Of a stretch of 64,000 bases of DNA, positions 1 to 64,000 are shown piece after piece. Each line of letters begins with the position of its first letter. Position 1 is the first letter of the stretch. Source of the stretch: Catenulispora acidiphila DSM 44928 (GTDB taxonomy: Bacteria; Actinomycetota; Actinomycetes; Streptomycetales; Catenulisporaceae). Both the position numbers and the translations under genes were made by a program. The DNA lies in the NCBI RefSeq assembly GCF_000024025.1, contig NC_013131.1, positions 7,854,229 to 7,918,228 of the forward strand, given 5' to 3'. The notes under the pieces are model-generated. The model did no database searches. It saw only the letters and a list, made by a program, of their open reading frames with translations, and was not told the origin of the DNA.

Positions 1-264
1 GTCGCCGATCGCGCTGAGTACCAGCGCCGCGACCGCGGCGATCGTGAGGTACGCCGTGGCGCGGTGCGGGCCGGGGATGCCGGACCTGGCGTGCGCGTCC
101 GCGATGGCCAGTGCCGCGCCGATCAGAAAGACCATGGTCAGCGGCTTGGCGACATACTCCGCGTGGCGCGCGCCGACCGAGGTCGGGTCCATGGCGCGCC
201 GCGATACGGCGATCCAGTCCGCGAGGGCGACAAGCAGGGTGAGCAGCGTCAATGTGAGGGGCAC
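1..264 (-). CDS. YhhN-family (lysoplasmalogenase-like) membrane protein, 3' end outside window
   Basis: The minus strand reads open from a GTG at 264 to the window edge, giving 88 residues. The N-terminus is a hydrophobic helix (LTLTLLTLLVALADWIAV). It is followed by EYVAKPLTMVFLIGAALAI, which fits the conserved lysine/proline stretch of the YhhN/TMEM86 family, and then a third helix near the edge. Family members are about 200-230 residues with several membrane helices, and animal relatives cleave lysoplasmalogens. The bacterial role is poorly known. The start is the only in-frame initiation codon before the helix, but no strong ribosome site precedes it. The gene points away from the next gene's 3' end. 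Identification rests on a short motif and the hydrophobic pattern. Confidence 0.55.
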   Translation of the reverse strand, partial: MPLTLTLLTLLVALADWIAVSRRAMDPTSVGARHAEYVAKPLTMVFLIGAALAIADAHARSGIPGPHRATAYLTIAAVAALVLSAIGD

Positions 265-350
265 AGCGGAAAGCTACTACTCAGTAGCTTCGCTGTCAGC
301 AGCCCCACCCGCGAAGCCTCTCCTTGTATATATGTACGACGCTCAAATGT

Positions 351-2129
351 TCAGTCCTTACGCAGCGGCTCCAGCTCCCGCCGACGACGGAAGACCCGCG
401 GCGTCGGGATCGCCAGGAACCCCTCGGCCCGCCCCGCCGCGATGGCGATCCGCGCCAGGTCCCGGGCCTTCGGGAAGCACAGGTAGCGCGGCTCCCACAC
501 CGGCCGGTACTTCATGTTCGCCCGGTACAGCGACTCCAGCTGCCACCAGCGCGAGAACACCGACAGCACGACTCGCGCCAGCCGCAGGAACGGTCCGGCG
601 CCGATCCGCCCGGCGCGCTCGAAGATGCTGCGGAACATCGCGAAGTTCAGCGAGATCCGCTCGACCTTGTGCTCCGGACCGGCCTTGATCAGGTCGATGA
701 CCATGAACTCGACCAGACCGTTCTCGGTGCCGCGCTCGCGGCGCATCAGGTCCAGCGACAGTCCCTTGGTCCCCCACGGTACGAAGGACAGCAGCGCGCG
801 CAGCGCTCCCTCGCCGTCCAGGCACTCGACCATGACGCACTGGCCGTCGGCCGGATCGCCGAGCCGGCCCAGCGCCATGGAGAAACCGCGCTCCACGCTG
901 CCGTCGCGCCAGTCGTCGGCGCGGCGGACCAGGGCGGCCATCTCGTCGGCCGGGATCTCGGCGTGCCGGCGGATCCGGGTCCGGTAGCCGGCGCGCTCGA
1001 CCCGGTTGTACGCCTGCCGGACCCCGCGCATCGCGCGGCCCTCCAGCGTGAACTCCTCGACCTCGACCACCGCCTCGTCGCCGAGTTCGACGGCGTCCAG
1101 CCCGAACCGGGTCAGGACCTTGCCGCCCTCCTCCGAGGCGCCCATCACCGCTGGGACCCAGGCGTGCTGCCGGGCCTCGGCCAGCCACGCCTCGATCGCC
1201 CCGGGCCAGGCCTCGACGTCCCCGATCGGGTCGCCGGAGGCCAGCGAGACCCCGCCGACCGGCCGGTAGGCGATCGCCGCCTTGCCGGAGGGCGACCACA
1301 CCACCGCCTTGTCCCGGCGCAGGTTGAAGTAGCCGAGCGAGTCCTGGTCGCCGAACTTGTCCAGGAGCGTGCGCAGCCGGTCGTCGTCCTCGGCCAGGTG
1401 GCGGTAGGTCCCGCGGCGCGGCTGGAACAGCGCCCAGGCGACCGCGAGGATCATCACACTGCCGATCAGGTTGACCGTGACGTCGACCCAGTGCGGCACC
1501 TCGACGGCGGTGTCGTACCACCAGATGCCGGTCCCGGCCATGCCCGCCTTGAGCGTGTAAAGCGCCTGATCCCCGAGGTCGGTGGTCGCGGTGGCGTCGT
1601 TCCAGGCCACCAGAGTGACGCCGAGGACCGTCGAGAGCGCGAACGACACGGCGAGCACGACCAGCGCCAGCCGGAAGTTGGCGGCGTCGAACACCGCGTA
1701 GAACTCCTTGCGGGCCCAGATCACCAGACCGATGAACACCGCCTGGACGACGAACGCGACGATCAGCGGCGCCAGCGGCCGCAGGTCGGAGGCGGTGACG
1801 TCGTACAGCAGGGCACTGATCGCCAGCCAGCCCAGCGGTCCGACGAACAGACCCAGCACCATCAGCAGCCACCAGGCGATCCGCTTACGCCGGCGCACCG
1901 CCGCGCCGAGCATGAGCATCAGCACACCGAACCCGATCGAGGGAACGCCGAGCAGGAATCCGAGGCTGAACAGGATGTAGTCCGGCAGCTGGTCGATGCG
2001 CTCGTTGGTCCGCGGCGACAGCGCCGACAGCATCGAGGCCAGCGCCACGATCCGGCAGTACCAGACCAGCACCACGGGGATCCGGGCGCGGAAGCGCTGA
2101 GCGCGGCTCGCGGTCGCGGTCTCGGTCAT
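351..2129 (-). CDS. DUF2156 / MprF-like phosphatidylglycerol lysyltransferase-domain membrane protein
   Basis: About 592 residues. Residues about 15-265 hold roughly six hydrophobic helices. A soluble domain of the DUF2156 (MprF C-terminal, GNAT-like) family follows. Typical stretches are PVGGVSLASGDPIGD, the run of charged residues around the acyl-transfer cleft, and a tail ending KYRPVWEPRYLCFP. In MprF/LysX enzymes this domain moves an aminoacyl group from tRNA to phosphatidylglycerol. There is no lysyl-tRNA synthetase domain here, so the donor and the actual reaction are unknown. I chose the ATG at 2129 because GGAGGT lies 10 bases upstream. An in-frame upstream start at 2189 has no such site. 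It stands alone, divergent from the downstream peptidoglycan-binding gene. The family call is firm; the substrate is not. Confidence 0.8.
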   Translation of the reverse strand: MTETATASRAQRFRARIPVVLVWYCRIVALASMLSALSPRTNERIDQLPDYILFSLGFLLGVPSIGFGVLMLMLGAAVRRRKRIAWWLLMVLGLFVGPLGWLAISALLYDVTASDLRPLAPLIVAFVVQAVFIGLVIWARKEFYAVFDAANFRLALVVLAVSFALSTVLGVTLVAWNDATATTDLGDQALYTLKAGMAGTGIWWYDTAVEVPHWVDVTVNLIGSVMILAVAWALFQPRRGTYRHLAEDDDRLRTLLDKFGDQDSLGYFNLRRDKAVVWSPSGKAAIAYRPVGGVSLASGDPIGDVEAWPGAIEAWLAEARQHAWVPAVMGASEEGGKVLTRFGLDAVELGDEAVVEVEEFTLEGRAMRGVRQAYNRVERAGYRTRIRRHAEIPADEMAALVRRADDWRDGSVERGFSMALGRLGDPADGQCVMVECLDGEGALRALLSFVPWGTKGLSLDLMRRERGTENGLVEFMVIDLIKAGPEHKVERISLNFAMFRSIFERAGRIGAGPFLRLARVVLSVFSRWWQLESLYRANMKYRPVWEPRYLCFPKARDLARIAIAAGRAEGFLAIPTPRVFRRRRELEPLRKD

Positions 2130-2340
2130 CCGAACCCTTACCTCCGGCTGTGGATGGTTTCGCGGCTGATAGCCGTCCAATCTACTCAACGTCCGGGTTC
2201 ATCCCGGAGTGCCGGGAGCGGAGCGTGGCGGGTCGCGCCGTTGCGGCGGCGGCGCAGGGGATTACTGGTACTCTCCGGGTCACCGCGGGTGGGGCGGTAC
2301 CAATGCGATCACTGGCGGACCGATGTTGGGGGCAGACCCG

Positions 2341-3618
2341 ATGGATCAACAACCCGGACGGCGGCAGCCTGGGCGAACCGGCCACGGCCGCCCCGGGGGC
2401 GGCCGGGCACCGCGCCCGCCGGAGGACTTCGTCGAGGACGACCCGACGATGGTGCGGCCGTTCGTGAAGGCGCCGTCCGGCGGTTCGGGGGACGGGTCGG
2501 GCGACAATCGGCGCGGACGTCAGGCTTCTGGTGGCGGCCAGGGTCGCCAGCAGCCCGCCGGCCGCGGACGGTCGAACGGTTCCGGGTCCGGTTCCGGTCC
2601 CGGCGGCCAGGGCGGTCCGGGCGTCCCCGGCCCGCGACCGCCGCGCGACAACGACCCCAGACAGGTCCCGGGCCTGGTCTCGAACCCGATGCCGCCGCCG
2701 CGCGCGGTGGCCCGGCAGTCCCCGCCGCGCCAGCCGGCTCCGGATATGAGCGACCTGACCACGACGATGCCGATCCTGGCCGTGCCGGCTGACGACGGCT
2801 ATGACGGCTATGAAGGGCACGACGGGCATGCCGGGTATGCCGCCGAAGACGGGTATGACGGATACGACGACCGCGACGGCTACCAGGACTACGAGTACGA
2901 GAACGCCCCGCCCGGCGAGCACGGGCACTACCACGACGACGCCGACCTCGGCCGGCACCGCGGCAACCGCCCGCCGCGCGCGCTGAAGATCGGCGCGATC
3001 CTGGCCGGCGTCGCGGTGGTCAGCGTCGCGGCGTACAGCGTGCTCGGCGGCGGGTCCAAGGCGCCCTCGGCGGGCCCGGTGGCGGCCGGGGCGAGCACCG
3101 CCAGCGGCGCGGCCGACGCCCCCGGCACGCCCTCGGACAGCAGCACGGCCGGCGCGCCGGCGCCGACCGGCACGCCGTCGAGCTCCAAGTCGGCGTCGTC
3201 CACCTCCTCGACCAAGCCCTCGCCGACGCACACCACGAAGTCCTCGCCGTCGAAGCCCACGACGTCCTCGCACTCCTCCGCGCCGAGCAGCAGCGCGCCG
3301 ATCGCACCGCCGAGCAGCGTGCCGTCGACGACCGCGACCTCGGTGGCGGCACCGCCGCCGACTTCCGCGTCGCCGACGTTCACCTCGCTCAAACTCGGTT
3401 CCAGCGGCGCAGCAGTCACGCAACTTCAACAGAACCTCAGAAGATGGCAAAGATCTTCCTTCGGATGGTCAACCATCCAAGTGAGCGGCAACTACGACTC
3501 CGCGACTCAAGACGCAGTTCAGAGCTTCCAGGACAACAACCCTGGTACGAGTCCGCCCGACCCCGCTGGCGTCTACGGCCCGGCGACCGACCAGGCGTTG
3601 CGCAAGGCCGTGGGCTGA
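2341..3618 (+). CDS. membrane-anchored peptidoglycan-binding protein, first of a pair
   Basis: About 425 residues from the ATG at 2341, which follows a GGGGG-rich stretch; earlier in-frame ATGs at 2209 and 2323 are possible. Layout: a Pro/Gly/Arg-rich cytoplasmic part with an Asp/Tyr/Gly-rich low-complexity segment (DGYDGY-type repeats), one membrane helix at about 215-237 (KIGAILAGVAVVSVAAYSVL), a Ser/Thr/Pro-rich linker, and a C-terminal PG_binding_1 domain from about 348 (LKLGSSGAAVTQLQQNL to ATDQALRKAVG). The predicted topology puts the long linker and wall-binding domain outside the membrane. The downstream gene has the same plan, suggesting a duplicated pair of surface proteins. No catalytic domain is visible, so an anchoring or wall-sensing role is inferred. 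Confidence 0.75.
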   Translation: MDQQPGRRQPGRTGHGRPGGGRAPRPPEDFVEDDPTMVRPFVKAPSGGSGDGSGDNRRGRQASGGGQGRQQPAGRGRSNGSGSGSGPGGQGGPGVPGPRPPRDNDPRQVPGLVSNPMPPPRAVARQSPPRQPAPDMSDLTTTMPILAVPADDGYDGYEGHDGHAGYAAEDGYDGYDDRDGYQDYEYENAPPGEHGHYHDDADLGRHRGNRPPRALKIGAILAGVAVVSVAAYSVLGGGSKAPSAGPVAAGASTASGAADAPGTPSDSSTAGAPAPTGTPSSSKSASSTSSTKPSPTHTTKSSPSKPTTSSHSSAPSSSAPIAPPSSVPSTTATSVAAPPPTSASPTFTSLKLGSSGAAVTQLQQNLRRWQRSSFGWSTIQVSGNYDSATQDAVQSFQDNNPGTSPPDPAGVYGPATDQALRKAVG

Positions 3619-3714
3619 TAGCCGGATTCGGGCCCCCGGACGAACATCAGAGTGATAGCGTCGGTGATCGCCCGAAGGCGCGCCACGGCAGCGAAGGACG
3701 TTACGGAGGCAGAG

Positions 3715-3891
3715 ATGTCCGCACCGCAGCAGCCTTTGGAGCCCGACTTACCCCGGATATCGATGCGATCACAGGGTGAAGCGGAAAGATTCCGCCCAGG
3801 GCCCCGCGACCGGCACCGATCCCCGCGAGAGCGCACCGAAGCCGGCGCCACCCGGCCCCGGCCCGCGAACGGAGGAGTTCAGCGTGGCTGA
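3715..3891 (+). CDS. possible 58-residue coupled small protein
   Basis: An ATG at 3715 is preceded by GGAGG with 5 bases' spacing, a good ribosome site. The frame runs 58 codons and ends at 3891, overlapping the well-supported GTG start of the next gene at 3884 by 8 bases. That arrangement suits translational coupling. The product is charged and Arg/Pro-rich with no recognisable domain. It could equally be an upstream leader frame read only to deliver ribosomes to the next start, or a chance ORF in GC-rich DNA. Confidence 0.35.
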   Translation: MSAPQQPLEPDLPRISMRSQGEAERFRPGPRDRHRSPRERTEAGATRPRPANGGVQRG

Positions 3892-5923
3892 GACGAACGG
3901 CGGCCCTCGCCCGGCCCCGAGACAGACGCGCACCATGCCCGACCAGAACCGGGGCACGGGAGCGCCGCGCACCGACGCGAACCTGCCGATGACGCAGCCC
4001 CGCGTGGCGGACCCCTCGTGGCTGCCGGGCGCGGCCCAGCGCCAGGGGCAGCGGCCCGGACCGCAGCCCGGATACGGGCAGCCGGCGGGGTACGAGCTGC
4101 AGCCGGGCTTCGGGCAGCCGACCGGGTTCGGGCAGCAGCCGAGGACAGGTCACGGTCCGGGCGGGCAGCATCCTTCGTTTCAGCCGCGACCGGCGCAGCC
4201 GCAGGGCTCGGCGCCGACCGGGCAGCACCCTTCGTTCCAACCGCGACCGGCACAGCCGCAGGGCTCGACGCCGACCGGGCAGCACCCTTCCTTCCAGCCC
4301 CGGCCCGCAGCTCCGACCGGCCAGCACCCTTCGTTCCAGCCGCGACCGGCTCAGCCGCAGCCCTCGGCGCCGACCGATCATCATCCTTCGTTCCAGCCCC
4401 GGCCGTACGCCCCGGGCGGGACGGGAGCCGCGCCTTCGCAGCCGACCGGTCAGCACCCTTCCTTCCAGCCTCGGCCGGCTCAGCCGCAGCCTGCTGCTCC
4501 GACCGGCCAGCATCCTTCCTTCCAGCCTCGGCCGGCTCAGCCGCAGCCTGCTGCTCCGACCGGCCAGCATCCTTCGTTCCAGCCGCGACCGGCTCAGTCC
4601 CCGCGCGCGAATCCCGCAGGTCCGACCGGTCAGAGCGCGCTCCCGCAGCGTCAGTCCGCTGCTTCCCCCGCGCCGTCGGCGCAGCGTGCCGAAGGCCTCA
4701 CGCGCGACCTGCGCAGCCCGGCGCCGGCACGCCGTCAGCCCGAGTGGCTGCGCGCCGCCGAGGAGCGCCGAATAGCCGGCGCCGAGGCGGAGCGGCAGGG
4801 CGAGATCACGTGGCTGTCCGAGCGTGCGACCAGCCGTGATCTGGTCCAGCGTCCGGGAGGCGACACCACGGTCATGCCTGCCGCCTCGTCCGGATCCGGG
4901 TCGGGGTCCGGGTTCTTCGGCGGCGATGATGACGGCGGCGACGGCGGCGACGATCTGCCGCCCTTCGACCGAGGCAACTCCGGCGGGCGGCACCGGGGTC
5001 CGCGCCGTCCGGCGTTCCGGGCCGCCGTGCCGATCGCCGCGGTGCTCGCGGCCGGCGGCGGGGCGCTCGGGCTGGTGCACGCGGTGTCCTCCGGCGCGCC
5101 CGGATCGGCCGTGGACATGGCTTCGGGGAACAACGGCTCGACCGTCACCACCGACCTCAGCAACGCGCCCTCCGGCGAGGGCTCCACCACCGGCGCCAAC
5201 CCCGCCACCGGCAGCGATCCGGCGACCTCGCCGCTGGACGCCACGACCTCCGGCGGCGACACGCACACCGGCCTGAACCCCGGGCAGCCGATCACCGCGC
5301 CCGGCGGCCGCAGCACGGTGCCCGGCACGACGCCGACCTCCGGCGGCAGCACGTCCGCGCCCGGCACGCCGCTGACCTCCGCGCCCGGACTGCCGTCGAA
5401 CGGCCCGGTCTCCAGCGGCCTGCCGAGCAACCCGGGCACCCCGGTCTCGAGCGCGCCGAGCACCCCGGGCGCCCCGGCCAGCACCACGGCACCGCCCAGC
5501 ACCTCGCCGACGTCGCCGACCCCCTCGCTGCCGGTCACCCCCTCCACGCCCGCGCCGCCTACCTCGACGACCCCGCCGACCTCCACCTCGAGCCCGACGC
5601 CGACGACCCCGCCGACCTCGACGCCCACCACGCCCGCGCCGACCCCCAGCGGCTCGGCGCCGACGACGGCTCCCAGCACACCGCAGATCTCCCCCAGCGC
5701 GGGCACCCTGCAGGCCGGCGACACCGGCCCGAACGTCTCCATCCTGCAGACCCTCCTGGACCGCCTCGGCACCCCCACCTGGGTCCCGGTGACCGGCGTC
5801 TACGACACCCGCACCACCGACGCCGTCGCCTACGTCCAGAACATGCTCAACATCACCGCGGACCCCCGCGGCGTCTGCGGCCCGGACACCGCCTCGGCGA
5901 TCAACACACTCGCAGCGCACTGA
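3884..5923 (+). CDS. membrane-anchored peptidoglycan-binding protein with eight HPSFQPRP repeats
   Basis: About 679 residues. The GTG at 3884 is chosen because GGAGGAG lies seven bases upstream; an in-frame GTG at 3776 lacks a site. Residues about 90-245 hold eight copies of the core HPSFQPRP, mostly in the unit TGQHPSFQPRPAQPQ, in the predicted cytoplasmic half. A membrane helix at about 377-400 is followed by a long Thr/Pro/Ser linker. The C-terminal PG_binding_1 domain spans about 606-678 (LQAGDTGPNVSILQTLLDRL to GPDTASAINTL). The organisation matches the preceding gene. The aromatic Pro/Gln repeat resembles low-complexity tracts used for protein docking or phase separation, but that is only a suggestion. 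A perfect hairpin follows the stop. Confidence 0.75.
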   Translation: MAETNGGPRPAPRQTRTMPDQNRGTGAPRTDANLPMTQPRVADPSWLPGAAQRQGQRPGPQPGYGQPAGYELQPGFGQPTGFGQQPRTGHGPGGQHPSFQPRPAQPQGSAPTGQHPSFQPRPAQPQGSTPTGQHPSFQPRPAAPTGQHPSFQPRPAQPQPSAPTDHHPSFQPRPYAPGGTGAAPSQPTGQHPSFQPRPAQPQPAAPTGQHPSFQPRPAQPQPAAPTGQHPSFQPRPAQSPRANPAGPTGQSALPQRQSAASPAPSAQRAEGLTRDLRSPAPARRQPEWLRAAEERRIAGAEAERQGEITWLSERATSRDLVQRPGGDTTVMPAASSGSGSGSGFFGGDDDGGDGGDDLPPFDRGNSGGRHRGPRRPAFRAAVPIAAVLAAGGGALGLVHAVSSGAPGSAVDMASGNNGSTVTTDLSNAPSGEGSTTGANPATGSDPATSPLDATTSGGDTHTGLNPGQPITAPGGRSTVPGTTPTSGGSTSAPGTPLTSAPGLPSNGPVSSGLPSNPGTPVSSAPSTPGAPASTTAPPSTSPTSPTPSLPVTPSTPAPPTSTTPPTSTSSPTPTTPPTSTPTTPAPTPSGSAPTTAPSTPQISPSAGTLQAGDTGPNVSILQTLLDRLGTPTWVPVTGVYDTRTTDAVAYVQNMLNITADPRGVCGPDTASAINTLAAH

Positions 5924-5967
5924 CACCGGCACGGCCACCAGAGCCGCGCCGACACAGCCGTCGCAAG

Positions 5968-6002
5968 GTCGCGCCGGGACCGGGAAACTCCCGGCGCGAC
6001 CG
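5968..6002. terminator. bidirectional hairpin terminator
   Basis: Perfect 13-bp arms (GGTCGCGCCGGGA at 5968-5980 and its complement at 5990-6002) around a 9-base loop. It lies between the convergent ends of the peptidoglycan-binding gene and the SAH-hydrolase-like gene. There is no T-run, as is usual in actinobacteria. Confidence 0.7.
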
Positions 6003-6017
6003 CCATCGGGGCACTCA

Positions 6018-6053
6018 GGGTTCTCAGGGTTCTCAGGGTTCTCAGGGTTCTCA
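6018..6053. repeat. 9-bp tandem repeat GGGTTCTCA x4
   Basis: Four exact copies of GGGTTCTCA in a row, preceded by a partial CTCA and followed by GAACTCTGA. The last copy can pair with GAAC to form a short stem. The array sits in the intergenic space between two convergent genes, just after the hairpin. Confidence 0.8.
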
Positions 6054-6100
6054 GAACTCTGACCCCAGTCAGCGCGTCCAGCGCCGCCGCGTATCAGAGT

Positions 6101-7603
6101 TCAGCGATCCGGACCGTAGAGCCGGTAATACCGTTCCACCAGACCGCTCTCGGCGATCGAGGCATCCGTTCGCGCGACATCGTGTCCGGCGGCGAATCCG
6201 TGCCCGGGGCGGGCCAGCGTGCACGCTCCCCACACCAGCGCCGCCAGCGTCAGATCCGACTGGCGCGTCGGCACGCGGTCGCCGCGCGGGCCGTTCACCG
6301 ACAGCCCGTCGGCCAGCACCGTGACCGGTCCGTTCGGTAGTACGTACCGCATCCCGACGTGCGCCACCTCCTCGACGCGCTCGGCGCGCTCGGCCAGTCC
6401 CGGCATGTCGATCTCCGTGCCTCGCGCGGAAACGCTGGCCAGGAAACAGTCGCCGGGCAGGAAGTCCAGATCCTCGCCGCCGAGTCCGGTCCGTCCGGTC
6501 GCGGACACGATCAGCGCCGGCCGGTGTCCGTCGAGCAGGGCCGGCAGGTCCGGCGCCGTCAGGAATCCGGCTTCGTGCGCGGCGACCAGCTTGCGCCACT
6601 CGGTGTCGTGCACCGCGACCCGCATCCGCTGCGTCCGCAGCACCTGCGCCACCTGCTCGCCGACCATGCCGTAGCCGACGACCAGTGCCGGCGCGCCGTC
6701 GAAGTTCTCCCCGGCCAGCAGCTCGCGGATCGCGCGCACCACGGACTCGGCGATCCAGTGCGCCTCGACGCCGCGCTTCACCGCGCTCTGCGCCACGCTG
6801 AACACCGGCACGGGAACCGGCATCGCCTCTTCGGCGACTTCGAGCTCTTCGATACCCGGCAGCGACTGCTCGACCAGACCCTGGAAGCGCGGCAGCAGAT
6901 CCGGCGCGAGCTTCATCAGCGTCGGCAGTACGTGTCCGCCGTCGTCGATCACCACGCTCGGCTCGACGACGCGCGCGGCGTGCAGCCGTAGAGCGATCTC
7001 GGCGTCCGCCACCGGCAGCACCGCGATGCCGAGCGAGGCCAGGTGCGCCTCGACCCGCGCCCGCAGTTTGTACGGGTAGTCCTTGGCCAGCACCGTCATC
7101 GCCTCGGGCCGCGCGCCGAGCGCCATCAGGGTCTGCGCCTGCACCACCAGGTCCGACAACAGATGTCCGACCAGCACCACACCGCACTCGCCGAGCGGCT
7201 TGTCCGCCACACGCTCCGGCAGCCCGGCCACCAACGGCAGCTGCTTGGCGAACGCCTCGGTCTCGTATCCGGTGAACGGCACGCCGTCCAGGCAGCCCAG
7301 CGCCCGCGCCGCGTCCGCCTCGGGAAGGTCGGCACGGTCCACCAAGGTCGCGGACAACACCAGCTGCGCGTTCCCACGCTCACGCGGCCGGCCCGCCGGA
7401 GCGATCGCGATCAGCATGCTGCCGCCCCCGCCGACGCCGAGCGGGACCAGCCACGCACCGGGCCCGAGCCGGTGCCGACCGGCGGCGGCGGGGAACGCCG
7501 CCTCGATCCGGTCCAGCACCTCGACCAGCACCAGACGGCCCTGTTCAGCGGTGCCCTGCAGCTCGGTGACAGCGGTCGCGGCGCTCCCCTGGTGCGTGTC
7601 CAT
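6101..7603 (-). CDS. adenosylhomocysteinase-like NAD-binding protein, divergent
   Basis: About 500 residues; tandem GTG (7606) and ATG (7603) starts, neither with a clear ribosome site. The C-terminal half carries a Rossmann fold of SAH-hydrolase type: VVGYGMVGEQVAQVLRTQRM, then an acid-bearing strand and ALIVSATGRTGLGGEDLDFL, where true enzymes have the NTGN-type loop. The N-terminal half has the paired-domain feel (LVGHLLSDLVVQAQTLMALG) but not the canonical substrate-binding motifs of housekeeping SAH hydrolases. It may therefore be a paralogue with another substrate or a non-catalytic relative. It is divergent from fasR, with an inverted repeat (CGGTGTG at 7748-7754, CACACCG at 7765-7771) between them. 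Confidence 0.55.
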   Translation of the reverse strand: MDTHQGSAATAVTELQGTAEQGRLVLVEVLDRIEAAFPAAAGRHRLGPGAWLVPLGVGGGGSMLIAIAPAGRPRERGNAQLVLSATLVDRADLPEADAARALGCLDGVPFTGYETEAFAKQLPLVAGLPERVADKPLGECGVVLVGHLLSDLVVQAQTLMALGARPEAMTVLAKDYPYKLRARVEAHLASLGIAVLPVADAEIALRLHAARVVEPSVVIDDGGHVLPTLMKLAPDLLPRFQGLVEQSLPGIEELEVAEEAMPVPVPVFSVAQSAVKRGVEAHWIAESVVRAIRELLAGENFDGAPALVVGYGMVGEQVAQVLRTQRMRVAVHDTEWRKLVAAHEAGFLTAPDLPALLDGHRPALIVSATGRTGLGGEDLDFLPGDCFLASVSARGTEIDMPGLAERAERVEEVAHVGMRYVLPNGPVTVLADGLSVNGPRGDRVPTRQSDLTLAALVWGACTLARPGHGFAAGHDVARTDASIAESGLVERYYRLYGPDR

Positions 7604-7747
7604 CACAGCTCACATATACCAGAGTGCTGAGGAATGACCGTTTCGCCACGCGATCGGCCGGGACTAGTCATGCATACGCCCACTCGTCTCCCACCACCGC
7701 CCGTCAAGGAGTCGCGACGCTCCACAAGCTGATTGAGGTCTATAGAT

Positions 7748-7771
7748 CGGTGTGCGCCGCGTCACACACCG
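7748..7771. promoter_or_regulatory. inverted repeat in fasR upstream region
   Basis: CGGTGTG and CACACCG arms of 7 bp, 10 bases apart, lie in the 270-bp space between the divergent SAH-hydrolase-like gene and fasR. The position would suit an operator for either gene. This is pattern evidence only. Confidence 0.3.
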
Positions 7772-7872
7772 CCGCCGACAGAACAGCGCCGACATGCCCG
7801 TCCGCCCGCACCGGCGGCCGACTGTCGCGAATGTGGACACAGGCGTCCCATTCTGTGAGCGAGAATGAGGAG

Positions 7873-9096
7873 ATGACCACCGGACCGACTGACGACCTCA
7901 CCCCGGCCCAGCGGGCAGCCGCGGTCCGGCGCCTGGAGAAGGCGATCGGCTCGTTGGCCGGGGTCGCGATCCAGCGCATGGAAGAGAGGCTGGCCTGGTA
8001 CCGGGCCATGCCGCCGGACAACCGCTCCTGGATCGGGCTGGTCGTGCAGGCCGGTATCGCCGCCTTCGTGGAGTGGTTCCGCAACCCGCAGGACCGGACC
8101 GCGATCAGCGCGGACGTCTTCGGTACCGCCCCGCGCGAGCTGACCCGCTCGGTGACCCTGCGCCAGACCGTGGAGCTGGTCCGCACGACCATAGAAGTGG
8201 TCGAAGAGGGCATCGGCCAGATCGCCCAGGGCCCGGCCGAGCAGGCCGCGCTGCGCGAGGGCATGCTGCGCTACTCCCGCGAGATCGCCTTCGCCGCCGC
8301 CCAGGTCTACGCGCAGGCCGCCGAGCTGCGCGGTGCCTGGGACGCGCGGCTGGAGGCGCTGGTCGTCGACGAGCTGATGCGCGGGGACGTGCTGGACGAC
8401 ACCGTGCGCTCGCGCGCGGCGGCCCTGGGCTGGGACAGCGCCTCGGGCCTGGTGGTCGTGGTCGGCGCGACCCCGAAGCCGCTGGACAACCGGGACAACG
8501 TGCGCCAGCACACCGCGCTGGTCGCCGACGCCGTGCACCGCGCCGCGCGCCGGGCCCGGCTCACCGTGCTCACCGGCGTGCAGTCGGACCGGCTGGTGGT
8601 GATCATCGGCGGCGCCGAGGATCCGCTGACCGCGACCCGGGCGCTGGCCAACGAGTTCGGGCCGGGACCGCTGGTGATCGGACCGGTTGTCGAAGACCTC
8701 CTGTCGGCGGGCATTTCCGCCCAAGCCGCGCTCTCCGCGCTGCGCGCCGCCGGCGCCTGGCCGGACGCGCCGCGCCCGGTCCTGGCCGCCGAACTGCTGC
8801 CCGAACGCGCGCTGGCCGGTGACGAGGCCGCCAAGGCGCAACTGGTGAGCGAGGTCTACCGGCCGCTGGAGTCCGCGGGCGCGGCGTTGCTCGAAACCGT
8901 CTCGGCTTACCTGGAACAGGCAGCCTCTCTGGAATCAGCGGCCCGGATGCTGTTCGTCCACCCCAACACCGTGCGGTACCGGCTCAAAAGGGTGAGCGAC
9001 CTCACAGGGCTCAATCCCGCGCAACCGCGCGCGGCGTTCACCCTCCATATGGCGCTGGCCTTGGGAAGGTTGGCCGGACCCGGAACGGGTTTGTAG
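7873..9096 (+). CDS. fasR: FasR-type PucR-family regulator of fatty acid synthesis
   Basis: About 407 residues from ATG 7873; GTG 7855 is an alternative, and the exact start is uncertain because AGGAG abuts the ATG. The N-terminus (AIGSLAGVAIQRMEERLAWYRAMPPDNRSW) and the C-terminal PucR helix-turn-helix (ARMLFVHPNTVRYRLKRVSDLTG) match the regulator found directly before fabD in streptomycetes. There FasR activates the fabD-fabH-acpP-fabF operon. The middle part is the usual signal-input domain. It is co-oriented with fabD 80 bases downstream, as expected. Function is inferred from family and position; both are strong. Confidence 0.88.
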   Translation: MTTGPTDDLTPAQRAAAVRRLEKAIGSLAGVAIQRMEERLAWYRAMPPDNRSWIGLVVQAGIAAFVEWFRNPQDRTAISADVFGTAPRELTRSVTLRQTVELVRTTIEVVEEGIGQIAQGPAEQAALREGMLRYSREIAFAAAQVYAQAAELRGAWDARLEALVVDELMRGDVLDDTVRSRAAALGWDSASGLVVVVGATPKPLDNRDNVRQHTALVADAVHRAARRARLTVLTGVQSDRLVVIIGGAEDPLTATRALANEFGPGPLVIGPVVEDLLSAGISAQAALSALRAAGAWPDAPRPVLAAELLPERALAGDEAAKAQLVSEVYRPLESAGAALLETVSAYLEQAASLESAARMLFVHPNTVRYRLKRVSDLTGLNPAQPRAAFTLHMALALGRLAGPGTGL

Positions 9097-9104
9097 GAAA
9101 CCTC

Positions 9105-9123
9105 CAAGATCCAGACCAAGATC
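9105..9123. promoter_or_regulatory. direct repeat CAAGATC ahead of fabD
   Basis: CAAGATC occurs at 9105-9111 and again at 9117-9123, twelve bases apart centre to centre (about one helical turn), 55-70 bases before the fabD start. It is a candidate activator site, possibly for FasR. No consensus was available for comparison. Confidence 0.3.
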
Positions 9124-9176
9124 TTCGTCCGCCCCGCTAAAGGCAATCTCGCGGTTGACGAACGAGAGTTGATGAC

Positions 9177-10370
9177 GTGCTAGTACTCGTCGCGCCGGGC
9201 CAGGGTGCCCAGTCCCCCGGATTCCTCACCCCGTGGCTCGAAGTCCCCGGGTTCGCCGACCGGCTGACCTGGTGGTCCGCCGTGTCCGGGCTGGACCTGG
9301 TGCACTACGGCACCGAAGCCGACGCCGACACCATCAAGGACACCGCGGTCGCGCAGCCGCTGCTGGTCGCCGCGGGCATCGCCGCGGCGCTGGCGCTGTT
9401 CCCGCACCCGGCCGACGCCTTCACGATGGTCGGCGCGGCCGGCGGGCACTCGGTCGGTGAGATCACCGCCGCCGCCGGCACCGGTGTGATCAGCGCCGAG
9501 GCCGCCATGGTCTTCGTCCGCGAGCGCGGCCGGCTGATGGCCCAGGCCGCCGCGGTCACCCCGACCGGCATGACCGCCGTCCTCGGCGGCGACCGCGACG
9601 AGGTGCTCGCCAAGATCGCCGAGCACAACCTGATCCCGGCCAACAACAACGGCGCCGGCCAGATCGTCGCCGCCGGCACGCTGGAGGACCTGGCGCGCTT
9701 CGGCGACGACGGTCCGTCCGGCGCGCGGCTGCGGGCGCTGAGCGTCGCCGGCGCCTTCCACACCCAGCACATGGGCTCGGCGGTGGAGCAGCTCTCCCGT
9801 CTGGCCAAGGGCATCACCACCCGCGACCCGCGCACCCGCCTGGTGTCCAACGCCGACGGCGCGGTCGTGCACGACGGCCGCGAGGTCCTGCGCCGCCTGG
9901 TCGCCCAGGTGTCGAATCCGGTCCGCTGGGACCTGTGCATGGATACTTTCGGCGAACTCGGGGTAACCGGCATTCTTGAGGTGCCGCCGGCAGGCACCCT
10001 GACGGGCCTTGCCAAGCGGGCCCTCAAGGGCGTGGAGACCTTCGCCCTGAAGACCCCGGAGGACCTGGACGCCGCCCGCGAGTTCGCCGCCAAGCACGCC
10101 GAACCCGCCGACGCCAACCCGCTGGACGCCGCCCCGACCTGGCGTCTGGTGATCGCTCCGCACGGGGGCACGGTACGCCGCGGCGCCGTGCAGGCCGGGG
10201 ACAAGCTCGAGCGCGACACCGCCGTGGCCACCGTGGTCGCGCGCGGCGACGAGCACGAGATCACGGTGCGGCACGAGGGCCAGGCCCTCGAGTGGCTCGT
10301 GGAAGACGGGGATCCGGTCGCGCCGGGGCAGCCGCTGCTGCGCGTCCACCCGACAGGCTCGTTCGACTAG
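9177..10370 (+). CDS. fabD: malonyl-CoA:ACP transacylase with extra C-terminal biotinyl/lipoyl-like domain
   Basis: 397 residues. It loads malonate onto ACP for type II fatty acid synthesis. Catalytic features: GQGAQ (8-12), nucleophile Ser92 in GGHSVGE, Arg117, and His195 in GAFHTQHM. Residues 1-308 cover the complete enzyme and end where the Streptomyces protein normally ends (LKTPEDLDAAREFAAKHAE). Residues about 322-391 are additional. They follow the biotinyl/lipoyl fold pattern: GGTVRRGAVQAGDKL, then a hairpin turn and VEDGDPVAPGQPLLRV. The attachment lysine is missing: the MKM position reads RGD. The GTG start is preceded by GAGAG. It heads the fab operon. The fusion looks deliberate, since the reading frame is continuous and codon use is unchanged. 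Confidence 0.93.
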   Translation: MLVLVAPGQGAQSPGFLTPWLEVPGFADRLTWWSAVSGLDLVHYGTEADADTIKDTAVAQPLLVAAGIAAALALFPHPADAFTMVGAAGGHSVGEITAAAGTGVISAEAAMVFVRERGRLMAQAAAVTPTGMTAVLGGDRDEVLAKIAEHNLIPANNNGAGQIVAAGTLEDLARFGDDGPSGARLRALSVAGAFHTQHMGSAVEQLSRLAKGITTRDPRTRLVSNADGAVVHDGREVLRRLVAQVSNPVRWDLCMDTFGELGVTGILEVPPAGTLTGLAKRALKGVETFALKTPEDLDAAREFAAKHAEPADANPLDAAPTWRLVIAPHGGTVRRGAVQAGDKLERDTAVATVVARGDEHEITVRHEGQALEWLVEDGDPVAPGQPLLRVHPTGSFD

Positions 10371-10424
10371 GGCTTGTCTTATGAACTCCGGCCGGCCCGA
10401 CAGTCGATAAAAGGGGATCCGATC

Positions 10425-11435
10425 ATGGCAACCATCAGGGAGAAGCAGGGCGCGGCGCACACCCGCATCATGGGTGTCGGCGGCTACGTGCCCAGCCGCG
10501 TCGTCGACAACGAAGAGGTCTGCACCTGGATCGACTCCTCCGACGAGTGGATCCGGACGCGCTCGGGCATCTCCGAGCGCCGCTGGGCCACGCCGGAGGA
10601 GACGGTCCTGGAGATGGCGGTCGAGGCCTCCGGCAAGGCGCTGGCATCGGCCGGGATCGCCGGGGACCAGATCGGCGCGATCATCGTCGCCACGGTCTCG
10701 CACTTCCACCAGACCCCCGCGCTGGCCTGCCTGGTCGCCGACCGGCTCGGTACCAACGGCGCGGCCTTCGACATCTCCGCCGGCTGCGCGGGCTTCTGCT
10801 ACGGCGTGGCTCAGGCCTCGGACATGGTCAAGGCCGGCACCGCCGAGTACGTCCTGGTGATCGGCGTGGAGCGGCTCAGCGACCTGACCGACATCCACGA
10901 CCGCGGCACCGCCTTCATCTTCGGCGACGGCGCCGGCGCGGTGGTGATAGGCCCGTCCGACACCCCCGGCATCGGCCCGGTGGTGTGGGGCTCCGAGGGC
11001 GACAAGTACGGCACCATCACGCAGACCTACCCCTGGAACGAGGTTCCCGAGGAAGGCGAGGACGGCGCGGAGGTCCGCGGTCCGTTCCTGCAGATGGAGG
11101 GCCAGGCGGTCTTCCGCTGGGCCTCCTACCAGATGGCCGAGGTCTCGCTGAAGGCGCTGGCCGAGGCCGGCATCACCGCCGGCGACCTGGACGCCTTCAT
11201 CCCGCACCAGGCCAACATGCGCATCACCGACCGCCTGGTGAAGGTCCTGGACCTGCCCGAGCACGTGCCGGTCGCGCGGACCATCTCCGAGTTCGGAAAC
11301 AACTCCGCGGCCACCATCCCGCTGGCCATGGACCGCATGCTCTCCGACGGCACCGCGCCGCACGGCGGCCTGGCCCTGCTCATCGGGTTCGGGGCGGGTC
11401 TGGTCTACGCGGCGCAGGTCGTTAGTCTCCCCTAG
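10425..11435 (+). CDS. fabH: beta-ketoacyl-ACP synthase III
   Basis: 336 residues from the ATG at 10425, chosen over an in-frame start at 10374 because AAGGGGA lies 7-8 bases upstream. FabH condenses an acyl-CoA primer with malonyl-ACP, which starts fatty acid synthesis; in actinobacteria it prefers branched primers. The Cys-His-Asn triad is visible: Cys121 in ISAGCAGFCYG, His in FIPHQANMRI near 261, and Asn in FGNNSAATIP near 292. Length is normal. It lies 54 bases after fabD in the same operon. Confidence 0.95.
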   Translation: MATIREKQGAAHTRIMGVGGYVPSRVVDNEEVCTWIDSSDEWIRTRSGISERRWATPEETVLEMAVEASGKALASAGIAGDQIGAIIVATVSHFHQTPALACLVADRLGTNGAAFDISAGCAGFCYGVAQASDMVKAGTAEYVLVIGVERLSDLTDIHDRGTAFIFGDGAGAVVIGPSDTPGIGPVVWGSEGDKYGTITQTYPWNEVPEEGEDGAEVRGPFLQMEGQAVFRWASYQMAEVSLKALAEAGITAGDLDAFIPHQANMRITDRLVKVLDLPEHVPVARTISEFGNNSAATIPLAMDRMLSDGTAPHGGLALLIGFGAGLVYAAQVVSLP

Positions 11436-11499
11436 GGCTCCGCGGCTTTCGCGGTTCCCACCATCCAAAAATAAGAAACCAACGAAGGAGCGCCACACA

Positions 11500-11748
11500 A
11501 TGGCTCTGACCCAGGAAGAAATCCTCGCCGACCTCGCTGAGATCGTCGAAGAGGTCGCGGGCGTCGACGCCGCCGACGTGCAGATGGACAAGTCGTTCAC
11601 CGGCGACCTGGACGTCGACTCGCTGACCATGGTCGAGGTCGTCGTGGCCGCCGAGGAGAAGTTCTCCGTGAAGATCCCGGACGACGCCGTCAAGGACCTG
11701 TCCACGGTCGGCGACGCGGTCGGCTACATCCAGAAGAACCAGGCCTGA
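11500..11748 (+). CDS. acpP: acyl carrier protein
   Basis: 82 residues, preceded by GAAGGAG with 8-9 bases' spacing. The phosphopantetheine attachment site is Ser41 in the DSL motif (GDLDVDSLTMVEVV). The four-helix acidic composition and length are typical of the housekeeping fatty-acid ACP. It sits between fabH and fabF, the standard order. Confidence 0.96.
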   Translation: MALTQEEILADLAEIVEEVAGVDAADVQMDKSFTGDLDVDSLTMVEVVVAAEEKFSVKIPDDAVKDLSTVGDAVGYIQKNQA

Positions 11749-11815
11749 GCCTTCCGGCCAGGCACGCTGTGAGGCAGGGCTCGCGGTCCTCCCGCTGAGC
11801 CCGTCGCAGCGCAGT

Positions 11816-11847
11816 ACGGCAATACGGCAATACGGCAGTACCGCAGC
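11816..11847. repeat. 8-bp tandem repeat between acpP and fabF
   Basis: Units TACGGCAA, TACGGCAA, TACGGCAG and TACCGCAG lie head to tail in the 160-bp gap between acpP and fabF. The run is followed by GTACGACGGCC-type short palindromes. It may be a slippage product or an RNA structure between two operon genes. Confidence 0.65.
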
Positions 11848-11910
11848 ACCGTACGACGGCCGTCCGGCCGGCAAGAACCCGTGGAACCCACCAGATAGAA
11901 GGTAAGGCTC

Positions 11911-13155
11911 GTGACTGCTCGCAAGTCTGTCGTCGTCACCGGGGTCGGTGCGACCACGCCTCTCGGCGGGGACGCCGCCTCGTTCTGGGACGGGTTGCTG
12001 GCCGGACGCTCCGGAGTGCGCAACCTGACTGAAGAGTGGGCCGAGCAGCTGCCAGTGCGCTTCGCCGCCCGGGTCGCCGTCGAGCCCTCGGCGCACCTGA
12101 AGCCGGTGGAGATCCGCCGCCTGGACCGCTCGGCGCAGTTCGCGCTGATCGCGGCCCGCGAGGCCTGGAAGGACGCCGGGTTCGAGGGCAAGTCCGCCGA
12201 GCCCAACCGGCTGGGCGTGATGGTCGGCTCCGGCATCGGCGGGGTCACCACCTTGCTGAGCGCCTACGACGACCTGCTCGCCAAGGGCCCGCGCTCGGTC
12301 GGCCCGCGCACGGTCCCGATGCTCATGCCGAACTCCCCGGCGGCCTACGTCGGCCTGGAGTTCGACGCCCGCGCCGGCGTGCACGCGCCGGTCTCGGCCT
12401 GCGCCACCGGCGCCGAGGCGGTCGGCCACGCCATCGAGATGATCCGCTCCGGCCGCGCCGACGTGGTGCTGGCCGGCGGCACCGAGGCCGCCATCCACCC
12501 GCTGCCGATCGCCGCCTTCGCCAACATGATGGCGATGTCCAAGCGCAACGACGACCCGCAGCACGCCTCCCGGCCCTTCGACGTCGGCCGCGACGGCTTC
12601 GTGCTCGGCGAGGGCGCCGGCATCCTGGTCCTGGAGTCGGCCGAGCACGCCGCCGCGCGCGGCGCCCGGGTCTACGCCGAGGCCGCCGGCGTCGGCTTCT
12701 CCGCGGACTCCCACGACATCGCCCAGCCCGAGCCGGACGGCCGCGGCGTCGCCGAGGCGCTGGCCTTCGCGCTGGAGGACGCCGACCTGACCCCCGGCGA
12801 CGTCCGGCACCTGAACGCGCACGCCACCAGCACCCCGCGCGGCGACCTCGCCGAGATCATGGCCTTCCGGAAGATCCTGGGCTCGGCCGCCGAGGACGTC
12901 GCGGTCTCGGCCACCAAGTCGATGCACGGCCACCTGCTCGGCGGCACCGGCGCGATCGAGTCGGTGGCGACCGTCCTGGCCCTGCACCACCGCCAGGCGC
13001 CGCCGACGATCAACATCGAAGAGCTGGACCCCGAGGTCACCCTGGACATCGTCCGCGACAAGCCGCGGGCCCTGCCCGAGGGCCAGATCGCGGCGCTGAA
13101 CGACTCCTTCGGGTTCGGCGGGCACAACGTGGTCGTGGCCTTCAAGTCGGTCTGA
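11911..13155 (+). CDS. fabF: beta-ketoacyl-ACP synthase II
   Basis: 414 residues from GTG 11911, with AAGGTAAG upstream. It performs the elongating condensation of acyl-ACP with malonyl-ACP. Triad: Cys164 in VSACATGAEAVG, His in LNAHATSTPRGD near 306, and His in KSMHGHLLGGTGAIES near 341. The C-terminal NDSFGFGGHNVVVAF is standard. Length and order are as in other actinobacteria. The 160-bp gap before it could hold a second promoter. Confidence 0.95.
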   Translation: MTARKSVVVTGVGATTPLGGDAASFWDGLLAGRSGVRNLTEEWAEQLPVRFAARVAVEPSAHLKPVEIRRLDRSAQFALIAAREAWKDAGFEGKSAEPNRLGVMVGSGIGGVTTLLSAYDDLLAKGPRSVGPRTVPMLMPNSPAAYVGLEFDARAGVHAPVSACATGAEAVGHAIEMIRSGRADVVLAGGTEAAIHPLPIAAFANMMAMSKRNDDPQHASRPFDVGRDGFVLGEGAGILVLESAEHAAARGARVYAEAAGVGFSADSHDIAQPEPDGRGVAEALAFALEDADLTPGDVRHLNAHATSTPRGDLAEIMAFRKILGSAAEDVAVSATKSMHGHLLGGTGAIESVATVLALHHRQAPPTINIEELDPEVTLDIVRDKPRALPEGQIAALNDSFGFGGHNVVVAFKSV

Positions 13156-13157
13156 GA

Positions 13158-13218
13158 GCACTGCGATCCCTGCGATCGCTGAGACCGCTGAGACCACCGC
13201 GATCACTGAAGGCACTGA
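13158..13218. repeat. imperfect 9-bp tandem repeats before the carboxyltransferase gene
   Basis: Successive units of the type CTGCGATCC, CTGCGATCG, CTGAGACCG, CTGAGACCA, CCGCGATCA and CTGAAGGCA fill the whole gap between fabF and the next start. They are reminiscent of the other short intergenic arrays at 6018 and 11816. Confidence 0.55.
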
Positions 13219-13219
13219 C

Positions 13220-14680
13220 ATGACCGTCACCGACACCCAGGCCGCGCCGGCGATTCCGGCGCCGGCCGCCAAACCCTCCCGCGACGACGACCCCCGCAAC
13301 CCGGCCAAGCGCCTGGAGCGGCTCTTCGACGCCGGCACCACGGAGCTGCTGACCCCGGTCGACGACTCCGGCTTCCTGGCCGCCGCCGGCCTGATCGACG
13401 GTGTCCGCACTGTCGCCTACGCCTCGGACGCGACCATCCAGGCCGGCGCCATGGGCCGGACCGGCTGCCAGGTCATCCTGGCCGCCTACGAGCACGCCTT
13501 GGCCGGCGGCCACCCGATCGTCGCGCTCTTCCACTCCTCCGGCGCCCGCCTGCAGGAAGGCGTGGCCTCGCTGCACGCGGTGGGCCAGGTCTTCGCGGCC
13601 ATGACCCGCGCCAGCGGCAAGATCCCGCAGATCTCGGTGGTCCTCGGCCCGGCGGCCGGCGGCGCGGCCTACGGCCCGGCGCTGACCGACATCGTGATCC
13701 TGGGCCCGGCCGGCCGCATCTTCGTCACCGGCCCGGACGTGGTCCGCTCGGTCACCGGCGAGGACGTGGACGCCCTGCGCCTGGGCGGCCCGGAGCCGCA
13801 CGGCCGGCGCTCGGGCGTGGTGCACGTGGTCGCCGACACCGACGACGCGGCGTACTCCAGCGCCCGCAAGCTCGCCGCGCTGCTGGGCGACCAGGGCACG
13901 CTGGACGCGGCCTCGGTCGAGGACCGCGACCTGGCGCACCTGCTCCCGGCCTCCCCCAAGCGCGCCTACGACGTCCACCCGCTGGTGAACGCGGTCTTCG
14001 ACAAGGCCGGCGTGGAGCTGCACACCAAGTGGGCGCCGAACGTGGTGACGGCGCTGGGCCGCTTCGGCGGACGCACCGTCGGCGTCATCGCCAACAACCC
14101 GCTGCGCCTGGGCGGCTGCCTGGACTCCGCGGCGGCGGAGAAGGCGGCACGCTTCGTCCGCATGTGCGACGCCTTCGGGGTCCCGCTGATCGTCCTGGTG
14201 GACGTCCCCGGCTACCTCCCCGGCGTCGGCCAGGAGTGGGACGGCGTGGTCCGCCGCGGCGCGAAGCTCCTGCACGCCTTCGCAGAGTGCGTGATCCCGC
14301 GCGTCACCCTGGTGACCCGCAAGACCTACGGCGGCGCCTACATCGCGATGAACTCCCGCGCCCTCGGCGCCACGAAGGTCTTCGCCTGGCCGACCGCCGA
14401 AGTCGCGGTCATGGGCTCGGTCGCGGCGGTCCGCATCATCCACCGCCGCAAACTCGCCGACGTCTCAGACGACATCCGCGCCCAGATGGAGCAGGAACTC
14501 GCCGCCGAGCACGAGAAGGTCTCCGGCGGCGTCGACCGCGCCATCGAGATCGGCGTGGTGGACCAGGTCGTGGAGCCCGGCGCTTCCCGCAGCGCGATCG
14601 CGGCGGCCATCGCCGCGGCGCCCGGCGGACTCGGCGGAGACGCACTGGTGCGCGGACAGCACGGGAACATCCCGCTGTAG
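13220..14680 (+). CDS. accD: acyl-CoA carboxylase carboxyltransferase subunit
   Basis: 486 residues. It belongs to the fused alpha/beta carboxyltransferase family (AccD/PccB type), which transfers carboxyl from biotin to acetyl- or propionyl-CoA. Visible landmarks are FHSSGARLQEGVASL and VLGPAAGGAAYGPALTD (N-terminal crotonase fold, CoA binding), then ANNPLRLGGCLDSAAAEKAARF, VDVPGYLPGVGQEWDGV and TYGGAYIAMNSRALGA in the C-terminal half. It is slightly shorter than the usual 510-540 residues, mostly at the ends. Its place directly after fabF suggests that it supplies malonyl-CoA for the upstream enzymes. The biotin carboxylase/carrier subunit is not in this window. Confidence 0.88.
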   Translation: MTVTDTQAAPAIPAPAAKPSRDDDPRNPAKRLERLFDAGTTELLTPVDDSGFLAAAGLIDGVRTVAYASDATIQAGAMGRTGCQVILAAYEHALAGGHPIVALFHSSGARLQEGVASLHAVGQVFAAMTRASGKIPQISVVLGPAAGGAAYGPALTDIVILGPAGRIFVTGPDVVRSVTGEDVDALRLGGPEPHGRRSGVVHVVADTDDAAYSSARKLAALLGDQGTLDAASVEDRDLAHLLPASPKRAYDVHPLVNAVFDKAGVELHTKWAPNVVTALGRFGGRTVGVIANNPLRLGGCLDSAAAEKAARFVRMCDAFGVPLIVLVDVPGYLPGVGQEWDGVVRRGAKLLHAFAECVIPRVTLVTRKTYGGAYIAMNSRALGATKVFAWPTAEVAVMGSVAAVRIIHRRKLADVSDDIRAQMEQELAAEHEKVSGGVDRAIEIGVVDQVVEPGASRSAIAAAIAAAPGGLGGDALVRGQHGNIPL

Positions 14681-14692
14681 CAGCGAGGCCTA

Positions 14693-14729
14693 CGCGGTGC
14701 GGGCGCTGAACCTTCGCGCCCGCACCGCG
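14693..14729. terminator. hairpin terminator at end of the fab operon
   Basis: Perfect 14-bp arms (CGCGGTGCGGGCGC at 14693-14706 and its complement at 14716-14729) with a 9-base loop. It lies between the convergent ends of the carboxyltransferase gene and the GH130 gene and serves both directions. Confidence 0.8.
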
Positions 14730-14749
14730 TTCTGCCGGCCCTCAGACCC

Positions 14750-15781
14750 TCACCCGACGCAGGGACCTTCTTCCTTCACCGGGAACGACTGCAGATGCTC
14801 CAGCAACGCGTCGAGCTCGCACGTCGCCAAACAGATCCCCTGGTCCCCGCTCCCGTAATACAAGTGCACTGTCTCATCGATGACCAGCGCGCCCGAGGGG
14901 AACGTCACGCGGTTCACGACGCCGGTCAGCTCGACCTCGGTCTGCGGGGTCAGCAGCGGTGCGGGCGTGCGCGCGATCACCTGCCACGGCCGTTCCAGGT
15001 CCAGGAGCGCGGCGCTGATCTGCCACTCCGGCTCCTCCTCGCTGTCGGAGTTGCAGTAGAAGAACAGCCAGCCGGCGTCGGTGCGGATCGGCGGGGCGCC
15101 GAGTTCCGGGCCGCGGCGGACGCGCTTCTTGGCCAGTTCGGCGCGGTCGCCGGGGATCAGGACCGCGGTGTCGTCGTAGGCGTCGACGGCGGCGGCGACG
15201 TGACCCCGCGGCGGGTTCTTCACCGCCGCCAGGTCGTCGAAAGTGGTGTGCAGGATCGCCGCGCCGGGGGTGTCGGAGCACCAGGTGAAGAACCACAGGT
15301 ACTTCCCGCCGACCGGCTCGGGGAACAGCGTCGCAGCCTTCGACGGCGCACCCTGCGGCCCGACGATCCCGTGCTTGGCGACCGTCTCGGCGCGCAGGTC
15401 CGGCGTCGTCGCCAGCGCGATGCGGACCTTGATGTCCGGCGGGACGCCCTCGACGGCCGTGTAGTAGATGTAGTACTCGCCGTCGAGGAACACCACGCGC
15501 GGGTCCTCGCAGCCCAGGCCGTGCTCGTACGGCTGGTCCGCGACGATCAGCGGCTCGGGCCGGCGGATGAAGCGCACCCCGTCGGTGCTGTCGGCGATGC
15601 CGATCGAGGAGACGTACTCCCCCGCCGTGCTGAACTCCACGCCGTTGGTCGCGCGGTACAGCATGTGGATGACGCCGTCCGCGCCTCGGACGACCGTGCC
15701 GTTCAGCACGGAGCCGGCCTCCCACGGCTGGTCGGGGTTGCGGCGCAGGATGGGGTTGGCGGGATGGCGCTTCATCAGCAT
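14750..15781 (-). CDS. GH130-family glycoside phosphorylase/hydrolase
   Basis: 343 residues from ATG 15781, with AGGA seven bases upstream. It has the five-bladed propeller pattern of GH130: NPILRRNPDQPWEAGSVLN at the start, then YEHGLGCEDPRVVFLDGEYY with the conserved Asp93 that serves as proton donor. It ends with VHLYYGSGDQGICLATCELD. The family cleaves or phosphorolyses beta-mannosides. The phosphate-binding Arg/His set was not checked residue by residue, so phosphorylase versus hydrolase is open. No sugar transport genes are adjacent. It probably forms a minus-strand unit with the upstream TPR gene, whose stop is about 20 bases away. Confidence 0.85.
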   Translation of the reverse strand: MLMKRHPANPILRRNPDQPWEAGSVLNGTVVRGADGVIHMLYRATNGVEFSTAGEYVSSIGIADSTDGVRFIRRPEPLIVADQPYEHGLGCEDPRVVFLDGEYYIYYTAVEGVPPDIKVRIALATTPDLRAETVAKHGIVGPQGAPSKAATLFPEPVGGKYLWFFTWCSDTPGAAILHTTFDDLAAVKNPPRGHVAAAVDAYDDTAVLIPGDRAELAKKRVRRGPELGAPPIRTDAGWLFFYCNSDSEEEPEWQISAALLDLERPWQVIARTPAPLLTPQTEVELTGVVNRVTFPSGALVIDETVHLYYGSGDQGICLATCELDALLEHLQSFPVKEEGPCVG

Positions 15782-15802
15782 GCAGACATCCTGCCGTAGA
15801 AC

Positions 15803-16306
15803 CTAACCCTCCAGGAGCAGGCGGCCGTAGTTGCCCATCGAGCGGTTGTAGCGCGGCAGGTGCTTCGCCAGCGCGACGAGCACCAGCGACAGCCCTTCGC
15901 GGTCGCGGCCGAGGGTGGACAGGCACAGCGCGATCGTGCAGTCGAGCGCGTCGGACAGGTGGTCCTCCCCGCCGGCGTCCTTCTCCTTGAGCAGCGTCGC
16001 CAGCCCGTCCTCGGCCCGCCCGATGTTGCGCAGCGAGCTGGACATCTGGATCACAGCGCGGCGGCTGTTCTCCCCGGTCAGCCCGCCGATCTCCAACGCC
16101 CGCGCGTACAGCGGCACGGCCAGGTCGGAGTGACCCCAGCTGTCGCGAGCACAGCCCCGGTGGAAGATGCCGTCGGCGTCGTCCTCGGGGAGCTCGGCGG
16201 CCAGCGCGTCCACCTCGGCGATGAACTTCTGCTCGTCGTAGTCGTCGATGGCCGCGAACAGGGCGGCGACGCGGCGGTTGACGTCGTTCTTCAGGTCGGC
16301 GGTCAT
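15803..16306 (-). CDS. TPR-domain protein of the small tetratricopeptide family
   Basis: 167 residues from ATG 16306, with GGAG seven bases upstream. Helical repeats are visible from about residue 45 to the C-terminus (FHRGCARDSWGHSDLAVPLYARALEIG, then IQMSSSLRNIGRAEDGLATLL, then CTIALCLSTLGRDREGLSLVL). This matches the short actinobacterial TPR_5-type proteins. No catalytic part is seen; a protein-binding role is likely. It is divergent from an ArsR-type regulator, with a palindrome between them, so that regulator may control it. Confidence 0.75.
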   Translation of the reverse strand: MTADLKNDVNRRVAALFAAIDDYDEQKFIAEVDALAAELPEDDADGIFHRGCARDSWGHSDLAVPLYARALEIGGLTGENSRRAVIQMSSSLRNIGRAEDGLATLLKEKDAGGEDHLSDALDCTIALCLSTLGRDREGLSLVLVALAKHLPRYNRSMGNYGRLLLEG

Positions 16307-16387
16307 GGTGGTTCTCCGTCTCGGAAGGTGGTCTGCGCCTGTGAGATAGGTGGTGCGAGGTAGATCGTGCCGAACCGCTACGATCAT

Positions 16388-16414
16388 CGAAAGTCTTTCG
16401 GCCACCACCGAAAG
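16388..16414. promoter_or_regulatory. palindrome CGAAAGTCTTTCG between divergent genes
   Basis: A perfect 13-bp palindrome (CGAAAG, T, CTTTCG) at 16388-16400, with a further half-site CGAAAG at 16409-16414. It lies between the TPR gene and the ArsR-type regulator. It is a good candidate operator for autoregulation and control of both. Confidence 0.5.
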
Positions 16415-16477
16415 TCCCACCGGCAGCACGGCAGCACTGACATCACCGGCCATCCACCCCGCCCCGGAGCGCGTCCC

Positions 16478-17458
16478 ATGGTCATCAGCCTCGGCTTCGG
16501 CCCCGCCGACCTGGCACGCTGCCGCTTCGCCGTCTCCCCGGCCTTCGAGACCCTGTCCGCGATCCGCGACGCCACCGGCTCGCAGGGTCCCGGCGCGCAC
16601 GCGCGCTGGCTGGACAGCGTCCGCCCGGCGCTGCCCGGCCTCGGACTGGACCCGATCGTCTTGCTGCAACCGCGCCGCGGCTACACCCCCGACTTCCTCG
16701 CGCCGCCGCCGACCGCGCCGGTCGGCGACTTCGACGCCGAGCTGACCCGGATCGCCGCCACCCCCGCGCCGGTGGTGCACCGCGAGATCGAACTGGCCCT
16801 GCGCCACACGCCCGGCGCCCGCGACACGCCGGCCGGACGGCTGCTGCTCGGCGACCCCGCCGAGGTCCTCAGCCTGCTGACGCAGCTGATCCGCGGCGCG
16901 TGGGAGACCCTGGTCGCACCGCACTGGCCGCTGGTCCGCGCCGTGCTGGAGGCGGACGTCGCCCACCAGTCCCGCCGCCTGGCCGAGGGCGGTCTGGACG
17001 CGCTGTTCGCCGACCTGCACCCGACCGTCCGCTGGACCGGCGACACCCTGATCCGCGACCCCGGCGGCGACGAGCACCACGACCTCGACGGCCGCGGCCT
17101 GATCCTGATGCCGAGCGTGTTCAAGTGGGACGAGGTCATCGTCATCACCGACGCCCCCTGGCAGCCGACGCTCGTCTACCCCGCGCGCGGCCTCGGCAAC
17201 GCCTTCGAAGCCCGGCGCGGGACCCCCGCCGCCGCGCTGACCAAGCTGGTCGGGCGCACCCGCGCGCACCTGCTCACCGGGCTGGAGGAGCCGGTCTCCA
17301 CCAGCCGTCTGGCGCACCGGCACGCGTTGGCGCTCGGGACCGTCTCCGAGCATCTCTCCGTGCTCCGAGACGCCGGCATGGTCGTCGGCGAGCGGCACCG
17401 GCACGAGATCCGATATCGGCGCACGGAGTTGGGCGACCGCGTGGTGCAGGGGCACTAG
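16478..17458 (+). CDS. ArsR-like winged-helix transcriptional regulator with N-terminal DUF5937-type domain
   Basis: 326 residues from ATG 16478 (GGAG seven bases upstream); an in-frame start at 16367 runs through the putative operator and is rejected. The long N-terminal domain (SLGFGPADLARCRFAVSPAFE, FKWDEVIVITDAPWQPTLVYPARG) is typical of actinobacterial regulators with a DUF5937-like sensor. The C-terminal winged helix (STSRLAHRHALALGTVSEHLSVLRDAGMV) is ArsR-type. No metal-binding cysteines are visible. It probably represses itself and the divergent TPR gene. Confidence 0.75.
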   Translation: MVISLGFGPADLARCRFAVSPAFETLSAIRDATGSQGPGAHARWLDSVRPALPGLGLDPIVLLQPRRGYTPDFLAPPPTAPVGDFDAELTRIAATPAPVVHREIELALRHTPGARDTPAGRLLLGDPAEVLSLLTQLIRGAWETLVAPHWPLVRAVLEADVAHQSRRLAEGGLDALFADLHPTVRWTGDTLIRDPGGDEHHDLDGRGLILMPSVFKWDEVIVITDAPWQPTLVYPARGLGNAFEARRGTPAAALTKLVGRTRAHLLTGLEEPVSTSRLAHRHALALGTVSEHLSVLRDAGMVVGERHRHEIRYRRTELGDRVVQGH

Positions 17459-17485
17459 CCGCCGCGCCGGCCCGCACTCCCGCCC

Positions 17486-18304
17486 TCAGCCGCCTACGGC
17501 CAGGACCTCGTCGAGGAAGTCCAGGACCTGATCCACCAGCGCGCCGATATCGCTCGCGCCCTCCATCACATGCCCCGCGCCCTCCACCGGAACGAGGTCC
17601 GCGCGAACCCCGACCGAGCGCAGCGCCGCCGCCAGGTTCTCGCTCTCGGAGTAAGGAACCAGCGCGTCCGCTGCGCCATGCATGATCAGGAAAGGCGGCG
17701 CCACCGCATGGACCTGCCGCGTCGGACTGGCCGCGGAGGCCAGTTCCCGCTGTCCGCCGAGCAGCGCGTAGATGGGGTTGCCGGGGATGTCGAACCCGTC
17801 GGCGCCCTCGACGAAGTCAGCCGGGGCATACCAGTCGACCACCGCGTGGATCGGGACGCCGGAATCCTTGTCGAGGGCAGCCAGCGCGCCCAGCGTCCCT
17901 CCCGCGGACTCGCCCCACACCGCGAAGCGCGCGGCGTCCAGCCCGAGTTCGGCGGCGGCTTCACGCAGCCGGCGCAGCGCGCTTTCGACGTCCTCCAGCT
18001 GCGCCGGGAACACCGCTTCGCCCGACAACCGGTAGTCGAGGTCTGCCACGGCATACCCGCGCGTCAGCAGCCGCTCGTAGAAGCCGGGCGACTCCAGTTC
18101 GTCGAGCGGACCGGGCAGGTCCACCCGCGAGCCTCCCCAGAACGCGCCGCCGTGCAGGAACGCGATGAGCGGCTTGGGTCCCTCGCCCGGCGGGACGCGC
18201 AGATCGGCGTGCAGCGGACGGAAGCCCTGGATCCGCGAGACGGTGATGTTGCGGTAGTGCGCGACGCCGTCCGCGTCGACGAACGGTGCTCGGATTCTTT
18301 CCAT
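17486..18304 (-). CDS. alpha/beta-hydrolase esterase (BD-FAE/HSL type)
   Basis: 272 residues from ATG 18304, which has GAGGGGG nine bases upstream; the ATG at 18313 is too close to that site. Oxyanion motif HGG (51-53), nucleophile Ser133 in GESAGG, Asp213 in HGAADALVP and His245 in GAGHVM complete the triad. No signal peptide is seen, so it acts in the cytoplasm, probably on small acyl or acetyl esters. It converges with the ArsR-type regulator and is upstream of nothing obvious; the substrate is unknown. Confidence 0.82.
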   Translation of the reverse strand: MERIRAPFVDADGVAHYRNITVSRIQGFRPLHADLRVPPGEGPKPLIAFLHGGAFWGGSRVDLPGPLDELESPGFYERLLTRGYAVADLDYRLSGEAVFPAQLEDVESALRRLREAAAELGLDAARFAVWGESAGGTLGALAALDKDSGVPIHAVVDWYAPADFVEGADGFDIPGNPIYALLGGQRELASAASPTRQVHAVAPPFLIMHGAADALVPYSESENLAAALRSVGVRADLVPVEGAGHVMEGASDIGALVDQVLDFLDEVLAVGG

Positions 18305-18431
18305 GGACAGCATCCCCCTCGCTAGATCCTTGCGCGGATGCTATCGCTTTTTTGCGGTGTCCTCACGAAACATTTCCTCTCGCTCATCCGGCGCGTCGCC
18401 ACGGGCCTCTCACCATCCGCTCGACACCGGC

Positions 18432-19316
18432 TCACCATCCGCCCGCCGCCAGCTCCCGCGTCACGTCCAGGAACGCCGCGAGCGCCGGCGCCGCCTCGCC
18501 TCCCCCTCCGCCCCAGACCACCCCGACGCCCCACCGCGCCGCCTCGTGCTCGATCGGCACCCAGCGGATCCGCTCGGCCGCCACCACGACCGGCGCCCTG
18601 GCCGACACCAGCGCCACTCCGACACCCGCCGCGACCAGCGCCATCACCGTCTGCAGATCGTTCGCGCGCTGCAACACCCGCGGCCTGATCCCCTCGGCGG
18701 CAAGGTAGCGCTGCACCTGGTCGACGAAGCCAGGGCCCTTGGTCTGCGCGAGCGCCACCATGCCGTGCGTCATGATCAGCTCCCGGACACCCGGGCTGGT
18801 GTCGACGTTCCCAGGGACCGCGAGCATCAGGTGGTCAGCGCCGAGTTCGAGCACGGACAGGTCCGGGTCCACTGGCAGCCGCACGAAGCCGGCGTCGAGC
18901 TGCCCGCGCCGCAGCCGCTCCAGCTGGACCGCCGTGGCCATGTCGTCCAGCGTCACGCCGACATCAGGATGGCGGCGCCGGAACTCGGCGACGGCACGCG
19001 GTGCGATGTCGATCGTCGACAGCCCGAAGCCGAGCGCCAGCCGTCCCGCGCCGCCGGCGGTCAGCCGCTTCGCGCGCAGCTCGAAGGCGTCCAGCCGCTC
19101 CACCGCGTCGCGGGCGTCGGGCAGCAGGGTCTGGCCGAGCGGCGTGAGGCGGGCGCCGAGCCGTCCGCGGCGGAACAGCACGCCGCCGATCCGCGCCTCC
19201 AGCGCCTGGATCTGCTTGGTCAGCGCCGGCTGGGTCACCGCCAGGGCCCGCGCCCCCGCGCCGAACGTCCCGTGGTCGGCGACCGCCACGAAGGCCCGTA
19301 CCAGCCGATCTTCCAT
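18432..19316 (-). CDS. LysR-family transcriptional regulator
   Basis: 294 residues. The N-terminal helix-turn-helix (VADHGTFGAGARALAVTQPALTKQIQALE) is followed by the two-lobed LysR effector domain. It is divergent from the nitrilase-family gene, the usual LysR arrangement, so it probably controls that gene. Repeated ATCGATC elements 30 bases apart lie just in front of its start, in the shared promoter region. Confidence 0.88.
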   Translation of the reverse strand: MEDRLVRAFVAVADHGTFGAGARALAVTQPALTKQIQALEARIGGVLFRRGRLGARLTPLGQTLLPDARDAVERLDAFELRAKRLTAGGAGRLALGFGLSTIDIAPRAVAEFRRRHPDVGVTLDDMATAVQLERLRRGQLDAGFVRLPVDPDLSVLELGADHLMLAVPGNVDTSPGVRELIMTHGMVALAQTKGPGFVDQVQRYLAAEGIRPRVLQRANDLQTVMALVAAGVGVALVSARAPVVVAAERIRWVPIEHEAARWGVGVVWGGGGGEAAPALAAFLDVTRELAAGGW

Positions 19317-19327
19317 TCCTCCAGCTT

Positions 19328-19364
19328 ATCGATCGACGTTCAACATTCATTGGACTCATCGATC
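19328..19364. promoter_or_regulatory. candidate LysR site between divergent genes
   Basis: ATCGATC at 19328-19334 and again at 19358-19364 flank a TTCAACATTCATTGGA-type AT-richer core in the 74-bp gap between the LysR gene and the nitrilase gene. The spacing suits a tetramer footprint, but no T-N11-A box was proven. Confidence 0.35.
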
Positions 19365-19390
19365 ACCGCGGCGCTTGCATGGAGGGCATG

Positions 19391-20332
19391 ATGCTTCGCG
19401 CCGCCACCGTCCAGTTCGAACCGCGTCCCGGTGCCAAGGAGGACAACCTGGCCCGGATCGAGCACTTCGCCCGCGCCGCCGCGGCCGACGGCGTCCAGCT
19501 CGTCGCGTTCCCGGAGATGAGCCTGCTCGGCTACTGGCATCTGACCAAGCGCGACGCCGCCTATCTGCACGCTGTCGCCGAGCCCGACGACGGGCCGGCG
19601 ATCACCCGAATCAGCGCCCTGGCTGCCGAGCTGCACCTGGGCATCGGCTTCGGGCTGCTCACCGCGCGCGACGGCTGGCTGTTCAACGCCTACGCGGTCT
19701 GCCTGCCGGACGGCACGGTGCACATCCACCGCAAGCTGCACGCCTTCGAGCACGAGGCGATCTCCTCCGGCAGCCGCTACACGGTGTTCGACACGCCGTG
19801 GGACGTCCGGGTCGGGGTCCTGATCTGCTACGACAACAACCTGGTCGAGAACGTCCGCGCCACCGCGCTGCTCGGCGCGCAGATCCTGCTCGCACCGCAC
19901 CAGACCGGCGGCACGAACTCGGTGAGCCCGCACGGCATGAAGCCGATCCCGCTGAGCGTCTGGGAGAACCGGCACGCCGACCCCGCCGCCGCCGAGGAGG
20001 CCTTCCGCGGCCCGAACGGCCGGGAGTGGCTGCTGCGCTGGCTGCCCTCGCGGGCCCACGACAACGGGCTGTTCGTGGTCTTCAGCAACGGCGTGGGCCG
20101 GGACGACGACGAGGTCCGCACCGGCAACGCGATGATCATCGACCCCTACGGCCGGATCCTCGCCGAGTCCTGGGCCGCCGCCGACGCCATGGTGACCGCC
20201 GACCTCGACCTGGACCTGGTCCCGACCTCCACCGGCCGGCGCTGGCTGCGCGCCCGGCGCCCGGAGCTGTACCGGCCGCTGACCGCGGAGTACGGGGACG
20301 AGGTGGACGCGCGGACGGCGCGGTTCAGCTGA
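19391..20332 (+). CDS. carbon-nitrogen hydrolase (nitrilase superfamily)
   Basis: 313 residues. Of three clustered ATGs (19379, 19388, 19391) the last has GGAGG at the right distance. The Glu-Lys-Cys triad is visible: Glu42 in FPEMSLLG, Lys115 in HRKLHAFE, and Cys147 in VLICYDNN. The enzyme hydrolyses an amide or nitrile in the cytoplasm. Sequence alone does not tell which, though the form resembles aliphatic amidases or N-carbamoyl hydrolases more than true nitrilases. It is divergent from the LysR gene. Confidence 0.85.
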   Translation: MLRAATVQFEPRPGAKEDNLARIEHFARAAAADGVQLVAFPEMSLLGYWHLTKRDAAYLHAVAEPDDGPAITRISALAAELHLGIGFGLLTARDGWLFNAYAVCLPDGTVHIHRKLHAFEHEAISSGSRYTVFDTPWDVRVGVLICYDNNLVENVRATALLGAQILLAPHQTGGTNSVSPHGMKPIPLSVWENRHADPAAAEEAFRGPNGREWLLRWLPSRAHDNGLFVVFSNGVGRDDDEVRTGNAMIIDPYGRILAESWAAADAMVTADLDLDLVPTSTGRRWLRARRPELYRPLTAEYGDEVDARTARFS

Positions 20333-20488
20333 GCGGCCGGCGAGCAGGCACAGGCACGGGAGCGCTGCTCAGCGCCGCAGAACCCTGCCCCGCGCCGATC
20401 ATCGGACCTCGGAAAAATCCGTCGGCGAAGACCACCCGTGCGGGTGAACGCCGCACCGATCCGGCCGTCGCCGCACCCCCGCCGGGCA

Positions 20489-21010
20489 TCACCCGACCTG
20501 ATGCAACCACCGCACCGGCGCCCCCTCGCCCGCGTACCGGAACGGCTCCAACTCGTCGTCCCAGGGCTTGCCGAGCAGCGCCTCGACCTCGCGTTCCAGC
20601 GCCGACTCGCCCCGGTGCGCCCGCGCCAGCGCGGCGCGCAGCCGGTCCTCGGAGATGACGATGTCGCCGTGCGAGCCGGTGGCGGCGCGGTAGACCCCGA
20701 GCGCGGGCGTGGAGCAGTAGCGCTCCCCCTCGGTCCCGTCGGAGGGGTCCTCGGTCGCCTCGAAGCGCAGCTGCTGCCAGCCGCGCAGCTGGGAGGTGAT
20801 GCGTGCCGCGGTCCCGGACTGCCCGCGCCAGGACAGCTCGGCCCGCCACGTGTGCGGCTCGGCCGGCTGGTGGGTCCAGTCCAGGCTGACGCGCACGCCG
20901 AGGACGCTCGCCACCGCCCACTCGATGTGGGGACAGAGCGCGCGTGGAGCGGAGTGGATGTAGAGGACTCCGCTTGTTGTCACTGTCTTGCTTGCCGACT
21001 GTGCCGTCAT
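20489..21010 (-). CDS. DUF3145 family protein
   Basis: 173 residues; AGGAGGT lies five bases before the ATG. The whole sequence fits DUF3145, an actinobacteria-restricted family of unknown function usually found near the fatty-acid cluster. Here several unrelated genes separate it from fabF. Typical stretches are TSGVLYIHSAPRALCPHIEWAVASVLG and the C-terminal PFRYAGEGAPVRWLHQVG. No membrane helix or catalytic motif is seen. Confidence 0.85.
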   Translation of the reverse strand: MTAQSASKTVTTSGVLYIHSAPRALCPHIEWAVASVLGVRVSLDWTHQPAEPHTWRAELSWRGQSGTAARITSQLRGWQQLRFEATEDPSDGTEGERYCSTPALGVYRAATGSHGDIVISEDRLRAALARAHRGESALEREVEALLGKPWDDELEPFRYAGEGAPVRWLHQVG

Positions 21011-21345
21011 CGGGACCTCCTGGCTGTGCTGCGGCGAGGTTCGCCTTCCCCAGCGGCCTTGCCCGCACCACGATCAGTGGAGCCCCATGTCAGCGGCCTT
21101 TATTGTGCCGCACGCTCCGGGCGCGGCACCAGTTGTCTGAGTGCTCTTGCACTCTAAGCGCCCGGGCGATCCCCGCACAGGCCGCCAACCGGGTGAACTG
21201 TCTCCATGGACAAACCCTGCGAACCACGGCGGACAAGTCCCATGAATCCGTGGATACCGCCCCTGATACGAGCCGATGATCTGACGGTCGGGCCACAGTT
21301 TCCGAAAGGTTGGGGGTTTCCCCCATCTCGCTGCCGGGACGATCA
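21011..21345. other. gene-free leader region with two small palindromes
   Basis: No supported gene. It holds GAGTGC-TCTT-GCACTC at 21139-21154 and TGGGGG-TTT-CCCCCA at 21311-21325. Either could be an operator or stem in the leader of the DUF3145 gene, which is transcribed leftwards from here. Confidence 0.4.
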
Positions 21346-21626
21346 CCCGGCGGTTCACTGAGCGATTCGCCGGCGGCTCACGCAGCGACTCACCGATGGC
21401 TCATGGCTCACTCAGCGACTTGGCACCTCACTGAGCGATTCGCCGGCGGCTCACTCAGCGGCTCACCGACGCCTCACGCAGCGACCCGGCGGCTCACTGA
21501 GCAATTCGCCGGCGGCTCACTCAGCGGCTCACCGACGCCTCACTCAGCGGCCCGGCGGTTCACTGAGCGATTCGTCGGCCGCTCACTCAGCGGCTCACCG
21601 ACGCCTCACGCAGCGACTCGGCACCT
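21346..21626. repeat. 66-bp tandem repeat array, four copies
   Basis: The marker CACTGAGCGATTCG recurs at 21356, 21429, 21495 and 21561 (steps of 73, 66 and 66 bp), with a decayed copy at 21627. Each unit carries short TGAGC/GCTCA arms that can pair, and alternates GGCGGCTCACTCAGC with GACGCCTCACGCAGC. The array is intergenic, between the TetR gene's stop and the DUF3145 leader. It is open in one forward frame only because the unit length divides by three. Confidence 0.85.
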
Positions 21627-22291
21627 CACTCGGCGCCCGTCAGACCCCGGATCACGACGTCCACCGTCCGCTGCCGGACGAACTCCTGCTCCTCGGCCGT
21701 CAGGTGCCGCTCCAGCGGACCACCGACCGACAGCGTCGCGAAGCCGTGCACCGCCGACCAGGCGGCGATGTCCGCGCCGGGGCGGCGCTCGGCGGGCATC
21801 CGGCCGGCCGCGACCACCTCGTCCAGCAGGTAGCCCAGCGCCCGGAAGGCGTCGGTGTCGGTGAACGGCTCGCCGGGGTACTGCTCGCCGGGCACCGTGG
21901 TGCGGCAGAAGGCGGTCAGGAACAGCCCGGCCTGGCCGGTCGCGAAGTCGATGTAGGCGTTCGCCGCGGCGCGCAGCCGGGCCACCGCGACGTCGCCGGG
22001 ATCGCCGTCGGAGGGGACCGAGCCCACGGCGACCGCCAGGGCGTCGGCCAGCACCGCCAGCGAGGTGCTCTTCACCTCTTCCAGCAGCGCCTCGGCATCG
22101 GAGAAGTGCCGGTAGGCCGCGGTCGCCGAGACCCCGACGCGCCGCGCCACCTCGCGCAGCACCACCGCCTCCGGCCCGCCGGTCCGCGCCAGTTCCACCG
22201 CCGAATCCATCATCGCGTTGCGCAGATCGCCGTGGTGATAGCGGGTCCGGGAGGCGGTCTTGGGCGTGCTCACCTGTTCATCGTGCCTCAT
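21626..22291 (-). CDS. TetR-family repressor
   Basis: About 221 residues from ATG 22291; a GTG at 22273 (VSTPKTAS) is an alternative. The longer start abuts the operator-like repeat and would make the mRNA nearly leaderless. The N-terminal helix-turn-helix is clear (VVLREVARRVGVSATAAYRHFSDAEALLEEV), followed by an all-helical ligand domain (TetR_C_33-like) without further landmarks. It is divergent from the MMPL transporter with a 16-bp inverted repeat between, the classic efflux repressor layout. Confidence 0.88.
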   Translation of the reverse strand: MRHDEQVSTPKTASRTRYHHGDLRNAMMDSAVELARTGGPEAVVLREVARRVGVSATAAYRHFSDAEALLEEVKSTSLAVLADALAVAVGSVPSDGDPGDVAVARLRAAANAYIDFATGQAGLFLTAFCRTTVPGEQYPGEPFTDTDAFRALGYLLDEVVAAGRMPAERRPGADIAAWSAVHGFATLSVGGPLERHLTAEEQEFVRQRTVDVVIRGLTGAE

Positions 22292-22340
22292 GTTGACACC
22301 GTTAACAATGACCGCCATGCTCGATGTTAACGGCGTCAAC
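22292..22340. promoter_or_regulatory. operator-like inverted repeat for the TetR repressor
   Basis: Arms GTTGACACCGTTAACA (22292-22307) and TGTTAACGGCGTCAAC (22325-22340) match at 15 of 16 positions, separated by 17 bases. Each arm contains the smaller palindrome GTTAAC. It occupies the divergent promoter region, so one repressor could block both genes. Confidence 0.75.
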
Positions 22341-22378
22341 TTGTCCCGGACGCCAGACCCGGAGGGGGCTCCACAGCC

Positions 22379-24604
22379 ATGCTCGGAAGTATTGGAAGAC
22401 TCGCGGTCGAGCGGCCCAAAGCCGTCCTGATCGCCGCCTCGGTCCTGCTCGTGGCGATGGTCGCGGTCGGCGTCGGCGCGTTCGGCGTGCTGAAGTCCGG
22501 CGGCTTCGACGACACCGGCTCCCCGTCCTGGAAGTCGCAGCAGGCCATCAACGCCCAGTTCGGCGGCCAGGCCAACCTGATCCTGGTCGTGGGCGCCCGC
22601 ACCGGCGCCATCGACCAGGGCACCGCCGCCCAGGCCGGCCAGACCCTGACCCGGGAGCTGTCGGCGGACCACGGCGTGAGCAACGTCGTGTCCTATTTCG
22701 CCGACCACAGCCCATCCCTGCGCGCCACCGACGGCCGCTCCGCGATGGTCCTGGTCCGCGTCCTCGGCGACGACACCACAGTCGGCAAGACCACAGACCG
22801 CCTGCTCACCGGCTACGTCAAGGACAACGCCGCGGTGACCGTCCAGGCCGGCGGCGAGGCGGCAGTGAACCACAACGTCACCACCCAGGTCACCAAGGAC
22901 CTGGCCAAGGCCGAGTCCATCGCCATCCCGCTGACCCTGATCCTGCTGGTCCTGGCCTTCGGCAGCCTGGTCGCCGCGCTCCTGCCGCTGGCGATCGGCC
23001 TGGTCGCGATCCTCGGCACGTTCGCCGAACTGGCGATCCTGGGCCGGATCACGGACGTCTCGGTCTTCGCCATCAACCTCACCACGGCCCTGGGCCTCGG
23101 CTTGGGCATCGACTACGCGTTGCTGATGGTCGCCCGCTTCCGCGAGTACCTGTCGCAGGGCAAATCCGTCCCCGACGCCGTCCAAGGCACGATGCGCACA
23201 GCGGGCCGCACCATCGCCTTCTCCGCGCTGACGGTCGCCGCCGCCCTGGCCGCGCTCCTGGTGTTCCCGTTCTACTTCCTGCGCTCGTTCGCCTACGCCG
23301 GCATCGGCGTGGTCGCGATCGCCGCCGGCAGTGCTCTGATCATCATGCCGGCGCTCCTGTCCGCCCTCGGTACCCGCGTGAACGCCGGACGCCTGCCCTG
23401 GGCCCGCAACGCCCAGCAAGGCTCTGCGGCGCCGGCATGGGGACGCCTGGCCTCGGCGGTCATGAAGCGACCGGCCCTGATGGCGCTGCCGGTGGTCGCG
23501 ATCCTGGCCTTCCTGGCGACACCACTGCTCGGCGCCTCCTTCGGCACTCCCGACGAAACGGTCCTGCCGACCAGCGCACCGGCCCGCCAAGCCGCCGACG
23601 TCCTGCACAACGATTTCCAGGGCAACCAGGCGACGGCCATGCAGATCATCACAACAGGGCCAGCGGACACCTCGTCGGTGGCGACGTACGCGGCGAAGCT
23701 CTCGACGCTGCCGGGCGCGGTGCGCGTGGACAGCAGCGCGGGCTCGTACGCCCACGGCGCGTCCCTGGGCACCGGTCCGTCCGACACCGGCATGGCGACG
23801 GCCACGGCCCAGCGCCTGACGGTGTTCACGTCAGCGGACGGACACTCGGGCGCAGCGGAGCAGCTGGTCCGCGACGCACGTGCCGTCCCCGGACCCGGCG
23901 GCACCTCGACCCTGATCGGCGGCGACACGGCCCGCCTGATCGACTCCGAGCACGGGATCACGGCAAGGCTGCCCTACGCGATCGCGTGGGTAGTCCTGAC
24001 GACGTTCATCGTGCTGTTCCTGTTCACCGGCAGCGTCACGCAGCCACTGCGGGCACTGGTGCTGAACACCCTGGGCCTGTCGGCCTCGATCGGCACGATG
24101 GTCTGGATCTTCCAGAAGGGACACCTGTCCGGAGCCCTGGGCTTCACTCCCCGCCCGATGGACACGGCGATGACAGTCCTGCTCTTCTGCATCGCCTTCG
24201 GCCTCTCCATGGACTACGAGGTCTTCCTCACCAGCCGCATCAAGGAACTCCACGCCCTAGGCGCCGACCTGCACCTCTCGGTCAGCGAAGGCCTAGCCCG
24301 CACCGGCCGCATCGTCTCCACAGCCGCAGGCCTCCTCGCAGTTAGCTTCTTCGCCTTCGGCACCGCGTCGGTCAGCTTCCTGCAGTTCTTCGGCCTCGGC
24401 TGCGGCCTGGCAATCCTCATCGACGCCCTCCTCATCCGAGGCATCCTCGTCCCCGCCGCCATGCGGCTCCTCGGTCGCAGCGCCTGGTGGGCTCCAGGCC
24501 CGCTGCGCAGGCTGCACGAGCGGATCGGCGTCAGCGAGGGCGCGGACGAAGACGCCGAGGACCAGTTCGGGGAACTGGTCGGGACGTCGCGCGCGGGAGG
24601 TTAG
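22379..24604 (+). CDS. MMPL-family RND exporter
   Basis: 741 residues; GGAGGGGG lies ten bases before the ATG. It has the two-fold RND plan: a first helix (VLIASVLLVAMVAVGVGAF), an outside domain, a bundle of five or so helices including GLGLGIDYALLMVARFREYL (TM4-like motif with Asp-Tyr), and then a second half repeating the pattern with AFGLSMDYEVFLTSRIKEL. The Asp-Tyr pairs carry protons in this family. Actinobacterial members export drugs or lipids. It is controlled in all likelihood by the divergent TetR protein. The substrate is unknown. Confidence 0.9.
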   Translation: MLGSIGRLAVERPKAVLIAASVLLVAMVAVGVGAFGVLKSGGFDDTGSPSWKSQQAINAQFGGQANLILVVGARTGAIDQGTAAQAGQTLTRELSADHGVSNVVSYFADHSPSLRATDGRSAMVLVRVLGDDTTVGKTTDRLLTGYVKDNAAVTVQAGGEAAVNHNVTTQVTKDLAKAESIAIPLTLILLVLAFGSLVAALLPLAIGLVAILGTFAELAILGRITDVSVFAINLTTALGLGLGIDYALLMVARFREYLSQGKSVPDAVQGTMRTAGRTIAFSALTVAAALAALLVFPFYFLRSFAYAGIGVVAIAAGSALIIMPALLSALGTRVNAGRLPWARNAQQGSAAPAWGRLASAVMKRPALMALPVVAILAFLATPLLGASFGTPDETVLPTSAPARQAADVLHNDFQGNQATAMQIITTGPADTSSVATYAAKLSTLPGAVRVDSSAGSYAHGASLGTGPSDTGMATATAQRLTVFTSADGHSGAAEQLVRDARAVPGPGGTSTLIGGDTARLIDSEHGITARLPYAIAWVVLTTFIVLFLFTGSVTQPLRALVLNTLGLSASIGTMVWIFQKGHLSGALGFTPRPMDTAMTVLLFCIAFGLSMDYEVFLTSRIKELHALGADLHLSVSEGLARTGRIVSTAAGLLAVSFFAFGTASVSFLQFFGLGCGLAILIDALLIRGILVPAAMRLLGRSAWWAPGPLRRLHERIGVSEGADEDAEDQFGELVGTSRAGG

Positions 24605-24690
24605 GGCTCGCGCCGCTTGGGGGTCGGAGCGCGTGTCGCGAATGCTGTGGGTCGGCGTCTGGGGCACGCGCTTTGGCGTTGGAAGTGTCA

Positions 24691-25647
24691 TCACCCCACC
24701 GGGCGCACCACGTTCTCCAGCTCCTCCCCCGCCGCGAACCGCCGCAACTGCGCGTCGATCAGCCGCAGCGCGCGCGGCAGGAACGCCGTCGAGGCGCCGC
24801 CGACGTGCGGTGTGATCAGCACGTTCGGCGTCTGCCACAGCGGGTGGTCCGGCGGCAGCGGCTCGGGGTCGGTGACGTCCAGCGCCGCGCGCAGCCGCCC
24901 CGAAGCGCACTCCGCCACCAGCGCCTCGGTCCGCACCACCACGCCGCGCGCCACGTTCACCAGCAGCGCGCCGTCCTTCATCCGCGCCAGGAAGCCCTCG
25001 TCGATCATGCCGCGGGTCTCGTCGGTCGCCGGCACTATCGCGATCACCACGTCCGCCTTCGGCAGCAGACTGTCGATCTCGGTGAACGCGTGCACGCCCT
25101 CGCGCGCCGAGCGCGCTACGCGCAGCACCTCGACCTCGAAGCCCGCCAGGCGCCGCTCGATCGCGGCGCCGATGGAGCCGTAGCCGAGAATCAGGACCGT
25201 CTTGTCAGCCAGGGCGTCGTCGACCGCGTTCGAATCCGTCTCGTACGTCGGTGCCCAATCGCCCCGCTCGGCCGCACGCACATAGCGCGGAATCCCGCGC
25301 AGCGCCGACAGCGTCAGGGTCAGCGCCAGCTCCGCGGTCGAGGCGTCGTGCAGCCCGCGGGCGTTGCACAACGTGACGCCCTCCGGCACGTACGCCAGCA
25401 CGTTCTCGTACCCGGCCGTCAGTGTCTGCGCCACCTTCAGCTTCGGCATCCGCGCCATGAACTCCGGATGCGCGTTGACGAACATGTACGGCAGTACGAA
25501 GAACTCGACCTCATCGATCGAGTCCGGCACACCGCCGGGCGCGTCGACGTCCGCGCCGGTGAACACGTCGGCCGTCAATCCCTCCGGCACGTCCTTCGCC
25601 GACTGTCCGAACGGGACCCATACCTGGCGCGGGCTAGTCTGCGGCAT
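24691..25647 (-). CDS. D-isomer-specific 2-hydroxyacid dehydrogenase
   Basis: 318 residues from ATG 25647; the upstream in-frame start at 25668 adds only seven unmatched residues. The NAD-binding GxGxxG is at 155-160 (LGYGSIG). Catalytic Arg lies in NVARGVVVRTEAL, the Glu in the DVTDPEPLPPDHPLW stretch, and His in LITPHVGG. It reduces or oxidises a 2-oxo/2-hydroxy acid with NAD(P). The first half of the substrate domain is short. No pathway partners are adjacent. Confidence 0.87.
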   Translation of the reverse strand: MPQTSPRQVWVPFGQSAKDVPEGLTADVFTGADVDAPGGVPDSIDEVEFFVLPYMFVNAHPEFMARMPKLKVAQTLTAGYENVLAYVPEGVTLCNARGLHDASTAELALTLTLSALRGIPRYVRAAERGDWAPTYETDSNAVDDALADKTVLILGYGSIGAAIERRLAGFEVEVLRVARSAREGVHAFTEIDSLLPKADVVIAIVPATDETRGMIDEGFLARMKDGALLVNVARGVVVRTEALVAECASGRLRAALDVTDPEPLPPDHPLWQTPNVLITPHVGGASTAFLPRALRLIDAQLRRFAAGEELENVVRPVG

Positions 25648-25691
25648 GGAACGCACTCTACCCACCACCCCCGCGCCACTAGGGTGACGCC

Positions 25692-26234
25692 ATGACCATC
25701 ACACCGGACACCAAAAACTGGACATGGGTCTTGCAGCGCCCCTGCCCGGAGTGCGGCTTCGCGGCCGGCGCCATCGCCCGCGAGGAGGTCCCGACCCTGC
25801 TCCGCGCCAACGCCGAGGCCTGGCGCCGGTACTTCGCCGCCGCCGGCGACCAGGACGTGCGCACGCGTCCAGAACCGACCAAGTGGTCGCCGCTGGAGTA
25901 CGCCTGCCACGTCCGCGACTGCAACAAGGTCTACCTCCGCCGCGTCTGGCTCATGCTCGCCGAGGACGACCCGCAGTTCCCGAACTGGGACCAGGACACC
26001 ACCGCGGTCGAGGACGAGTACAACGACCAGGACCCCGACAAGGTCTTCGCAGAACTCGTCGACACCGCCGAAGAGGTCGCCGAACGCTTCGCGTCACTGA
26101 CCGCCGAGCAGTGGTCCCGCACCGGCCACCGCGGCGACGGCTCCGACTTCACCGTCGAGTCCCTGGCCCGCTACTTCGTCCACGACCCGATCCACCACCT
26201 CTGGGACGTCACCGGCACCCGCTACGAAGCCTGA
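25692..26234 (+). CDS. DinB-family protein
   Basis: 180 residues. The DinB/YfiT four-helix plan is seen, with metal-ligand-type histidines in EYACHVRDCNK and FVHDPIHHLWDV. Two cysteines near the N-terminus (PCPECGF) may form an extra site. Such proteins often act as small-thiol-dependent transferases (mycothiol in actinobacteria). Start ATG 25692. It overlaps the convergent amidohydrolase gene by 13 bases. Confidence 0.8.
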   Translation: MTITPDTKNWTWVLQRPCPECGFAAGAIAREEVPTLLRANAEAWRRYFAAAGDQDVRTRPEPTKWSPLEYACHVRDCNKVYLRRVWLMLAEDDPQFPNWDQDTTAVEDEYNDQDPDKVFAELVDTAEEVAERFASLTAEQWSRTGHRGDGSDFTVESLARYFVHDPIHHLWDVTGTRYEA

Positions 26235-27115
26235 GGGCCCTCCACGCCGAAGATCCGCGCCGCGTTCCCATGGCACACGGCGCGGAGCCAGTCGTCGCCG
26301 AAATCGAGGCGGGCCAACGATTCCAGCGCCCCTGTGTAGGAGTAGGGGATGTTCGGGAAGTCGCTCCCGAACAAGATCCGTTCTTCGCACTCTGCGATCC
26401 GCTTACGATCCCGATCCGACAGCTCGACCTGCCCGAAGAAGTCGGTGAAAGCCATCGTGGTGTCGAACAGCACGCCGTCATAGCGGTCGGCCAGATCCAG
26501 GAACTCGACATATTCGGGCAGCCCGAAGTGCGCCACGACCAGCCGCAACGCCGGGTGCGCAGCCAGCACCCGCGCCATCGGCTCCGGACCGGTGTACGGA
26601 GTCCCGACCGGTCCCGAACCGCAGTGCGCGATCACCGGCACCCCCGCATCAGCGAGCGCACCCCACACCGGATCCAGCAACGGATCGGCAGGGTCATAGC
26701 CACCGACCTGAACATGCGCCTTGAACACCCGAGCACCGGCCTCGATAGCCGCCGGGACGTAAGAGGCGGCTTCAGGCTCAGGGAAGAACGTCGCACTGTG
26801 CAGGCAGTCGGGCGTACGCGCCGCGAAGTCAGCGGTCCACGCGTTCAAGCTCTCGGCCATACCCGCCTTGTGCGGATACGCCAGCGAGGTGAACGCGAGC
26901 ACACCGAAGCCGCGCAGGATCTCCAGCCGCTCTTCCTCGTCCTGGCGGTACTTGATCGGCCACACCCGGCCGAGCAGCGGCCCGGCGGCGTCGAAGTACG
27001 CCTGGATCCGCTCCAGGAGACGGTGCGGCATGAAGTGGGTGTGGATGTCGATCAGGCCCGGCAGGCCCAGCGACTGCCAGAAGCGGCGGACTTCGGCGGT
27101 ATCTGCGTCTGGCAT
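26222..27115 (-). CDS. amidohydrolase-2 family metal-dependent hydrolase/decarboxylase
   Basis: 297 residues from ATG 27115 with GGTGG upstream; GTG 27124 is also possible. The TIM-barrel metal site is visible: DIHTHF near the start, KAHVQVGG, IAHCGSGP, VVAHFGLPEYVEF, and the Asp in ILFGSDFPNIPY. Members hydrolyse lactones or decarboxylate aromatic acids. Nothing nearby points to a substrate. Confidence 0.82.
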   Translation of the reverse strand: MPDADTAEVRRFWQSLGLPGLIDIHTHFMPHRLLERIQAYFDAAGPLLGRVWPIKYRQDEEERLEILRGFGVLAFTSLAYPHKAGMAESLNAWTADFAARTPDCLHSATFFPEPEAASYVPAAIEAGARVFKAHVQVGGYDPADPLLDPVWGALADAGVPVIAHCGSGPVGTPYTGPEPMARVLAAHPALRLVVAHFGLPEYVEFLDLADRYDGVLFDTTMAFTDFFGQVELSDRDRKRIAECEERILFGSDFPNIPYSYTGALESLARLDFGDDWLRAVCHGNAARIFGVEGPQAS

Positions 27116-27346
27116 GGAAACCACCGTAGCCCGCCGAACTTCTGGCCGAGCGTGCGCACGTCACGGATGCGGCGCTTGTAGGTAGCTCCTAGCGGGAGGA
27201 GCAGGGGACCGGCCATCGCGTGGCGCCAGGACAGCCAGTCCCGCAATACCGACCAGAGCATAGGCTGACGGGCCTGTTATCGCCGCCAGGCCGAGGTCGT
27301 CGACCGCGTCCACGGTGATCCCAGCCTCCCCGCGAGCCCGCGGCGC

Positions 27347-29056
27347 TCAGTTACCGCACACGGTCTCAGCTGTCCGATAGACGTAGGTGTGCTGCTCGGG
27401 GCCGATGAATCCGAAGCGGCGGTACTCGTGGGTGGCGTACAGGCTCCAGCCGGGCTGCTGCTGGGGGCTCGCGGCGACGACGTAACAGGGGTGGTCGTTG
27501 CCCATTCCCGCGCTCTTCTCGTAGATCCCGTGTTCGGCGCCGGGGTCGTAGGGCTTCTTGTAGCCGTCGGGCGAGTGCCAGGCGGTCCAGTCGAGGCCGG
27601 CGTCCACGTGAGCGGCGGACGCCTTGCCGTCGGCGACGACGGCTTGGGCCGAGTGCCAGGTGGCCGCGTCGAACGTGAGGGCGTTCATCATGATCAGCCC
27701 GGTGACGGACGCGATGAACGCTCCGGTCAGCGCCGCGAGGCCGATCTGCGGCCGGGTGATGGGCTCGCCGCGCTTCAGAAGCAGCGTCAGCACAGGGATG
27801 GTGAGCGGCAGTTGGTAGCGGTCGAACTGTATCCAGAGCTCTGATATCTCCAGAATCGCGAAAGCCGCGGTAACCAGCCAGAACACCAGGAATTCGATGC
27901 GGACCGCGCGTATTCGCTCACACACCAAGCCGATCAGCAGCGCGGAGCTCAGGCAGCCCAGTGGCAGCAGGATGTCCCACAGCGGCTGGGGGAACAGATT
28001 CGGACGCAGCCCCAGGTACGCGGGGAAGTACGCGCCGTTCATCTCCAAGTAGTTCTGCGGGATACCGATCAGGCCCTGGTGAACGTCCCAGGCGAACCAC
28101 GCGAACGCGGCGAGCGCCACCAACCGCACGGGCCACGACCACGCCCACGGCCGCGCCGTCAGCAGGATCACCGGGCTCAGAACGAGCGCGAGCACGAGCC
28201 AACTGCCGGCATACGTGTGCGCCATGGAGGCCCAGCCCGGGAACTGCGCGAAGGACACCTTCGGCGGTTCGCCGTTGACCACCTTGCGGCGCCACTGTTC
28301 GAAGACGAGCGCGGCGACCGCCATACCCGTGCCGAAGCCGAGCAGCCAGGGCAACTTGTCCCGCCGCAGCAGGGCCGGTCTCCACAGCGCCGCCACGTAA
28401 ATACCCAGCGGGGCCGCGATCCCCTGCTCGCGGATCGTGAAGCCCCAGAAGCCGACCACCGTGACCGCCAGGAACAGCGGCACGGACGCGCGCTCCAGCG
28501 CCCGGCGGCCGAGCGCGAACGTCACGGCGATGGCCGCCAGCGCCGGGATGTCCGTCATGAACGACGTGGACAGCAGGCCGAACCCGGGCCAGCACGCCAT
28601 GGCCAGCACACCGATCGCGGCACGCTTGCGTCCCCCGGCGTCGCGCAGGATGTCGAAGGTGGCCGCGAGAGCGACGACGGCGAGCAGGCCCGTGTAGATC
28701 TCCTGCACCGTTATCCAGGTGCCGAGCTTCCACAACGGGATGTACATGCCGACCAGCGACATCGAGTTCCAGTTGTACAGGTGGATCTGGCCGGTCCTGG
28801 CGAAGTTCTCGGCCGCCCGCGTCTCAGCCCAAGAGTCGTTGTGCGGAATGGAGTAGCTGCCGGTCCACACCGAGACGATGACCGGAAAGACGACGCCGAG
28901 GAAGAGCGCGAGACCCAGGGCGAGCACGACCAGCGGCGAACGCTCCCGCACGCGCCACCACGCGCTCGATGCCGGCTGCCTGTCCGCGGCGGGATCGCCG
29001 ACCGCGGTGCCGCGGGGACCGCTCACCACGATGTCAGAGGGCTGACTCAAAACCAC
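27347..29056 (-). CDS. polytopic membrane protein of the GT-C glycosyltransferase type
   Basis: 569 residues from GTG 29056 (GGGAG five bases upstream). About 11 hydrophobic helices span residues 40-455. The first outside loop carries SIPHNDSWAETRAAENFART, which fits the Asp-bearing loop of lipid-linked-sugar (GT-C) transferases. A soluble C-terminal region of about 110 residues with two cysteines (DHPCYVV, AETVCGN) lies outside. The length and loop resemble arabinosyl/mannosyl or ArnT-like enzymes, but the specific family is not recognised. It stands alone. Confidence 0.6.
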   Translation of the reverse strand: MVLSQPSDIVVSGPRGTAVGDPAADRQPASSAWWRVRERSPLVVLALGLALFLGVVFPVIVSVWTGSYSIPHNDSWAETRAAENFARTGQIHLYNWNSMSLVGMYIPLWKLGTWITVQEIYTGLLAVVALAATFDILRDAGGRKRAAIGVLAMACWPGFGLLSTSFMTDIPALAAIAVTFALGRRALERASVPLFLAVTVVGFWGFTIREQGIAAPLGIYVAALWRPALLRRDKLPWLLGFGTGMAVAALVFEQWRRKVVNGEPPKVSFAQFPGWASMAHTYAGSWLVLALVLSPVILLTARPWAWSWPVRLVALAAFAWFAWDVHQGLIGIPQNYLEMNGAYFPAYLGLRPNLFPQPLWDILLPLGCLSSALLIGLVCERIRAVRIEFLVFWLVTAAFAILEISELWIQFDRYQLPLTIPVLTLLLKRGEPITRPQIGLAALTGAFIASVTGLIMMNALTFDAATWHSAQAVVADGKASAAHVDAGLDWTAWHSPDGYKKPYDPGAEHGIYEKSAGMGNDHPCYVVAASPQQQPGWSLYATHEYRRFGFIGPEQHTYVYRTAETVCGN

Positions 29057-29275
29057 TCACGCTCCCACTCGGCCACTGCACCACCACAGACAACCCCATG
29101 TCGGCTGCGGGAGCATTCCAAGACGCGGCGGATCGCCCCCGAGAAAGACGGCCGACCGTGGCCGGCACGCGGCGAGTTTAGTGCGATCTCGAGTTCATGT
29201 GCGAGTGAATCGGTCCCCGCTCCATGGGTGCGGTTCCTGGGCAGGGCCGACGAACCCGGTCAGAAGTGCCTGCCT

Positions 29276-29316
29276 GGAGCGGTTTGAAGTGGGCCAGATC
29301 CACCTCAAACCGCTCC
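29276..29316. terminator. hairpin terminator downstream of the gntR-like gene
   Basis: Arms of 17 bp with one mismatch (29276-29292 and 29300-29316, core GGAGCGGTTTGA) and a 7-base loop. It lies 50 bases beyond the stop of the leftward gntR-like gene and upstream of the membrane glycosyltransferase gene. Confidence 0.7.
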
Positions 29317-29366
29317 GGACAGGGCTCGCGGATCGCCGAGCGGATCGCCGAGCTCGCCGTCCGCCC

Positions 29367-30083
29367 TCAATCCCCCTGCCGCGCCGCCAGCCGCATGTGG
29401 ATGTCCTCCAGTGACTCCGCCACCACTGCCCGCATCGCCACCTCGGCACGCTCCGGATCACCCGCCGCGACCGCCAGCGCCACCGCGTCGTGGCGGTCGG
29501 CGTCTGCCGGGTCCGGTGCCGTGGGCAGCAGCTTCAGCGCCGCGCGGCCGCGCAACAGCTCCTGCGTCACCGGCGCCAGTTGAGCGAACAGGGGGTTGCC
29601 GCACATGCCCAACACCAAGCAGTGAAAGTCAACGTCCGCCTCGAGAAACGCCGTCCGGTCCCCCACCGCCGCCGCGGCGCGCATCCGCGCCGAGCTCTCC
29701 AGTAGCCGCGTCCGCTCCTGGCGGTCCGTACGCCGTGCCGCCGCCGCGGCTGCCACCGGCTCGACCGCGGCGCGCAGCTCCGTCAGCTCGTCGAGCACGG
29801 TCCTGCGGTCGGATCCCGCCAGGCGCCAGCGGATCACGTCCGGGTCGTACAGATGCCACTCCTGCACCACCCGTACCGTGAGTCCCACGCGCGGCGAGCT
29901 CCGCAGCAGCCGCTTCGCCTGCAATGCCTGCACCGCCTCGCGGACCACCGTGCGGCTGACGCCGAAGCGCTCCGCCAAATCATCAGTGCGCAGCACCTCG
30001 CCGGGAGCGTGGCGTCCGCCGGCGATGGCCAGGCCGAGGTCCTCGGCGACCTTGCCGGACAGCCCTTTGCCCAACTCCGGCAT
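29367..30083 (-). CDS. gntR: GntR/FCD-family regulator of gluconate genes
   Basis: 238 residues from ATG 30083, which has a strong GGAGGAAA site. The N-terminal winged helix (TDDLAERFGVSRTVVREAVQALQAKRLL) is followed by an FCD effector domain with metal-type residues (TELRAAVEPVAAAAAA, FLEADVDFHCLVLGMCGNPLF). It is divergent from gluconokinase and the gluconate permease, so it is probably their repressor with gluconate or 6-phosphogluconate as signal. The ligand is inferred from position. Confidence 0.85.
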   Translation of the reverse strand: MPELGKGLSGKVAEDLGLAIAGGRHAPGEVLRTDDLAERFGVSRTVVREAVQALQAKRLLRSSPRVGLTVRVVQEWHLYDPDVIRWRLAGSDRRTVLDELTELRAAVEPVAAAAAARRTDRQERTRLLESSARMRAAAAVGDRTAFLEADVDFHCLVLGMCGNPLFAQLAPVTQELLRGRAALKLLPTAPDPADADRHDAVALAVAAGDPERAEVAMRAVVAESLEDIHMRLAARQGD

Positions 30084-30218
30084 GCGTTTCCTCCGTTGAC
30101 GTACCCGATGTGCGCCCAACCATCATCCCGCGATCGCCCACCGCGGCCGCGAAGCCGCTTCATATTACGGAACAGTCACCACCCCTTCAATAGTCATACT
30201 TTTTCCCCTACCGTGACG

Positions 30219-30230
30219 GTGGCGCGCCAC
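30219..30230. promoter_or_regulatory. palindrome GTGGCGCGCCAC upstream of gntK
   Basis: A perfect 12-bp palindrome 37 bases before the gntK start, in the divergent promoter region shared with gntR. It is a possible operator, although GC-rich palindromes arise easily by chance here. Confidence 0.35.
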
Positions 30231-30266
30231 GAGGTGTCGCGTACGGGGTCAAAGGAGACTGCAACC

Positions 30267-30890
30267 GTGAATGCCGCACCACACGTCGCCGCCGGTGCTC
30301 CCGGCACCGGCGCCGAACCCCCGATCCTGCTCATCACCGGGGTCTCCGGCAGTGGGAAGACCACCATCGGCTCGCTGCTCGCCGGCCGGCTGGGGTGGGA
30401 GTACGCCGAGGCGGACTCCTTCCATCCGGCGGCCAACATCGCCAAGATGTCCGCCGGCCATCCGCTGACCGACGAGGACCGCGGGCCCTGGCTGGACAAC
30501 ATCGGGCACTGGATCGACGAGACGACCGCGAAGGGCCGCCCCGGCGTCGTCACGTCCTCGGCGCTCAAGCGCGCCTACCGCGACCGCCTCCTGCGGGGAC
30601 GTCCGCAGGTCCGCCTGATCTACCTCGACGCCGACCGCGAGACCGTCGCGCGCCGCCTCACCGCGCGCAACGGCCACTTCTTCCCGCCGGAGCTGCTCGA
30701 CTCGCAGTTCGGCGACCTGGAGCCGCCCGCCGACGACGAGCACCCCGTGCGCGTCAAGGTCGACGACAAAGACGCCCCGCTCACCGTCGCAGAGAACTTG
30801 ATCCACACCGAGAAGCTCGAAGCCGTCGAAGCCGCGCACGACAGCGCAGCGAGCAGTAGCGCAGCCCACGACAAGGAGGCCACCGCGTGA
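30267..30890 (+). CDS. gntK: gluconokinase
   Basis: 207 residues from GTG 30267, chosen for the AAAGGAG site nine bases upstream. The Walker A motif is GVSGSGKTT at 25-33. Typical GntK signatures follow: EADSFHPAANIAKMSAGHPLTDEDRGPWL and SALKRAYRDRLLRG. It phosphorylates gluconate to 6-phosphogluconate, feeding the pentose phosphate pathway. The C-terminal 25 residues are a Ala/Ser-rich tail beyond the usual end. Its stop overlaps the permease start (GTGATG). Confidence 0.93.
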   Translation: MNAAPHVAAGAPGTGAEPPILLITGVSGSGKTTIGSLLAGRLGWEYAEADSFHPAANIAKMSAGHPLTDEDRGPWLDNIGHWIDETTAKGRPGVVTSSALKRAYRDRLLRGRPQVRLIYLDADRETVARRLTARNGHFFPPELLDSQFGDLEPPADDEHPVRVKVDDKDAPLTVAENLIHTEKLEAVEAAHDSAASSSAAHDKEATA

Positions 30891-32299
30891 TGCCCGGCGC
30901 CCTGGCAACGCATCCGATAGTCACGGCGGCCGCGACCAAGGCCGCCAAATCCACCGCCTGGACCGGTCACGACACGCGCCTGATCGTCGTCGCGCTGGCC
31001 GGGATCGCGCTCGTGGTCCTGATGACCGCCGTGACGAAGATCCACCCCTTCCTCGCGCTGCTGATCGGCGCGCTGTTCGTCGGCATCGCCGGCGGCATCC
31101 ACGTGGACAAGCTCCTGCCCACGCTCGAGACCGGCGTCGGCGGCGTGCTCGGCAACGTCGGCGTGATCGTCGCGCTCGGGGCGATGCTCGGCAAGATGCT
31201 CGTCGACTCCGGCGGCGCCGACCGGCTCGTCGGGGCGATCGTGGACCGCGTCGGCGAGAAGCGGGCGCCGTGGGCGATGGTGCTGGCCGCGATGGTCGTC
31301 GGCATCCCGATGTTCTTCGAGGTCGGCCTGGTCCTGATGGTCCCGATCATCTACCTGGTCTGGAAGCGCACCGGCGGCTCGATCCTGCGCATCGGCATCC
31401 CGGCGCTGGCCGGCCTGTCGATCCTGCACGGCCTGATCCCGCCGCACCCCGGCCCGCTGGTCGCGATCAACGCCCTGCACGCCGATCTGGGCACCACGCT
31501 GCTGTTCGGCGTCATCGTCGCGATCCCGACCGCCGTCATCGGCGGCCCGCTCTACGGCACCTGGATCTCCAAGCGCGTCCACCCCGACCCGCCGGAGAAC
31601 CTGGCGAAGCAGTACACGGTGACCGAGCGCGAGGACGGCACGGCGCCCTCGGTGTTCACCACGCTGTCGGTGATCCTGCTGCCGGTGGTCATCATGCTGG
31701 TCAAGACCGTCGTCGACATCGCCGACAGCAGCCCGTCCTCCGAGCTGCACAAGGTGATGGACTTCATCGGCGACCCGATCATGGCGATGATCATCGGCGT
31801 CGTCTACGCGGTGTTCGCCCTCGGCTTCGGCCGCAAGGCCTCGGACGTCATGGGCGCCGCGCTGGCTCCGGTCGCCGGCGTCCTGCTCATCATCGGCGCC
31901 GGCGGCGGGTTCAAGCAGATGCTGGTCGGCACCGGCATCGCCGACTCGATCGGCAAAGCGGCGAACAACTCGCACCTGTCGTTGCTGCTGCTGGCCTGGC
32001 TGATCGCGGTCGGTATCCGGCTGGCGACCGGATCGGCCACGGTCGCGACCGTCACCGCCTCCGGCATCATCGCGCCGATCGCCGCGTCCCACACAGACAC
32101 CTCCACCGCCTTGCTGGCACTGGCGGTCGGCTCCGGCTCGCTGTTCCTGTCGCACGTCAACGACGCCGGCTTCTGGCTGGTGAAGGAGTTCTTCGGCATG
32201 GACGTCAAGCAGACGTTCAAGTCGTGGTCGGCGATGGAGACGATCCTGTCGACCGTATCCATCGTGTGCATCCTGATCCTGGGAACCTTCGTGCACTAG
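30887..32299 (+). CDS. gntP: gluconate:H+ symporter of the GntP family
   Basis: 470 residues with about 12-14 helices. Family signatures are TKIHPFLALLIGALFVGIAGG, the LIPPHPGP loop, and ATGSATVATVTASGI near the C-terminal pore. Translation starts at GTG 30887 or ATG 30890, overlapping the gntK stop by the GTGATG junction, with GGAGG upstream; the two are coupled. It brings gluconate into the cell for GntK. Confidence 0.92.
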   Translation: MMPGALATHPIVTAAATKAAKSTAWTGHDTRLIVVALAGIALVVLMTAVTKIHPFLALLIGALFVGIAGGIHVDKLLPTLETGVGGVLGNVGVIVALGAMLGKMLVDSGGADRLVGAIVDRVGEKRAPWAMVLAAMVVGIPMFFEVGLVLMVPIIYLVWKRTGGSILRIGIPALAGLSILHGLIPPHPGPLVAINALHADLGTTLLFGVIVAIPTAVIGGPLYGTWISKRVHPDPPENLAKQYTVTEREDGTAPSVFTTLSVILLPVVIMLVKTVVDIADSSPSSELHKVMDFIGDPIMAMIIGVVYAVFALGFGRKASDVMGAALAPVAGVLLIIGAGGGFKQMLVGTGIADSIGKAANNSHLSLLLLAWLIAVGIRLATGSATVATVTASGIIAPIAASHTDTSTALLALAVGSGSLFLSHVNDAGFWLVKEFFGMDVKQTFKSWSAMETILSTVSIVCILILGTFVH

Positions 32300-32310
32300 T
32301 GTGCGGCGGC

Positions 32311-33903
32311 ATGGGACTGCTCATGCTGCCTGCATTGGCGCTGCTCACGCTGTTCTCGGCGTGGGCAGTGTCCTTTTCGCCGTTCTGGCTGTTCGCGCTG
32401 ATCCCCTTCGCGCTCCTGCTGGCGCTCGGGATCTTCGACGTCCTGCAGCGCCGGCGCTCGATCCTGCGCAACTTCCCGGTCTTGGGCCACGCGCGCTTCA
32501 TGGCGGAGTTCATCCGCCCGGAGATCCAGCAGTACTTCGTCGAGACGAACACCGACGGCCGTCCCTTCGACCGCGACACCCGCTCGGTCGTCTACGAGCG
32601 AGCCAAGGGCATCCACGGCGACCAGGCGTTCGGGACCGAGCTCGACGTCGAGGCGTCGGGCTATGAGTTCCTGGAGCACTCGATGTCCCCGCTGCAACCG
32701 GTACCGGAGCAACCGCGGGTGCTCGTAGGAGGCCCGGATTGCCGCCAGCCGTATCACATGGCGCTGCTCAACGTCTCGGCGATGAGCTTCGGCGCGCTGT
32801 CCGCGCACGCGATCCTGGCGCTGAACAAGGGCGCCAAGGCAGGCGGGTTCGCGCACGACACCGGCGAGGGCGGCATCTCGCCGTACCACCGCGAGGGCGG
32901 CGGCGACCTGGTCTGGGAGATCGGGTCGGGGTACTTCGGCGCCCGCACAAAAGACGGGGACTTCGATCCCGACAAGTTCCGTGACAAGGCCGCCGACCCG
33001 CAGATCAAGTGCGTCGAGCTGAAGCTGAGCCAGGGCGCGAAGCCAGGGCTCGGCGGCGTGCTGCCCGGACCGAAGGTGACGCGCCAGATCGCCGAGATCC
33101 GCGACGTCCCGGAGGGCATCACGGTCATCAGCCCTTCGGCGCACAAGGCCTTCAACACCCCGCGCGAACTGGTGCTGTTCATCGCGAAGATGCGCGAGCT
33201 GTCCGGCGGCAAGCCCACCGGCTTCAAGCTCTGCGTGGGCTCGCGCCGCGAGTTTCTGGGCGTCTGCAAGGCGATGCTGGCCGAGGGCGTGACCCCGGAC
33301 TTCATCGTGGTCGACGGCTCCGAGGGCGGGACCGGCGCGGCACCGCTGGAGTTCGAGGACAACGTCGGCACCCCGCTCACCCACGGTCTGCTGACGGTCC
33401 ACAACGCGCTGGTCGGCGTGGGACTGCGAGACCGGATCCGGATCGGCGCCAGCGGCAAGATCGCCCGCGGTACAGACATCGTGAAGCGCATCGCACAAGG
33501 CGCCGACTACACCAACGCCGCGCGCGCCATGATGATGGCCGTCGGCTGCATCCAGGCGCAGAAGTGCCACACCAACCACTGCCCGGTCGGCGTCGCGACC
33601 CAGGATCCGAAGCGCTACCGGGCTTTGGACGTGCCGGACAAGGCGACGCGGGTCCAGCACTTCCAGGCCGCGACGGTCGCCGAGGCGCAGCAACTCATCG
33701 CCGCGATGGGTCTGACCGGACCGCACGAGCTGCGGCCGGAGATGGTGCACCGGCGCGTGAGCCAGCGCAAGACGAGCACCTACGCCGAGCTCTACCACTA
33801 CCTCCGCCCCGGCGAACTGCTCGCCGAACCGGTGCAGGGGTGGGACGAGGACTGGCGGGCTGCCGACCCCGACACGTTCCGGATGGTGGCGGCTAAGGCC
33901 TGA
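32311..33903 (+). CDS. FMN-binding glutamate-synthase-family membrane protein
   Basis: 530 residues. Two N-terminal helices (about 2-44) precede a GltB-type FMN/iron-sulfur catalytic domain: ALLNVSAMSFGALSAHAILALN, HDTGEGGISPYHREGGGDLVWEIGSGYFG, VDGSEGGTGAAPLEFEDNVG, and the cysteine cluster GCIQAQKCHTNHCPVGVATQ. It lacks the glutamine amidotransferase part of true glutamate synthase, so its electron acceptor reaction is unknown; the stand-alone YerD type is the nearest match. It starts only 11 bases after gntP, probably on the same transcript, though a metabolic link to gluconate is not obvious. Confidence 0.85.
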   Translation: MGLLMLPALALLTLFSAWAVSFSPFWLFALIPFALLLALGIFDVLQRRRSILRNFPVLGHARFMAEFIRPEIQQYFVETNTDGRPFDRDTRSVVYERAKGIHGDQAFGTELDVEASGYEFLEHSMSPLQPVPEQPRVLVGGPDCRQPYHMALLNVSAMSFGALSAHAILALNKGAKAGGFAHDTGEGGISPYHREGGGDLVWEIGSGYFGARTKDGDFDPDKFRDKAADPQIKCVELKLSQGAKPGLGGVLPGPKVTRQIAEIRDVPEGITVISPSAHKAFNTPRELVLFIAKMRELSGGKPTGFKLCVGSRREFLGVCKAMLAEGVTPDFIVVDGSEGGTGAAPLEFEDNVGTPLTHGLLTVHNALVGVGLRDRIRIGASGKIARGTDIVKRIAQGADYTNAARAMMMAVGCIQAQKCHTNHCPVGVATQDPKRYRALDVPDKATRVQHFQAATVAEAQQLIAAMGLTGPHELRPEMVHRRVSQRKTSTYAELYHYLRPGELLAEPVQGWDEDWRAADPDTFRMVAAKA

Positions 33904-34037
33904 CTGAGGGCTATGGGTTATGAGCTAAGAGTGCCCGCGCGTGCTCGCCGCCCTTCGCAAGTCACCGCACGTAGTCGCGAGTAGTCACTGTCGAAACTTG
34001 GGACGCCCCGAATCAGAGGCCGTCCTAGAGTGGAGTC

Positions 34038-34544
34038 ATGATCACCACCGAACGCCTGCGAGTGCGCCCCGCGACCATGGCCGATGTCGACTTCTGGGTC
34101 CGGCTCCACGCCGATCCCGAAGTCCATCGGTTCGTCGGTGCGTACACGCAGGAGCGCGCCGAGGTCCGGCTCCGTGGCATCGAGGACAGCTGGGCGGCGC
34201 GGGGATACGGCTTGTGTGTGGTGGAGTCGCTGGAGAGCGGGGAACCGCTCGGCCGCTCCGGGCTCAACTGGTGGGACGAGTTCGGCGAGACCGAGGTCGG
34301 CTGGACCTTCGCCCGCGAGCACTGGGGCAAGGGCTACGCGACCGAGGCCGCGCGCGCCGTTCTGGACTGGGGCTTCCGGGATCTGGAGCTGGAACGCATC
34401 ACCGCGATGATCCACGCCGGCAACGACGCGTCGATCGCGGTGGCCGAACGGCTGGGGTTCACGCCGCGCCGGGAGGACACCGTGCTGGGAAACCCTTGCA
34501 CGGTCTGGGCTTTGGACCGCCCTCAGGCCTCGCGCAGGCGGTAG
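34038..34544 (+). CDS. GNAT acetyltransferase (RimJ/RimL type)
   Basis: 168 residues with the complete GNAT fold: TERLRVRPATMADVDFWVRL, the acetyl-CoA loop in FAREHWGKGYATEAARAVLDWGF, and the AERLGFTPRR end. It probably acetylates an N-terminal or lysine amine of a protein or small molecule. It overlaps the convergent small membrane protein gene by 22 bases. Confidence 0.82.
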   Translation: MITTERLRVRPATMADVDFWVRLHADPEVHRFVGAYTQERAEVRLRGIEDSWAARGYGLCVVESLESGEPLGRSGLNWWDEFGETEVGWTFAREHWGKGYATEAARAVLDWGFRDLELERITAMIHAGNDASIAVAERLGFTPRREDTVLGNPCTVWALDRPQASRRR

Positions 34545-34822
34545 CCGCGCCGGCGCTGCCATCCGGTGGCCGAGGTCGCGGCGACCGCGATGCCGGCGAT
34601 CAGCAGGACCCAGGCCAGCCCGGCGTCGTAGTGCTTGGCCTGCGTGTAGTCCTGGGTGACGGTGTGCCCGTCGGCGTAGTGCGTGATGCACTTGTCCGTC
34701 GCCGACATCTGCCTGCCGTCGCAGGTCGGAGCGGCACTCGAGCCCTTATACAGCGAATACGCCGCCACGATCACCAACACCACACCGAGGGCCAGACCGA
34801 CCTTAGCTGCCTTCACCAACAT
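34523..34822 (-). CDS. small two-helix membrane protein
   Basis: 99 residues. Helix one (VGLALGVVLVIVAAYSLYKG) and helix two (AGLAWVLLIAGIAVAATSATGW) flank a ~40-residue loop. The loop has two cysteines (PTCDGRQMSATDKCITHYADG) that could form a disulfide outside. No family is recognised. Confidence 0.6.
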   Translation of the reverse strand: MLVKAAKVGLALGVVLVIVAAYSLYKGSSAAPTCDGRQMSATDKCITHYADGHTVTQDYTQAKHYDAGLAWVLLIAGIAVAATSATGWQRRRGYRLREA

Positions 34823-34898
34823 GCTGACAACCGTATCGGTGGGACGGCTTTTCGTGGGAAGGCACTCTCCGTTCGCTGACGTATTTTCGCTACGTACC

Positions 34899-35759
34899 CT
34901 ACGAATCGGCCTCGGCCATGCTCTGCGTGCCGATCACCCGCAGCAACTGAAGCGCCTGCTGCGCCGGGGTTCCAGCGCGCGCCGAGTGGATGATGAGGCG
35001 CTGGTCGTGCTCCGGGGAGAGCATGACCTCGCAGTCCAGATCGATGCGTCCGACCACCGGGTGCAGCACGGTCTTGTGGTCCGAGCGGCGGCGCTTCACC
35101 TCGTGCCGCTCCCAGAGTTCGGCAAAGCGCTGACTCCGTACCCTGATTTCCTCGACGCGTGCACGCAGCCGGGTGTCGTCGGGCCGGGCGGCGAGGCGGG
35201 CGCGGAGATCGGCGACCGTGCGCTCGCCGTTGCGCACGAAGTCCTCGGGCAGGAAGTACGCCTCGGATTCGGGGTTGCAGAAGTGCTGCCACGGGATGTT
35301 GCGCTGCTCCAGCGGGATGCGTGCCGGATCGCCCATCAGCGCCGCGTGCATCGCGTTCCAGGCGAGGATGTCGCCGCGGTCGCTGACGACCATCGCCGGG
35401 GTGTCGTCCAGCTTGTCCAGCAGGTGCAGGACGCCGGGGCGCACGTGCTCGGTCGGGATGCGGTTCTCGTCGTGCGGCATCAGGCCGGACAGGTGGAACA
35501 GGTGGTCGTGCTCGTCCTTGGTCAGCCGCAGCGCGCGGGAGAGCGCGCCGAGCAGCTGCGCCGAGGGCTGCGGACCGCGTGCCTGTTCCAGGCGCGTGTA
35601 GTAGTCGGCGGACATGCCGGCCAGCATCGCCACCTCCTCGCGGCGCAGGCCTGCGGTGCGCCGGCGGGTGTTCGCCGGCAGACCGATGTCCTCCGGGCGC
35701 AGCCGCTCGCGGCGGATGCGCAGGAAGGCGGCGAGTTCGGCACGGTCGATCTTCAGCAC
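34899..35759 (-). CDS. XRE-family regulator of the MmyB type
   Basis: About 286 residues. The helix-turn-helix (TAGLRREEVAMLAGMSADYYTRLEQARG) is followed by the MmyB-like ligand domain (DILAWNAMHAALMGDPARIPLEQRNI). The start is uncertain: GTG 35759 gives the family's usual length, but GGAGGT sits only one base away. A CTG at 35756 would have better spacing, and a GTG further upstream is possible. It is divergent from the SDR/epimerase gene, which is the typical target of such regulators. Confidence 0.82.
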   Translation of the reverse strand: MLKIDRAELAAFLRIRRERLRPEDIGLPANTRRRTAGLRREEVAMLAGMSADYYTRLEQARGPQPSAQLLGALSRALRLTKDEHDHLFHLSGLMPHDENRIPTEHVRPGVLHLLDKLDDTPAMVVSDRGDILAWNAMHAALMGDPARIPLEQRNIPWQHFCNPESEAYFLPEDFVRNGERTVADLRARLAARPDDTRLRARVEEIRVRSQRFAELWERHEVKRRRSDHKTVLHPVVGRIDLDCEVMLSPEHDQRLIIHSARAGTPAQQALQLLRVIGTQSMAEADS

Positions 35760-35935
35760 ACCTCCAGCATCGCGCACCCGCCGCGACCTATCCAGGGATC
35801 GCGAGTCCCAGGATGAGCGGGTCTCTCCACACTGGCTCCGACCTGCGGCAGCGTTCCTGGTGTCAGCAGGACGCAGCAGAACGCAGCACCGGCGGGCCGG
35901 CACGACAGGCTCGCCACCGAAGGAGACGAAATCCC

Positions 35936-36868
35936 ATGGCCACCACTTCTTCCACCACTTCCACCACTTCCGCCTCTTCCGCCTTGTCGGCCTCGTCCGC
36001 CAAGCCGATCCTGGTCTCCGGCGCCACCGGCTCGGTCGGCAGCCGCCTCGTCCCGCGGCTGCTCGCCCAGGGTGAAACGGTCCGCGCCCTGGTGCGCGAC
36101 CCGGAGTCGGACACCGCCCTGCGGCTGCGCACGGCCGGCGCCGAGCTGGTCGTCGGCGACCTGGCGACGCTGGACGCGGCCGGTTTCAAGGACGTCGTCG
36201 ACGGCACCGCCGCGGTGATCCACCTCGCCGCGACGTTCCGCGACGCCCCTACCCCCGAACGCGCGACCGCGGTGAACACCGACGCGTCGACCGCGCTGGC
36301 CGAGGCGGCGCTGGACGCCGGGGTGACCCGCTTCGTGTTCGCGAGCACCAACCTGGTCTACGGCGGCGGCCACCCCGCTCCGCAGGCCGAGACGGCGGAG
36401 CTGGGACCGATCGCGTGGGGCGGTCCGTATCCGGAGTCCAAGGTCGCCGCCGAGAAATCGTTGCAGGACCTGCGGATCCGGCGCGGTCTCGACGTACGGG
36501 TCGTACGGCTGGCTTTCGTCTACGGCGACGGCGACCCGCACATCGAGGAGTTCATGAAGCGGCCGCTGGACTGGCACTCCTCCCGCCGCCTGCAGATGGT
36601 GCACCACGCCGACGTCGCACAGGGCGTGCTGCTCGCGCTGCGCGCCGAGGGGCTAAGCGGCGAGGTGTTCAACATCGCCGACGACTCGGCCGCGACCCTC
36701 GCCGAGCTCTACCGGTTCACGGGACGCGAGCTGCCGGCCGAGATGGCCGAGCGTGCCGTGACCGAGCCGTGGTTCGGCATCGTGGAGAACACCAAGGCGC
36801 GGCGGGTGCTCGGGTTCCGGCCGCTGTATCCGACGATGTGGCAGGCGGTCGACGCCGGGGTGATGTAA
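35936..36868 (+). CDS. NAD(P)-dependent epimerase/dehydratase (extended SDR)
   Basis: 310 residues from ATG 35936, with GAAGGAG eight bases upstream. After a Ser/Thr-rich N-terminal 22 residues encoded by a short CCACTTC-type repeat, the Rossmann motif VSGATGSVGSRL appears. Then come FASTNLVYGGG and the Tyr/Lys pair in GGPYPESKVAAEK. It acts on a nucleotide sugar or small carbonyl compound. The XRE regulator is divergent and may control it. Confidence 0.82.
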   Translation: MATTSSTTSTTSASSALSASSAKPILVSGATGSVGSRLVPRLLAQGETVRALVRDPESDTALRLRTAGAELVVGDLATLDAAGFKDVVDGTAAVIHLAATFRDAPTPERATAVNTDASTALAEAALDAGVTRFVFASTNLVYGGGHPAPQAETAELGPIAWGGPYPESKVAAEKSLQDLRIRRGLDVRVVRLAFVYGDGDPHIEEFMKRPLDWHSSRRLQMVHHADVAQGVLLALRAEGLSGEVFNIADDSAATLAELYRFTGRELPAEMAERAVTEPWFGIVENTKARRVLGFRPLYPTMWQAVDAGVM

Positions 36869-36892
36869 GGGGTCTGATGGCGGGCCGGGGTG

Positions 36893-38716
36893 TCAGGGCG
36901 TGACGATCGCGAAGTTCGGATCCGGCTCGTCCAGCACCCCGGTCACCTGCTGGAGCACCGCGGGGTCGCCTTCCACCTCGACGCCGTCCAGACCGCCGCC
37001 GCCGAGCACCGCCAGGAACTGCGGCTTGGTGAGCGTGAACGTCGCATCGGCGGCACCGACAGATCCGCTAGCACCACTCTGGGGTCCGTACGTCAGCACC
37101 CCGTGCTGCAAGGTCAGCCGATAGTGCTCGTCCAGGTCGGTGAAGTGCCAGTCGGTGACCACCTTCAGGTCCCACGCCTTCGGGCCGTCCACGCGGATCG
37201 CCATCGTGTCGAACAACTGCGGCACGCTCAGCGCGCCCGCCATCCCGCTGGACCCGATCGCCGTCGGCCGCACGCCGTTGCGCAGCTCGTCGGCGCCGGT
37301 CACGTAGCAGTTGCGCCACGTCGCGCATTCGGCGCCCAGCGCCAGGCGGTCGAAGACGTCGGCGAGCGTGCTCTTCGCATCCTGATTCGCCGGGTCGGCG
37401 AAGACCGCGTGCTTGAGCAGCTGCGCGGCGAAGCGCAGATCGCCGTCGTCGGCGTACTCCCGGGCCTTGGCGACCAGGTTCGGCACGCCGCCGAAGCAGA
37501 TGGCGTACCGCTTCGCCGTCTCCACCGGCGTCTGCTCCCACAGGTCCGAGGGATGGCCCGAGTACCAGCCGAGGTAACGCTGGTAGATCGCCTTGACGTT
37601 GTGGCTGACCGAGCCGTAGTACCCGTGCGTGTGCCACGCCGCGTCCAGCGCCGGCGGCATCTGGATCAGCTCGGCGATCTCGGCGCCGACATAGCCCTGA
37701 TTCATCATCCGCAGGGTCTGGTCGTGCAGATAGCCGTAGAGGTCGCGCTGGGTTTCCAGGAACTGGCGGATCTCGGGCTCGCCCCAGGTCGGCCAGTGGT
37801 GCGAGGCGAAGACGACGTCCGCCTTGCCGGCGAACAGATCCAGCGCTTGTCCGAGGTAGTGGGACCAGATCCGTGCGTCGCGGATCTTCGCGCCGCGCAG
37901 CGTCAGGATGTTGTGCAGATTGTGCGTGGCGTTCTCCGCCATACACAGAGCCCTGTGATCGGGGAGCAGGAAGTTCATCTCCGAGGGCGCCTCGGTTCCG
38001 GGCGTCATCTGGAAGACGAACCGTACGCCGTCGACCGTCTCCTCCTGCCCGGTCTCGGTGATCGACTTCGTCGGCGGTACCAGGCCCACGGTCCCGGCGG
38101 AGGCCTGGTAGCCCAGTCCCATGCCGACGCCAGCGGTCGGTCCGTGCTCCGTCGTGCCGGCGGAGTAGTACATGCCCCGGCGCAGCATCGCGGTACCGGC
38201 GTAGACGTTCTCCGACACGGCCTCGGCCATGAAGCCGTCCGGCGCCAGGATCGGCGCCTTGGATCCCGGCTCCAGCACGCCGCCGACCCCGCCGAAGTGG
38301 TCGATGTGCGAGTGCGTGTAGATCACGCCGGTCACCGGCTTGTCGCCGCGCACCTTCCGGTACAGCGCCAGCCCGGCGGCCGCGGGCTCGGCCGAGACCA
38401 GCGGGTCCACGACGATCACGCCGGCGGTGCCCTCGATCAGCGTCATGTTCGACAGGTCGAAGCCGCGGATCTGGTAGACGCCGTCGACCACCTGGTACAG
38501 CCCGACACGCGCACATAGTTGCGACTGCCGCCACAGGCTCGGGTTCACGGTGTCGGGGCAGTCGTCGTCCAGGAAAGACAGCGCGTCGAAGTCCCAGGCG
38601 ACCTTGCCGTCGGCGGTCTCGATCTGCCGGTACTCCGGAGCTGCGAGGAAACCTCGATCGGCGTTGGCGAAGTCGGTGCGGTCGCCGAAGTCGGCGCCTT
38701 CTTGCGTGGCTGTCAC
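36893..38716 (-). CDS. alkylsulfatase-like metallo-beta-lactamase (SdsA/BDS1 type)
   Basis: 607 residues from GTG 38716 (AGGGAG five bases upstream); ATG 38752 lacks a site. The zinc-binding motif THSHIDHFGG is at 134-143, with further ligands in ENATHNLHNI and ASHHWPTWGEPE. The C-terminal SCP2-like domain ends near TFTLTKPQFLAVLGG. Members of this family cleave linear alkyl sulfates such as SDS. No secretion signal is visible, unlike some secreted relatives. It converges with the epimerase gene. Confidence 0.85.
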   Translation of the reverse strand: MTATQEGADFGDRTDFANADRGFLAAPEYRQIETADGKVAWDFDALSFLDDDCPDTVNPSLWRQSQLCARVGLYQVVDGVYQIRGFDLSNMTLIEGTAGVIVVDPLVSAEPAAAGLALYRKVRGDKPVTGVIYTHSHIDHFGGVGGVLEPGSKAPILAPDGFMAEAVSENVYAGTAMLRRGMYYSAGTTEHGPTAGVGMGLGYQASAGTVGLVPPTKSITETGQEETVDGVRFVFQMTPGTEAPSEMNFLLPDHRALCMAENATHNLHNILTLRGAKIRDARIWSHYLGQALDLFAGKADVVFASHHWPTWGEPEIRQFLETQRDLYGYLHDQTLRMMNQGYVGAEIAELIQMPPALDAAWHTHGYYGSVSHNVKAIYQRYLGWYSGHPSDLWEQTPVETAKRYAICFGGVPNLVAKAREYADDGDLRFAAQLLKHAVFADPANQDAKSTLADVFDRLALGAECATWRNCYVTGADELRNGVRPTAIGSSGMAGALSVPQLFDTMAIRVDGPKAWDLKVVTDWHFTDLDEHYRLTLQHGVLTYGPQSGASGSVGAADATFTLTKPQFLAVLGGGGLDGVEVEGDPAVLQQVTGVLDEPDPNFAIVTP

Positions 38717-38825
38717 GGCTGCTCCCTGGGCTGGGCGGGCATACTCCGCCATGCTCGGAGCGGTCGGGGGCGTCCGCCATCGGGGAGCGCCATTCGGCGA
38801 TGCGGGAGGCTGGATCCGGTCGCGG

Positions 38826-39863
38826 CTAGCCCGGCATGAGGACGGTCTCGAGGGCTCCCGATGGCGACGATGTGGGGTCTGCCGACGGCGACGACGTGCC
38901 CGTCTTCGTGGCGAACGGTACGGACCCGTTCCCTCCAGCCGACGTCGGCAGGGCGTCGGCGGCGGCGATCGCGGTGTTCCACGCCGGGCTGTCCAGTATC
39001 GAGGTGACCTGGTCCGGCGAGAGGAGCAGCACTGCGCCGTAGGCCGCGGCACTCTTCTCGTTGGGGGCGTCGGTCTCGACGGCCGTGAGCGTGGAGCCGC
39101 CGGGACGGACGAGGGTCACGAAGAGGTCGGTCCGGTCGTTGTGGCGGCCGTCGGACGATCCCGGTTGTTTGGCGACGTAGGCGACTGAGCCGTCCTTCTG
39201 CGCCTGCGGCGTGCCGAGCGGAGGAACGGAAGGGCCGACGCCGGAGATGACGATGCTGATGTATCCGACGGATTTGCCGGCGGCGAGTTGGGCATCGATC
39301 ATGACCGCATTCGCGGAGACCGGGGGCGTGCCCGGCGTGCCGTGCTTGACGTCGGTGCCGAGGGTTACGTAGGAACCGCTGCTGACTCCGGCACCGCCGA
39401 GGAGAGTTTTCAGGGTCCCGATCAGGTCGCCTTGGGAGATCTGCGGGGCGGAGCTGCTGGAACTCGGAGGGTTGTTGGCCGGGGTGGCGCCATTGGCATT
39501 GCCATCGCTGCTTTCATTGCCATTGCCATTGCCATTGCCATTGCCGTTGCCATTGCCGTCGCTGTCGGCATTGCCATTCGGTGTGCCGGGCGACGCCTCC
39601 GTCGACATGTTTCCGAGACCTGACGCAGCAGGCGGATTCGTCCCTCCCGCACCCCCGCCGACACTCGCCGTCCGATGCGACCCGACCAGTACGACCCCCG
39701 CGAACACGACAGCCACGGCCACCACCGAGCCGAGCACCTGCACGGCCCGCTCCAGGCGCCGCATCCGCGTCCCGCGCGAGACACCGCCGGCGGCAAGCCG
39801 CACGACGTCCGGCTCCAACCGGCGCGCGGTCTCCCGCATGGCGTGGGGCAGATCGTCGCGCAC
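38826..39863 (-). CDS. single-helix membrane protein with an Asn-Gly repeat
   Basis: 345 residues from GTG 39863 (GAGGT five bases upstream). An N-terminal cytoplasmic arm of about 40 residues is followed by one helix (VLGSVVAVAVVFAGVVLVGS). Next is a low-complexity outside stretch with an NGNGNGNGNGNGN run, and a C-terminal domain of about 190 residues of no recognised family (YVTLGTDVKHGTP onward). The layout resembles sigma/anti-sigma cluster proteins, but no sigma gene is adjacent. Confidence 0.6.
   Translation of the reverse strand: MRDDLPHAMRETARRLEPDVVRLAAGGVSRGTRMRRLERAVQVLGSVVAVAVVFAGVVLVGSHRTASVGGGAGGTNPPAASGLGNMSTEASPGTPNGNADSDGNGNGNGNGNGNGNESSDGNANGATPANNPPSSSSSAPQISQGDLIGTLKTLLGGAGVSSGSYVTLGTDVKHGTPGTPPVSANAVMIDAQLAAGKSVGYISIVISGVGPSVPPLGTPQAQKDGSVAYVAKQPGSSDGRHNDRTDLFVTLVRPGGSTLTAVETDAPNEKSAAAYGAVLLLSPDQVTSILDSPAWNTAIAAADALPTSAGGNGSVPFATKTGTSSPSADPTSSPSGALETVLMPG
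39515..39556. repeat. hexanucleotide repeat (CATTGC/GGCAAT) inside a gene
   Basis: Five exact CATTGC units from 39515 to 39544, then CGTTGC and CATTGC, with looser copies on both sides. On the coding strand this spells Asn-Gly. Slippage would change length in frame. Confidence 0.85.
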
Positions 39864-40005
39864 GTGGCACCTCTTTGGTTCGGTTCCTCCCTGTGTGATG
39901 TCCGACGCGCGGCGGGCTCGGCTTGTTACGCGGCGGGGATCGACATCGCGGAGGTCAGCGGCGGATTTCGGCGGTGTTGTCGGTCCCGGCCGCTAGCGTG
40001 ATCGC

Positions 40006-40713
40006 ATGCCGAGCGTCGAGACCTGCGAAGCCGTCCAGACTTGCTGGTTCACCTGTCGTGCCGCGGTCCTCGGCGGCCGGAGCTGGACCGATGGTCCGCT
40101 GCTGTGGACCCGCGAGGGCGACGCGCAGAATCTGATGTTCCCGGAACGCATTCCGGCTGACGCGGTGAAGCGGGCTGTGGAGCAGGCTCGCGAGACAGGC
40201 GTGCGGATTATCGGGGCGTGGCTCGGAGCGGAGACCGACACGTCGGCCTTGGCTGCCGCCGGGTTCGAGCGTGGGTGGGAGCCGTGGTGGATGACGGCGC
40301 CGGTCGCCGATGTCGGCGCCGCCAGCGATCCGCGCATCGAGCTACTGCAGGAGACCGTTGATTACAAGGGCGAGTACGCGGCGTATGCGGAGACCTTGAA
40401 GGTGACGCGCGTACGCCCTCAGCACACGTGGTACGCCGCCGCTTACGACGATCGGAAGGGCCGCAGGTTCGCCGGTCGCGCATGGTCGCATCTGTCGGGT
40501 GAGACGGCCGGCGTGTTCGACATGAACGTGTGGCCGCAGTTTCAGCGGCGGGGGCTTGGGAGCGGGCTGCTTCGTGCGGTCGTGGCGGCGGCGGCTGAGG
40601 CCGGCGCGAGCAATGCCGTGATGAACGCGACGCCGGAGGGCAAGCTGCTGTACGAGTCCTGCGGCTTCCGTCAGATCGGGGTGGGCATCACTTGGTGGCT
40701 CCACCTCAGATAG
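40006..40713 (+). CDS. GNAT-family acetyltransferase
   Basis: 235 residues. The GNAT fold is in the C-terminal half: TWYAAAYDDRKGRRFAGRAWS, then VFDMNVWPQFQRRGLGSGLLRAVV with the acetyl-CoA loop. The N-terminal half is a second, GNAT-like but degenerate part. The substrate is unknown. It is followed closely by trmO on the same strand. Confidence 0.78.
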   Translation: MPSVETCEAVQTCWFTCRAAVLGGRSWTDGPLLWTREGDAQNLMFPERIPADAVKRAVEQARETGVRIIGAWLGAETDTSALAAAGFERGWEPWWMTAPVADVGAASDPRIELLQETVDYKGEYAAYAETLKVTRVRPQHTWYAAAYDDRKGRRFAGRAWSHLSGETAGVFDMNVWPQFQRRGLGSGLLRAVVAAAAEAGASNAVMNATPEGKLLYESCGFRQIGVGITWWLHLR

Positions 40714-40743
40714 CGATGGGCGCTCCGGCCTATCCTGGGCCGC

Positions 40744-41199
40744 ATGACCAACATCATCCCGATCGGACAGGTGGTCGGCGGCCGTGCCGAGCCGCGCGAC
40801 GACGACTGGGGCGGGGAGCAGGCCGTGATCCGGCTCGACGACCGCTTCGGTCCCGAGGCCCTCGCCGGGCTGGACGCCTTCTCGCACCTGGAGGTCGTCT
40901 ACCAGTTCCATTTGGTGGACCCGGAGAAGGTGCAGACCGGTGCCCGGCATCCCCGCAACAACACCGAGTGGCCGCTGGTCGGCATCTTCGCCCAGCGCGG
41001 CAAGAACCGGCCGAACCGGATCGGCGTCTCCCGCTGCCGGCTGGTGAAGGTCGAGGGCCGCGACGTCCACGTCACCGGACTCGACGCCGTCGACGGCACC
41101 CCGGTCCTGGATCTGAAGCCGTACATGGCGGAGTTCGGCCCGATCGGCGAGGTGGCCCAGCCCGAGTGGGCCACCGAGCTGATGCGGGAGTACTACTAG
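40744..41199 (+). CDS. trmO: tRNA (adenine(37)-N6)-methyltransferase TrmO
   Basis: 151 residues, with the whole TsaA/TrmO beta-barrel pattern: IPIGQVVGGRAEP, DAFSHLEVVYQFH, TGARHPRNNTEWPLVGIFAQRGKNRPNRIG, and the LDLKPYMAEFG motif. Family members methylate t6A37 of certain tRNAs with SAM. The length is typical of the short actinobacterial form. It is next to a convergent SDR gene. Confidence 0.88.
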   Translation: MTNIIPIGQVVGGRAEPRDDDWGGEQAVIRLDDRFGPEALAGLDAFSHLEVVYQFHLVDPEKVQTGARHPRNNTEWPLVGIFAQRGKNRPNRIGVSRCRLVKVEGRDVHVTGLDAVDGTPVLDLKPYMAEFGPIGEVAQPEWATELMREYY

Positions 41200-41203
41200 C
41201 GGG

Positions 41204-41965
41204 TCAGACCGTGTAGCCACCGTCGACGGCCAGCGCAGTGCCAGTGATGTACCGTCCGCCGGGCCCGGCCAGGTACGCCACCGCGTTCGCAATGTCCTCA
41301 GCCGCCCCGTAGCGGCCGAGCGCCGTCAGCGAGCGCTGGAAGTCAGCGCTGTCCCCGTCTTCGGGATTCATATCGGTGTCGATCGGCCCGGGATCGACAA
41401 CCGTGGCAGTGATCCCCCGCGACCCGAGTTCGCGCGCCAGCCCCTTGGTCAGCCCGACAAGCGCCGACTTGGCCATCGCCTGCAGCACGAAGTTCTCAGC
41501 CGGCACGTGCCCGTTGAAGCACGATCCGATGCTGATCACGCGGCCGCCCTCGCGCATGTGCCGCGCAGCCGCCTGGGAGGCGAGGAAGACCGAGCGGACG
41601 TCGACGGCCAGCACCCGGTCCAGCTCCGTCTCCGTCACCTCATCCAGCGGACCGTAGGTGAGGAAGCCGGCGTTGTTCACCAGGATGTCGAGCCCGCCGA
41701 GGTCCCGCACGGTCTGCTCCACCGCCTGCACCGCGGCATCCGGCAAGGTCAGGTCAGCCTGGATCGCGATCGCCCGACCACCGCCGGCCTCGATCTGCGC
41801 GACCACTTCCTTCGCCTGCTCAGCCGCCTGCACGTAGGTCAAGGCGACGGCCGCGCCGTGCGATGCCAGCTTCCGGGCGATCGCGGCGCCGATCCCCCGG
41901 CTGCCTCCGGTCACCAGAGCCACCGTGCCGGCCACGTCGGTCGAGTCGGCCACGTCGTTCATCAT
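41204..41965 (-). CDS. short-chain dehydrogenase/reductase lacking the catalytic tyrosine
   Basis: 253 residues, with AGGGGAA before the ATG pair at 41965/41962. Nucleotide binding (GGSRGIG, 20-26), NNAG (97-100), Ser148 in VISIGSCF and Lys166 are all present. The residue four before the lysine, Tyr in active SDRs, is Gln162 (codon at 41480-41482 on the minus strand): the local sequence is LQAMAKSALVGLTKGLA. The C-terminal GRYITGTALAVDGGYTV is normal. Either the gene has lost reductase activity or another residue supplies the acid. Confidence 0.88.
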   Translation of the reverse strand: MMNDVADSTDVAGTVALVTGGSRGIGAAIARKLASHGAAVALTYVQAAEQAKEVVAQIEAGGGRAIAIQADLTLPDAAVQAVEQTVRDLGGLDILVNNAGFLTYGPLDEVTETELDRVLAVDVRSVFLASQAAARHMREGGRVISIGSCFNGHVPAENFVLQAMAKSALVGLTKGLARELGSRGITATVVDPGPIDTDMNPEDGDSADFQRSLTALGRYGAAEDIANAVAYLAGPGGRYITGTALAVDGGYTV

Positions 41966-42073
41966 CGTTCCCCTTCGTCACGGGCTCGGGGTGAGCCCAT
42001 GACGAGAGGATCGATCCCTACCATCAGTGTCAGAGTCAAGGGGAGGGTCAACGGGGCGCGCCCCCGGGCGGCG

Positions 42074-42367
42074 TTACCTGAGGTCGTCGCCGGTGCCCAC
42101 CTCGCCGTCCCCGCCGTCACCCGCTCCGCGGTGGCGCACCGTCTCCACGACATGCCCGACCGCCTCGCGCCCCTTGGACGCGGTGTTCTTGGTGATCTCG
42201 AACGCTTGTACCTGGATCACATTGGCGGTCTGGCGCACAGCGGGCTTGTCGGCGACCTTGCGCGCCGCCGTCCGCATCTTCTCGTACTGCTCCCGCCCGG
42301 CACGCGTACCGAGCACATACCCGGCCCCGAGTCCGGCGGCCAACGTCAGCTTCGTCCCAGCCTTCAT
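42074..42367 (-). CDS. YtxH-like small membrane-associated protein
   Basis: 97 residues from ATG 42367. The N-terminal glycine-rich helix (LTLAAGLGAGYVLGTRAGREQYEKM) is the usual opening of YtxH-like proteins. A helical, Ala/Lys-rich middle and an acidic Gly/Asp tail follow. It was probably next to the tRNA genes before the element inserted. Confidence 0.7.
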   Translation of the reverse strand: MKAGTKLTLAAGLGAGYVLGTRAGREQYEKMRTAARKVADKPAVRQTANVIQVQAFEITKNTASKGREAVGHVVETVRHRGAGDGGDGEVGTGDDLR

Positions 42368-42563
42368 GGCAACCCCATTACCCACGCCACCAGATCCTAC
42401 GAACGGACCTTACGACGGACGGGCGACCCCCCAAAGTTCCCACACCCACCCCGACCTGCCCAGCAAAGCCGATTGCGGATCTCCCCCCAGGATGCGCTAA
42501 CCTAGTCACGCACCGCCCCACTGGAACCGCCCAAAGCGCCCAGAACAGGCGGCGCAAGAACGA

Positions 42564-42636
42564 TCCTGCATAGCTCAATTGGCAGAGCAGCCGGCTGTTA
42601 ACCGGCAGGTTATAGGTTCGAGTCCTATTGCAGGAG
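42564..42636 (+). tRNA. tRNA-Asn (GTT)
   Basis: 73 bases fold as a cloverleaf: acceptor TCCTGCA with TGCAGGA, anticodon loop CTGTTAA (GUU), T-arm GGTTCGAGTCC, discriminator G. CCA is not encoded. Confidence 0.96.
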
Positions 42637-42788
42637 CGCACGACCGAACGTCTCCGCTCGCGTGGCACCCCCCGCGACCCGGAGACGTTTGCCGTCACTA
42701 GGGGAAGCAGATCACCGGGGAGGGTTGATCCGCCACAACGCCGGGCACATGCCCACCAACGTAGTGAGCGGCGAGACACTTCACACTT

Positions 42789-42862
<74 letters not shown>

Positions 42863-42873
42863 CTTCATAACAG

Positions 42874-42922
42874 AATGACCTGGCCCGCAGCAGCTGGTGT
42901 AGCGCTTAAGGGCCAGGTCATT
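42874..42922. terminator. 13-bp inverted repeat with T-run behind the tRNA
   Basis: Perfect arms AATGACCTGGCCC (42874-42886) and GGGCCAGGTCATT (42910-42922), followed by TTTTT at 42928-42932. It lies 12 bases after the tRNA and 20 before the integrase stop. It can stop transcripts from both sides; it also lies where recombinase arm sites may be expected. Confidence 0.7.
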
Positions 42923-42942
42923 GCTGGTTTTTCGGGGTCCGG

Positions 42943-44421
42943 TCAGGGCAGCCGATGTCTCACTGTTTCCCGCTGTGGATCATCATCAGCCGCTGTTTGT
43001 GTCCTATTTCTGTCCTGGCTTTCGCGAGCTGCCCCCTGGTCAACGGCCCCATCTGCCGAACCTAGCGCCGCATCGATGCGCCGCCGGGCCAGCTCATCCT
43101 GGTCCGGCCCATCGATGCACTTGGCGTAGGTGCTGAGCAGTATCTCGACACTGTGGCCGGCCCACTCAGCGACCTGTGTGGCCGGAACCCCGGCGTTCAG
43201 CCAGGTCGAGACCGCCGCGTGCCGCAGGTCATAGGGCCGTCGGCCCAGCTGCGAGCGGCACTGATCCGGCGTGAGTGCCGCCGCCCGGGCTCTGGCCCAG
43301 ATCTTGGCATAGGTGGAGTGACGAATTGGGCCGCCGTCCAGACGGAAGAACAGGCGACCATCGGGGGCGGCGCCGAACTTCTCGATATGCGCCGCGAGGT
43401 ACCGCACCAGCTCCGGGCAGGCTGGGACCATGCGGCTCTGCCCTTGAGCGCGATGCTTGAGCGACTTGCGCGGACTCGTCTCACCGTCGTCAGTCCACGC
43501 CGCATTGGCATACGGCACGGACTCAGCAAACCGCAGAGAACCCCAGCCGACGTCAGGCAGGTCGCAGTCCGAGACGCGCAGAGCGAGCGCCTCGCTAGGC
43601 CGAAGGCCGGCGAAGTACAAAACAGCAAAGAACGCCACCAACCGTGGCGCCGTCGGGCCCTGTTCGCGAACTCTTTCGATGAGCAACCGCGCTTGAGCCG
43701 GGTTGACCACAGCGGTGCGATCGACGGAGCTCTTATGTTTGGGCGGGGTCGTGCTGATGCGTTCGAGAGGGTTCGCGTCGAGGCGACCCATCTCGATCGC
43801 GAAACTGATCGCGCCGTTGAGCCCCTTCTTCTTGTTGCGGTAGGTGTTGACCGCATAAGGCCTGCCAAAACAGTCCGTCGTCGTACTGTTGAAGGCGCGC
43901 CTGGCCACCTTCGGATCGGCGAGCGCCGACATCGGGAGGGAATGATCTGCGATCCACTGGACGACGAACGCTGCCTCGCCGTCCAATGCCGCGGTCATTC
44001 GCTCCCGGCTGTTGAAGGCCCATCGGACCAGCCAACGGAAGCAGAACGCGTGATCGACTGGGTCGATCCCAGGCTCGGTGAGGGCCAGCGTGACGGTTGC
44101 GAGCGACTCCGCCAACTTCCGGCGAGAACCCGGTTCAAGGCCGGGCCACACCGTGTCCATGAACTCGATCGCGTTCTGGTACCAGCTGACGCTGGCGAGC
44201 ATCGCACGGATCTCTGACTCCGGCAGCCCGCGATCGCGGTCGAATGCCTCGCCGCGGCGCTGAGCCGTCAGTAGTTCGCTTCGCCGGGATTCAGCCAGTT
44301 GCTTGCTGGCGTAGGTCTTGCTGAAGGTTCGTCCCGCCACGCCCCAACGAACTTTGTAGGTCGTCCTATTCGCCAGTTTGATCGGTGTAATGCTCCAGAC
44401 TCGTACGTCCAGGCTCTGCAC
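42943..44421 (-). CDS. int: tyrosine-recombinase integrase of the element
   Basis: 492 residues from GTG 44421. The catalytic set is visible: Arg274 in AGLRPSEALAL, Arg400 in the YDLRHAA box (Tyr in place of the first His, as in many actinobacterial integrases), His423 in WAGHS, and Tyr432 in LSTYAK. The N-terminal half holds the arm- and core-binding domains (KVRWGVAGRTFSKTYASKQ). The C-terminal 60 residues are hydrophilic. It inserts the element at the tRNA's 3' end. The gene reads toward the tRNA, as usual for integrases in tRNA sites. Confidence 0.93.
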   Translation of the reverse strand: MQSLDVRVWSITPIKLANRTTYKVRWGVAGRTFSKTYASKQLAESRRSELLTAQRRGEAFDRDRGLPESEIRAMLASVSWYQNAIEFMDTVWPGLEPGSRRKLAESLATVTLALTEPGIDPVDHAFCFRWLVRWAFNSRERMTAALDGEAAFVVQWIADHSLPMSALADPKVARRAFNSTTTDCFGRPYAVNTYRNKKKGLNGAISFAIEMGRLDANPLERISTTPPKHKSSVDRTAVVNPAQARLLIERVREQGPTAPRLVAFFAVLYFAGLRPSEALALRVSDCDLPDVGWGSLRFAESVPYANAAWTDDGETSPRKSLKHRAQGQSRMVPACPELVRYLAAHIEKFGAAPDGRLFFRLDGGPIRHSTYAKIWARARAAALTPDQCRSQLGRRPYDLRHAAVSTWLNAGVPATQVAEWAGHSVEILLSTYAKCIDGPDQDELARRRIDAALGSADGAVDQGAARESQDRNRTQTAADDDPQRETVRHRLP

Positions 44422-44514
44422 AGAGGTCGCGCCTTTCTTGCGGCGGGCATGCTGATCGCAGCCCGCGATACGTGCTGACGCTGCGTACTGGGTCGCAGCT
44501 TTGAGGGAATCGAT

Positions 44515-44533
44515 CCGGATTAGGAGCCGGATT
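44515..44533. repeat. direct repeat CCGGATT near int
   Basis: CCGGATT at 44515-44521 and 44527-44533, one helical turn apart, in the int-xis gap. It could be an excisionase or integrase arm site, or an int promoter element. Confidence 0.35.
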
Positions 44534-44572
44534 CGGGGTTGGCCGTGCGGCAGTGTTAAGTGGTCCGGCCGG

Positions 44573-44606
44573 AGAGGGCTCAGCGGCCGTGGACGCCGAG
44601 CCCTCT
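44573..44606. terminator. stem-loop between xis and int
   Basis: Arms AGAGGGCTC (44573-44581) and GAGCCCTCT (44598-44606), just beyond the xis stop on the minus strand. It could attenuate read-through from xis into int, which would keep integrase low. Confidence 0.5.
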
Positions 44607-44620
44607 ACCGTGACGCCAGG

Positions 44621-44848
44621 TCAGTGGCGCGGTTCTTCGCATGCGGTAAGGAACGCGTCAAGATCGGAGCGGCGGATGCGGATAGAGCCGTTGGGCAGGC
44701 GAAGGCTCGCCGGCCCTTTGCGCAGGGACCGCCAGCGGTAGAAGGTCGCCCGGCTGATCCCGAGCTCCGTGATGACCTGGGGGATGCTCAGCAGGGAGTC
44801 GTCAGCTGAGCTTCGGATGCTGCGGATCGGGACGTGCCGGGGCGGCAT
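44621..44848 (-). CDS. xis: excisionase / AlpA-like DNA-binding protein
   Basis: 75 residues from ATG 44848 (GGGGAG five bases upstream). The helix-turn-helix (LSIPQVITELGISRATFYRWRSL) is followed by a wing with LRLPNGSIRIRRSDLDAFL, the usual MerR-like excisionase fold of actinobacterial elements. It bends DNA to favour excision together with Int. It lies upstream of int on the same strand. Confidence 0.85.
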   Translation of the reverse strand: MPPRHVPIRSIRSSADDSLLSIPQVITELGISRATFYRWRSLRKGPASLRLPNGSIRIRRSDLDAFLTACEEPRH

Positions 44849-45122
44849 GCACACTCCCCTTGAGGCCTGCAGTCCTGACGGGGGCGACGCAGAGGTCTAC
44901 ATCCGGCCGAGTAGTCAGCCGCTCGGCTGAGTCAGAATCCTTCCTGTGCAGGCCGGTGGCATGATCGGCGCTGGATGCAGGCAGACCATAGCTCGACTTC
45001 TGACGATCTGTACTGGAACAGCCAGATCTAACCGAAATCACTTCAGACGGGAAGTCCTGAGCCAGCCAGATTGCCAACTGGACGAAGAGATCATTCCCGG
45101 TGTCGGCATCGGTGCTCCTCAT
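44802..45122 (-). CDS. possible 106-residue protein coupled to the methyltransferase
   Basis: The ATG at 45122 overlaps the methyltransferase stop as ATGA, suggesting coupled translation. The frame overlaps xis by 47 bases at its far end. The N-terminal helix-like stretch (NDLFVQLAIWLAQDFPSEV) could be real; the rest has no recognisable domain. Not clearly a gene. Confidence 0.35.
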   Translation of the reverse strand: MRSTDADTGNDLFVQLAIWLAQDFPSEVISVRSGCSSTDRQKSSYGLPASSADHATGLHRKDSDSAERLTTRPDVDLCVAPVRTAGLKGSVHAAPARPDPQHPKLS

Positions 45123-46036
45123 GCGGCCCTCCCGGGAGGAACCGCAGGCACACAGGCGCAGCCGACGTCCTCGTCATGGTGCCGGGCAATGATGACTTCC
45201 TCGTGCGCACTGACGTGCGTGGGGCTGCCGGCGACGAAGGCATTGCGGGCGTTGACCAGTTGAAAGAAGGACGCCCGCGCCATCAGCCCGTCGTCGCGAG
45301 TCGCCGCCAGCAGGGCGATGCAGCGTTCGTGCAGGACGTAGCCGGCAGCGATAGCCGCTTGGGTAGCCAGGGTAGGGATGTCGACCAAGCGACCCGTCCG
45401 GCGGTACGGCCGGGCGGTGATGACCAGGAAGCCACCGGGACGCAGCAACTTTCTGCAACCGGTGAGAATCTGGGTGAAGCCTTCGATGAGGTCCTCGACG
45501 CCTTGGTGTGCCAGATTGTTGGGATCGTCGCCGTAGTGATGGTTCCGCTTCTGCACGCCGGGCTGGCCACTGGCGGACGAACCCCGAACGTGGCCGTGAG
45601 TCGCCGGACCGTATGGCGGCGAAGTCAGCACCAGTGCGGCCCGACCATGTACGTCCGCTCCCACGATGCGATCGACCTCACGGGCGTCGCCCTGCACGAC
45701 GGTGCCATACCCGGTGGCACCCTGATCGACGGCGTGCTCGACGTTGCGGACGGCCAGGTCGGCCCACCGCTTCTCGTATTCCACACCGATGGCCATGCGA
45801 TCCAGGTGCATAGCCTCGACCAGCGTGGTGCCGATCCCGCACATGGGGTCAACGACCAGGTCACCAGGCCGGGTGTACGAGGCGATCGCATGGGCGGCGA
45901 TCGCCGGGAACATCTTCGCCGGATGCGCTTCCGACTCCTGCAGGTAGCGCCCCCGGCGCTGCGCCCGCGGACCGTCTTGGGCAGTGGCCCACACGGACAG
46001 CGGCGGTTTGTCGGGGACCGGTGGTGTGGCGTTCAA
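45119..46036 (-). CDS. SAM-dependent DNA methyltransferase
   Basis: 305 residues from TTG 46036, supported by AAAGGAG seven bases upstream. SAM motif I is LVVDPMCGIGTTLVEA (60-75). The catalytic motif IV is TSPPYG (138-143), the form found in N4-cytosine and N6-adenine methylases. Between them lies IGVEYEKRWADLA. No restriction endonuclease gene is adjacent, so it is probably a solitary methylase that protects the element or marks DNA. A TRM11-type RNA methylase is a less likely alternative. Confidence 0.78.
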   Translation of the reverse strand: MNATPPVPDKPPLSVWATAQDGPRAQRRGRYLQESEAHPAKMFPAIAAHAIASYTRPGDLVVDPMCGIGTTLVEAMHLDRMAIGVEYEKRWADLAVRNVEHAVDQGATGYGTVVQGDAREVDRIVGADVHGRAALVLTSPPYGPATHGHVRGSSASGQPGVQKRNHHYGDDPNNLAHQGVEDLIEGFTQILTGCRKLLRPGGFLVITARPYRRTGRLVDIPTLATQAAIAAGYVLHERCIALLAATRDDGLMARASFFQLVNARNAFVAGSPTHVSAHEEVIIARHHDEDVGCACVPAVPPGRAA

Positions 46037-46454
46037 ACCGGAACTCCTTTGTCACGGCCCGGCCCTCGGAGCGAGGGCAGGATCGGTAACAAAGGCCTGC
46101 GACGCGTGCACCGTCGGGGTCTGCACGAATCCGCTGACCCCTTAGGACACTCGGGCTGGACTACTTCACCCGCAGTGCCACGTTGCCCGGCAGCGGCGGC
46201 GCCTCGTACGTCACGCTCGACCCCGTTGCCGGAATCACCACCTTGGGAACAATCTTGGGTTCAAGATCGGCGCTGGCTCGGGGCCACGGTCGGGGACTGT
46301 GGGCGCTGTCGCCGAAAAGCTCCGGAGGGGGTCCGCACTGAGCTACAGAGGGCTGGTGTCGTTCGGGTAAATCACCCCATCCGTGCACCCGCGACGAAAC
46401 AAGTGACAGACTACTGATAACAAACCCTAGTAGAGCCGTGCATGGGGTGGGGAT
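46037..46454. other. 418-bp gap upstream of the STAND gene
   Basis: No supported gene. A minus-strand frame at 46161-46388 ends in a plausible protein tail (VVIPATGSSVTYEAPPLPGN) but lacks a good start, so it may be a remnant. The last 60 bases before the STAND start are AT-richer (CTGATAACAAACCCTAGTAG) and may hold its promoter. Confidence 0.4.
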
Positions 46455-49400
46455 ATGGGCGTACGGAGTCGGTGGCTGATCGCAGGAGCCTCTGCCACGT
46501 TGCTGACGCTGGGTACCGCGTGGGTGGTGATATTGGCAGTTCCCGGGGTCTCAGGGGAAGTGTGGGCCGGTATCGTCGCAGCGATCGTTGCAGCCGGAGG
46601 CTTTGCCGTAGGTGCGTGGTGGGTCGGCCGGGACGATACTGCTGCGGGTGGCACCGGCCCTGCTCTGGATGAAGCTTCCGCGCGAGCTGCCGACAACGGA
46701 TCGGCTGCGGATATTCGGGGCGGCACCGGCGACACTGCGCACGTCGCAGGTGTCGTCATTGCAGATCGGGGCAGCCGCGCCAGGATCAACCGCTCGACCA
46801 TTACAACCACTGTGCATCAGACAGTACTTCCGCCAGCAGGCGAGGTGGTGCCCCCAAAAGTCCGGGTGCGGATGGGGGACCTTCCGCTTGAGCCGCCTGC
46901 GTTTCAGAGTCGTCCAGACCTCGGTGGGTTACTTGCCGAGCGTATAGAGCGGGCTTCCACAGCGACTGTGTCTGTTCTGCTGGGCGGACGCGGCATGGGC
47001 AAAAGCCATCTGGCCGCTGCTCTTGCCCGGGCTATGGATGCCGCCGACTGGACAGTGGTGGCCTGGGTCAACGCCGAGCAGGAAGCGTCGGTCCCGGTGT
47101 TCTTCAGCTCGCTGGCCCACCGGCTGGGTGTCGCGGTCCCTGACGAACCCGCCGCCTCGGCCCAGGCTGCACTGGATTGGCTGCGGGCCACGTCTGAACG
47201 CTGTCTACTCGTCTTCGACAACGCGGTCGATGCACAAGCCATACGCCCCTGGATTCCAGCCACAGGTCACGTCGCCACTGTCCTCACCACCAATGTGACC
47301 GACTTGGGCGCCCTGAGCACCGAACCACCCATCGAGGTCGGCCCTTTCACGCTCAGCGAGGCGGTGTCCTACCTGGACCGGCGCACCGGGCTCGGCACAG
47401 CGGGCGCCGCCGACCTAGCTACGGATCTGGGACTGCTGCCGGTGGCCCTCGCACAGGCAGCGCCGGTGATCAGGCACGATGGCATCTCCTACGAGCGGTA
47501 TCGGGCGCGGTTGCGGAACGTCCAGATCGGAGAGTTACTCGGCCCGGTGCGGTCGGACACCTACCCGTACGGATTCGCTCAGGCGATTCTGCTTTCGGTC
47601 GGACGAATCGAGGAATCCGCCGCCGAGCGGGCTGGTGACCAGGCGATCCTCGACCGGTTGTTAGCCGCCATGGCGCTGCTGCCGGGCGACGGGATGCCTA
47701 GGGCATTGCTCCACGCCGCTGTCCAGGCCGCCGAGAATGACATCGCCGAGGACACCGTCGACCGCATCCTCGGCGACATCGTCGAGAGCAGTCTTGGAGC
47801 CCGGATCGGCTTCGAGGCGTTCGACGTCCACATCCTGACTCAGACGGTACTTTTGGACCGCGCACGGAACCGAGGGGACCTCGAGCAGGCGCTCGCAGGT
47901 CTCGCTGGTGCGTTCGAGGCTACCGACGCCGACGAGCTCGGTTCCTGGGAGCATCGGATCCAGATCCAGTGGCGAGCTCGGGCGATCGTCCGTCTCAAAC
48001 CTCACCTCGGTCTGCCGGACGAGCCCGAGACCAACGCGCCCTCGTCCAAGACCGATTCCGGGCTCGCCAACACCGACATCGCGACGCGGCTGCTCAACCA
48101 ACTCTCCCGCTGCACGCACCTGCTCAACGAAGCCACCGACTCGACCACGGCGCAGGTCCACGGACAGATCGCGGCCTCCGGACTGGCGGCGATCCTCGGT
48201 TCCGACCATCTCGACACTCTGACGGCCAAGGACCGTCTCGGGGCTGCCTACCTAGCCACCTTCCGGCTTCTGCAGGCAGGCACGCTGCTGGAAGAGGTCG
48301 TGGCGGCCCGGACTCGTCTCCTGGGACCGGACCACCCGGACACCCTGTCGACGCGATCAAAACTCGCCTGGGTGGTCATGCGGTCTGGACGGACCGACGA
48401 TGCGATCTCCATCCTCGCCGAGGCACTCGAGACCAGTCGGCAGGTTCTCGGCGACGAGCATGCCGACACGGTCGGGTTCAAAAGCCAACTGGCGGATTTC
48501 CAAACTTACCGCAACGACTTCGCGGCTGCGCTAACTATGCATGAGGAATGCTACGAGACACGACGACGAGTCCTGGGTCCCAACGACCGGCAGACGATCA
48601 GCTCCCGCTTCTCGATGCTGATCGCCCACCGAGGCCTCGGCCACCACGCGGAGGCACTCGCGCTAGCGGAGGAAATGGCCGCAACCGCTCAGCGTGACCA
48701 CAGCCAGGACATCTCGCAGATCGTCGCGATCACAAGCATGCTGGCCGCCCTCTACCAGGACGAGGGCCGGGCGCCGGAAAGTGCGATCGCCTCCGAACGT
48801 GTCGTTGAACTAAGTAAAGCCGCATTCGGCGAGCACCATCAGCTCACGCTGAACTACGTGCTTATCCTTGCGGCCACCTACAGAGCCGCCGGCCGGCCCG
48901 ACGACGCCCTGCAGCTCTATGAACGCACGCTGCCGATCGCGCAGGCGGCGCTTGGTGAAGACAGCGTCGTCGCTCTCAACTGTGTCGGCAGTCTAAGCGA
49001 CATCTATCGCGAACAGGGCCGGTTCCGGGAAGCAGTCGACTTGGCCGGTGTCGTTTTGGAAGAGCAGGAGCGTGGATTCGGCGACGATCATCCGATCACC
49101 CTCCACGGCCGTGTCAAGTTCGCTACCTCGCTCTTCGGCATCGGGCAGTTCGATCAGGGGATCGCAGTGCTGGAGAAGGTGCTCGCAACGCGCCGGCGGA
49201 TTCTCGGAGAGGAGCATGTCGACACCCTCGAATGCCGTGAAAGCATCGCAATCGCTCGACTCGCGCTCAACCAGAACCACGCTGCGGTCGCCCTTCTCTC
49301 CGAACTGGCCGCCGATCGCGAAAGCTTTCAAGGGAGAACCCACAACGCGACGTTGACCACGCGCGGCAAGCTGGCCGAGGCCCTGGGGCGGCATGGCCGT

Positions 49401-51401
49401 CCGAGCGAAGCGATCGCAATGCTGGAAGAGATTGTCGCGACTCGACGGCAGGTCCGCGGCGACGACGACCTCTGGGTCCTCAGGGACCAGGCACACCTCG
49501 GCAAAGCGTACCTTGCGTTCGGGCGCACGATCGAGGCCGTTTCCATCGGCGAATATGTCGTCGCCGAAACTGGCCGTCTCCGAGGTGAAAGCCATATGGA
49601 CACTCTCGACGCCGTGGCCGAACTTGCTGACACGTACGAGTCTGCGGGGCGCCGCCGGGAAGCGATCCCACTGCGGGAGCGAGTGCTGACCGGACGGGTC
49701 GAGCACTTCGGCAGACTTCACGAGAAGTCAGCCTCGGCTCGCCGGAGCTTGGCCGACGCGTACATCAAAGCCGGCGACACGGAGCGAGGGCTGGCCCTGC
49801 ATGTCCAAATCAAAATGGAGACGGGCAGAAGCTTTGGCCACGAATGGTCACGAGTCGCGGGAGCAGTCCTGGCCGAGGCATACCTCACCGCCGGCCGGAT
49901 CGATGAAGCAGTCACGCTGATGAAGGAAGCCCTTGCGGCCTCTGTACAAACATTCGGGAAAGATCATTACATCACCACGCGCATCCGCGAAGCGCTCACC
50001 GATCTCTACGGAAAGGCCGGGTTCACGGCCCAAGCCGCAGCGATGCTGGAAGCCAATTGGGAACGCGAGCGAGGTTACCGCGACCCCGAGGATCCGTACC
50101 TGCTGGGCTACCAAGCTCAACTTGCCGAAAGTTATGCGGCGGCCGATCGCGCCAACGAGGCGATCAACATCTACGAGAGCCTCATCGCCGAGGTCAACGG
50201 ACGTACGGACCTGGCCGAGCAGCAGATCATCGCGATGCGACTGCGCCGAGGCCTTGCCATGGCCTATGCCAGGGCGAGAAAGTACGACGACGGCGTTCGA
50301 ATGCTCGGCGACCTCGTGGCGGAGGCGGAACACTCCTTCGGGACGACTCATGAGTGGACTCTCGGCTGGCGTTCGGAGTACGCCGAGGCGTTGGCGGGCA
50401 CAGAGCGACTCAGCGAGGCCATCGAAATGTACGAAGCGCTGCGGTCCGACATACGCCAGGGCTACGGAGCGAATCAACTGGCAGTCTCCGGGACTGAGGC
50501 CGCTCTCGCTTTTGCTTACATCGCCGCCGGACGGATCGACGACGGCCTGCGGCTCCTGGAGGCCACCACCGATGCACTCGCCGCGGCGGAGGGAGCCGGA
50601 CATCCGGAGGCCCTCAGCGCACGCAATCGGCTGGCCCAAGTCCTAGCGAAAATCGGCCGGACCGACGATGCGATCACACTGATCGAACAAGTCATCGCGG
50701 CGATGATCGCGAACTTGGGACCGGAGCACCCCTACGTCCTGCAGAGCCGCTACGAGCTGATCGGCATGTATCGCAGCGCCTCACGGGCCGCCGAGTCACT
50801 GACCATGCTCAGTACCTTGGTAACGGATGAACGCCAGATTCTGGGCGAAGGCCACCCCACGGTCCTCGAGCACCGCGGCGAGCTTGCGAACGCGTATCGG
50901 GAAAGCGGGCAAGCCCTCGAAGCCGTCCGGCAATACCAAGTGCTGCTCAAGGACGATGCACGCTACGTGGGACCTCGCGGTGAGCTGATGATCATCCACC
51001 GGGCGGGCCTGATATGGTCCAGCGTAGATATCGGCCGGATCATGGAGGCCATTGCCATGTGCGAGCAGCTGATCCCCGACGTCGAAGCAAGCGGGGGGAC
51101 GGAGAGCAATGCCGCCAAGTCTATACGCGAAGTGCGCGTTGACTTGGAGCGAATGGTCACCGGACTCCGGTCTGAAGCGGTCAAGCTAGCGAAAACACAG
51201 GCCACTGCAAAGCCCGACGCCTCGACGTTGGCACATTATTTCACCGAGAGCGACGCCGCACTGCGTCAACAGGGTGCAGCGGTCGCAGCCCTCTGCGGCC
51301 GGTCGTCAACTGAAATTGCGCCTCCGGCTGCAACGAGCGCTAAGTGCGCCAGGTGCCAGATGATCTACCTGAGAGTTCCCTCGGATGACCGGCACGAGTG
51401 A
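46455..51401 (+). CDS. membrane-anchored STAND NTPase with C-terminal TPR array
   Basis: 1648 residues, the largest gene here. Two N-terminal helices (about 7-29 and 36-58) are followed by a linker with INRSTITTTVHQTVLPP. A STAND/NB-ARC-type ATPase comes next: Walker A GGRGMGKS (177-184), Walker B LLVFDNAVD (251-259), sensor-like VATVLTTN (273-280), and LGLLPVALAQAA in place of GLPL (325-336). From about 560 to 1580 run some two dozen TPR-type repeats of about 42 residues with the LGPDHPDTL signature. The C-terminus has a lone CARC pair (Cys1631, Cys1634). Such STAND proteins sense a ligand with the repeats and oligomerise. There is no enzymatic effector domain other than the membrane helices. 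A defence or signalling role on the element is inferred. Confidence 0.85.
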   Translation: MGVRSRWLIAGASATLLTLGTAWVVILAVPGVSGEVWAGIVAAIVAAGGFAVGAWWVGRDDTAAGGTGPALDEASARAADNGSAADIRGGTGDTAHVAGVVIADRGSRARINRSTITTTVHQTVLPPAGEVVPPKVRVRMGDLPLEPPAFQSRPDLGGLLAERIERASTATVSVLLGGRGMGKSHLAAALARAMDAADWTVVAWVNAEQEASVPVFFSSLAHRLGVAVPDEPAASAQAALDWLRATSERCLLVFDNAVDAQAIRPWIPATGHVATVLTTNVTDLGALSTEPPIEVGPFTLSEAVSYLDRRTGLGTAGAADLATDLGLLPVALAQAAPVIRHDGISYERYRARLRNVQIGELLGPVRSDTYPYGFAQAILLSVGRIEESAAERAGDQAILDRLLAAMALLPGDGMPRALLHAAVQAAENDIAEDTVDRILGDIVESSLGARIGFEAFDVHILTQTVLLDRARNRGDLEQALAGLAGAFEATDADELGSWEHRIQIQWRARAIVRLKPHLGLPDEPETNAPSSKTDSGLANTDIATRLLNQLSRCTHLLNEATDSTTAQVHGQIAASGLAAILGSDHLDTLTAKDRLGAAYLATFRLLQAGTLLEEVVAARTRLLGPDHPDTLSTRSKLAWVVMRSGRTDDAISILAEALETSRQVLGDEHADTVGFKSQLADFQTYRNDFAAALTMHEECYETRRRVLGPNDRQTISSRFSMLIAHRGLGHHAEALALAEEMAATAQRDHSQDISQIVAITSMLAALYQDEGRAPESAIASERVVELSKAAFGEHHQLTLNYVLILAATYRAAGRPDDALQLYERTLPIAQAALGEDSVVALNCVGSLSDIYREQGRFREAVDLAGVVLEEQERGFGDDHPITLHGRVKFATSLFGIGQFDQGIAVLEKVLATRRRILGEEHVDTLECRESIAIARLALNQNHAAVALLSELAADRESFQGRTHNATLTTRGKLAEALGRHGRPSEAIAMLEEIVATRRQVRGDDDLWVLRDQAHLGKAYLAFGRTIEAVSIGEYVVAETGRLRGESHMDTLDAVAELADTYESAGRRREAIPLRERVLTGRVEHFGRLHEKSASARRSLADAYIKAGDTERGLALHVQIKMETGRSFGHEWSRVAGAVLAEAYLTAGRIDEAVTLMKEALAASVQTFGKDHYITTRIREALTDLYGKAGFTAQAAAMLEANWERERGYRDPEDPYLLGYQAQLAESYAAADRANEAINIYESLIAEVNGRTDLAEQQIIAMRLRRGLAMAYARARKYDDGVRMLGDLVAEAEHSFGTTHEWTLGWRSEYAEALAGTERLSEAIEMYEALRSDIRQGYGANQLAVSGTEAALAFAYIAAGRIDDGLRLLEATTDALAAAEGAGHPEALSARNRLAQVLAKIGRTDDAITLIEQVIAAMIANLGPEHPYVLQSRYELIGMYRSASRAAESLTMLSTLVTDERQILGEGHPTVLEHRGELANAYRESGQALEAVRQYQVLLKDDARYVGPRGELMIIHRAGLIWSSVDIGRIMEAIAMCEQLIPDVEASGGTESNAAKSIREVRVDLERMVTGLRSEAVKLAKTQATAKPDASTLAHYFTESDAALRQQGAAVAALCGRSSTEIAPPAATSAKCARCQMIYLRVPSDDRHE

Positions 51402-51911
51402 GGAAAGCCTTCCGAAGCGGGGCGAATTCGCGAAGCCGGTCGGGTGATGCCACCTATATAGAACTGCAAGGCCGATAGCCAGGTTGTCACTGCTGCCATC
51501 GCGGCCGATCTAGTCGACGCGGGGGCGGGAGATTCGGACCTGTGGCGGTTCACAACGATAGCTACAGCAGGCATTGACATTCCGGCCGGGTATCGATTCT
51601 AGATGGATCTGAAGACCGATGACCTGAGCCCGCCACGGTGCTCGCTGGCGCAGTAAAGCTCGTGCTATCGCCCCGGGCCTGACGCCACCAAGGGACAGAA
51701 GCTGCCCGATCTAGGCTCTGATCGACTTCTGAACTGACAGGGCCAAGGCGACATAGAGCAGAACGGCGAGACCTCTTTTCAGGCCGTTCAGTTGCGGCCG
51801 ACCGCCTTGTTTCAGGGACGAGTCAGGCCTCAGACAGCCTGTGCTCAGGGCGGCCTCAGGCGGCTCGCGAACCCGAAAGCAACACGTTCACCCCTGCTTT
51901 CGGGAGCCCTC
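51402..51911. other. 510-bp gap ahead of the transfer operon
   Basis: No supported gene. It is of mixed composition with several short direct repeats (CAGGCCTCAG, CGGCCTCAGG near 51825-51860). It probably carries the promoter of the type IV secretion operon and ends in the hairpin at 51872-51904. Confidence 0.4.
51872..51904 (+). promoter_or_regulatory. hairpin covering a ribosome site
   Basis: Arms CCCGAAAGCA (51872-51881) and TGCTTTCGGG (51895-51904) are perfect complements with a 13-base loop. The GGGAG ribosome site of the next gene begins inside the right arm, and the ATG is 8 bases beyond. When folded, the stem would hide the site, so translation of the first gene of the operon may be controlled here. 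Confidence 0.6.
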
Positions 51912-52697
51912 ATGAAGATCGACACCGCCCCTTCGGCATCATCTACCCTTTCCGCGTCGCCGCTGCACGCCGTTGAGTCTGCCTTTCTCGGTTTGTGCGT
52001 CAGCGACGCGCCGCTCACCTTCCCCGCGTCCTTCCTTCAGGCAGCAGCGCCCGGAGGACGCGTCAGCGTGACTGTCGCCGAGCTGCGGAAGACCCTGCTC
52101 GCGAAGTCCACTCCCCTGACAGTCCGCGACGAGGTGTGGGGCGAGTTGGTCCGCCGCTCCCGCAGCATGGCTGGCGCCTGGACCGTAGTCGCCGTCGCGA
52201 TGGCGATGCCAGCGCTGAAGACGATCGCCGCCTCCTTCGCGCGCAGCTTCGATGGCGCCGTCGCAGACCTGGACGGCGAAATTGTCACCGCCTTCCTGGC
52301 CCACCTGGCCACGATCGACATCACGCGCCCGGCGATCCTCCCCCGGCTCCGCTGGGCCGCCTTCCGCGCAGCCGAGCGCACCGTCGCCTCTGAAATCGAC
52401 TTCGTCCGGCACGCCTCGACGCACCGGTCCGAGCCGCCGCGGATGCCGTTCGGACACGAGGATCTGGTGCTCGCTCGCGCTGAGCGCGAAGGCGTCCTCA
52501 CCGCAGCCGATGCCGACCTGATCGGTATGACACGGCTGGAGGGCGTCGCGCTGGTCGAGGCCGCCGAGATGCTCGGCGTGACGGCGAACGCGGTGAAGAT
52601 TCGGCGGCAGCGGGCTGAGGCTCGGCTTGTCGCGTGGCTGCGCGGTCAGCCGGTGCCGTCGAAGTCTGCGCTCGTGCAGTCCCGCGGTCGCGCATGA
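51912..52697 (+). CDS. sigma-70 region-4-like regulator
   Basis: 261 residues from ATG 51912 (GGGAG five bases upstream); an in-frame start at 51792 is rejected. The C-terminal part (LTAADADLIGMTRLEGVALVEAAEMLGVTANAVKIRRQRAEARL, about 196-240) is a sigma-region-4-type helix-turn-helix. The N-terminal part lacks a clear region 2. It is the first gene of the transfer operon and may regulate it. Confidence 0.65.
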   Translation: MKIDTAPSASSTLSASPLHAVESAFLGLCVSDAPLTFPASFLQAAAPGGRVSVTVAELRKTLLAKSTPLTVRDEVWGELVRRSRSMAGAWTVVAVAMAMPALKTIAASFARSFDGAVADLDGEIVTAFLAHLATIDITRPAILPRLRWAAFRAAERTVASEIDFVRHASTHRSEPPRMPFGHEDLVLARAEREGVLTAADADLIGMTRLEGVALVEAAEMLGVTANAVKIRRQRAEARLVAWLRGQPVPSKSALVQSRGRA

Positions 52698-52795
52698 GCG
52701 GGGTCAGCGGGGTTTCTCGGACCCCGCGCACGCGCCGGCCCTTGGCCTTTGCGGATGAGGTATCGCCGATTCCACGAGCCAAGGGACAGCGCACG

Positions 52796-53158
52796 ATGAC
52801 CCACCATCCCGACGATCACGACCACCGCCGTAGAGCGGCGGTACTGCTGGCCGCGACCGCCGTCTTCGCGATCTACGCCGTGACCCGAGGCCACGCTGCG
52901 GACGGTCATCCGGCCTCTGCGGGACCGACGCTGGAAGCAGTGATCAAGAATATCCGCAACTGGCTGGTCACCCTGCTGGCCACGCTGGCTACGACCTTCC
53001 TGACGATCGGCGGGGTCAAGTATCTGATCGCGTCTGGAGACCCTGGTGAGGTCGAGCGGGCCAAGCACGCTCTGAGATCGGCAGCCATCGGCTACGGCCT
53101 AGCGGTCCTGGCCCCGGCCCTGGTCACGATCCTGCAAAAGATCGTCGGCGCCGGCTGA
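52796..53158 (+). CDS. VirB2/TrbC-like pilin
   Basis: 120 residues from ATG 52796 (AAGGGA upstream). A cleavable N-terminal signal helix (RRAAVLLAATAVFAIYAV) ends before AADGHPASA. Two further helices (NWLVTLLATLATTFLTIGGVKYL and SAAIGYGLAVLAPALVTILQ) flank a short charged loop. This is the pattern of conjugative pilins of Gram-positive elements. It precedes the channel gene. Confidence 0.75.
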   Translation: MTHHPDDHDHRRRAAVLLAATAVFAIYAVTRGHAADGHPASAGPTLEAVIKNIRNWLVTLLATLATTFLTIGGVKYLIASGDPGEVERAKHALRSAAIGYGLAVLAPALVTILQKIVGAG

Positions 53159-53246
53159 CGACAAGGCCGCCAACGCCCGGACTCTCCCCCGCAGCTCGGC
53201 TCTAGGAGTTCCCATGCCCTCTTTCATGACCGCCGAAGGCTGAGAA

Positions 53247-54989
53247 GTGCACAGTCGCAGCTGCCATGCCCGCCAGGTTCTGCTCCTGGCCGGCATGGCG
53301 GTCGCCCTCGTCGTGGTGGCCGCCAATACAGCGGCGGCTGATCCGGCGGGTCCCGGCAGTCCAGCCAGCCCTACACCGCAGCCGGTCCCCCCAGGGATCT
53401 ACGGCCCACTGATCGGCGGCGGTCAGATGGCGCCGCCGCCGATGGTCGGTCCCGGTCTCGCGCCGGCCAACGGATCGGACCCTTCGTGGTGGGACGTTCC
53501 CGGACAGATCGAGAAGGCGATCGACGCCTGGTTCGGCAACCTGGTGAAGTCGGCCCTGCAGCCCGTCCTCCGGTTGATCGGATCGACGTTGTTGTCGAGC
53601 CCTGACGTGTCCGACGGGCGGATCGCCCAGGTCTGGACCGGCGTGCTGATCCTGGCCAACACGGTCTACGTCCTGTTTGTTCTGGCCGCCGCCGTCATCG
53701 TCATGGGTCACGAGACAGTGCAGACCCGGCACTCGATCAAGGAGATCGCTCCACGCCTGGTCATCGGAATGGTCGCGTCTAACGCGTCATTGTGGGCGAT
53801 CAGCCAGTCGGCCTCGCTGGGGAACACTCTGGCGGCGGCCCTCATGACTGGCCAGTTATCTGCCGAAGGGATCGGGTCCAGGCTCACCTCGATAATCGTC
53901 GACGAGATCTTCCTGCCATCTGGCGTGACGCAGCTCTTCTTGGTTCTCCTCGGCGGCGCGATCGCGGTCATGGGCCTGGTGCTGCTCGTGACGTGCCTCC
54001 TGCGCGCGGCAATCCTGCTCGTGCTCACGGCCGGTGCTCCGCTCGCATTCGCCTGCCACGCTCTGCCGCAGACTGAAGGGCTGGCCCGGCTGTGGTGGCG
54101 GGCTGTCATCGGCTGCCTGGCCACCCAGGTCTTGCAGGCCCTCGTGCTCATCACCTGCTGCCAGGTGTTCTTCGATCCGAATGCCGACACCCTCCTCGGG
54201 CTGCCTTCCGGCGGAGGTCTCGTCGACCTACTGCTCGCCCTCGTGCTCATGTTCATCCTGATCAAGATCCCCATCTGGGTGACGAGGATCGTCCTGGGAC
54301 GCCGACCTCTCGGAGCGACCCTGGCCGGCCGCCTGGCGAAGTCCTACCTGCTGTACCGCGGGTTCGGATTGGCACGAGATCACCTCTCTAGGCGGCCAAC
54401 GACCCAGCGAACCAGCGGTGTCTGGCACAACCGGAACCGCCCCGGACCGCCATTACCCGGATCAGCTCTGATGCCTTCACGCGGACCACGTCCCGGGTCG
54501 GGGAGTGGCCCCGGCGGGTGGCGACCCGCGCCAGACACGGTCACCGCCACGGCGACCGTAGTTCCGGACGCGTCCGCACCACCTGCTGAAGCACCGCGCA
54601 CCGCCCGCCCGCACGGCCCAGCACCGCGCACCCCGCTAGGCCCCGTCCGCAAACCCCTCGCGCTGCCACCAGGTCGAAGCACCCGCCTGGACCGGCTTCA
54701 GCAGGAGCAACTGAACACCCCGTCCACGCCTCGGGGACGGCAGTACGGCTTGTTCGGCCCGATCGAGAAAGAGCCCGGCCCACCCACGCCACGGCCGGTG
54801 CCCGCCAAATCCGAACCACGGCCTGGATCGGCTCTGAAACACGAACCGGCGTTCCCGAATCCGTCGCCGAGGAAGCGCACGCCGAACCCGCCGACGATCC
54901 TGCCGTTGGCACCTGTGTTCCTGCCGCCGACTGCCAAAGAGCCACGTCGACGAGGTGGCGCCACCTCCGCCGCTGATGAAAAGAGCTGA
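53247..54989 (+). CDS. VirB6/TrbL-like membrane channel protein
   Basis: 580 residues from GTG 53247 (GAAGG seven bases upstream). After a signal-like helix (VLLLAGMAVALVVVAANTAAAD), residues about 80-370 hold around seven helices with IAQVWTGVLILANTVYVLFVLAAAVI and the ARLWWRAVIGCLATQVLQALVL core. This fits the TrbL_3 family. The C-terminal 200 residues are Pro/Arg-rich and soluble. It forms part of the inner-membrane channel of the secretion machine. Confidence 0.8.
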   Translation: MHSRSCHARQVLLLAGMAVALVVVAANTAAADPAGPGSPASPTPQPVPPGIYGPLIGGGQMAPPPMVGPGLAPANGSDPSWWDVPGQIEKAIDAWFGNLVKSALQPVLRLIGSTLLSSPDVSDGRIAQVWTGVLILANTVYVLFVLAAAVIVMGHETVQTRHSIKEIAPRLVIGMVASNASLWAISQSASLGNTLAAALMTGQLSAEGIGSRLTSIIVDEIFLPSGVTQLFLVLLGGAIAVMGLVLLVTCLLRAAILLVLTAGAPLAFACHALPQTEGLARLWWRAVIGCLATQVLQALVLITCCQVFFDPNADTLLGLPSGGGLVDLLLALVLMFILIKIPIWVTRIVLGRRPLGATLAGRLAKSYLLYRGFGLARDHLSRRPTTQRTSGVWHNRNRPGPPLPGSALMPSRGPRPGSGSGPGGWRPAPDTVTATATVVPDASAPPAEAPRTARPHGPAPRTPLGPVRKPLALPPGRSTRLDRLQQEQLNTPSTPRGRQYGLFGPIEKEPGPPTPRPVPAKSEPRPGSALKHEPAFPNPSPRKRTPNPPTILPLAPVFLPPTAKEPRRRGGATSAADEKS

Positions 54990-54994
54990 TACGT

Positions 54995-55879
54995 ATGTCA
55001 GGCGACAACTACTCCGGCACGGCCAAGATTCCTCAAGACGTATCCCGGCCGGACAAGATCCTGTTCGGCGCCACTGCGCGGCAAGCCGTGATCCTCAGCG
55101 CCGCCGCAGTCGCCGAATGGCTGTCCTGGCTCGGTCTTCGCAGCACGGTGCCGCCGCTGATGTTCGCTGTTCCGGCCGGCTTGTTTCTGCTGGTGCTCGG
55201 GATCGCAGTCTCCGCCGAGCGCGACGGGATCGGGGTCGATCGCCTACTCCTGGCGGCCCTGAAGCAAAGACTGTCGCCCCGACGACTCGTCATGGCTCCG
55301 GAGGGCGTGGACGAGCCGCCGGAGTTCCTCCGGACCGCATTGCACACCCAGCGCGAAACAACTCCATCCACTCTGAACCTGCCAGCTCAGGGCGTGATTT
55401 CAGGTGGCGTGGTGGACCTCGGGTCCGACGGAGCAGCTGTGCTGGCGACGGCTTCAGCTGTGAATTTCACGCTCCGTACTCCGGCCGAACAAGAGCTGCT
55501 CGTCACCGGCTTCGCGCGCTGGCTGAACAGCCTGACAGGCGCAGGACAGATCACCTCGCGCACCACTCCGACGAACCTCACCGCAGAGGCGCGGACCTTG
55601 CGAACGTCGGCGCCGACGCTGCCGCACCCGCTGCTGGAGTCCGCAGCCCTCGGCCACGCCGACTTCCTGGACCAGATCGGGGACAGCCGCGAAGTGCTGC
55701 ACCGCTCGCTCCTGATCACGGCGCGAGAACAAGAGCTCGCGCACATGCCCCGCGCTCAGCAACGGCTCAACGGCGCGGTCTCAGCGCTCTCAGCCGCTGA
55801 AGTCGACGTCGCACCCCTCGACGCCGCGCCAGCAGCAACCGCGCTCGCCGCGGCCCTAGACCCCGACGCCAACGGCTGA
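54995..55879 (+). CDS. PrgI/VirB3-like type IV secretion protein
   Basis: 294 residues, starting five bases after the channel gene. Two adjoining helices near the N-terminus (ARQAVILSAAAVAEWLSWLG, PPLMFAVPAGLFLLVLGIAV) and a preceding KIPQDVSRPDKILFG motif are typical of PrgI-family proteins that sit with the VirB4 ATPase. The long soluble C-terminal part (about 200 residues) is characteristic of the actinobacterial SCO6880-like version. Confidence 0.78.
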   Translation: MSGDNYSGTAKIPQDVSRPDKILFGATARQAVILSAAAVAEWLSWLGLRSTVPPLMFAVPAGLFLLVLGIAVSAERDGIGVDRLLLAALKQRLSPRRLVMAPEGVDEPPEFLRTALHTQRETTPSTLNLPAQGVISGGVVDLGSDGAAVLATASAVNFTLRTPAEQELLVTGFARWLNSLTGAGQITSRTTPTNLTAEARTLRTSAPTLPHPLLESAALGHADFLDQIGDSREVLHRSLLITAREQELAHMPRAQQRLNGAVSALSAAEVDVAPLDAAPAATALAAALDPDANG

Positions 55880-55891
55880 AGGAACCTGATC

Positions 55892-57718
55892 ATGAGATCT
55901 CTGACATCTGTTGCAGCCGGCGCCGCGTCGATCCTGCCACTGACGTCGAGCACCAAGGCATCCCGGCGCAGTGCCCTCGGCTTGGGGCCGTCCAGCCTCA
56001 CCATCGGCTCCAAGACTCTCGCCATCGGCGAGTCGACCCATGCCGCGAGCTTCGCAGTCGCCGACTACCCGGCAGAGGTCGGCAACGGCTGGTTGGAGCC
56101 CCTTCTCTCCTACCCCGCACGCATCGACGTCGCGATCCATATCGAGCCGGTACCGGCGATCGTCGCGGCCGAAAGGCTGCGCAAGCAGCGGGCACGTCTG
56201 GAATCCGGTCGCCGTCTCAGCGCGGAACGAGGACGGCTCGACGATCCGCTCACCGAGTCCACTGCTGCCGACGCCCGCGAGCTCGCGTATCGGCTCGCCT
56301 GTGGCGAAGGCAGGCTGTTCACCGTTGGCATCTACCTGACCGTCTTCGCCGACAGCGAGGATGCCCTGACCGAAACCGTCGCGGCGGTGAAGGCGACGGC
56401 CGACGGAATGCTGCTGAGGCTGGTGCCCGCCACCTATCGCACCGTCCAAGGTTGGACTACGACGCTGCCGCTGGGCCTGGACCGACTGCGGATCCGACGG
56501 ACGTTCGACACCGACGCCCTTGCAGCCTGTTTCCCGTTCACCAGCGATCAGCTCGCCCAAGTAGCCGACTCGACCACGCCGGTTCTGATCGGCGTCAACG
56601 GCACCGGCGCCGGCCTGGTGTGCTTCGACCGCTGGGCGCTGGACAACCACAACTCGGTCGTGCTGGCACGCTCCGGCGCCGGGAAGTCGTACCTGACCAA
56701 GCTCGACATCCTCCGCTCCCTCTACTCCGGGGTCCAGGTGATGGTCGTCGACCCCGAACAGGAGTACGTACGCCTGGCCGAGGCGGTCGGAGGCACGGTC
56801 ATCGAACTTGGCGTGCCCGGTACCAGAATCAACCCCTTCGACCTGCCGTTTTCAGATAGAGAGTCGTCCACCGACGCAGTGCGGCGAAGGGCACTGTTCG
56901 GCCACACCGTCGTGTCCGTGCTGCTGGGCAGCGACCTCACAGCCGGCGAACGTGCCGCCCTCGACGCCGCGATCCTGTCGGCCTACGACAGGGCCGGGAT
57001 CACTGACGACGTACGAACGCACAGTCGCGCGGCTCCGACTCTGACCGATGTCGTGGACGTCCTGGCCACCGGCAGCGGAGCCGAGTCCAAGTCGCTCGCC
57101 GAACGCCTTGCTCCGCACACCACGGGGTCGTTCGCAGGGCTCTTCAACGGTCCGACCAGCACCGCCGCTGAAGGCCACCTGGTGGTCTTCGCCCTGAAGA
57201 ACCTGCCGGAAGAGCTGAAGGCGATCGGCACGCTACTGGTTCTCGACGCGATCTGGCGCCAGGTCACATCGCCCCAGCGTCGAAGAAGGCTCGTCGTCGT
57301 GGACGAGGCATGGCTGCTGATGAGGGAACCCGCCGGCGCCCGGTTCCTGTTCCGAATGGCGAAGGCCGCACGCAAGCACTGGGCCGGCCTGGCCGTCATC
57401 ACGCAGGACGCGGCTGACCTGCTGGGATCGGACCTCGGCCAAGCCGTAGTGGCGAACGCCGCCACTCAGATCCTGCTGCGGCAGGCCCCACAGTCCATCG
57501 AGGCCGTCGCCGCGGCGTTCCGACTCTCCGGCGGCGAACGTGCGTATCTGTTGGCCGCCGGCCGCGGATCGGGGCTCATCGCCATCGGCACGAGCCGAGC
57601 CGCGTTCTCCGCGGTCGCCTCGTCTGAGGAGCACATACTCGCCACCACCGATCCCGCTGAGCTGGCGCTGATCGATGCCTCCCGGCACGATCCAGACCCC
57701 GAGGACGAGGACATCTGA
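55892..57718 (+). CDS. VirB4-like conjugation ATPase
   Basis: 608 residues. The Walker A motif is ARSGAGKSY at 259-267, Walker B RLVVVDEAWLL near 470, and a VITQDAADLLGSDLGQAVVANAATQILLRQ stretch matches the TraC/VirB4 C-terminal helicase-like motor. The N-terminal domain is the membrane-contacting part. It powers pilus assembly and substrate transfer. It follows the PrgI-like gene closely and abuts the coupling ATPase gene with no gap. Confidence 0.88.
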   Translation: MRSLTSVAAGAASILPLTSSTKASRRSALGLGPSSLTIGSKTLAIGESTHAASFAVADYPAEVGNGWLEPLLSYPARIDVAIHIEPVPAIVAAERLRKQRARLESGRRLSAERGRLDDPLTESTAADARELAYRLACGEGRLFTVGIYLTVFADSEDALTETVAAVKATADGMLLRLVPATYRTVQGWTTTLPLGLDRLRIRRTFDTDALAACFPFTSDQLAQVADSTTPVLIGVNGTGAGLVCFDRWALDNHNSVVLARSGAGKSYLTKLDILRSLYSGVQVMVVDPEQEYVRLAEAVGGTVIELGVPGTRINPFDLPFSDRESSTDAVRRRALFGHTVVSVLLGSDLTAGERAALDAAILSAYDRAGITDDVRTHSRAAPTLTDVVDVLATGSGAESKSLAERLAPHTTGSFAGLFNGPTSTAAEGHLVVFALKNLPEELKAIGTLLVLDAIWRQVTSPQRRRRLVVVDEAWLLMREPAGARFLFRMAKAARKHWAGLAVITQDAADLLGSDLGQAVVANAATQILLRQAPQSIEAVAAAFRLSGGERAYLLAAGRGSGLIAIGTSRAAFSAVASSEEHILATTDPAELALIDASRHDPDPEDEDI

Positions 57719-60220
57719 ATGCTGCCTCTGATTCGCCCTGTCGAGGACGTCAGCGTCTCAACGCCTCCGCAGCCCGGCCTACTTATCCGCCTATTCGAGG
57801 ACCCGAACTCGTTCTTCGCCGCCATCACCGCTGGACTTGCCGACAGCGTGTTCAGCAATTGGATGTTCGACGCGTCAGGCTCGATTGCCGTTCTCGGCAC
57901 CGTGGCTGGTACGCGCCTCGTGCTCCGCGCTCGACACCAGCGGCTCATGGACGATGGGGCCCGTCTGATCGAGGTGCAGGTGCCTCCCGCCGTCGGTGCT
58001 GACTCCGCCGCAGCGTTTTGGTCGCACCTGCACGCCTTGCTGCGGCCGGCATGGCGACGCGTGCTCGACGGCCAACCGCACCTCACCTTCGAGTTCTGCT
58101 TCGACGCCTCGGGCGCCCGCATCGGGGTCTGGGTTCCCGGCGTGGTCTCGCCGGGGGTTGTCGAGGCAGCTGTCGAATCAGCCTGGCCGGGCGCCCGAAC
58201 CACCGTCGCGATGGCACCTTCGGCGCCGCTGCCGTCAACCGCCGTCGCAGCGACCGGCGGCAGACTGCGTTTGGCCAAGCCCGAGGTGCTTCCGCTGCAC
58301 GCGAAGTTCGATTCGGACCCGCTGCGTGCGCTTCTCGGCGCCGCAGCCGGATTGAAAAGCGGCGAGTTCGCGACGGTTCAGGTACTCGCGCGTCCCAGTA
58401 CAGGGCGACGCTTGCGCAGCGCACGCCGCCAGGTAGCGCATCTGCGTCACCAAGCGTCGGGGCAGCGTCGGCCGACCGGCCGTGCTGTCGCCCTGTCGGC
58501 ACTCGACGAGCTCACTCTGAGCCATCGCGGCAGTTCGTGGCCGTTGGTCGGCCGCATGGATCCGGCGGCAGCAGCCGATCTGCGCGCAGCGGTGGGCAAG
58601 ATGACCGGGTCGATGTGGGAGACCGAAGTTCGCTATGCCGTGGCTTCGACGGTCGAGGCGGAATCCCTCAAAGAGCTTCGGACTCGACTGCGCGGCACAG
58701 CCGGCGCCCTCGCGGCGACGTTCGGAGTTTTCGCCGAGCGGAACTGGTGGACGCGCAAACGCCTTGTTAATCCGGTGGCGGTGACCTCGGCTCGTGCATT
58801 CCGTCGCGGCGACCTCCTTTCGATCGCGGAGCTGGCCGCCGTCGCGCACCTGCCGCTCGATCCGTTCGCCCTCGGAGTCTCGCGGGCCGGTGCCCGGTCT
58901 GTCGCGCCGCCTCCCGCCGTCGCAACGGCCGGACGCGACGTCAAGCTCATGGGCGATTCCGACGCAGGACCAGCGCGACCGATCGGGCTGAAAGTCGTCG
59001 ACGCCCGTCAGCACACGCACATCCTCGGCGCCACCGGCAGCGGGAAATCGACGCTGATGGGTCGGATGATCCTGGACGACATCACCGCAGGTCGCGGCGT
59101 CGTCGTCATCGATCCCAAAGGCGACCTCGTCACCGACCTACTCGGCCGTCTTCCCGCACAGGCCCGGCCGCGCCTGGTCCTCATCGATCCGTCCGAGCCT
59201 GGTCCGCGGGCCACGCTGAACGTGCTCAATGCCGGGGACGATCAAGAGCTGCTGGTCGACAATCTGGTCGGGATCTTCCGGCGGATCTACGCGGCGCACT
59301 GGGGTCCCCGTACCGATGACGTCCTGCGCGCCGCGCTGCTGACGCTACTCGCGACGGCCGACGCCAAGGTGATGGCCAAGGTCAAGACGCCGACGCTCGC
59401 GGACGTACCCGATTTGCTGATCAAGAACGTGGTCCGGCGACGTGTCCTGTCCAGACTTCCGACCTCGTACTCCGTACTGCACGGATTCTGGGACGGCTAC
59501 GACAAGCTGTCGGAAGGCGGACGGGCCGCCGTAGTCGCGCCTCTCCTGAACAAGCTGCGTGCGTTCCTGCTGCGAGACTTCGTCCAGACGACCATCGCAC
59601 AGCCTGCGTCGACCATCGATCTGCGCGAGGTTCTCGACGGAGGCATCCTGCTTGTCCGGCTGCCCAAAGGCGTGCTCGGCGAGGAGACCGCCCGGCTGCT
59701 GGGTTCGTTCATCGTCGCCGCGACATGGCACGCCGCCTCGGCCCGCGCGAAGTCGGCCGAGGGGGCACGCATCGACTCCGGGCTCTACCTCGACGAGGCG
59801 CACAACTTCCTCACGATGCCGATCGCCCTGGAGGACATGCTCGCCGAGGCTCGCGGGTACCGGCTCTCGTTGGTCGTCGCCCACCAGAACCTCGCACAGA
59901 TGCCGACTGATCTGCGGGAAGGCATCAGCGCGAACACCCGCAACAAGGTCTTCTTCACGTGCTCCCCGGAGGACGCACGGGTGCTGGCCACACACACCGC
60001 ACCGATGCTTTCCGAGCACGACCTCTCACATCTGAGCGGGTATCAGGCCGCGCTGCGACTGAACGTCGACGGCGTCACCATGCCGGCGTTCACCCTGCGC
60101 ACCCGGCCGCTCCCGCCGTCCGAGCCGCTCCACGCCGAGCACAGCCGGCTGGCCAGCCGAGCCAACACAGCCGCCCGTCACACCGCGGTCCAGCACCTTC
60201 TGCCGGGAGACCATCAGTGA
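57719..60220 (+). CDS. VirD4/TraD-like coupling ATPase
   Basis: 833 residues, its ATG directly following the VirB4 stop. Walker A GATGSGKST is near 438-446, with VVIDPKGDLVTDLLGRLPAQ after it, and Walker B LYLDEAHNF near 690. The stretch LVVAHQNLAQMPTDLREGI and EDARVLATHTAPMLSEHDL match the TraM-recognition end of coupling proteins. The N-terminal 400 residues, without membrane helices, are of unknown fold. It couples the DNA strand to the channel. It differs from the FtsK-type TraB of the common actinomycete elements. Confidence 0.85.
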   Translation: MLPLIRPVEDVSVSTPPQPGLLIRLFEDPNSFFAAITAGLADSVFSNWMFDASGSIAVLGTVAGTRLVLRARHQRLMDDGARLIEVQVPPAVGADSAAAFWSHLHALLRPAWRRVLDGQPHLTFEFCFDASGARIGVWVPGVVSPGVVEAAVESAWPGARTTVAMAPSAPLPSTAVAATGGRLRLAKPEVLPLHAKFDSDPLRALLGAAAGLKSGEFATVQVLARPSTGRRLRSARRQVAHLRHQASGQRRPTGRAVALSALDELTLSHRGSSWPLVGRMDPAAAADLRAAVGKMTGSMWETEVRYAVASTVEAESLKELRTRLRGTAGALAATFGVFAERNWWTRKRLVNPVAVTSARAFRRGDLLSIAELAAVAHLPLDPFALGVSRAGARSVAPPPAVATAGRDVKLMGDSDAGPARPIGLKVVDARQHTHILGATGSGKSTLMGRMILDDITAGRGVVVIDPKGDLVTDLLGRLPAQARPRLVLIDPSEPGPRATLNVLNAGDDQELLVDNLVGIFRRIYAAHWGPRTDDVLRAALLTLLATADAKVMAKVKTPTLADVPDLLIKNVVRRRVLSRLPTSYSVLHGFWDGYDKLSEGGRAAVVAPLLNKLRAFLLRDFVQTTIAQPASTIDLREVLDGGILLVRLPKGVLGEETARLLGSFIVAATWHAASARAKSAEGARIDSGLYLDEAHNFLTMPIALEDMLAEARGYRLSLVVAHQNLAQMPTDLREGISANTRNKVFFTCSPEDARVLATHTAPMLSEHDLSHLSGYQAALRLNVDGVTMPAFTLRTRPLPPSEPLHAEHSRLASRANTAARHTAVQHLLPGDHQ

Positions 60221-61041
60221 CGACGACCCCCACCAGCGCCGCAGATCGAATCACCGCGCGTGACGCCCACATGCTCCGGCTCATCGCCGAACACCGTGTC
60301 CTCACCAGCAGCCAGCTGACCACAGCGTTCTTCAACCACCCCAGCAAGGCCCGGCTTCGCATCGGCATTCTGCGCGACGCAGGGCTGATCGAGACCTTTC
60401 GTCCCCCGGGCGGAAGGGCAGCACTCCACTGCGTCGCTACCGCGAAAGCACTGAAGCTCCTGGGCGCTGATCGGTCTGCCATGCCTCCGGCGGGCAAGGC
60501 CCAAGCCGCCACTGCAGCAGCCCTGCGGCCGGACCTCCGGCACCTCCGCGGCGTCAACGAGTTCTTCTGTCAGCTCATCGCGTACAGCAGGCGCACCCGC
60601 GGCGCTGCCCTGGAAGAGTGGCGTTCTGAGTGGTCGACCGCAGCCCTGTTCCCCGGACGGGTACGAGCTGACGGCTTCGCACACTGGCGCGTCGGCGAAC
60701 AGTGGTGCGAGTTCTTCTTCGAATACGACACCGGCAGCGAACCGCTTCACCGGCTCGTCGCCAAGCTCGACGGCTACGACGATCTGATGCACACCGCAGA
60801 CACCTGCTGCCCCGTGCTCTTCTGGCTGCCCAGCGCCCGGAGGGAGCAGCATGTCCGTCAGTCCTTGAGGGCGGCGGACGTCGAGGTCCCGTTCGCCACG
60901 GCTTCCGGCGACCCGGAACACAGCGATGTCGCAGGGCCCATTTGGCTTCCGTCATTCGCCGACCGTCGGCTCACGCTGGCTGAGCTCGGCGAAGCCGCGT
61001 GCGCCCATCTCGGTGTATCCCATCAGCCGCACGCACTCTGA
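60217..61041 (+). CDS. replication-relaxation family protein
   Basis: 274 residues from GTG 60217, which overlaps the coupling-ATPase stop as GTGA (GGGAG seven bases upstream). The N-terminal winged helix (ITARDAHMLRLIAEHRVLTSSQLTTAFF) and the central LRHLRGVNEFFCQLIAYSRR and FFFEYDTGSEPLHRLVAKLDGY stretches match the Replic_Relax family. Such proteins accompany replication or relaxation of mobile elements and may direct the relaxosome. No relaxase is seen in the window. Confidence 0.8.
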   Translation: MTTTPTSAADRITARDAHMLRLIAEHRVLTSSQLTTAFFNHPSKARLRIGILRDAGLIETFRPPGGRAALHCVATAKALKLLGADRSAMPPAGKAQAATAAALRPDLRHLRGVNEFFCQLIAYSRRTRGAALEEWRSEWSTAALFPGRVRADGFAHWRVGEQWCEFFFEYDTGSEPLHRLVAKLDGYDDLMHTADTCCPVLFWLPSARREQHVRQSLRAADVEVPFATASGDPEHSDVAGPIWLPSFADRRLTLAELGEAACAHLGVSHQPHAL

Positions 61042-61070
61042 CGTCCGGCCGATTGCCAGCGAGGACCGAT

Positions 61071-61664
61071 TTGACGACACCCGCACGCGTCGTAGTGGCT
61101 ACCGCCACGTTCTTCCTTTTCCTCGTCGTACTGATCTCCGCCGCCGCTTCCGCGGTAATCGCGGCGGTCGCCAGTCCGCTCAATCAGGTCTGGCACACAG
61201 TGGCCCACGACCCTGTGGACACCGCGAGTATCTGGTCGGCTGACGACTACGTCCATCTCATCGCAACTGCCGAGCGTGACGCCCCGTCGCCGGCTGCCGC
61301 GCAAGCGATCGCGTTCGCCGCGGCTCAGATCGGAAAACCGTACGTATGGGGTGGAACGGGGAATCCAGGATATGATTGTTCGGGACTGACGCAGGCAGCC
61401 TATCGCAGCGCCGATGTGGGGATTCCAAGAGTCGCCACAGACCAATATTCGGCGGTCGCTAAAGTCGATTTACAAAGTCTTCTTCCCGGAGATCTCGTCT
61501 TTTACGGAAGTCCATCGTTCGCGCACCACGTTGCCATCTACATGGGTGTGGTCCGCGGAACAGCGGTCGTGCTCAACGCGCCCGCCCCGCACGAGACGGT
61601 CCGTTTCGACCCGCTCGCCGCGCACGACCTCTTCGCGGCCGGCAGGCCCGCGGTGACCCGCTGA
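61071..61664 (+). CDS. membrane-anchored NlpC/P60 cell-wall hydrolase
   Basis: 197 residues from TTG 61071, supported by GAGG six bases upstream; the longer in-frame start overlaps the previous gene. After an N-terminal helix (about 8-34) comes the NlpC/P60 domain: Cys103 in YDCSGLTQAAY and His153 in HHVAIYMG, with LLPGDLVFYG between. It cuts peptide bridges in peptidoglycan and probably opens the wall for the secretion channel, as VirB1-type enzymes do. The last part of the gene is noticeably AT-richer. Confidence 0.88.
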   Translation: MTTPARVVVATATFFLFLVVLISAAASAVIAAVASPLNQVWHTVAHDPVDTASIWSADDYVHLIATAERDAPSPAAAQAIAFAAAQIGKPYVWGGTGNPGYDCSGLTQAAYRSADVGIPRVATDQYSAVAKVDLQSLLPGDLVFYGSPSFAHHVAIYMGVVRGTAVVLNAPAPHETVRFDPLAAHDLFAAGRPAVTR

Positions 61665-62191
61665 GCCCCTGGTGCGTTCACCGACGCGAAGACCGGTACA
61701 ACAACCGATACGCCGGGTGATACGCGCATCAGGCTTCGCCGGAAACCTGAATCAGCAGGTCAGGCATCCTTTTCAGGAGCAAACCCGCAGCCCGACGATC
61801 GCGCTTTCCACGATCTCCTCTTGGCTGCCCAGCTCGTTCTGGCAGCCGCTATCGCGTCCGCTCGAGTGTTGTGCTGGACCTGCTATTCAGCCGGCCCAGC
61901 ACAACACCCTCGCCCACTTCACGCACCTCATGAGTCTCGACGTGCCCGGGCCGGCGTTGCCCCAGGAGGACTCCCGACATTCGCAAGCGCGAATCGGCAT
62001 TTTCGCAGAATCTCGATTTCCGCGCAAGAAACTCGTAGTCCAAACGGGTGAATAAATGAGCGTCTCACGCTTGGCGTCATGCATTGTTCAAGATATTGTT
62101 GGATACATCAAGAAGTGAGGGCGAGACAGACATTACGAATCGCACCGACTGGAATCACGGAAGAACGGGAGCCCACCATCCGCGCCTCACC
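61665..62191. other. gene-free stretch with low GC and a long hairpin
   Basis: No supported gene in about 530 bp. Composition is lower in G+C toward 62040-62120. It contains the perfect 12-bp inverted repeat at 61866-61907. It may hold regulatory elements or an origin of transfer. Confidence 0.45.
61866..61907. repeat. 12-bp inverted repeat, possible oriT or terminator
   Basis: GTGTTGTGCTGG (61866-61877) and CCAGCACAACAC (61896-61907) are perfect complements with an 18-base loop. It follows the transfer operon. No T-run follows. A nick site was not identified. Confidence 0.55.
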
Positions 62192-62332
62192 ATGACGGCC
62201 GATCCATTCGGCCCGTCGGCCGCCAGCGCCGACCGGCCACAAAGCTCCGGCGGCGGGGTTGCACCCCCGCCGCCGGACGAGGCACCGACCACACCCAGCA
62301 ACCGTCTGAAGTCAGCAAGGAGCACGTCATGA
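62192..62332 (+). CDS. possible 46-residue small protein
   Basis: ATG 62192 opens a Pro/Ser-rich frame that ends at 62332, overlapping the next start (62329) as ATGA. There is no good ribosome site, so it may be only a leader frame. The GC hairpin at 62246-62277 lies within it. Confidence 0.3.
   Translation: MTADPFGPSAASADRPQSSGGGVAPPPPDEAPTTPSNRLKSARSTS
62246..62277. promoter_or_regulatory. GC-rich 13-bp hairpin upstream of a small gene
   Basis: TCCGGCGGCGGGG (62246-62258) and CCCCGCCGCCGGA (62265-62277) pair perfectly across a 6-base loop, about 50 bases before the next start. It could be a terminator or attenuator for the following gene group. Confidence 0.55.
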
Positions 62333-62553
62333 GCCTTGACGCCATTATCGCGCAGCTGCGCGAGCTGGCCGCGAACGCCACGCGGGCCGCGAAGTCCCCG
62401 GCACCGTGCTGCGACGGACACTGTCCGCACGCCTACCGTGCCGAAACCATGGCCGCGCGGTTCACCGAACTGGACGCCGCCATGTCGAATCTCGCACGAC
62501 TCCCCCGGGCCTGGGCTTCCCCGTTCGTCCCCGGTACGCGCACCCCGCGCTGA
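62329..62553 (+). CDS. 74-residue hypothetical protein with cysteines
   Basis: ATG 62329 has AAGGAG six bases upstream. A helical N-terminus (DAIIAQLRELAANATRAAKS) precedes a cysteine/histidine cluster (PCCDGHCPHAYR) and a C-terminal Pro/Arg-rich end. The Cys-Cys-x3-Cys-x-His pattern might bind a metal. No family is recognised. Confidence 0.55.
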   Translation: MSLDAIIAQLRELAANATRAAKSPAPCCDGHCPHAYRAETMAARFTELDAAMSNLARLPRAWASPFVPGTRTPR

Positions 62554-62734
62554 ACCGCACCCGGCTGACGACTCACCGCCCCTGAACCAGCCGCCGGACC
62601 TCCCTTTCCGCTGACGTCCGGCGGCCACCCCCGCACCAAATCCCTGATCGTCGCGACCGGGCGGAGCCATGCCGAAATCCGGCTGCTTCGGACCGGAGCC
62701 CAACGAATTCACACGCCGATATGAGGAGACTCCC

Positions 62735-63124
62735 ATGACCGCCGAGCAGAACATCCCCGCCCTCGACCCGAATCGCCTTGCGCCGCTGCTGTCCGCCGCC
62801 GGGTTCACCACCCGCGAGCTCCCGGGCACCTACGACTTCGGCGCCGAACCGCCGCGCATCCTGCACCACGCGATCACCGAACACGGCCAGTTGGTCGCCG
62901 TTCTGGAATGGATCGAGGACCACCGCCGCCCCGCCGCGCTGATCACCGAACTCGCGGTCTACCCGAACGCGAGTGACCTGCTTGTCGCCGAGTGCGGTCC
63001 CATCAGCCGGATCCACGCCCGGGTCTTCGCCGTGACGCTCGCCGCGAACGTCCCCGCGCCGGTCGTCTGCGCAGCAGCGATCGCCGCGACCACCGCCCAG
63101 GTGCCGAACCGCGCCACCCGCTGA
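62735..63124 (+). CDS. hypothetical protein, about 129 residues
   Basis: ATG 62735 with GAGGAG six bases upstream; an in-frame start at 62669 lacks one. The sequence is a compact alpha/beta protein (RLAPLLSAAGFTTRELPGTYDFG, then a strand-rich middle and an Ala-rich C-terminal helix). No family or motif is recognised. Its position between small element genes and the AAA+ gene suggests an accessory role in the element. Confidence 0.6.
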   Translation: MTAEQNIPALDPNRLAPLLSAAGFTTRELPGTYDFGAEPPRILHHAITEHGQLVAVLEWIEDHRRPAALITELAVYPNASDLLVAECGPISRIHARVFAVTLAANVPAPVVCAAAIAATTAQVPNRATR

Positions 63125-63168
63125 CCTGCGACCTCCGTCAACCTTCGAACAACGGGAGCCACCCCATC

Positions 63169-64000
63169 ATGACCACCGAAGCGGTCCCGGCCGCCAAGAC
63201 CAAAGCGGTACGCGGCCAGCTACGCGCAGCCGTCGCCACCCAACTGGCGACCGCACCGGACGTCGAACACACCGTGACCCAGATCGCGAAGACCCTGGAC
63301 GCGTCCGGCGGAGCTGTAGGTAACGCGCTCATGGCACTCGCAGCCGCCGGACATGCCCAGCTGACCTCCGAAACGCCCCGCCGCTTTCGCGCCACCGCCA
63401 GCACCCCGGCCGCTGCGCAGTTCGCGGTCCTGGTAAGCACTCTGGCCGCTGGGGAAACCGCCACAGCGACGCCCGCTAAAGGCCCTGCTACGGCCACTGT
63501 CACCGCCAGCACCATGCCTACACCGGCGACTGCCGCGCCAGCCCTCACCTCCGTCACTCCGAGCCCGGGTCCCGTGACCAAAAAGCGAGTGAGCCGGAGC
63601 AAGTCCAAGACGGAACCGGTTACGGCTGCGACGAAGGCAGCTCCGCCGGAAACCGCCGTAGCCAGCCCGAAGTCTGTTCTTCGTCCCAACGGCCAGGCCT
63701 ACCATCTTCGGAGCCTGGGCGGGCATCCCGACGTGGAAGTACTCCGCCGCCTGCGAGACGCTGGCGTTCCCGCGCTGCTCTACGGTCCGCCCGGCACCGG
63801 CAAGACCTCCATGGTCGAGGCGGCTTTCACTGACCTGGTCACCGTCTCCGGGGACAACGACACCACCGTGGCCGACCTGGTAGGCGAATACACGCAGAAC
63901 CCTGACGGGACCTACGAGTTTGTCTATGGCCCGCTGGTGGTCGCGATGCGGGAGGGCCGTGCCCTGCTGATCGACGACGCCACGCTTATCCCGGCGAACG
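63169..64000 (+). CDS. MoxR-like AAA+ ATPase, cut by the window edge
   Basis: ATG 63169 (GGGAG 12 bases upstream); 277 codons are visible and the frame is still open at the edge. Residues about 15-75 form a winged-helix-like domain (VEHTVTQIAKTLDASGGAVGNALMAL), then a Pro/Thr/Ala-rich linker. The AAA+ domain begins with LLYGPPGTGKTSMVEAAF (Walker A at 206-213) and Walker B ALLIDDATLIP (Asp-Asp in place of the usual Asp-Glu). This fits the MoxR/dynein-related AAA_5 group. The missing part should hold the arginine finger. A partner VWA protein often follows such genes and would be outside the window. Confidence 0.75.
   Translation, partial: MTTEAVPAAKTKAVRGQLRAAVATQLATAPDVEHTVTQIAKTLDASGGAVGNALMALAAAGHAQLTSETPRRFRATASTPAAAQFAVLVSTLAAGETATATPAKGPATATVTASTMPTPATAAPALTSVTPSPGPVTKKRVSRSKSKTEPVTAATKAAPPETAVASPKSVLRPNGQAYHLRSLGGHPDVEVLRRLRDAGVPALLYGPPGTGKTSMVEAAFTDLVTVSGDNDTTVADLVGEYTQNPDGTYEFVYGPLVVAMREGRALLIDDATLIPAN

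Follow-up and report, generated by a model that had tools for sequence, protein, structure and literature searches.

A pseudo-biotinyl domain at the C-terminus of FabD: a widespread domain architecture with a probable docking role

The malonyl-CoA:ACP transacylase FabD of Catenulispora acidiphila continues past its catalytic core into a tail of biotinyl type that lacks the attachment lysine. The combination is a real, widespread and new domain architecture assembled from known families, for which we infer a function: the tail probably acts as a protein-protein docking module. The gene and its neighbors lie in a window of 64,000 nucleotides (the whole stretch of DNA that was analysed) and are listed here with the sequence elements discussed below; A4 and A5 denote alignments of named full-length loci (65 and 56 out of 77, respectively), each together with the window.

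7624..9096, + strand: upstream regulator-like open reading frame, which usually adjoins fabD in relatives
9177..10370, + strand: fabD, malonyl-CoA:ACP transacylase with a C-terminal biotinyl-like domain (open frame, 397 residues)
9177..10100, + strand: malonyltransferase core, residues 1-308 (Foldseek match to 1nm2; PF00698)
9444..9461, + strand: GHSVGE at residues 90-95, the nucleophile motif, which does not vary in A4
10101..10139, + strand: linker, residues 309-321, of which 314-320 are predicted to be unordered (AlphaFold2)
10140..10352, + strand: predicted pseudo-biotinyl domain, residues 322-392, flattened beta-barrel (PF00364, AlphaFold2, Foldseek, VIA-align)
10242..10250, + strand: hairpin tip RGD, residues 356-358, M-K-M in carriers, with Gly357 at the lysine position (alignments)
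10290..10307, + strand: conserved EWLVED, residues 372-377, with E372, W373 and L374 invariant in A4
10323..10352, + strand: conserved C-terminal strand PGQPLLRVHP, residues 383-392
10425..11435, + strand: fabH, beta-ketoacyl-ACP synthase III (ATG at 10425 chosen within the open frame 10374-11435)
11500..11748, + strand: acyl carrier protein (ACP) gene
11911..13155, + strand: fabF, beta-ketoacyl-ACP synthase II
13220..14680, + strand: carboxyltransferase (PF01039) of acyl-CoA carboxylase type, here called the operon-type AccD (the only NCBIfam match, mmdA, is below cut-off)

The fabD gene is a single open frame with a GTG start. Its core matches PF00698 (1.1e-17), has the FabD fold with the GHSxG nucleophile motif intact as GHSVGE, and finds its closest solved structure in 1nm2, the Streptomyces coelicolor enzyme (Foldseek; 63% of 308 aligned columns are identical, with a TM on target of 0.97). 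The core spans residues 1-308, and its end falls where the original prediction had placed it. Because the NCBIfam models for fabD (equivalog TIGR00128, 147.9 bits, cut-off 260.9) and mdcH (TIGR03131, 171.4 bits, cut-off 297.9) both score below their cut-offs, the name FabD rests on the fold, the close homologue, and the operon; by all signs the protein is a working malonyltransferase, as predicted from these features. MdcH, the epsilon subunit of malonate decarboxylase, is a related malonyltransferase, as the TIGR03131 score reflects, but the C. acidiphila protein stays under that cut-off and is located in a fab operon. The malonyl-CoA:ACP transacylases of S. coelicolor (1nm2) and Mycobacterium tuberculosis (2qc3; 50% identity) share the core fold, but their alignments end at profile positions 309 and 301, without a tail; likewise, a search of the PDB with the full-length FabD profile gave 38 sequences, and no alignment among them goes past position 309.

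Beyond the core, the last 98 residues on their own match the Biotin_lipoyl family PF00364 with 25.1 bits (1.6e-5; cut-off 22.1); the tail scores 23.4 bits in the genome-wide search, and the whole protein, at 21.0, falls just short of the cut-off. The tail sequence also matches the biotin carboxyl carrier protein (BCCP) of P. horikoshii with an E value of 5e-4. AlphaFold2, run on the full-length protein with the window and 65 named-locus sequences as input, gives a mean pLDDT of 92 and a pTM of 0.78, with core and barrel both confident; the barrel, at about 322-392, has six listed strands with block means of 82-93, while residues 314-320 of the linker stay under 50. Folded alone with 57 sequences, the tail again yields a confident barrel. 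This model matches 5gua with a TM of 0.90 on target (Foldseek) and 1bdo with a Z score of 13.3 and an rmsd of 1.8 over 73 residues at 26% identity (VIA-align). The biotinyl domains of BCCPs and acyl-CoA carboxylases (1bdo, 2d5d, 5gua) thus have the predicted flattened barrel in common with it, at Z scores of 12.9-13.3 and 26-31% identity; they are either free or fused to biotin carboxylase, whereas the tail is fused to FabD, and their attachment lysine is replaced in the tail, by Gly in C. acidiphila and usually by Arg. The biotinyl-type fold claimed earlier from the sequence is the one that AlphaFold2 predicts and that Foldseek and VIA-align match to biotinyl domains; a predicted structure without the flattened barrel, which would have refuted the claim, is not what the models show. 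A chance resemblance to biotinyl domains is ruled out by the predicted fold together with the conservation of the tail.

The fusion occurs across the class. Counting as tail-bearing those genomes that match the tail profile with an E value of 1.9e-11 or better, and leaving out one with a 709-residue frame (G384, 2.7e-12), the tail is found in 123 of 394 class genomes, under 31 family codes; at 1e-6, the profile is matched in 195 of the 394. Among 60 relatives, families f1 and f3 have it in 15 of 15 genomes, and in family f2, presumably Streptomyces-like, FabD ends at 302-322 residues in all 15 loci translated (of 45 f2 genomes). Of 296 named loci found, the best 80 include 78 with core and tail fused in one frame, and in the remaining two (L202, L244) the tail frame begins at the start of a contig. 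The nearest named relatives are Catenulispora; these best 80 further include Actinospica, Actinocrinis, Embleya, Yinghuangia, Streptantibioticus, Jiangella, Phytoactinopolyspora, Kribbella, Nocardioides, Janibacter, Knoellia, and Nanopelagicales. Five loci among them (L199, L203, L207, L223, L251) are labeled Streptomyces sp. and encode a FabD with a tail, so that the genus name is no marker of its absence; the FabD of S. coelicolor, judged from its structure entry, has none. In a draw of 346 genomes from the phylum, some of them of the class, tail-type matches occur only in three (G000, G179, G149), all class members; the other listed matches have E values of 4e-13 or weaker, lie mostly in frames of 460-920 residues with some in shorter ones, and are not counted here as tail-type. 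As a side observation, 8 of 148 class genomes (G068, G084, G087, G135, G157, G167, G176, G203) give no match to the FabD core at 1e-30.

No free-standing tail was found among the copies read: the single short frame checked in mid-contig (G251) is interrupted by N, and another (G363) is the fragment of a fused FabD at a contig start. Apart from the copies read, the short tail frames in G114, G081, G277 and G328 lie, by their coordinates, at contig starts. An error of assembly or annotation is ruled out by the 15 of 15 genomes of f1 and f3 and the 78 fused loci; the original prediction had named an extension missing from homologues across the group as the finding that would speak against it, but the homologues do have the extension, and the fusion is class-wide rather than local. 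Among the matches listed from the open-access literature (a body that leaves most subscription papers and all of bioRxiv outside), none describes a FabD with a biotinyl-like domain, and the available excerpts of PMC10863985 hold nothing on a FabD-biotinyl fusion.

The M-K-M of carriers aligns with R356-G357-D358, and Gly357 is thus the residue in the lysine position. Over 131 tails, a set that counts some genomes twice (L091/L200), this position is Arg in 115, Ser in 6, Gly in 5, Gln in 3, His in 1, Thr in 1, and Lys in none; the residue following it is Asp or Glu in 120. The absence of the attachment lysine, claimed earlier for this protein, therefore holds for the entire set. The claim that the site reads RGD is correct for the window, but as Arg is the usual residue, RGD is a Catenulispora variant; three loci of the same genus group (L008-L010) have RRD, and the RGD tip looks, from the sequences, as if it derives from an older x-Arg-Asp/Glu tip. 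Elsewhere in the genome, the lysine is retained in 16 of 16 PF00364 attachment domains, in the context MKM, MKL, TAK, TDK or TSK; two more PF00364 matches without it (L078, just above the cut-off, and L079, below it) are partial and look like efflux adaptors. We infer that the tail no longer carries a cofactor. Its constant positions, taken from several conservation lists of which the one over the 131 tails stops short of the last columns, are W322-R323, G331, E372-W373-L374, the GDPVxPGQP turn, and R389-x-H391-P392; the hairpin is more variable. Separately, the first turn contains a lysine (APxKG) in 47 of the 57 rows of A5; the window reads APHGG there (10155-10169).

A tree was made for 101 loci picked by hand (93 of the 140 FabD genomes, seven further tail-bearing genomes, and the window). 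Along it, the state of the tail changes at least 13 times, a count that does not separate gains from losses; because of the spread of the tail over this tree, an ancestral tail, gained early and lost repeatedly, looks like the simplest reading. In family f16 the tails are degenerate, shortened (L179), or gone. The shortened one (G162:C31) has lost the central part of the barrel and with it the pseudo-attachment hairpin, and its relatives L180 and L181 are without a tail, giving a snapshot of loss. Within Catenulispora the tail is under purifying selection, as five comparisons with the window show, in which its omega is 0.10-0.25 and that of the core 0.11-0.22; outside the genus, in two more distant family members, it is less constrained than the core (0.50-0.65 vs 0.37-0.40).

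A docking domain is the best reading of the tail because it combines the predicted fold of a BCCP without its lysine, a flexible tether, and a barrel more conserved than its tip. Visits to both biotin carboxylase and carboxyltransferase are what the BCCP fold evolved for. By analogy, acetyl-CoA carboxylase, through either the operon-type AccD or a biotin carboxylase or BCCP subunit, would be the natural partner, for this reason and for the precedent of the plant BADC proteins. According to the excerpted text of PMC11926652, the BADCs are 25-30% identical to BCCP, have no biotinylation motif, and bind biotin carboxylase and BCCP subunits, acting as a glue or, in the view of other authors, as inhibitors. 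The bacterial tail resembles them, as far as that excerpt describes them, in being a BCCP-like domain without the motif in fatty-acid synthesis, but they are separate plastid proteins, while the tail is part of FabD. Mechanistically, a non-biotinylated copy of the BCCP domain on a flexible tether would bring FabD to the carboxylase, where fresh malonyl-CoA could be passed to ACP on the spot; alternatively, FabD might tune the assembly of the carboxylase, as the BADCs are thought to do. We propose the carboxylase as partner only tentatively, because a role in cis or a contact with ACP fits the covariation of rates described below at least equally well. Bolder, and doubtful as it stands, is the notion of an ancient class-wide relay, in which the dead BCCP domain would anchor FabD to acetyl-CoA carboxylase, the Arg-Asp tip would take the place of the biotinyl-lysine in the cleft, and several lineages in which the paired AccD was lost, f2 among them, would have dropped the domain.

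As foreseen, a carboxyltransferase gene is part of the operon, at 13220..14680 on the same strand, and one follows fabD in 64 of the 67 named loci whose sequence extends far enough (the other 13 of the best 80 are too short), the exceptions being L195, L200, and L196, which has a fragment only. In the set of 101 loci, the carboxyltransferase is present in 40 tail-bearing loci, absent in 5 (one, L184, has a fragment), and beyond the available sequence in 7; for tail-less loci, the numbers are 26, 20 and 3. Genome-wide, at a threshold of 1e-125, the operon-type AccD is found in 111 of 123 tail-bearing genomes vs 125 of 271 tail-less ones, and of the 12 tail-bearing genomes without it, 6 are under 90% complete. 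Where tail-less genomes have no AccD in the fetched operon, they have distant paralogues only (23 of 23, best 42-47% identity). The operon-type AccD is itself a distinct orthologue; it occurs in 236 of the 394 class genomes and in none of the 20 f2 genomes listed.

The Fisher p value of this co-occurrence (3e-18) ignores kinship and is therefore not a test. With kinship corrected for, AccD differs the same way as the tail in 4.6 of 11 tail-differing pairs, the opposite way in 0.5, and is equal in 5.9 (median p 0.22); in 12 AccD-differing pairs the corresponding values are 4.8, 0.5 and 6.7 (median p 0.125). Individual genomes depart from the pattern as well: G077, G240, G187 and G013 have the tail, with no operon-type AccD found anywhere in the genome, G010 has only a fragment of it, and G149, also tail-bearing, has an AccD copy at 57% elsewhere in the genome. 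The fab operon itself is without a carboxyltransferase in G013 and G077. Families f6, f20 and f27, in the loci fetched, have kept AccD and have no tail.

Evolutionary rates were compared over 67 loci, to which the 98 that have every gene had been thinned according to FabD distance, using simple corrected distances and p values from label permutation, which remove kinship only in part. The rate of the tail tracks that of the FabD core most (partial r 0.50, p 0.0005), and less so those of the PucR-like upstream gene (0.17, p 0.014) and ACP (0.12, p 0.03); no clear covariation is seen with AccD (-0.05, p 0.78), FabF (0.07, p 0.13) or FabH (-0.10, p 0.94). The upstream gene is presumably of PucR type; the part of it at 7849-9093 has no NCBIfam match at 1e-15. 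Taken together, the four tests of a link between tail and AccD give a mixed outcome. The earlier idea that FabD docks to the carboxylase thus keeps the co-occurrence in its favor, but the kinship-corrected pairs are not significant, the covariation is not specific to AccD, and some genomes have the tail and no AccD.

The covariation with the core is what a role in cis would lead one to expect, with the tail stabilizing FabD, shaping its oligomeric state, or gating its active site, and touching no carboxylase; that the copies read include no free-standing tail, the one mid-contig candidate, in G251, being split by N, and that 78 of the best 80 loci are fused, also fits. However, fusion by itself could explain a common rate, there are orthologues without a tail whose cores are up to 68% identical, and the linker is predicted to be unordered, with a pTM of only 0.78 although both domains are confident, which suggests that the packing is not fixed. 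We therefore regard a role in cis as rather unlikely. Less likely still is that the tail gives ACP, FabH or FabF an accessory docking site in the type II synthase, although their genes share the operon in nearly all tail-bearing loci that are long enough and the rate of the tail covaries weakly with that of ACP: with the linker included, the net charge of the tails averages -4.8 over the 57 rows of A5, so they are acidic, as is ACP itself, and FabH and FabF show no clear covariation.

Little probability goes to a regulatory handle, in which the tail would offer a stand-in BCCP surface to a signal protein such as PII; the excerpts of PMC5080355 report PII on BCCP in E. coli, slowing acetyl-CoA carboxylase, and binding to cyanobacterial BCCP as well. 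That the tail is a decaying relic without function, as the many changes of state on the tree and the degenerate tails of f16 could be taken to mean, is very improbable in view of purifying selection comparable to that on the core within the genus and of near-invariant residues across many families. A modified carrier domain, with its group on another residue, deserves hardly any credence: the first-turn lysine would be the candidate, but it is missing from the window, where K343 is the sole lysine of the barrel, and lysine exceeds a fifth of the rows in no other column of A5.

The tail bears on how fatty-acid synthesis is pictured in these bacteria. Textbooks present FabD as an enzyme that stands alone, and among the matches listed, the solved FabDs of S. 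coelicolor and M. tuberculosis have no tail. If FabD bears a pseudo-BCCP in about a third of the class (the 123 of 394 genomes), the standard picture of early fatty-acid synthesis misses a part, and a physical coupling of carboxylase and malonyl transfer would be directly testable through the deletion of a single domain.
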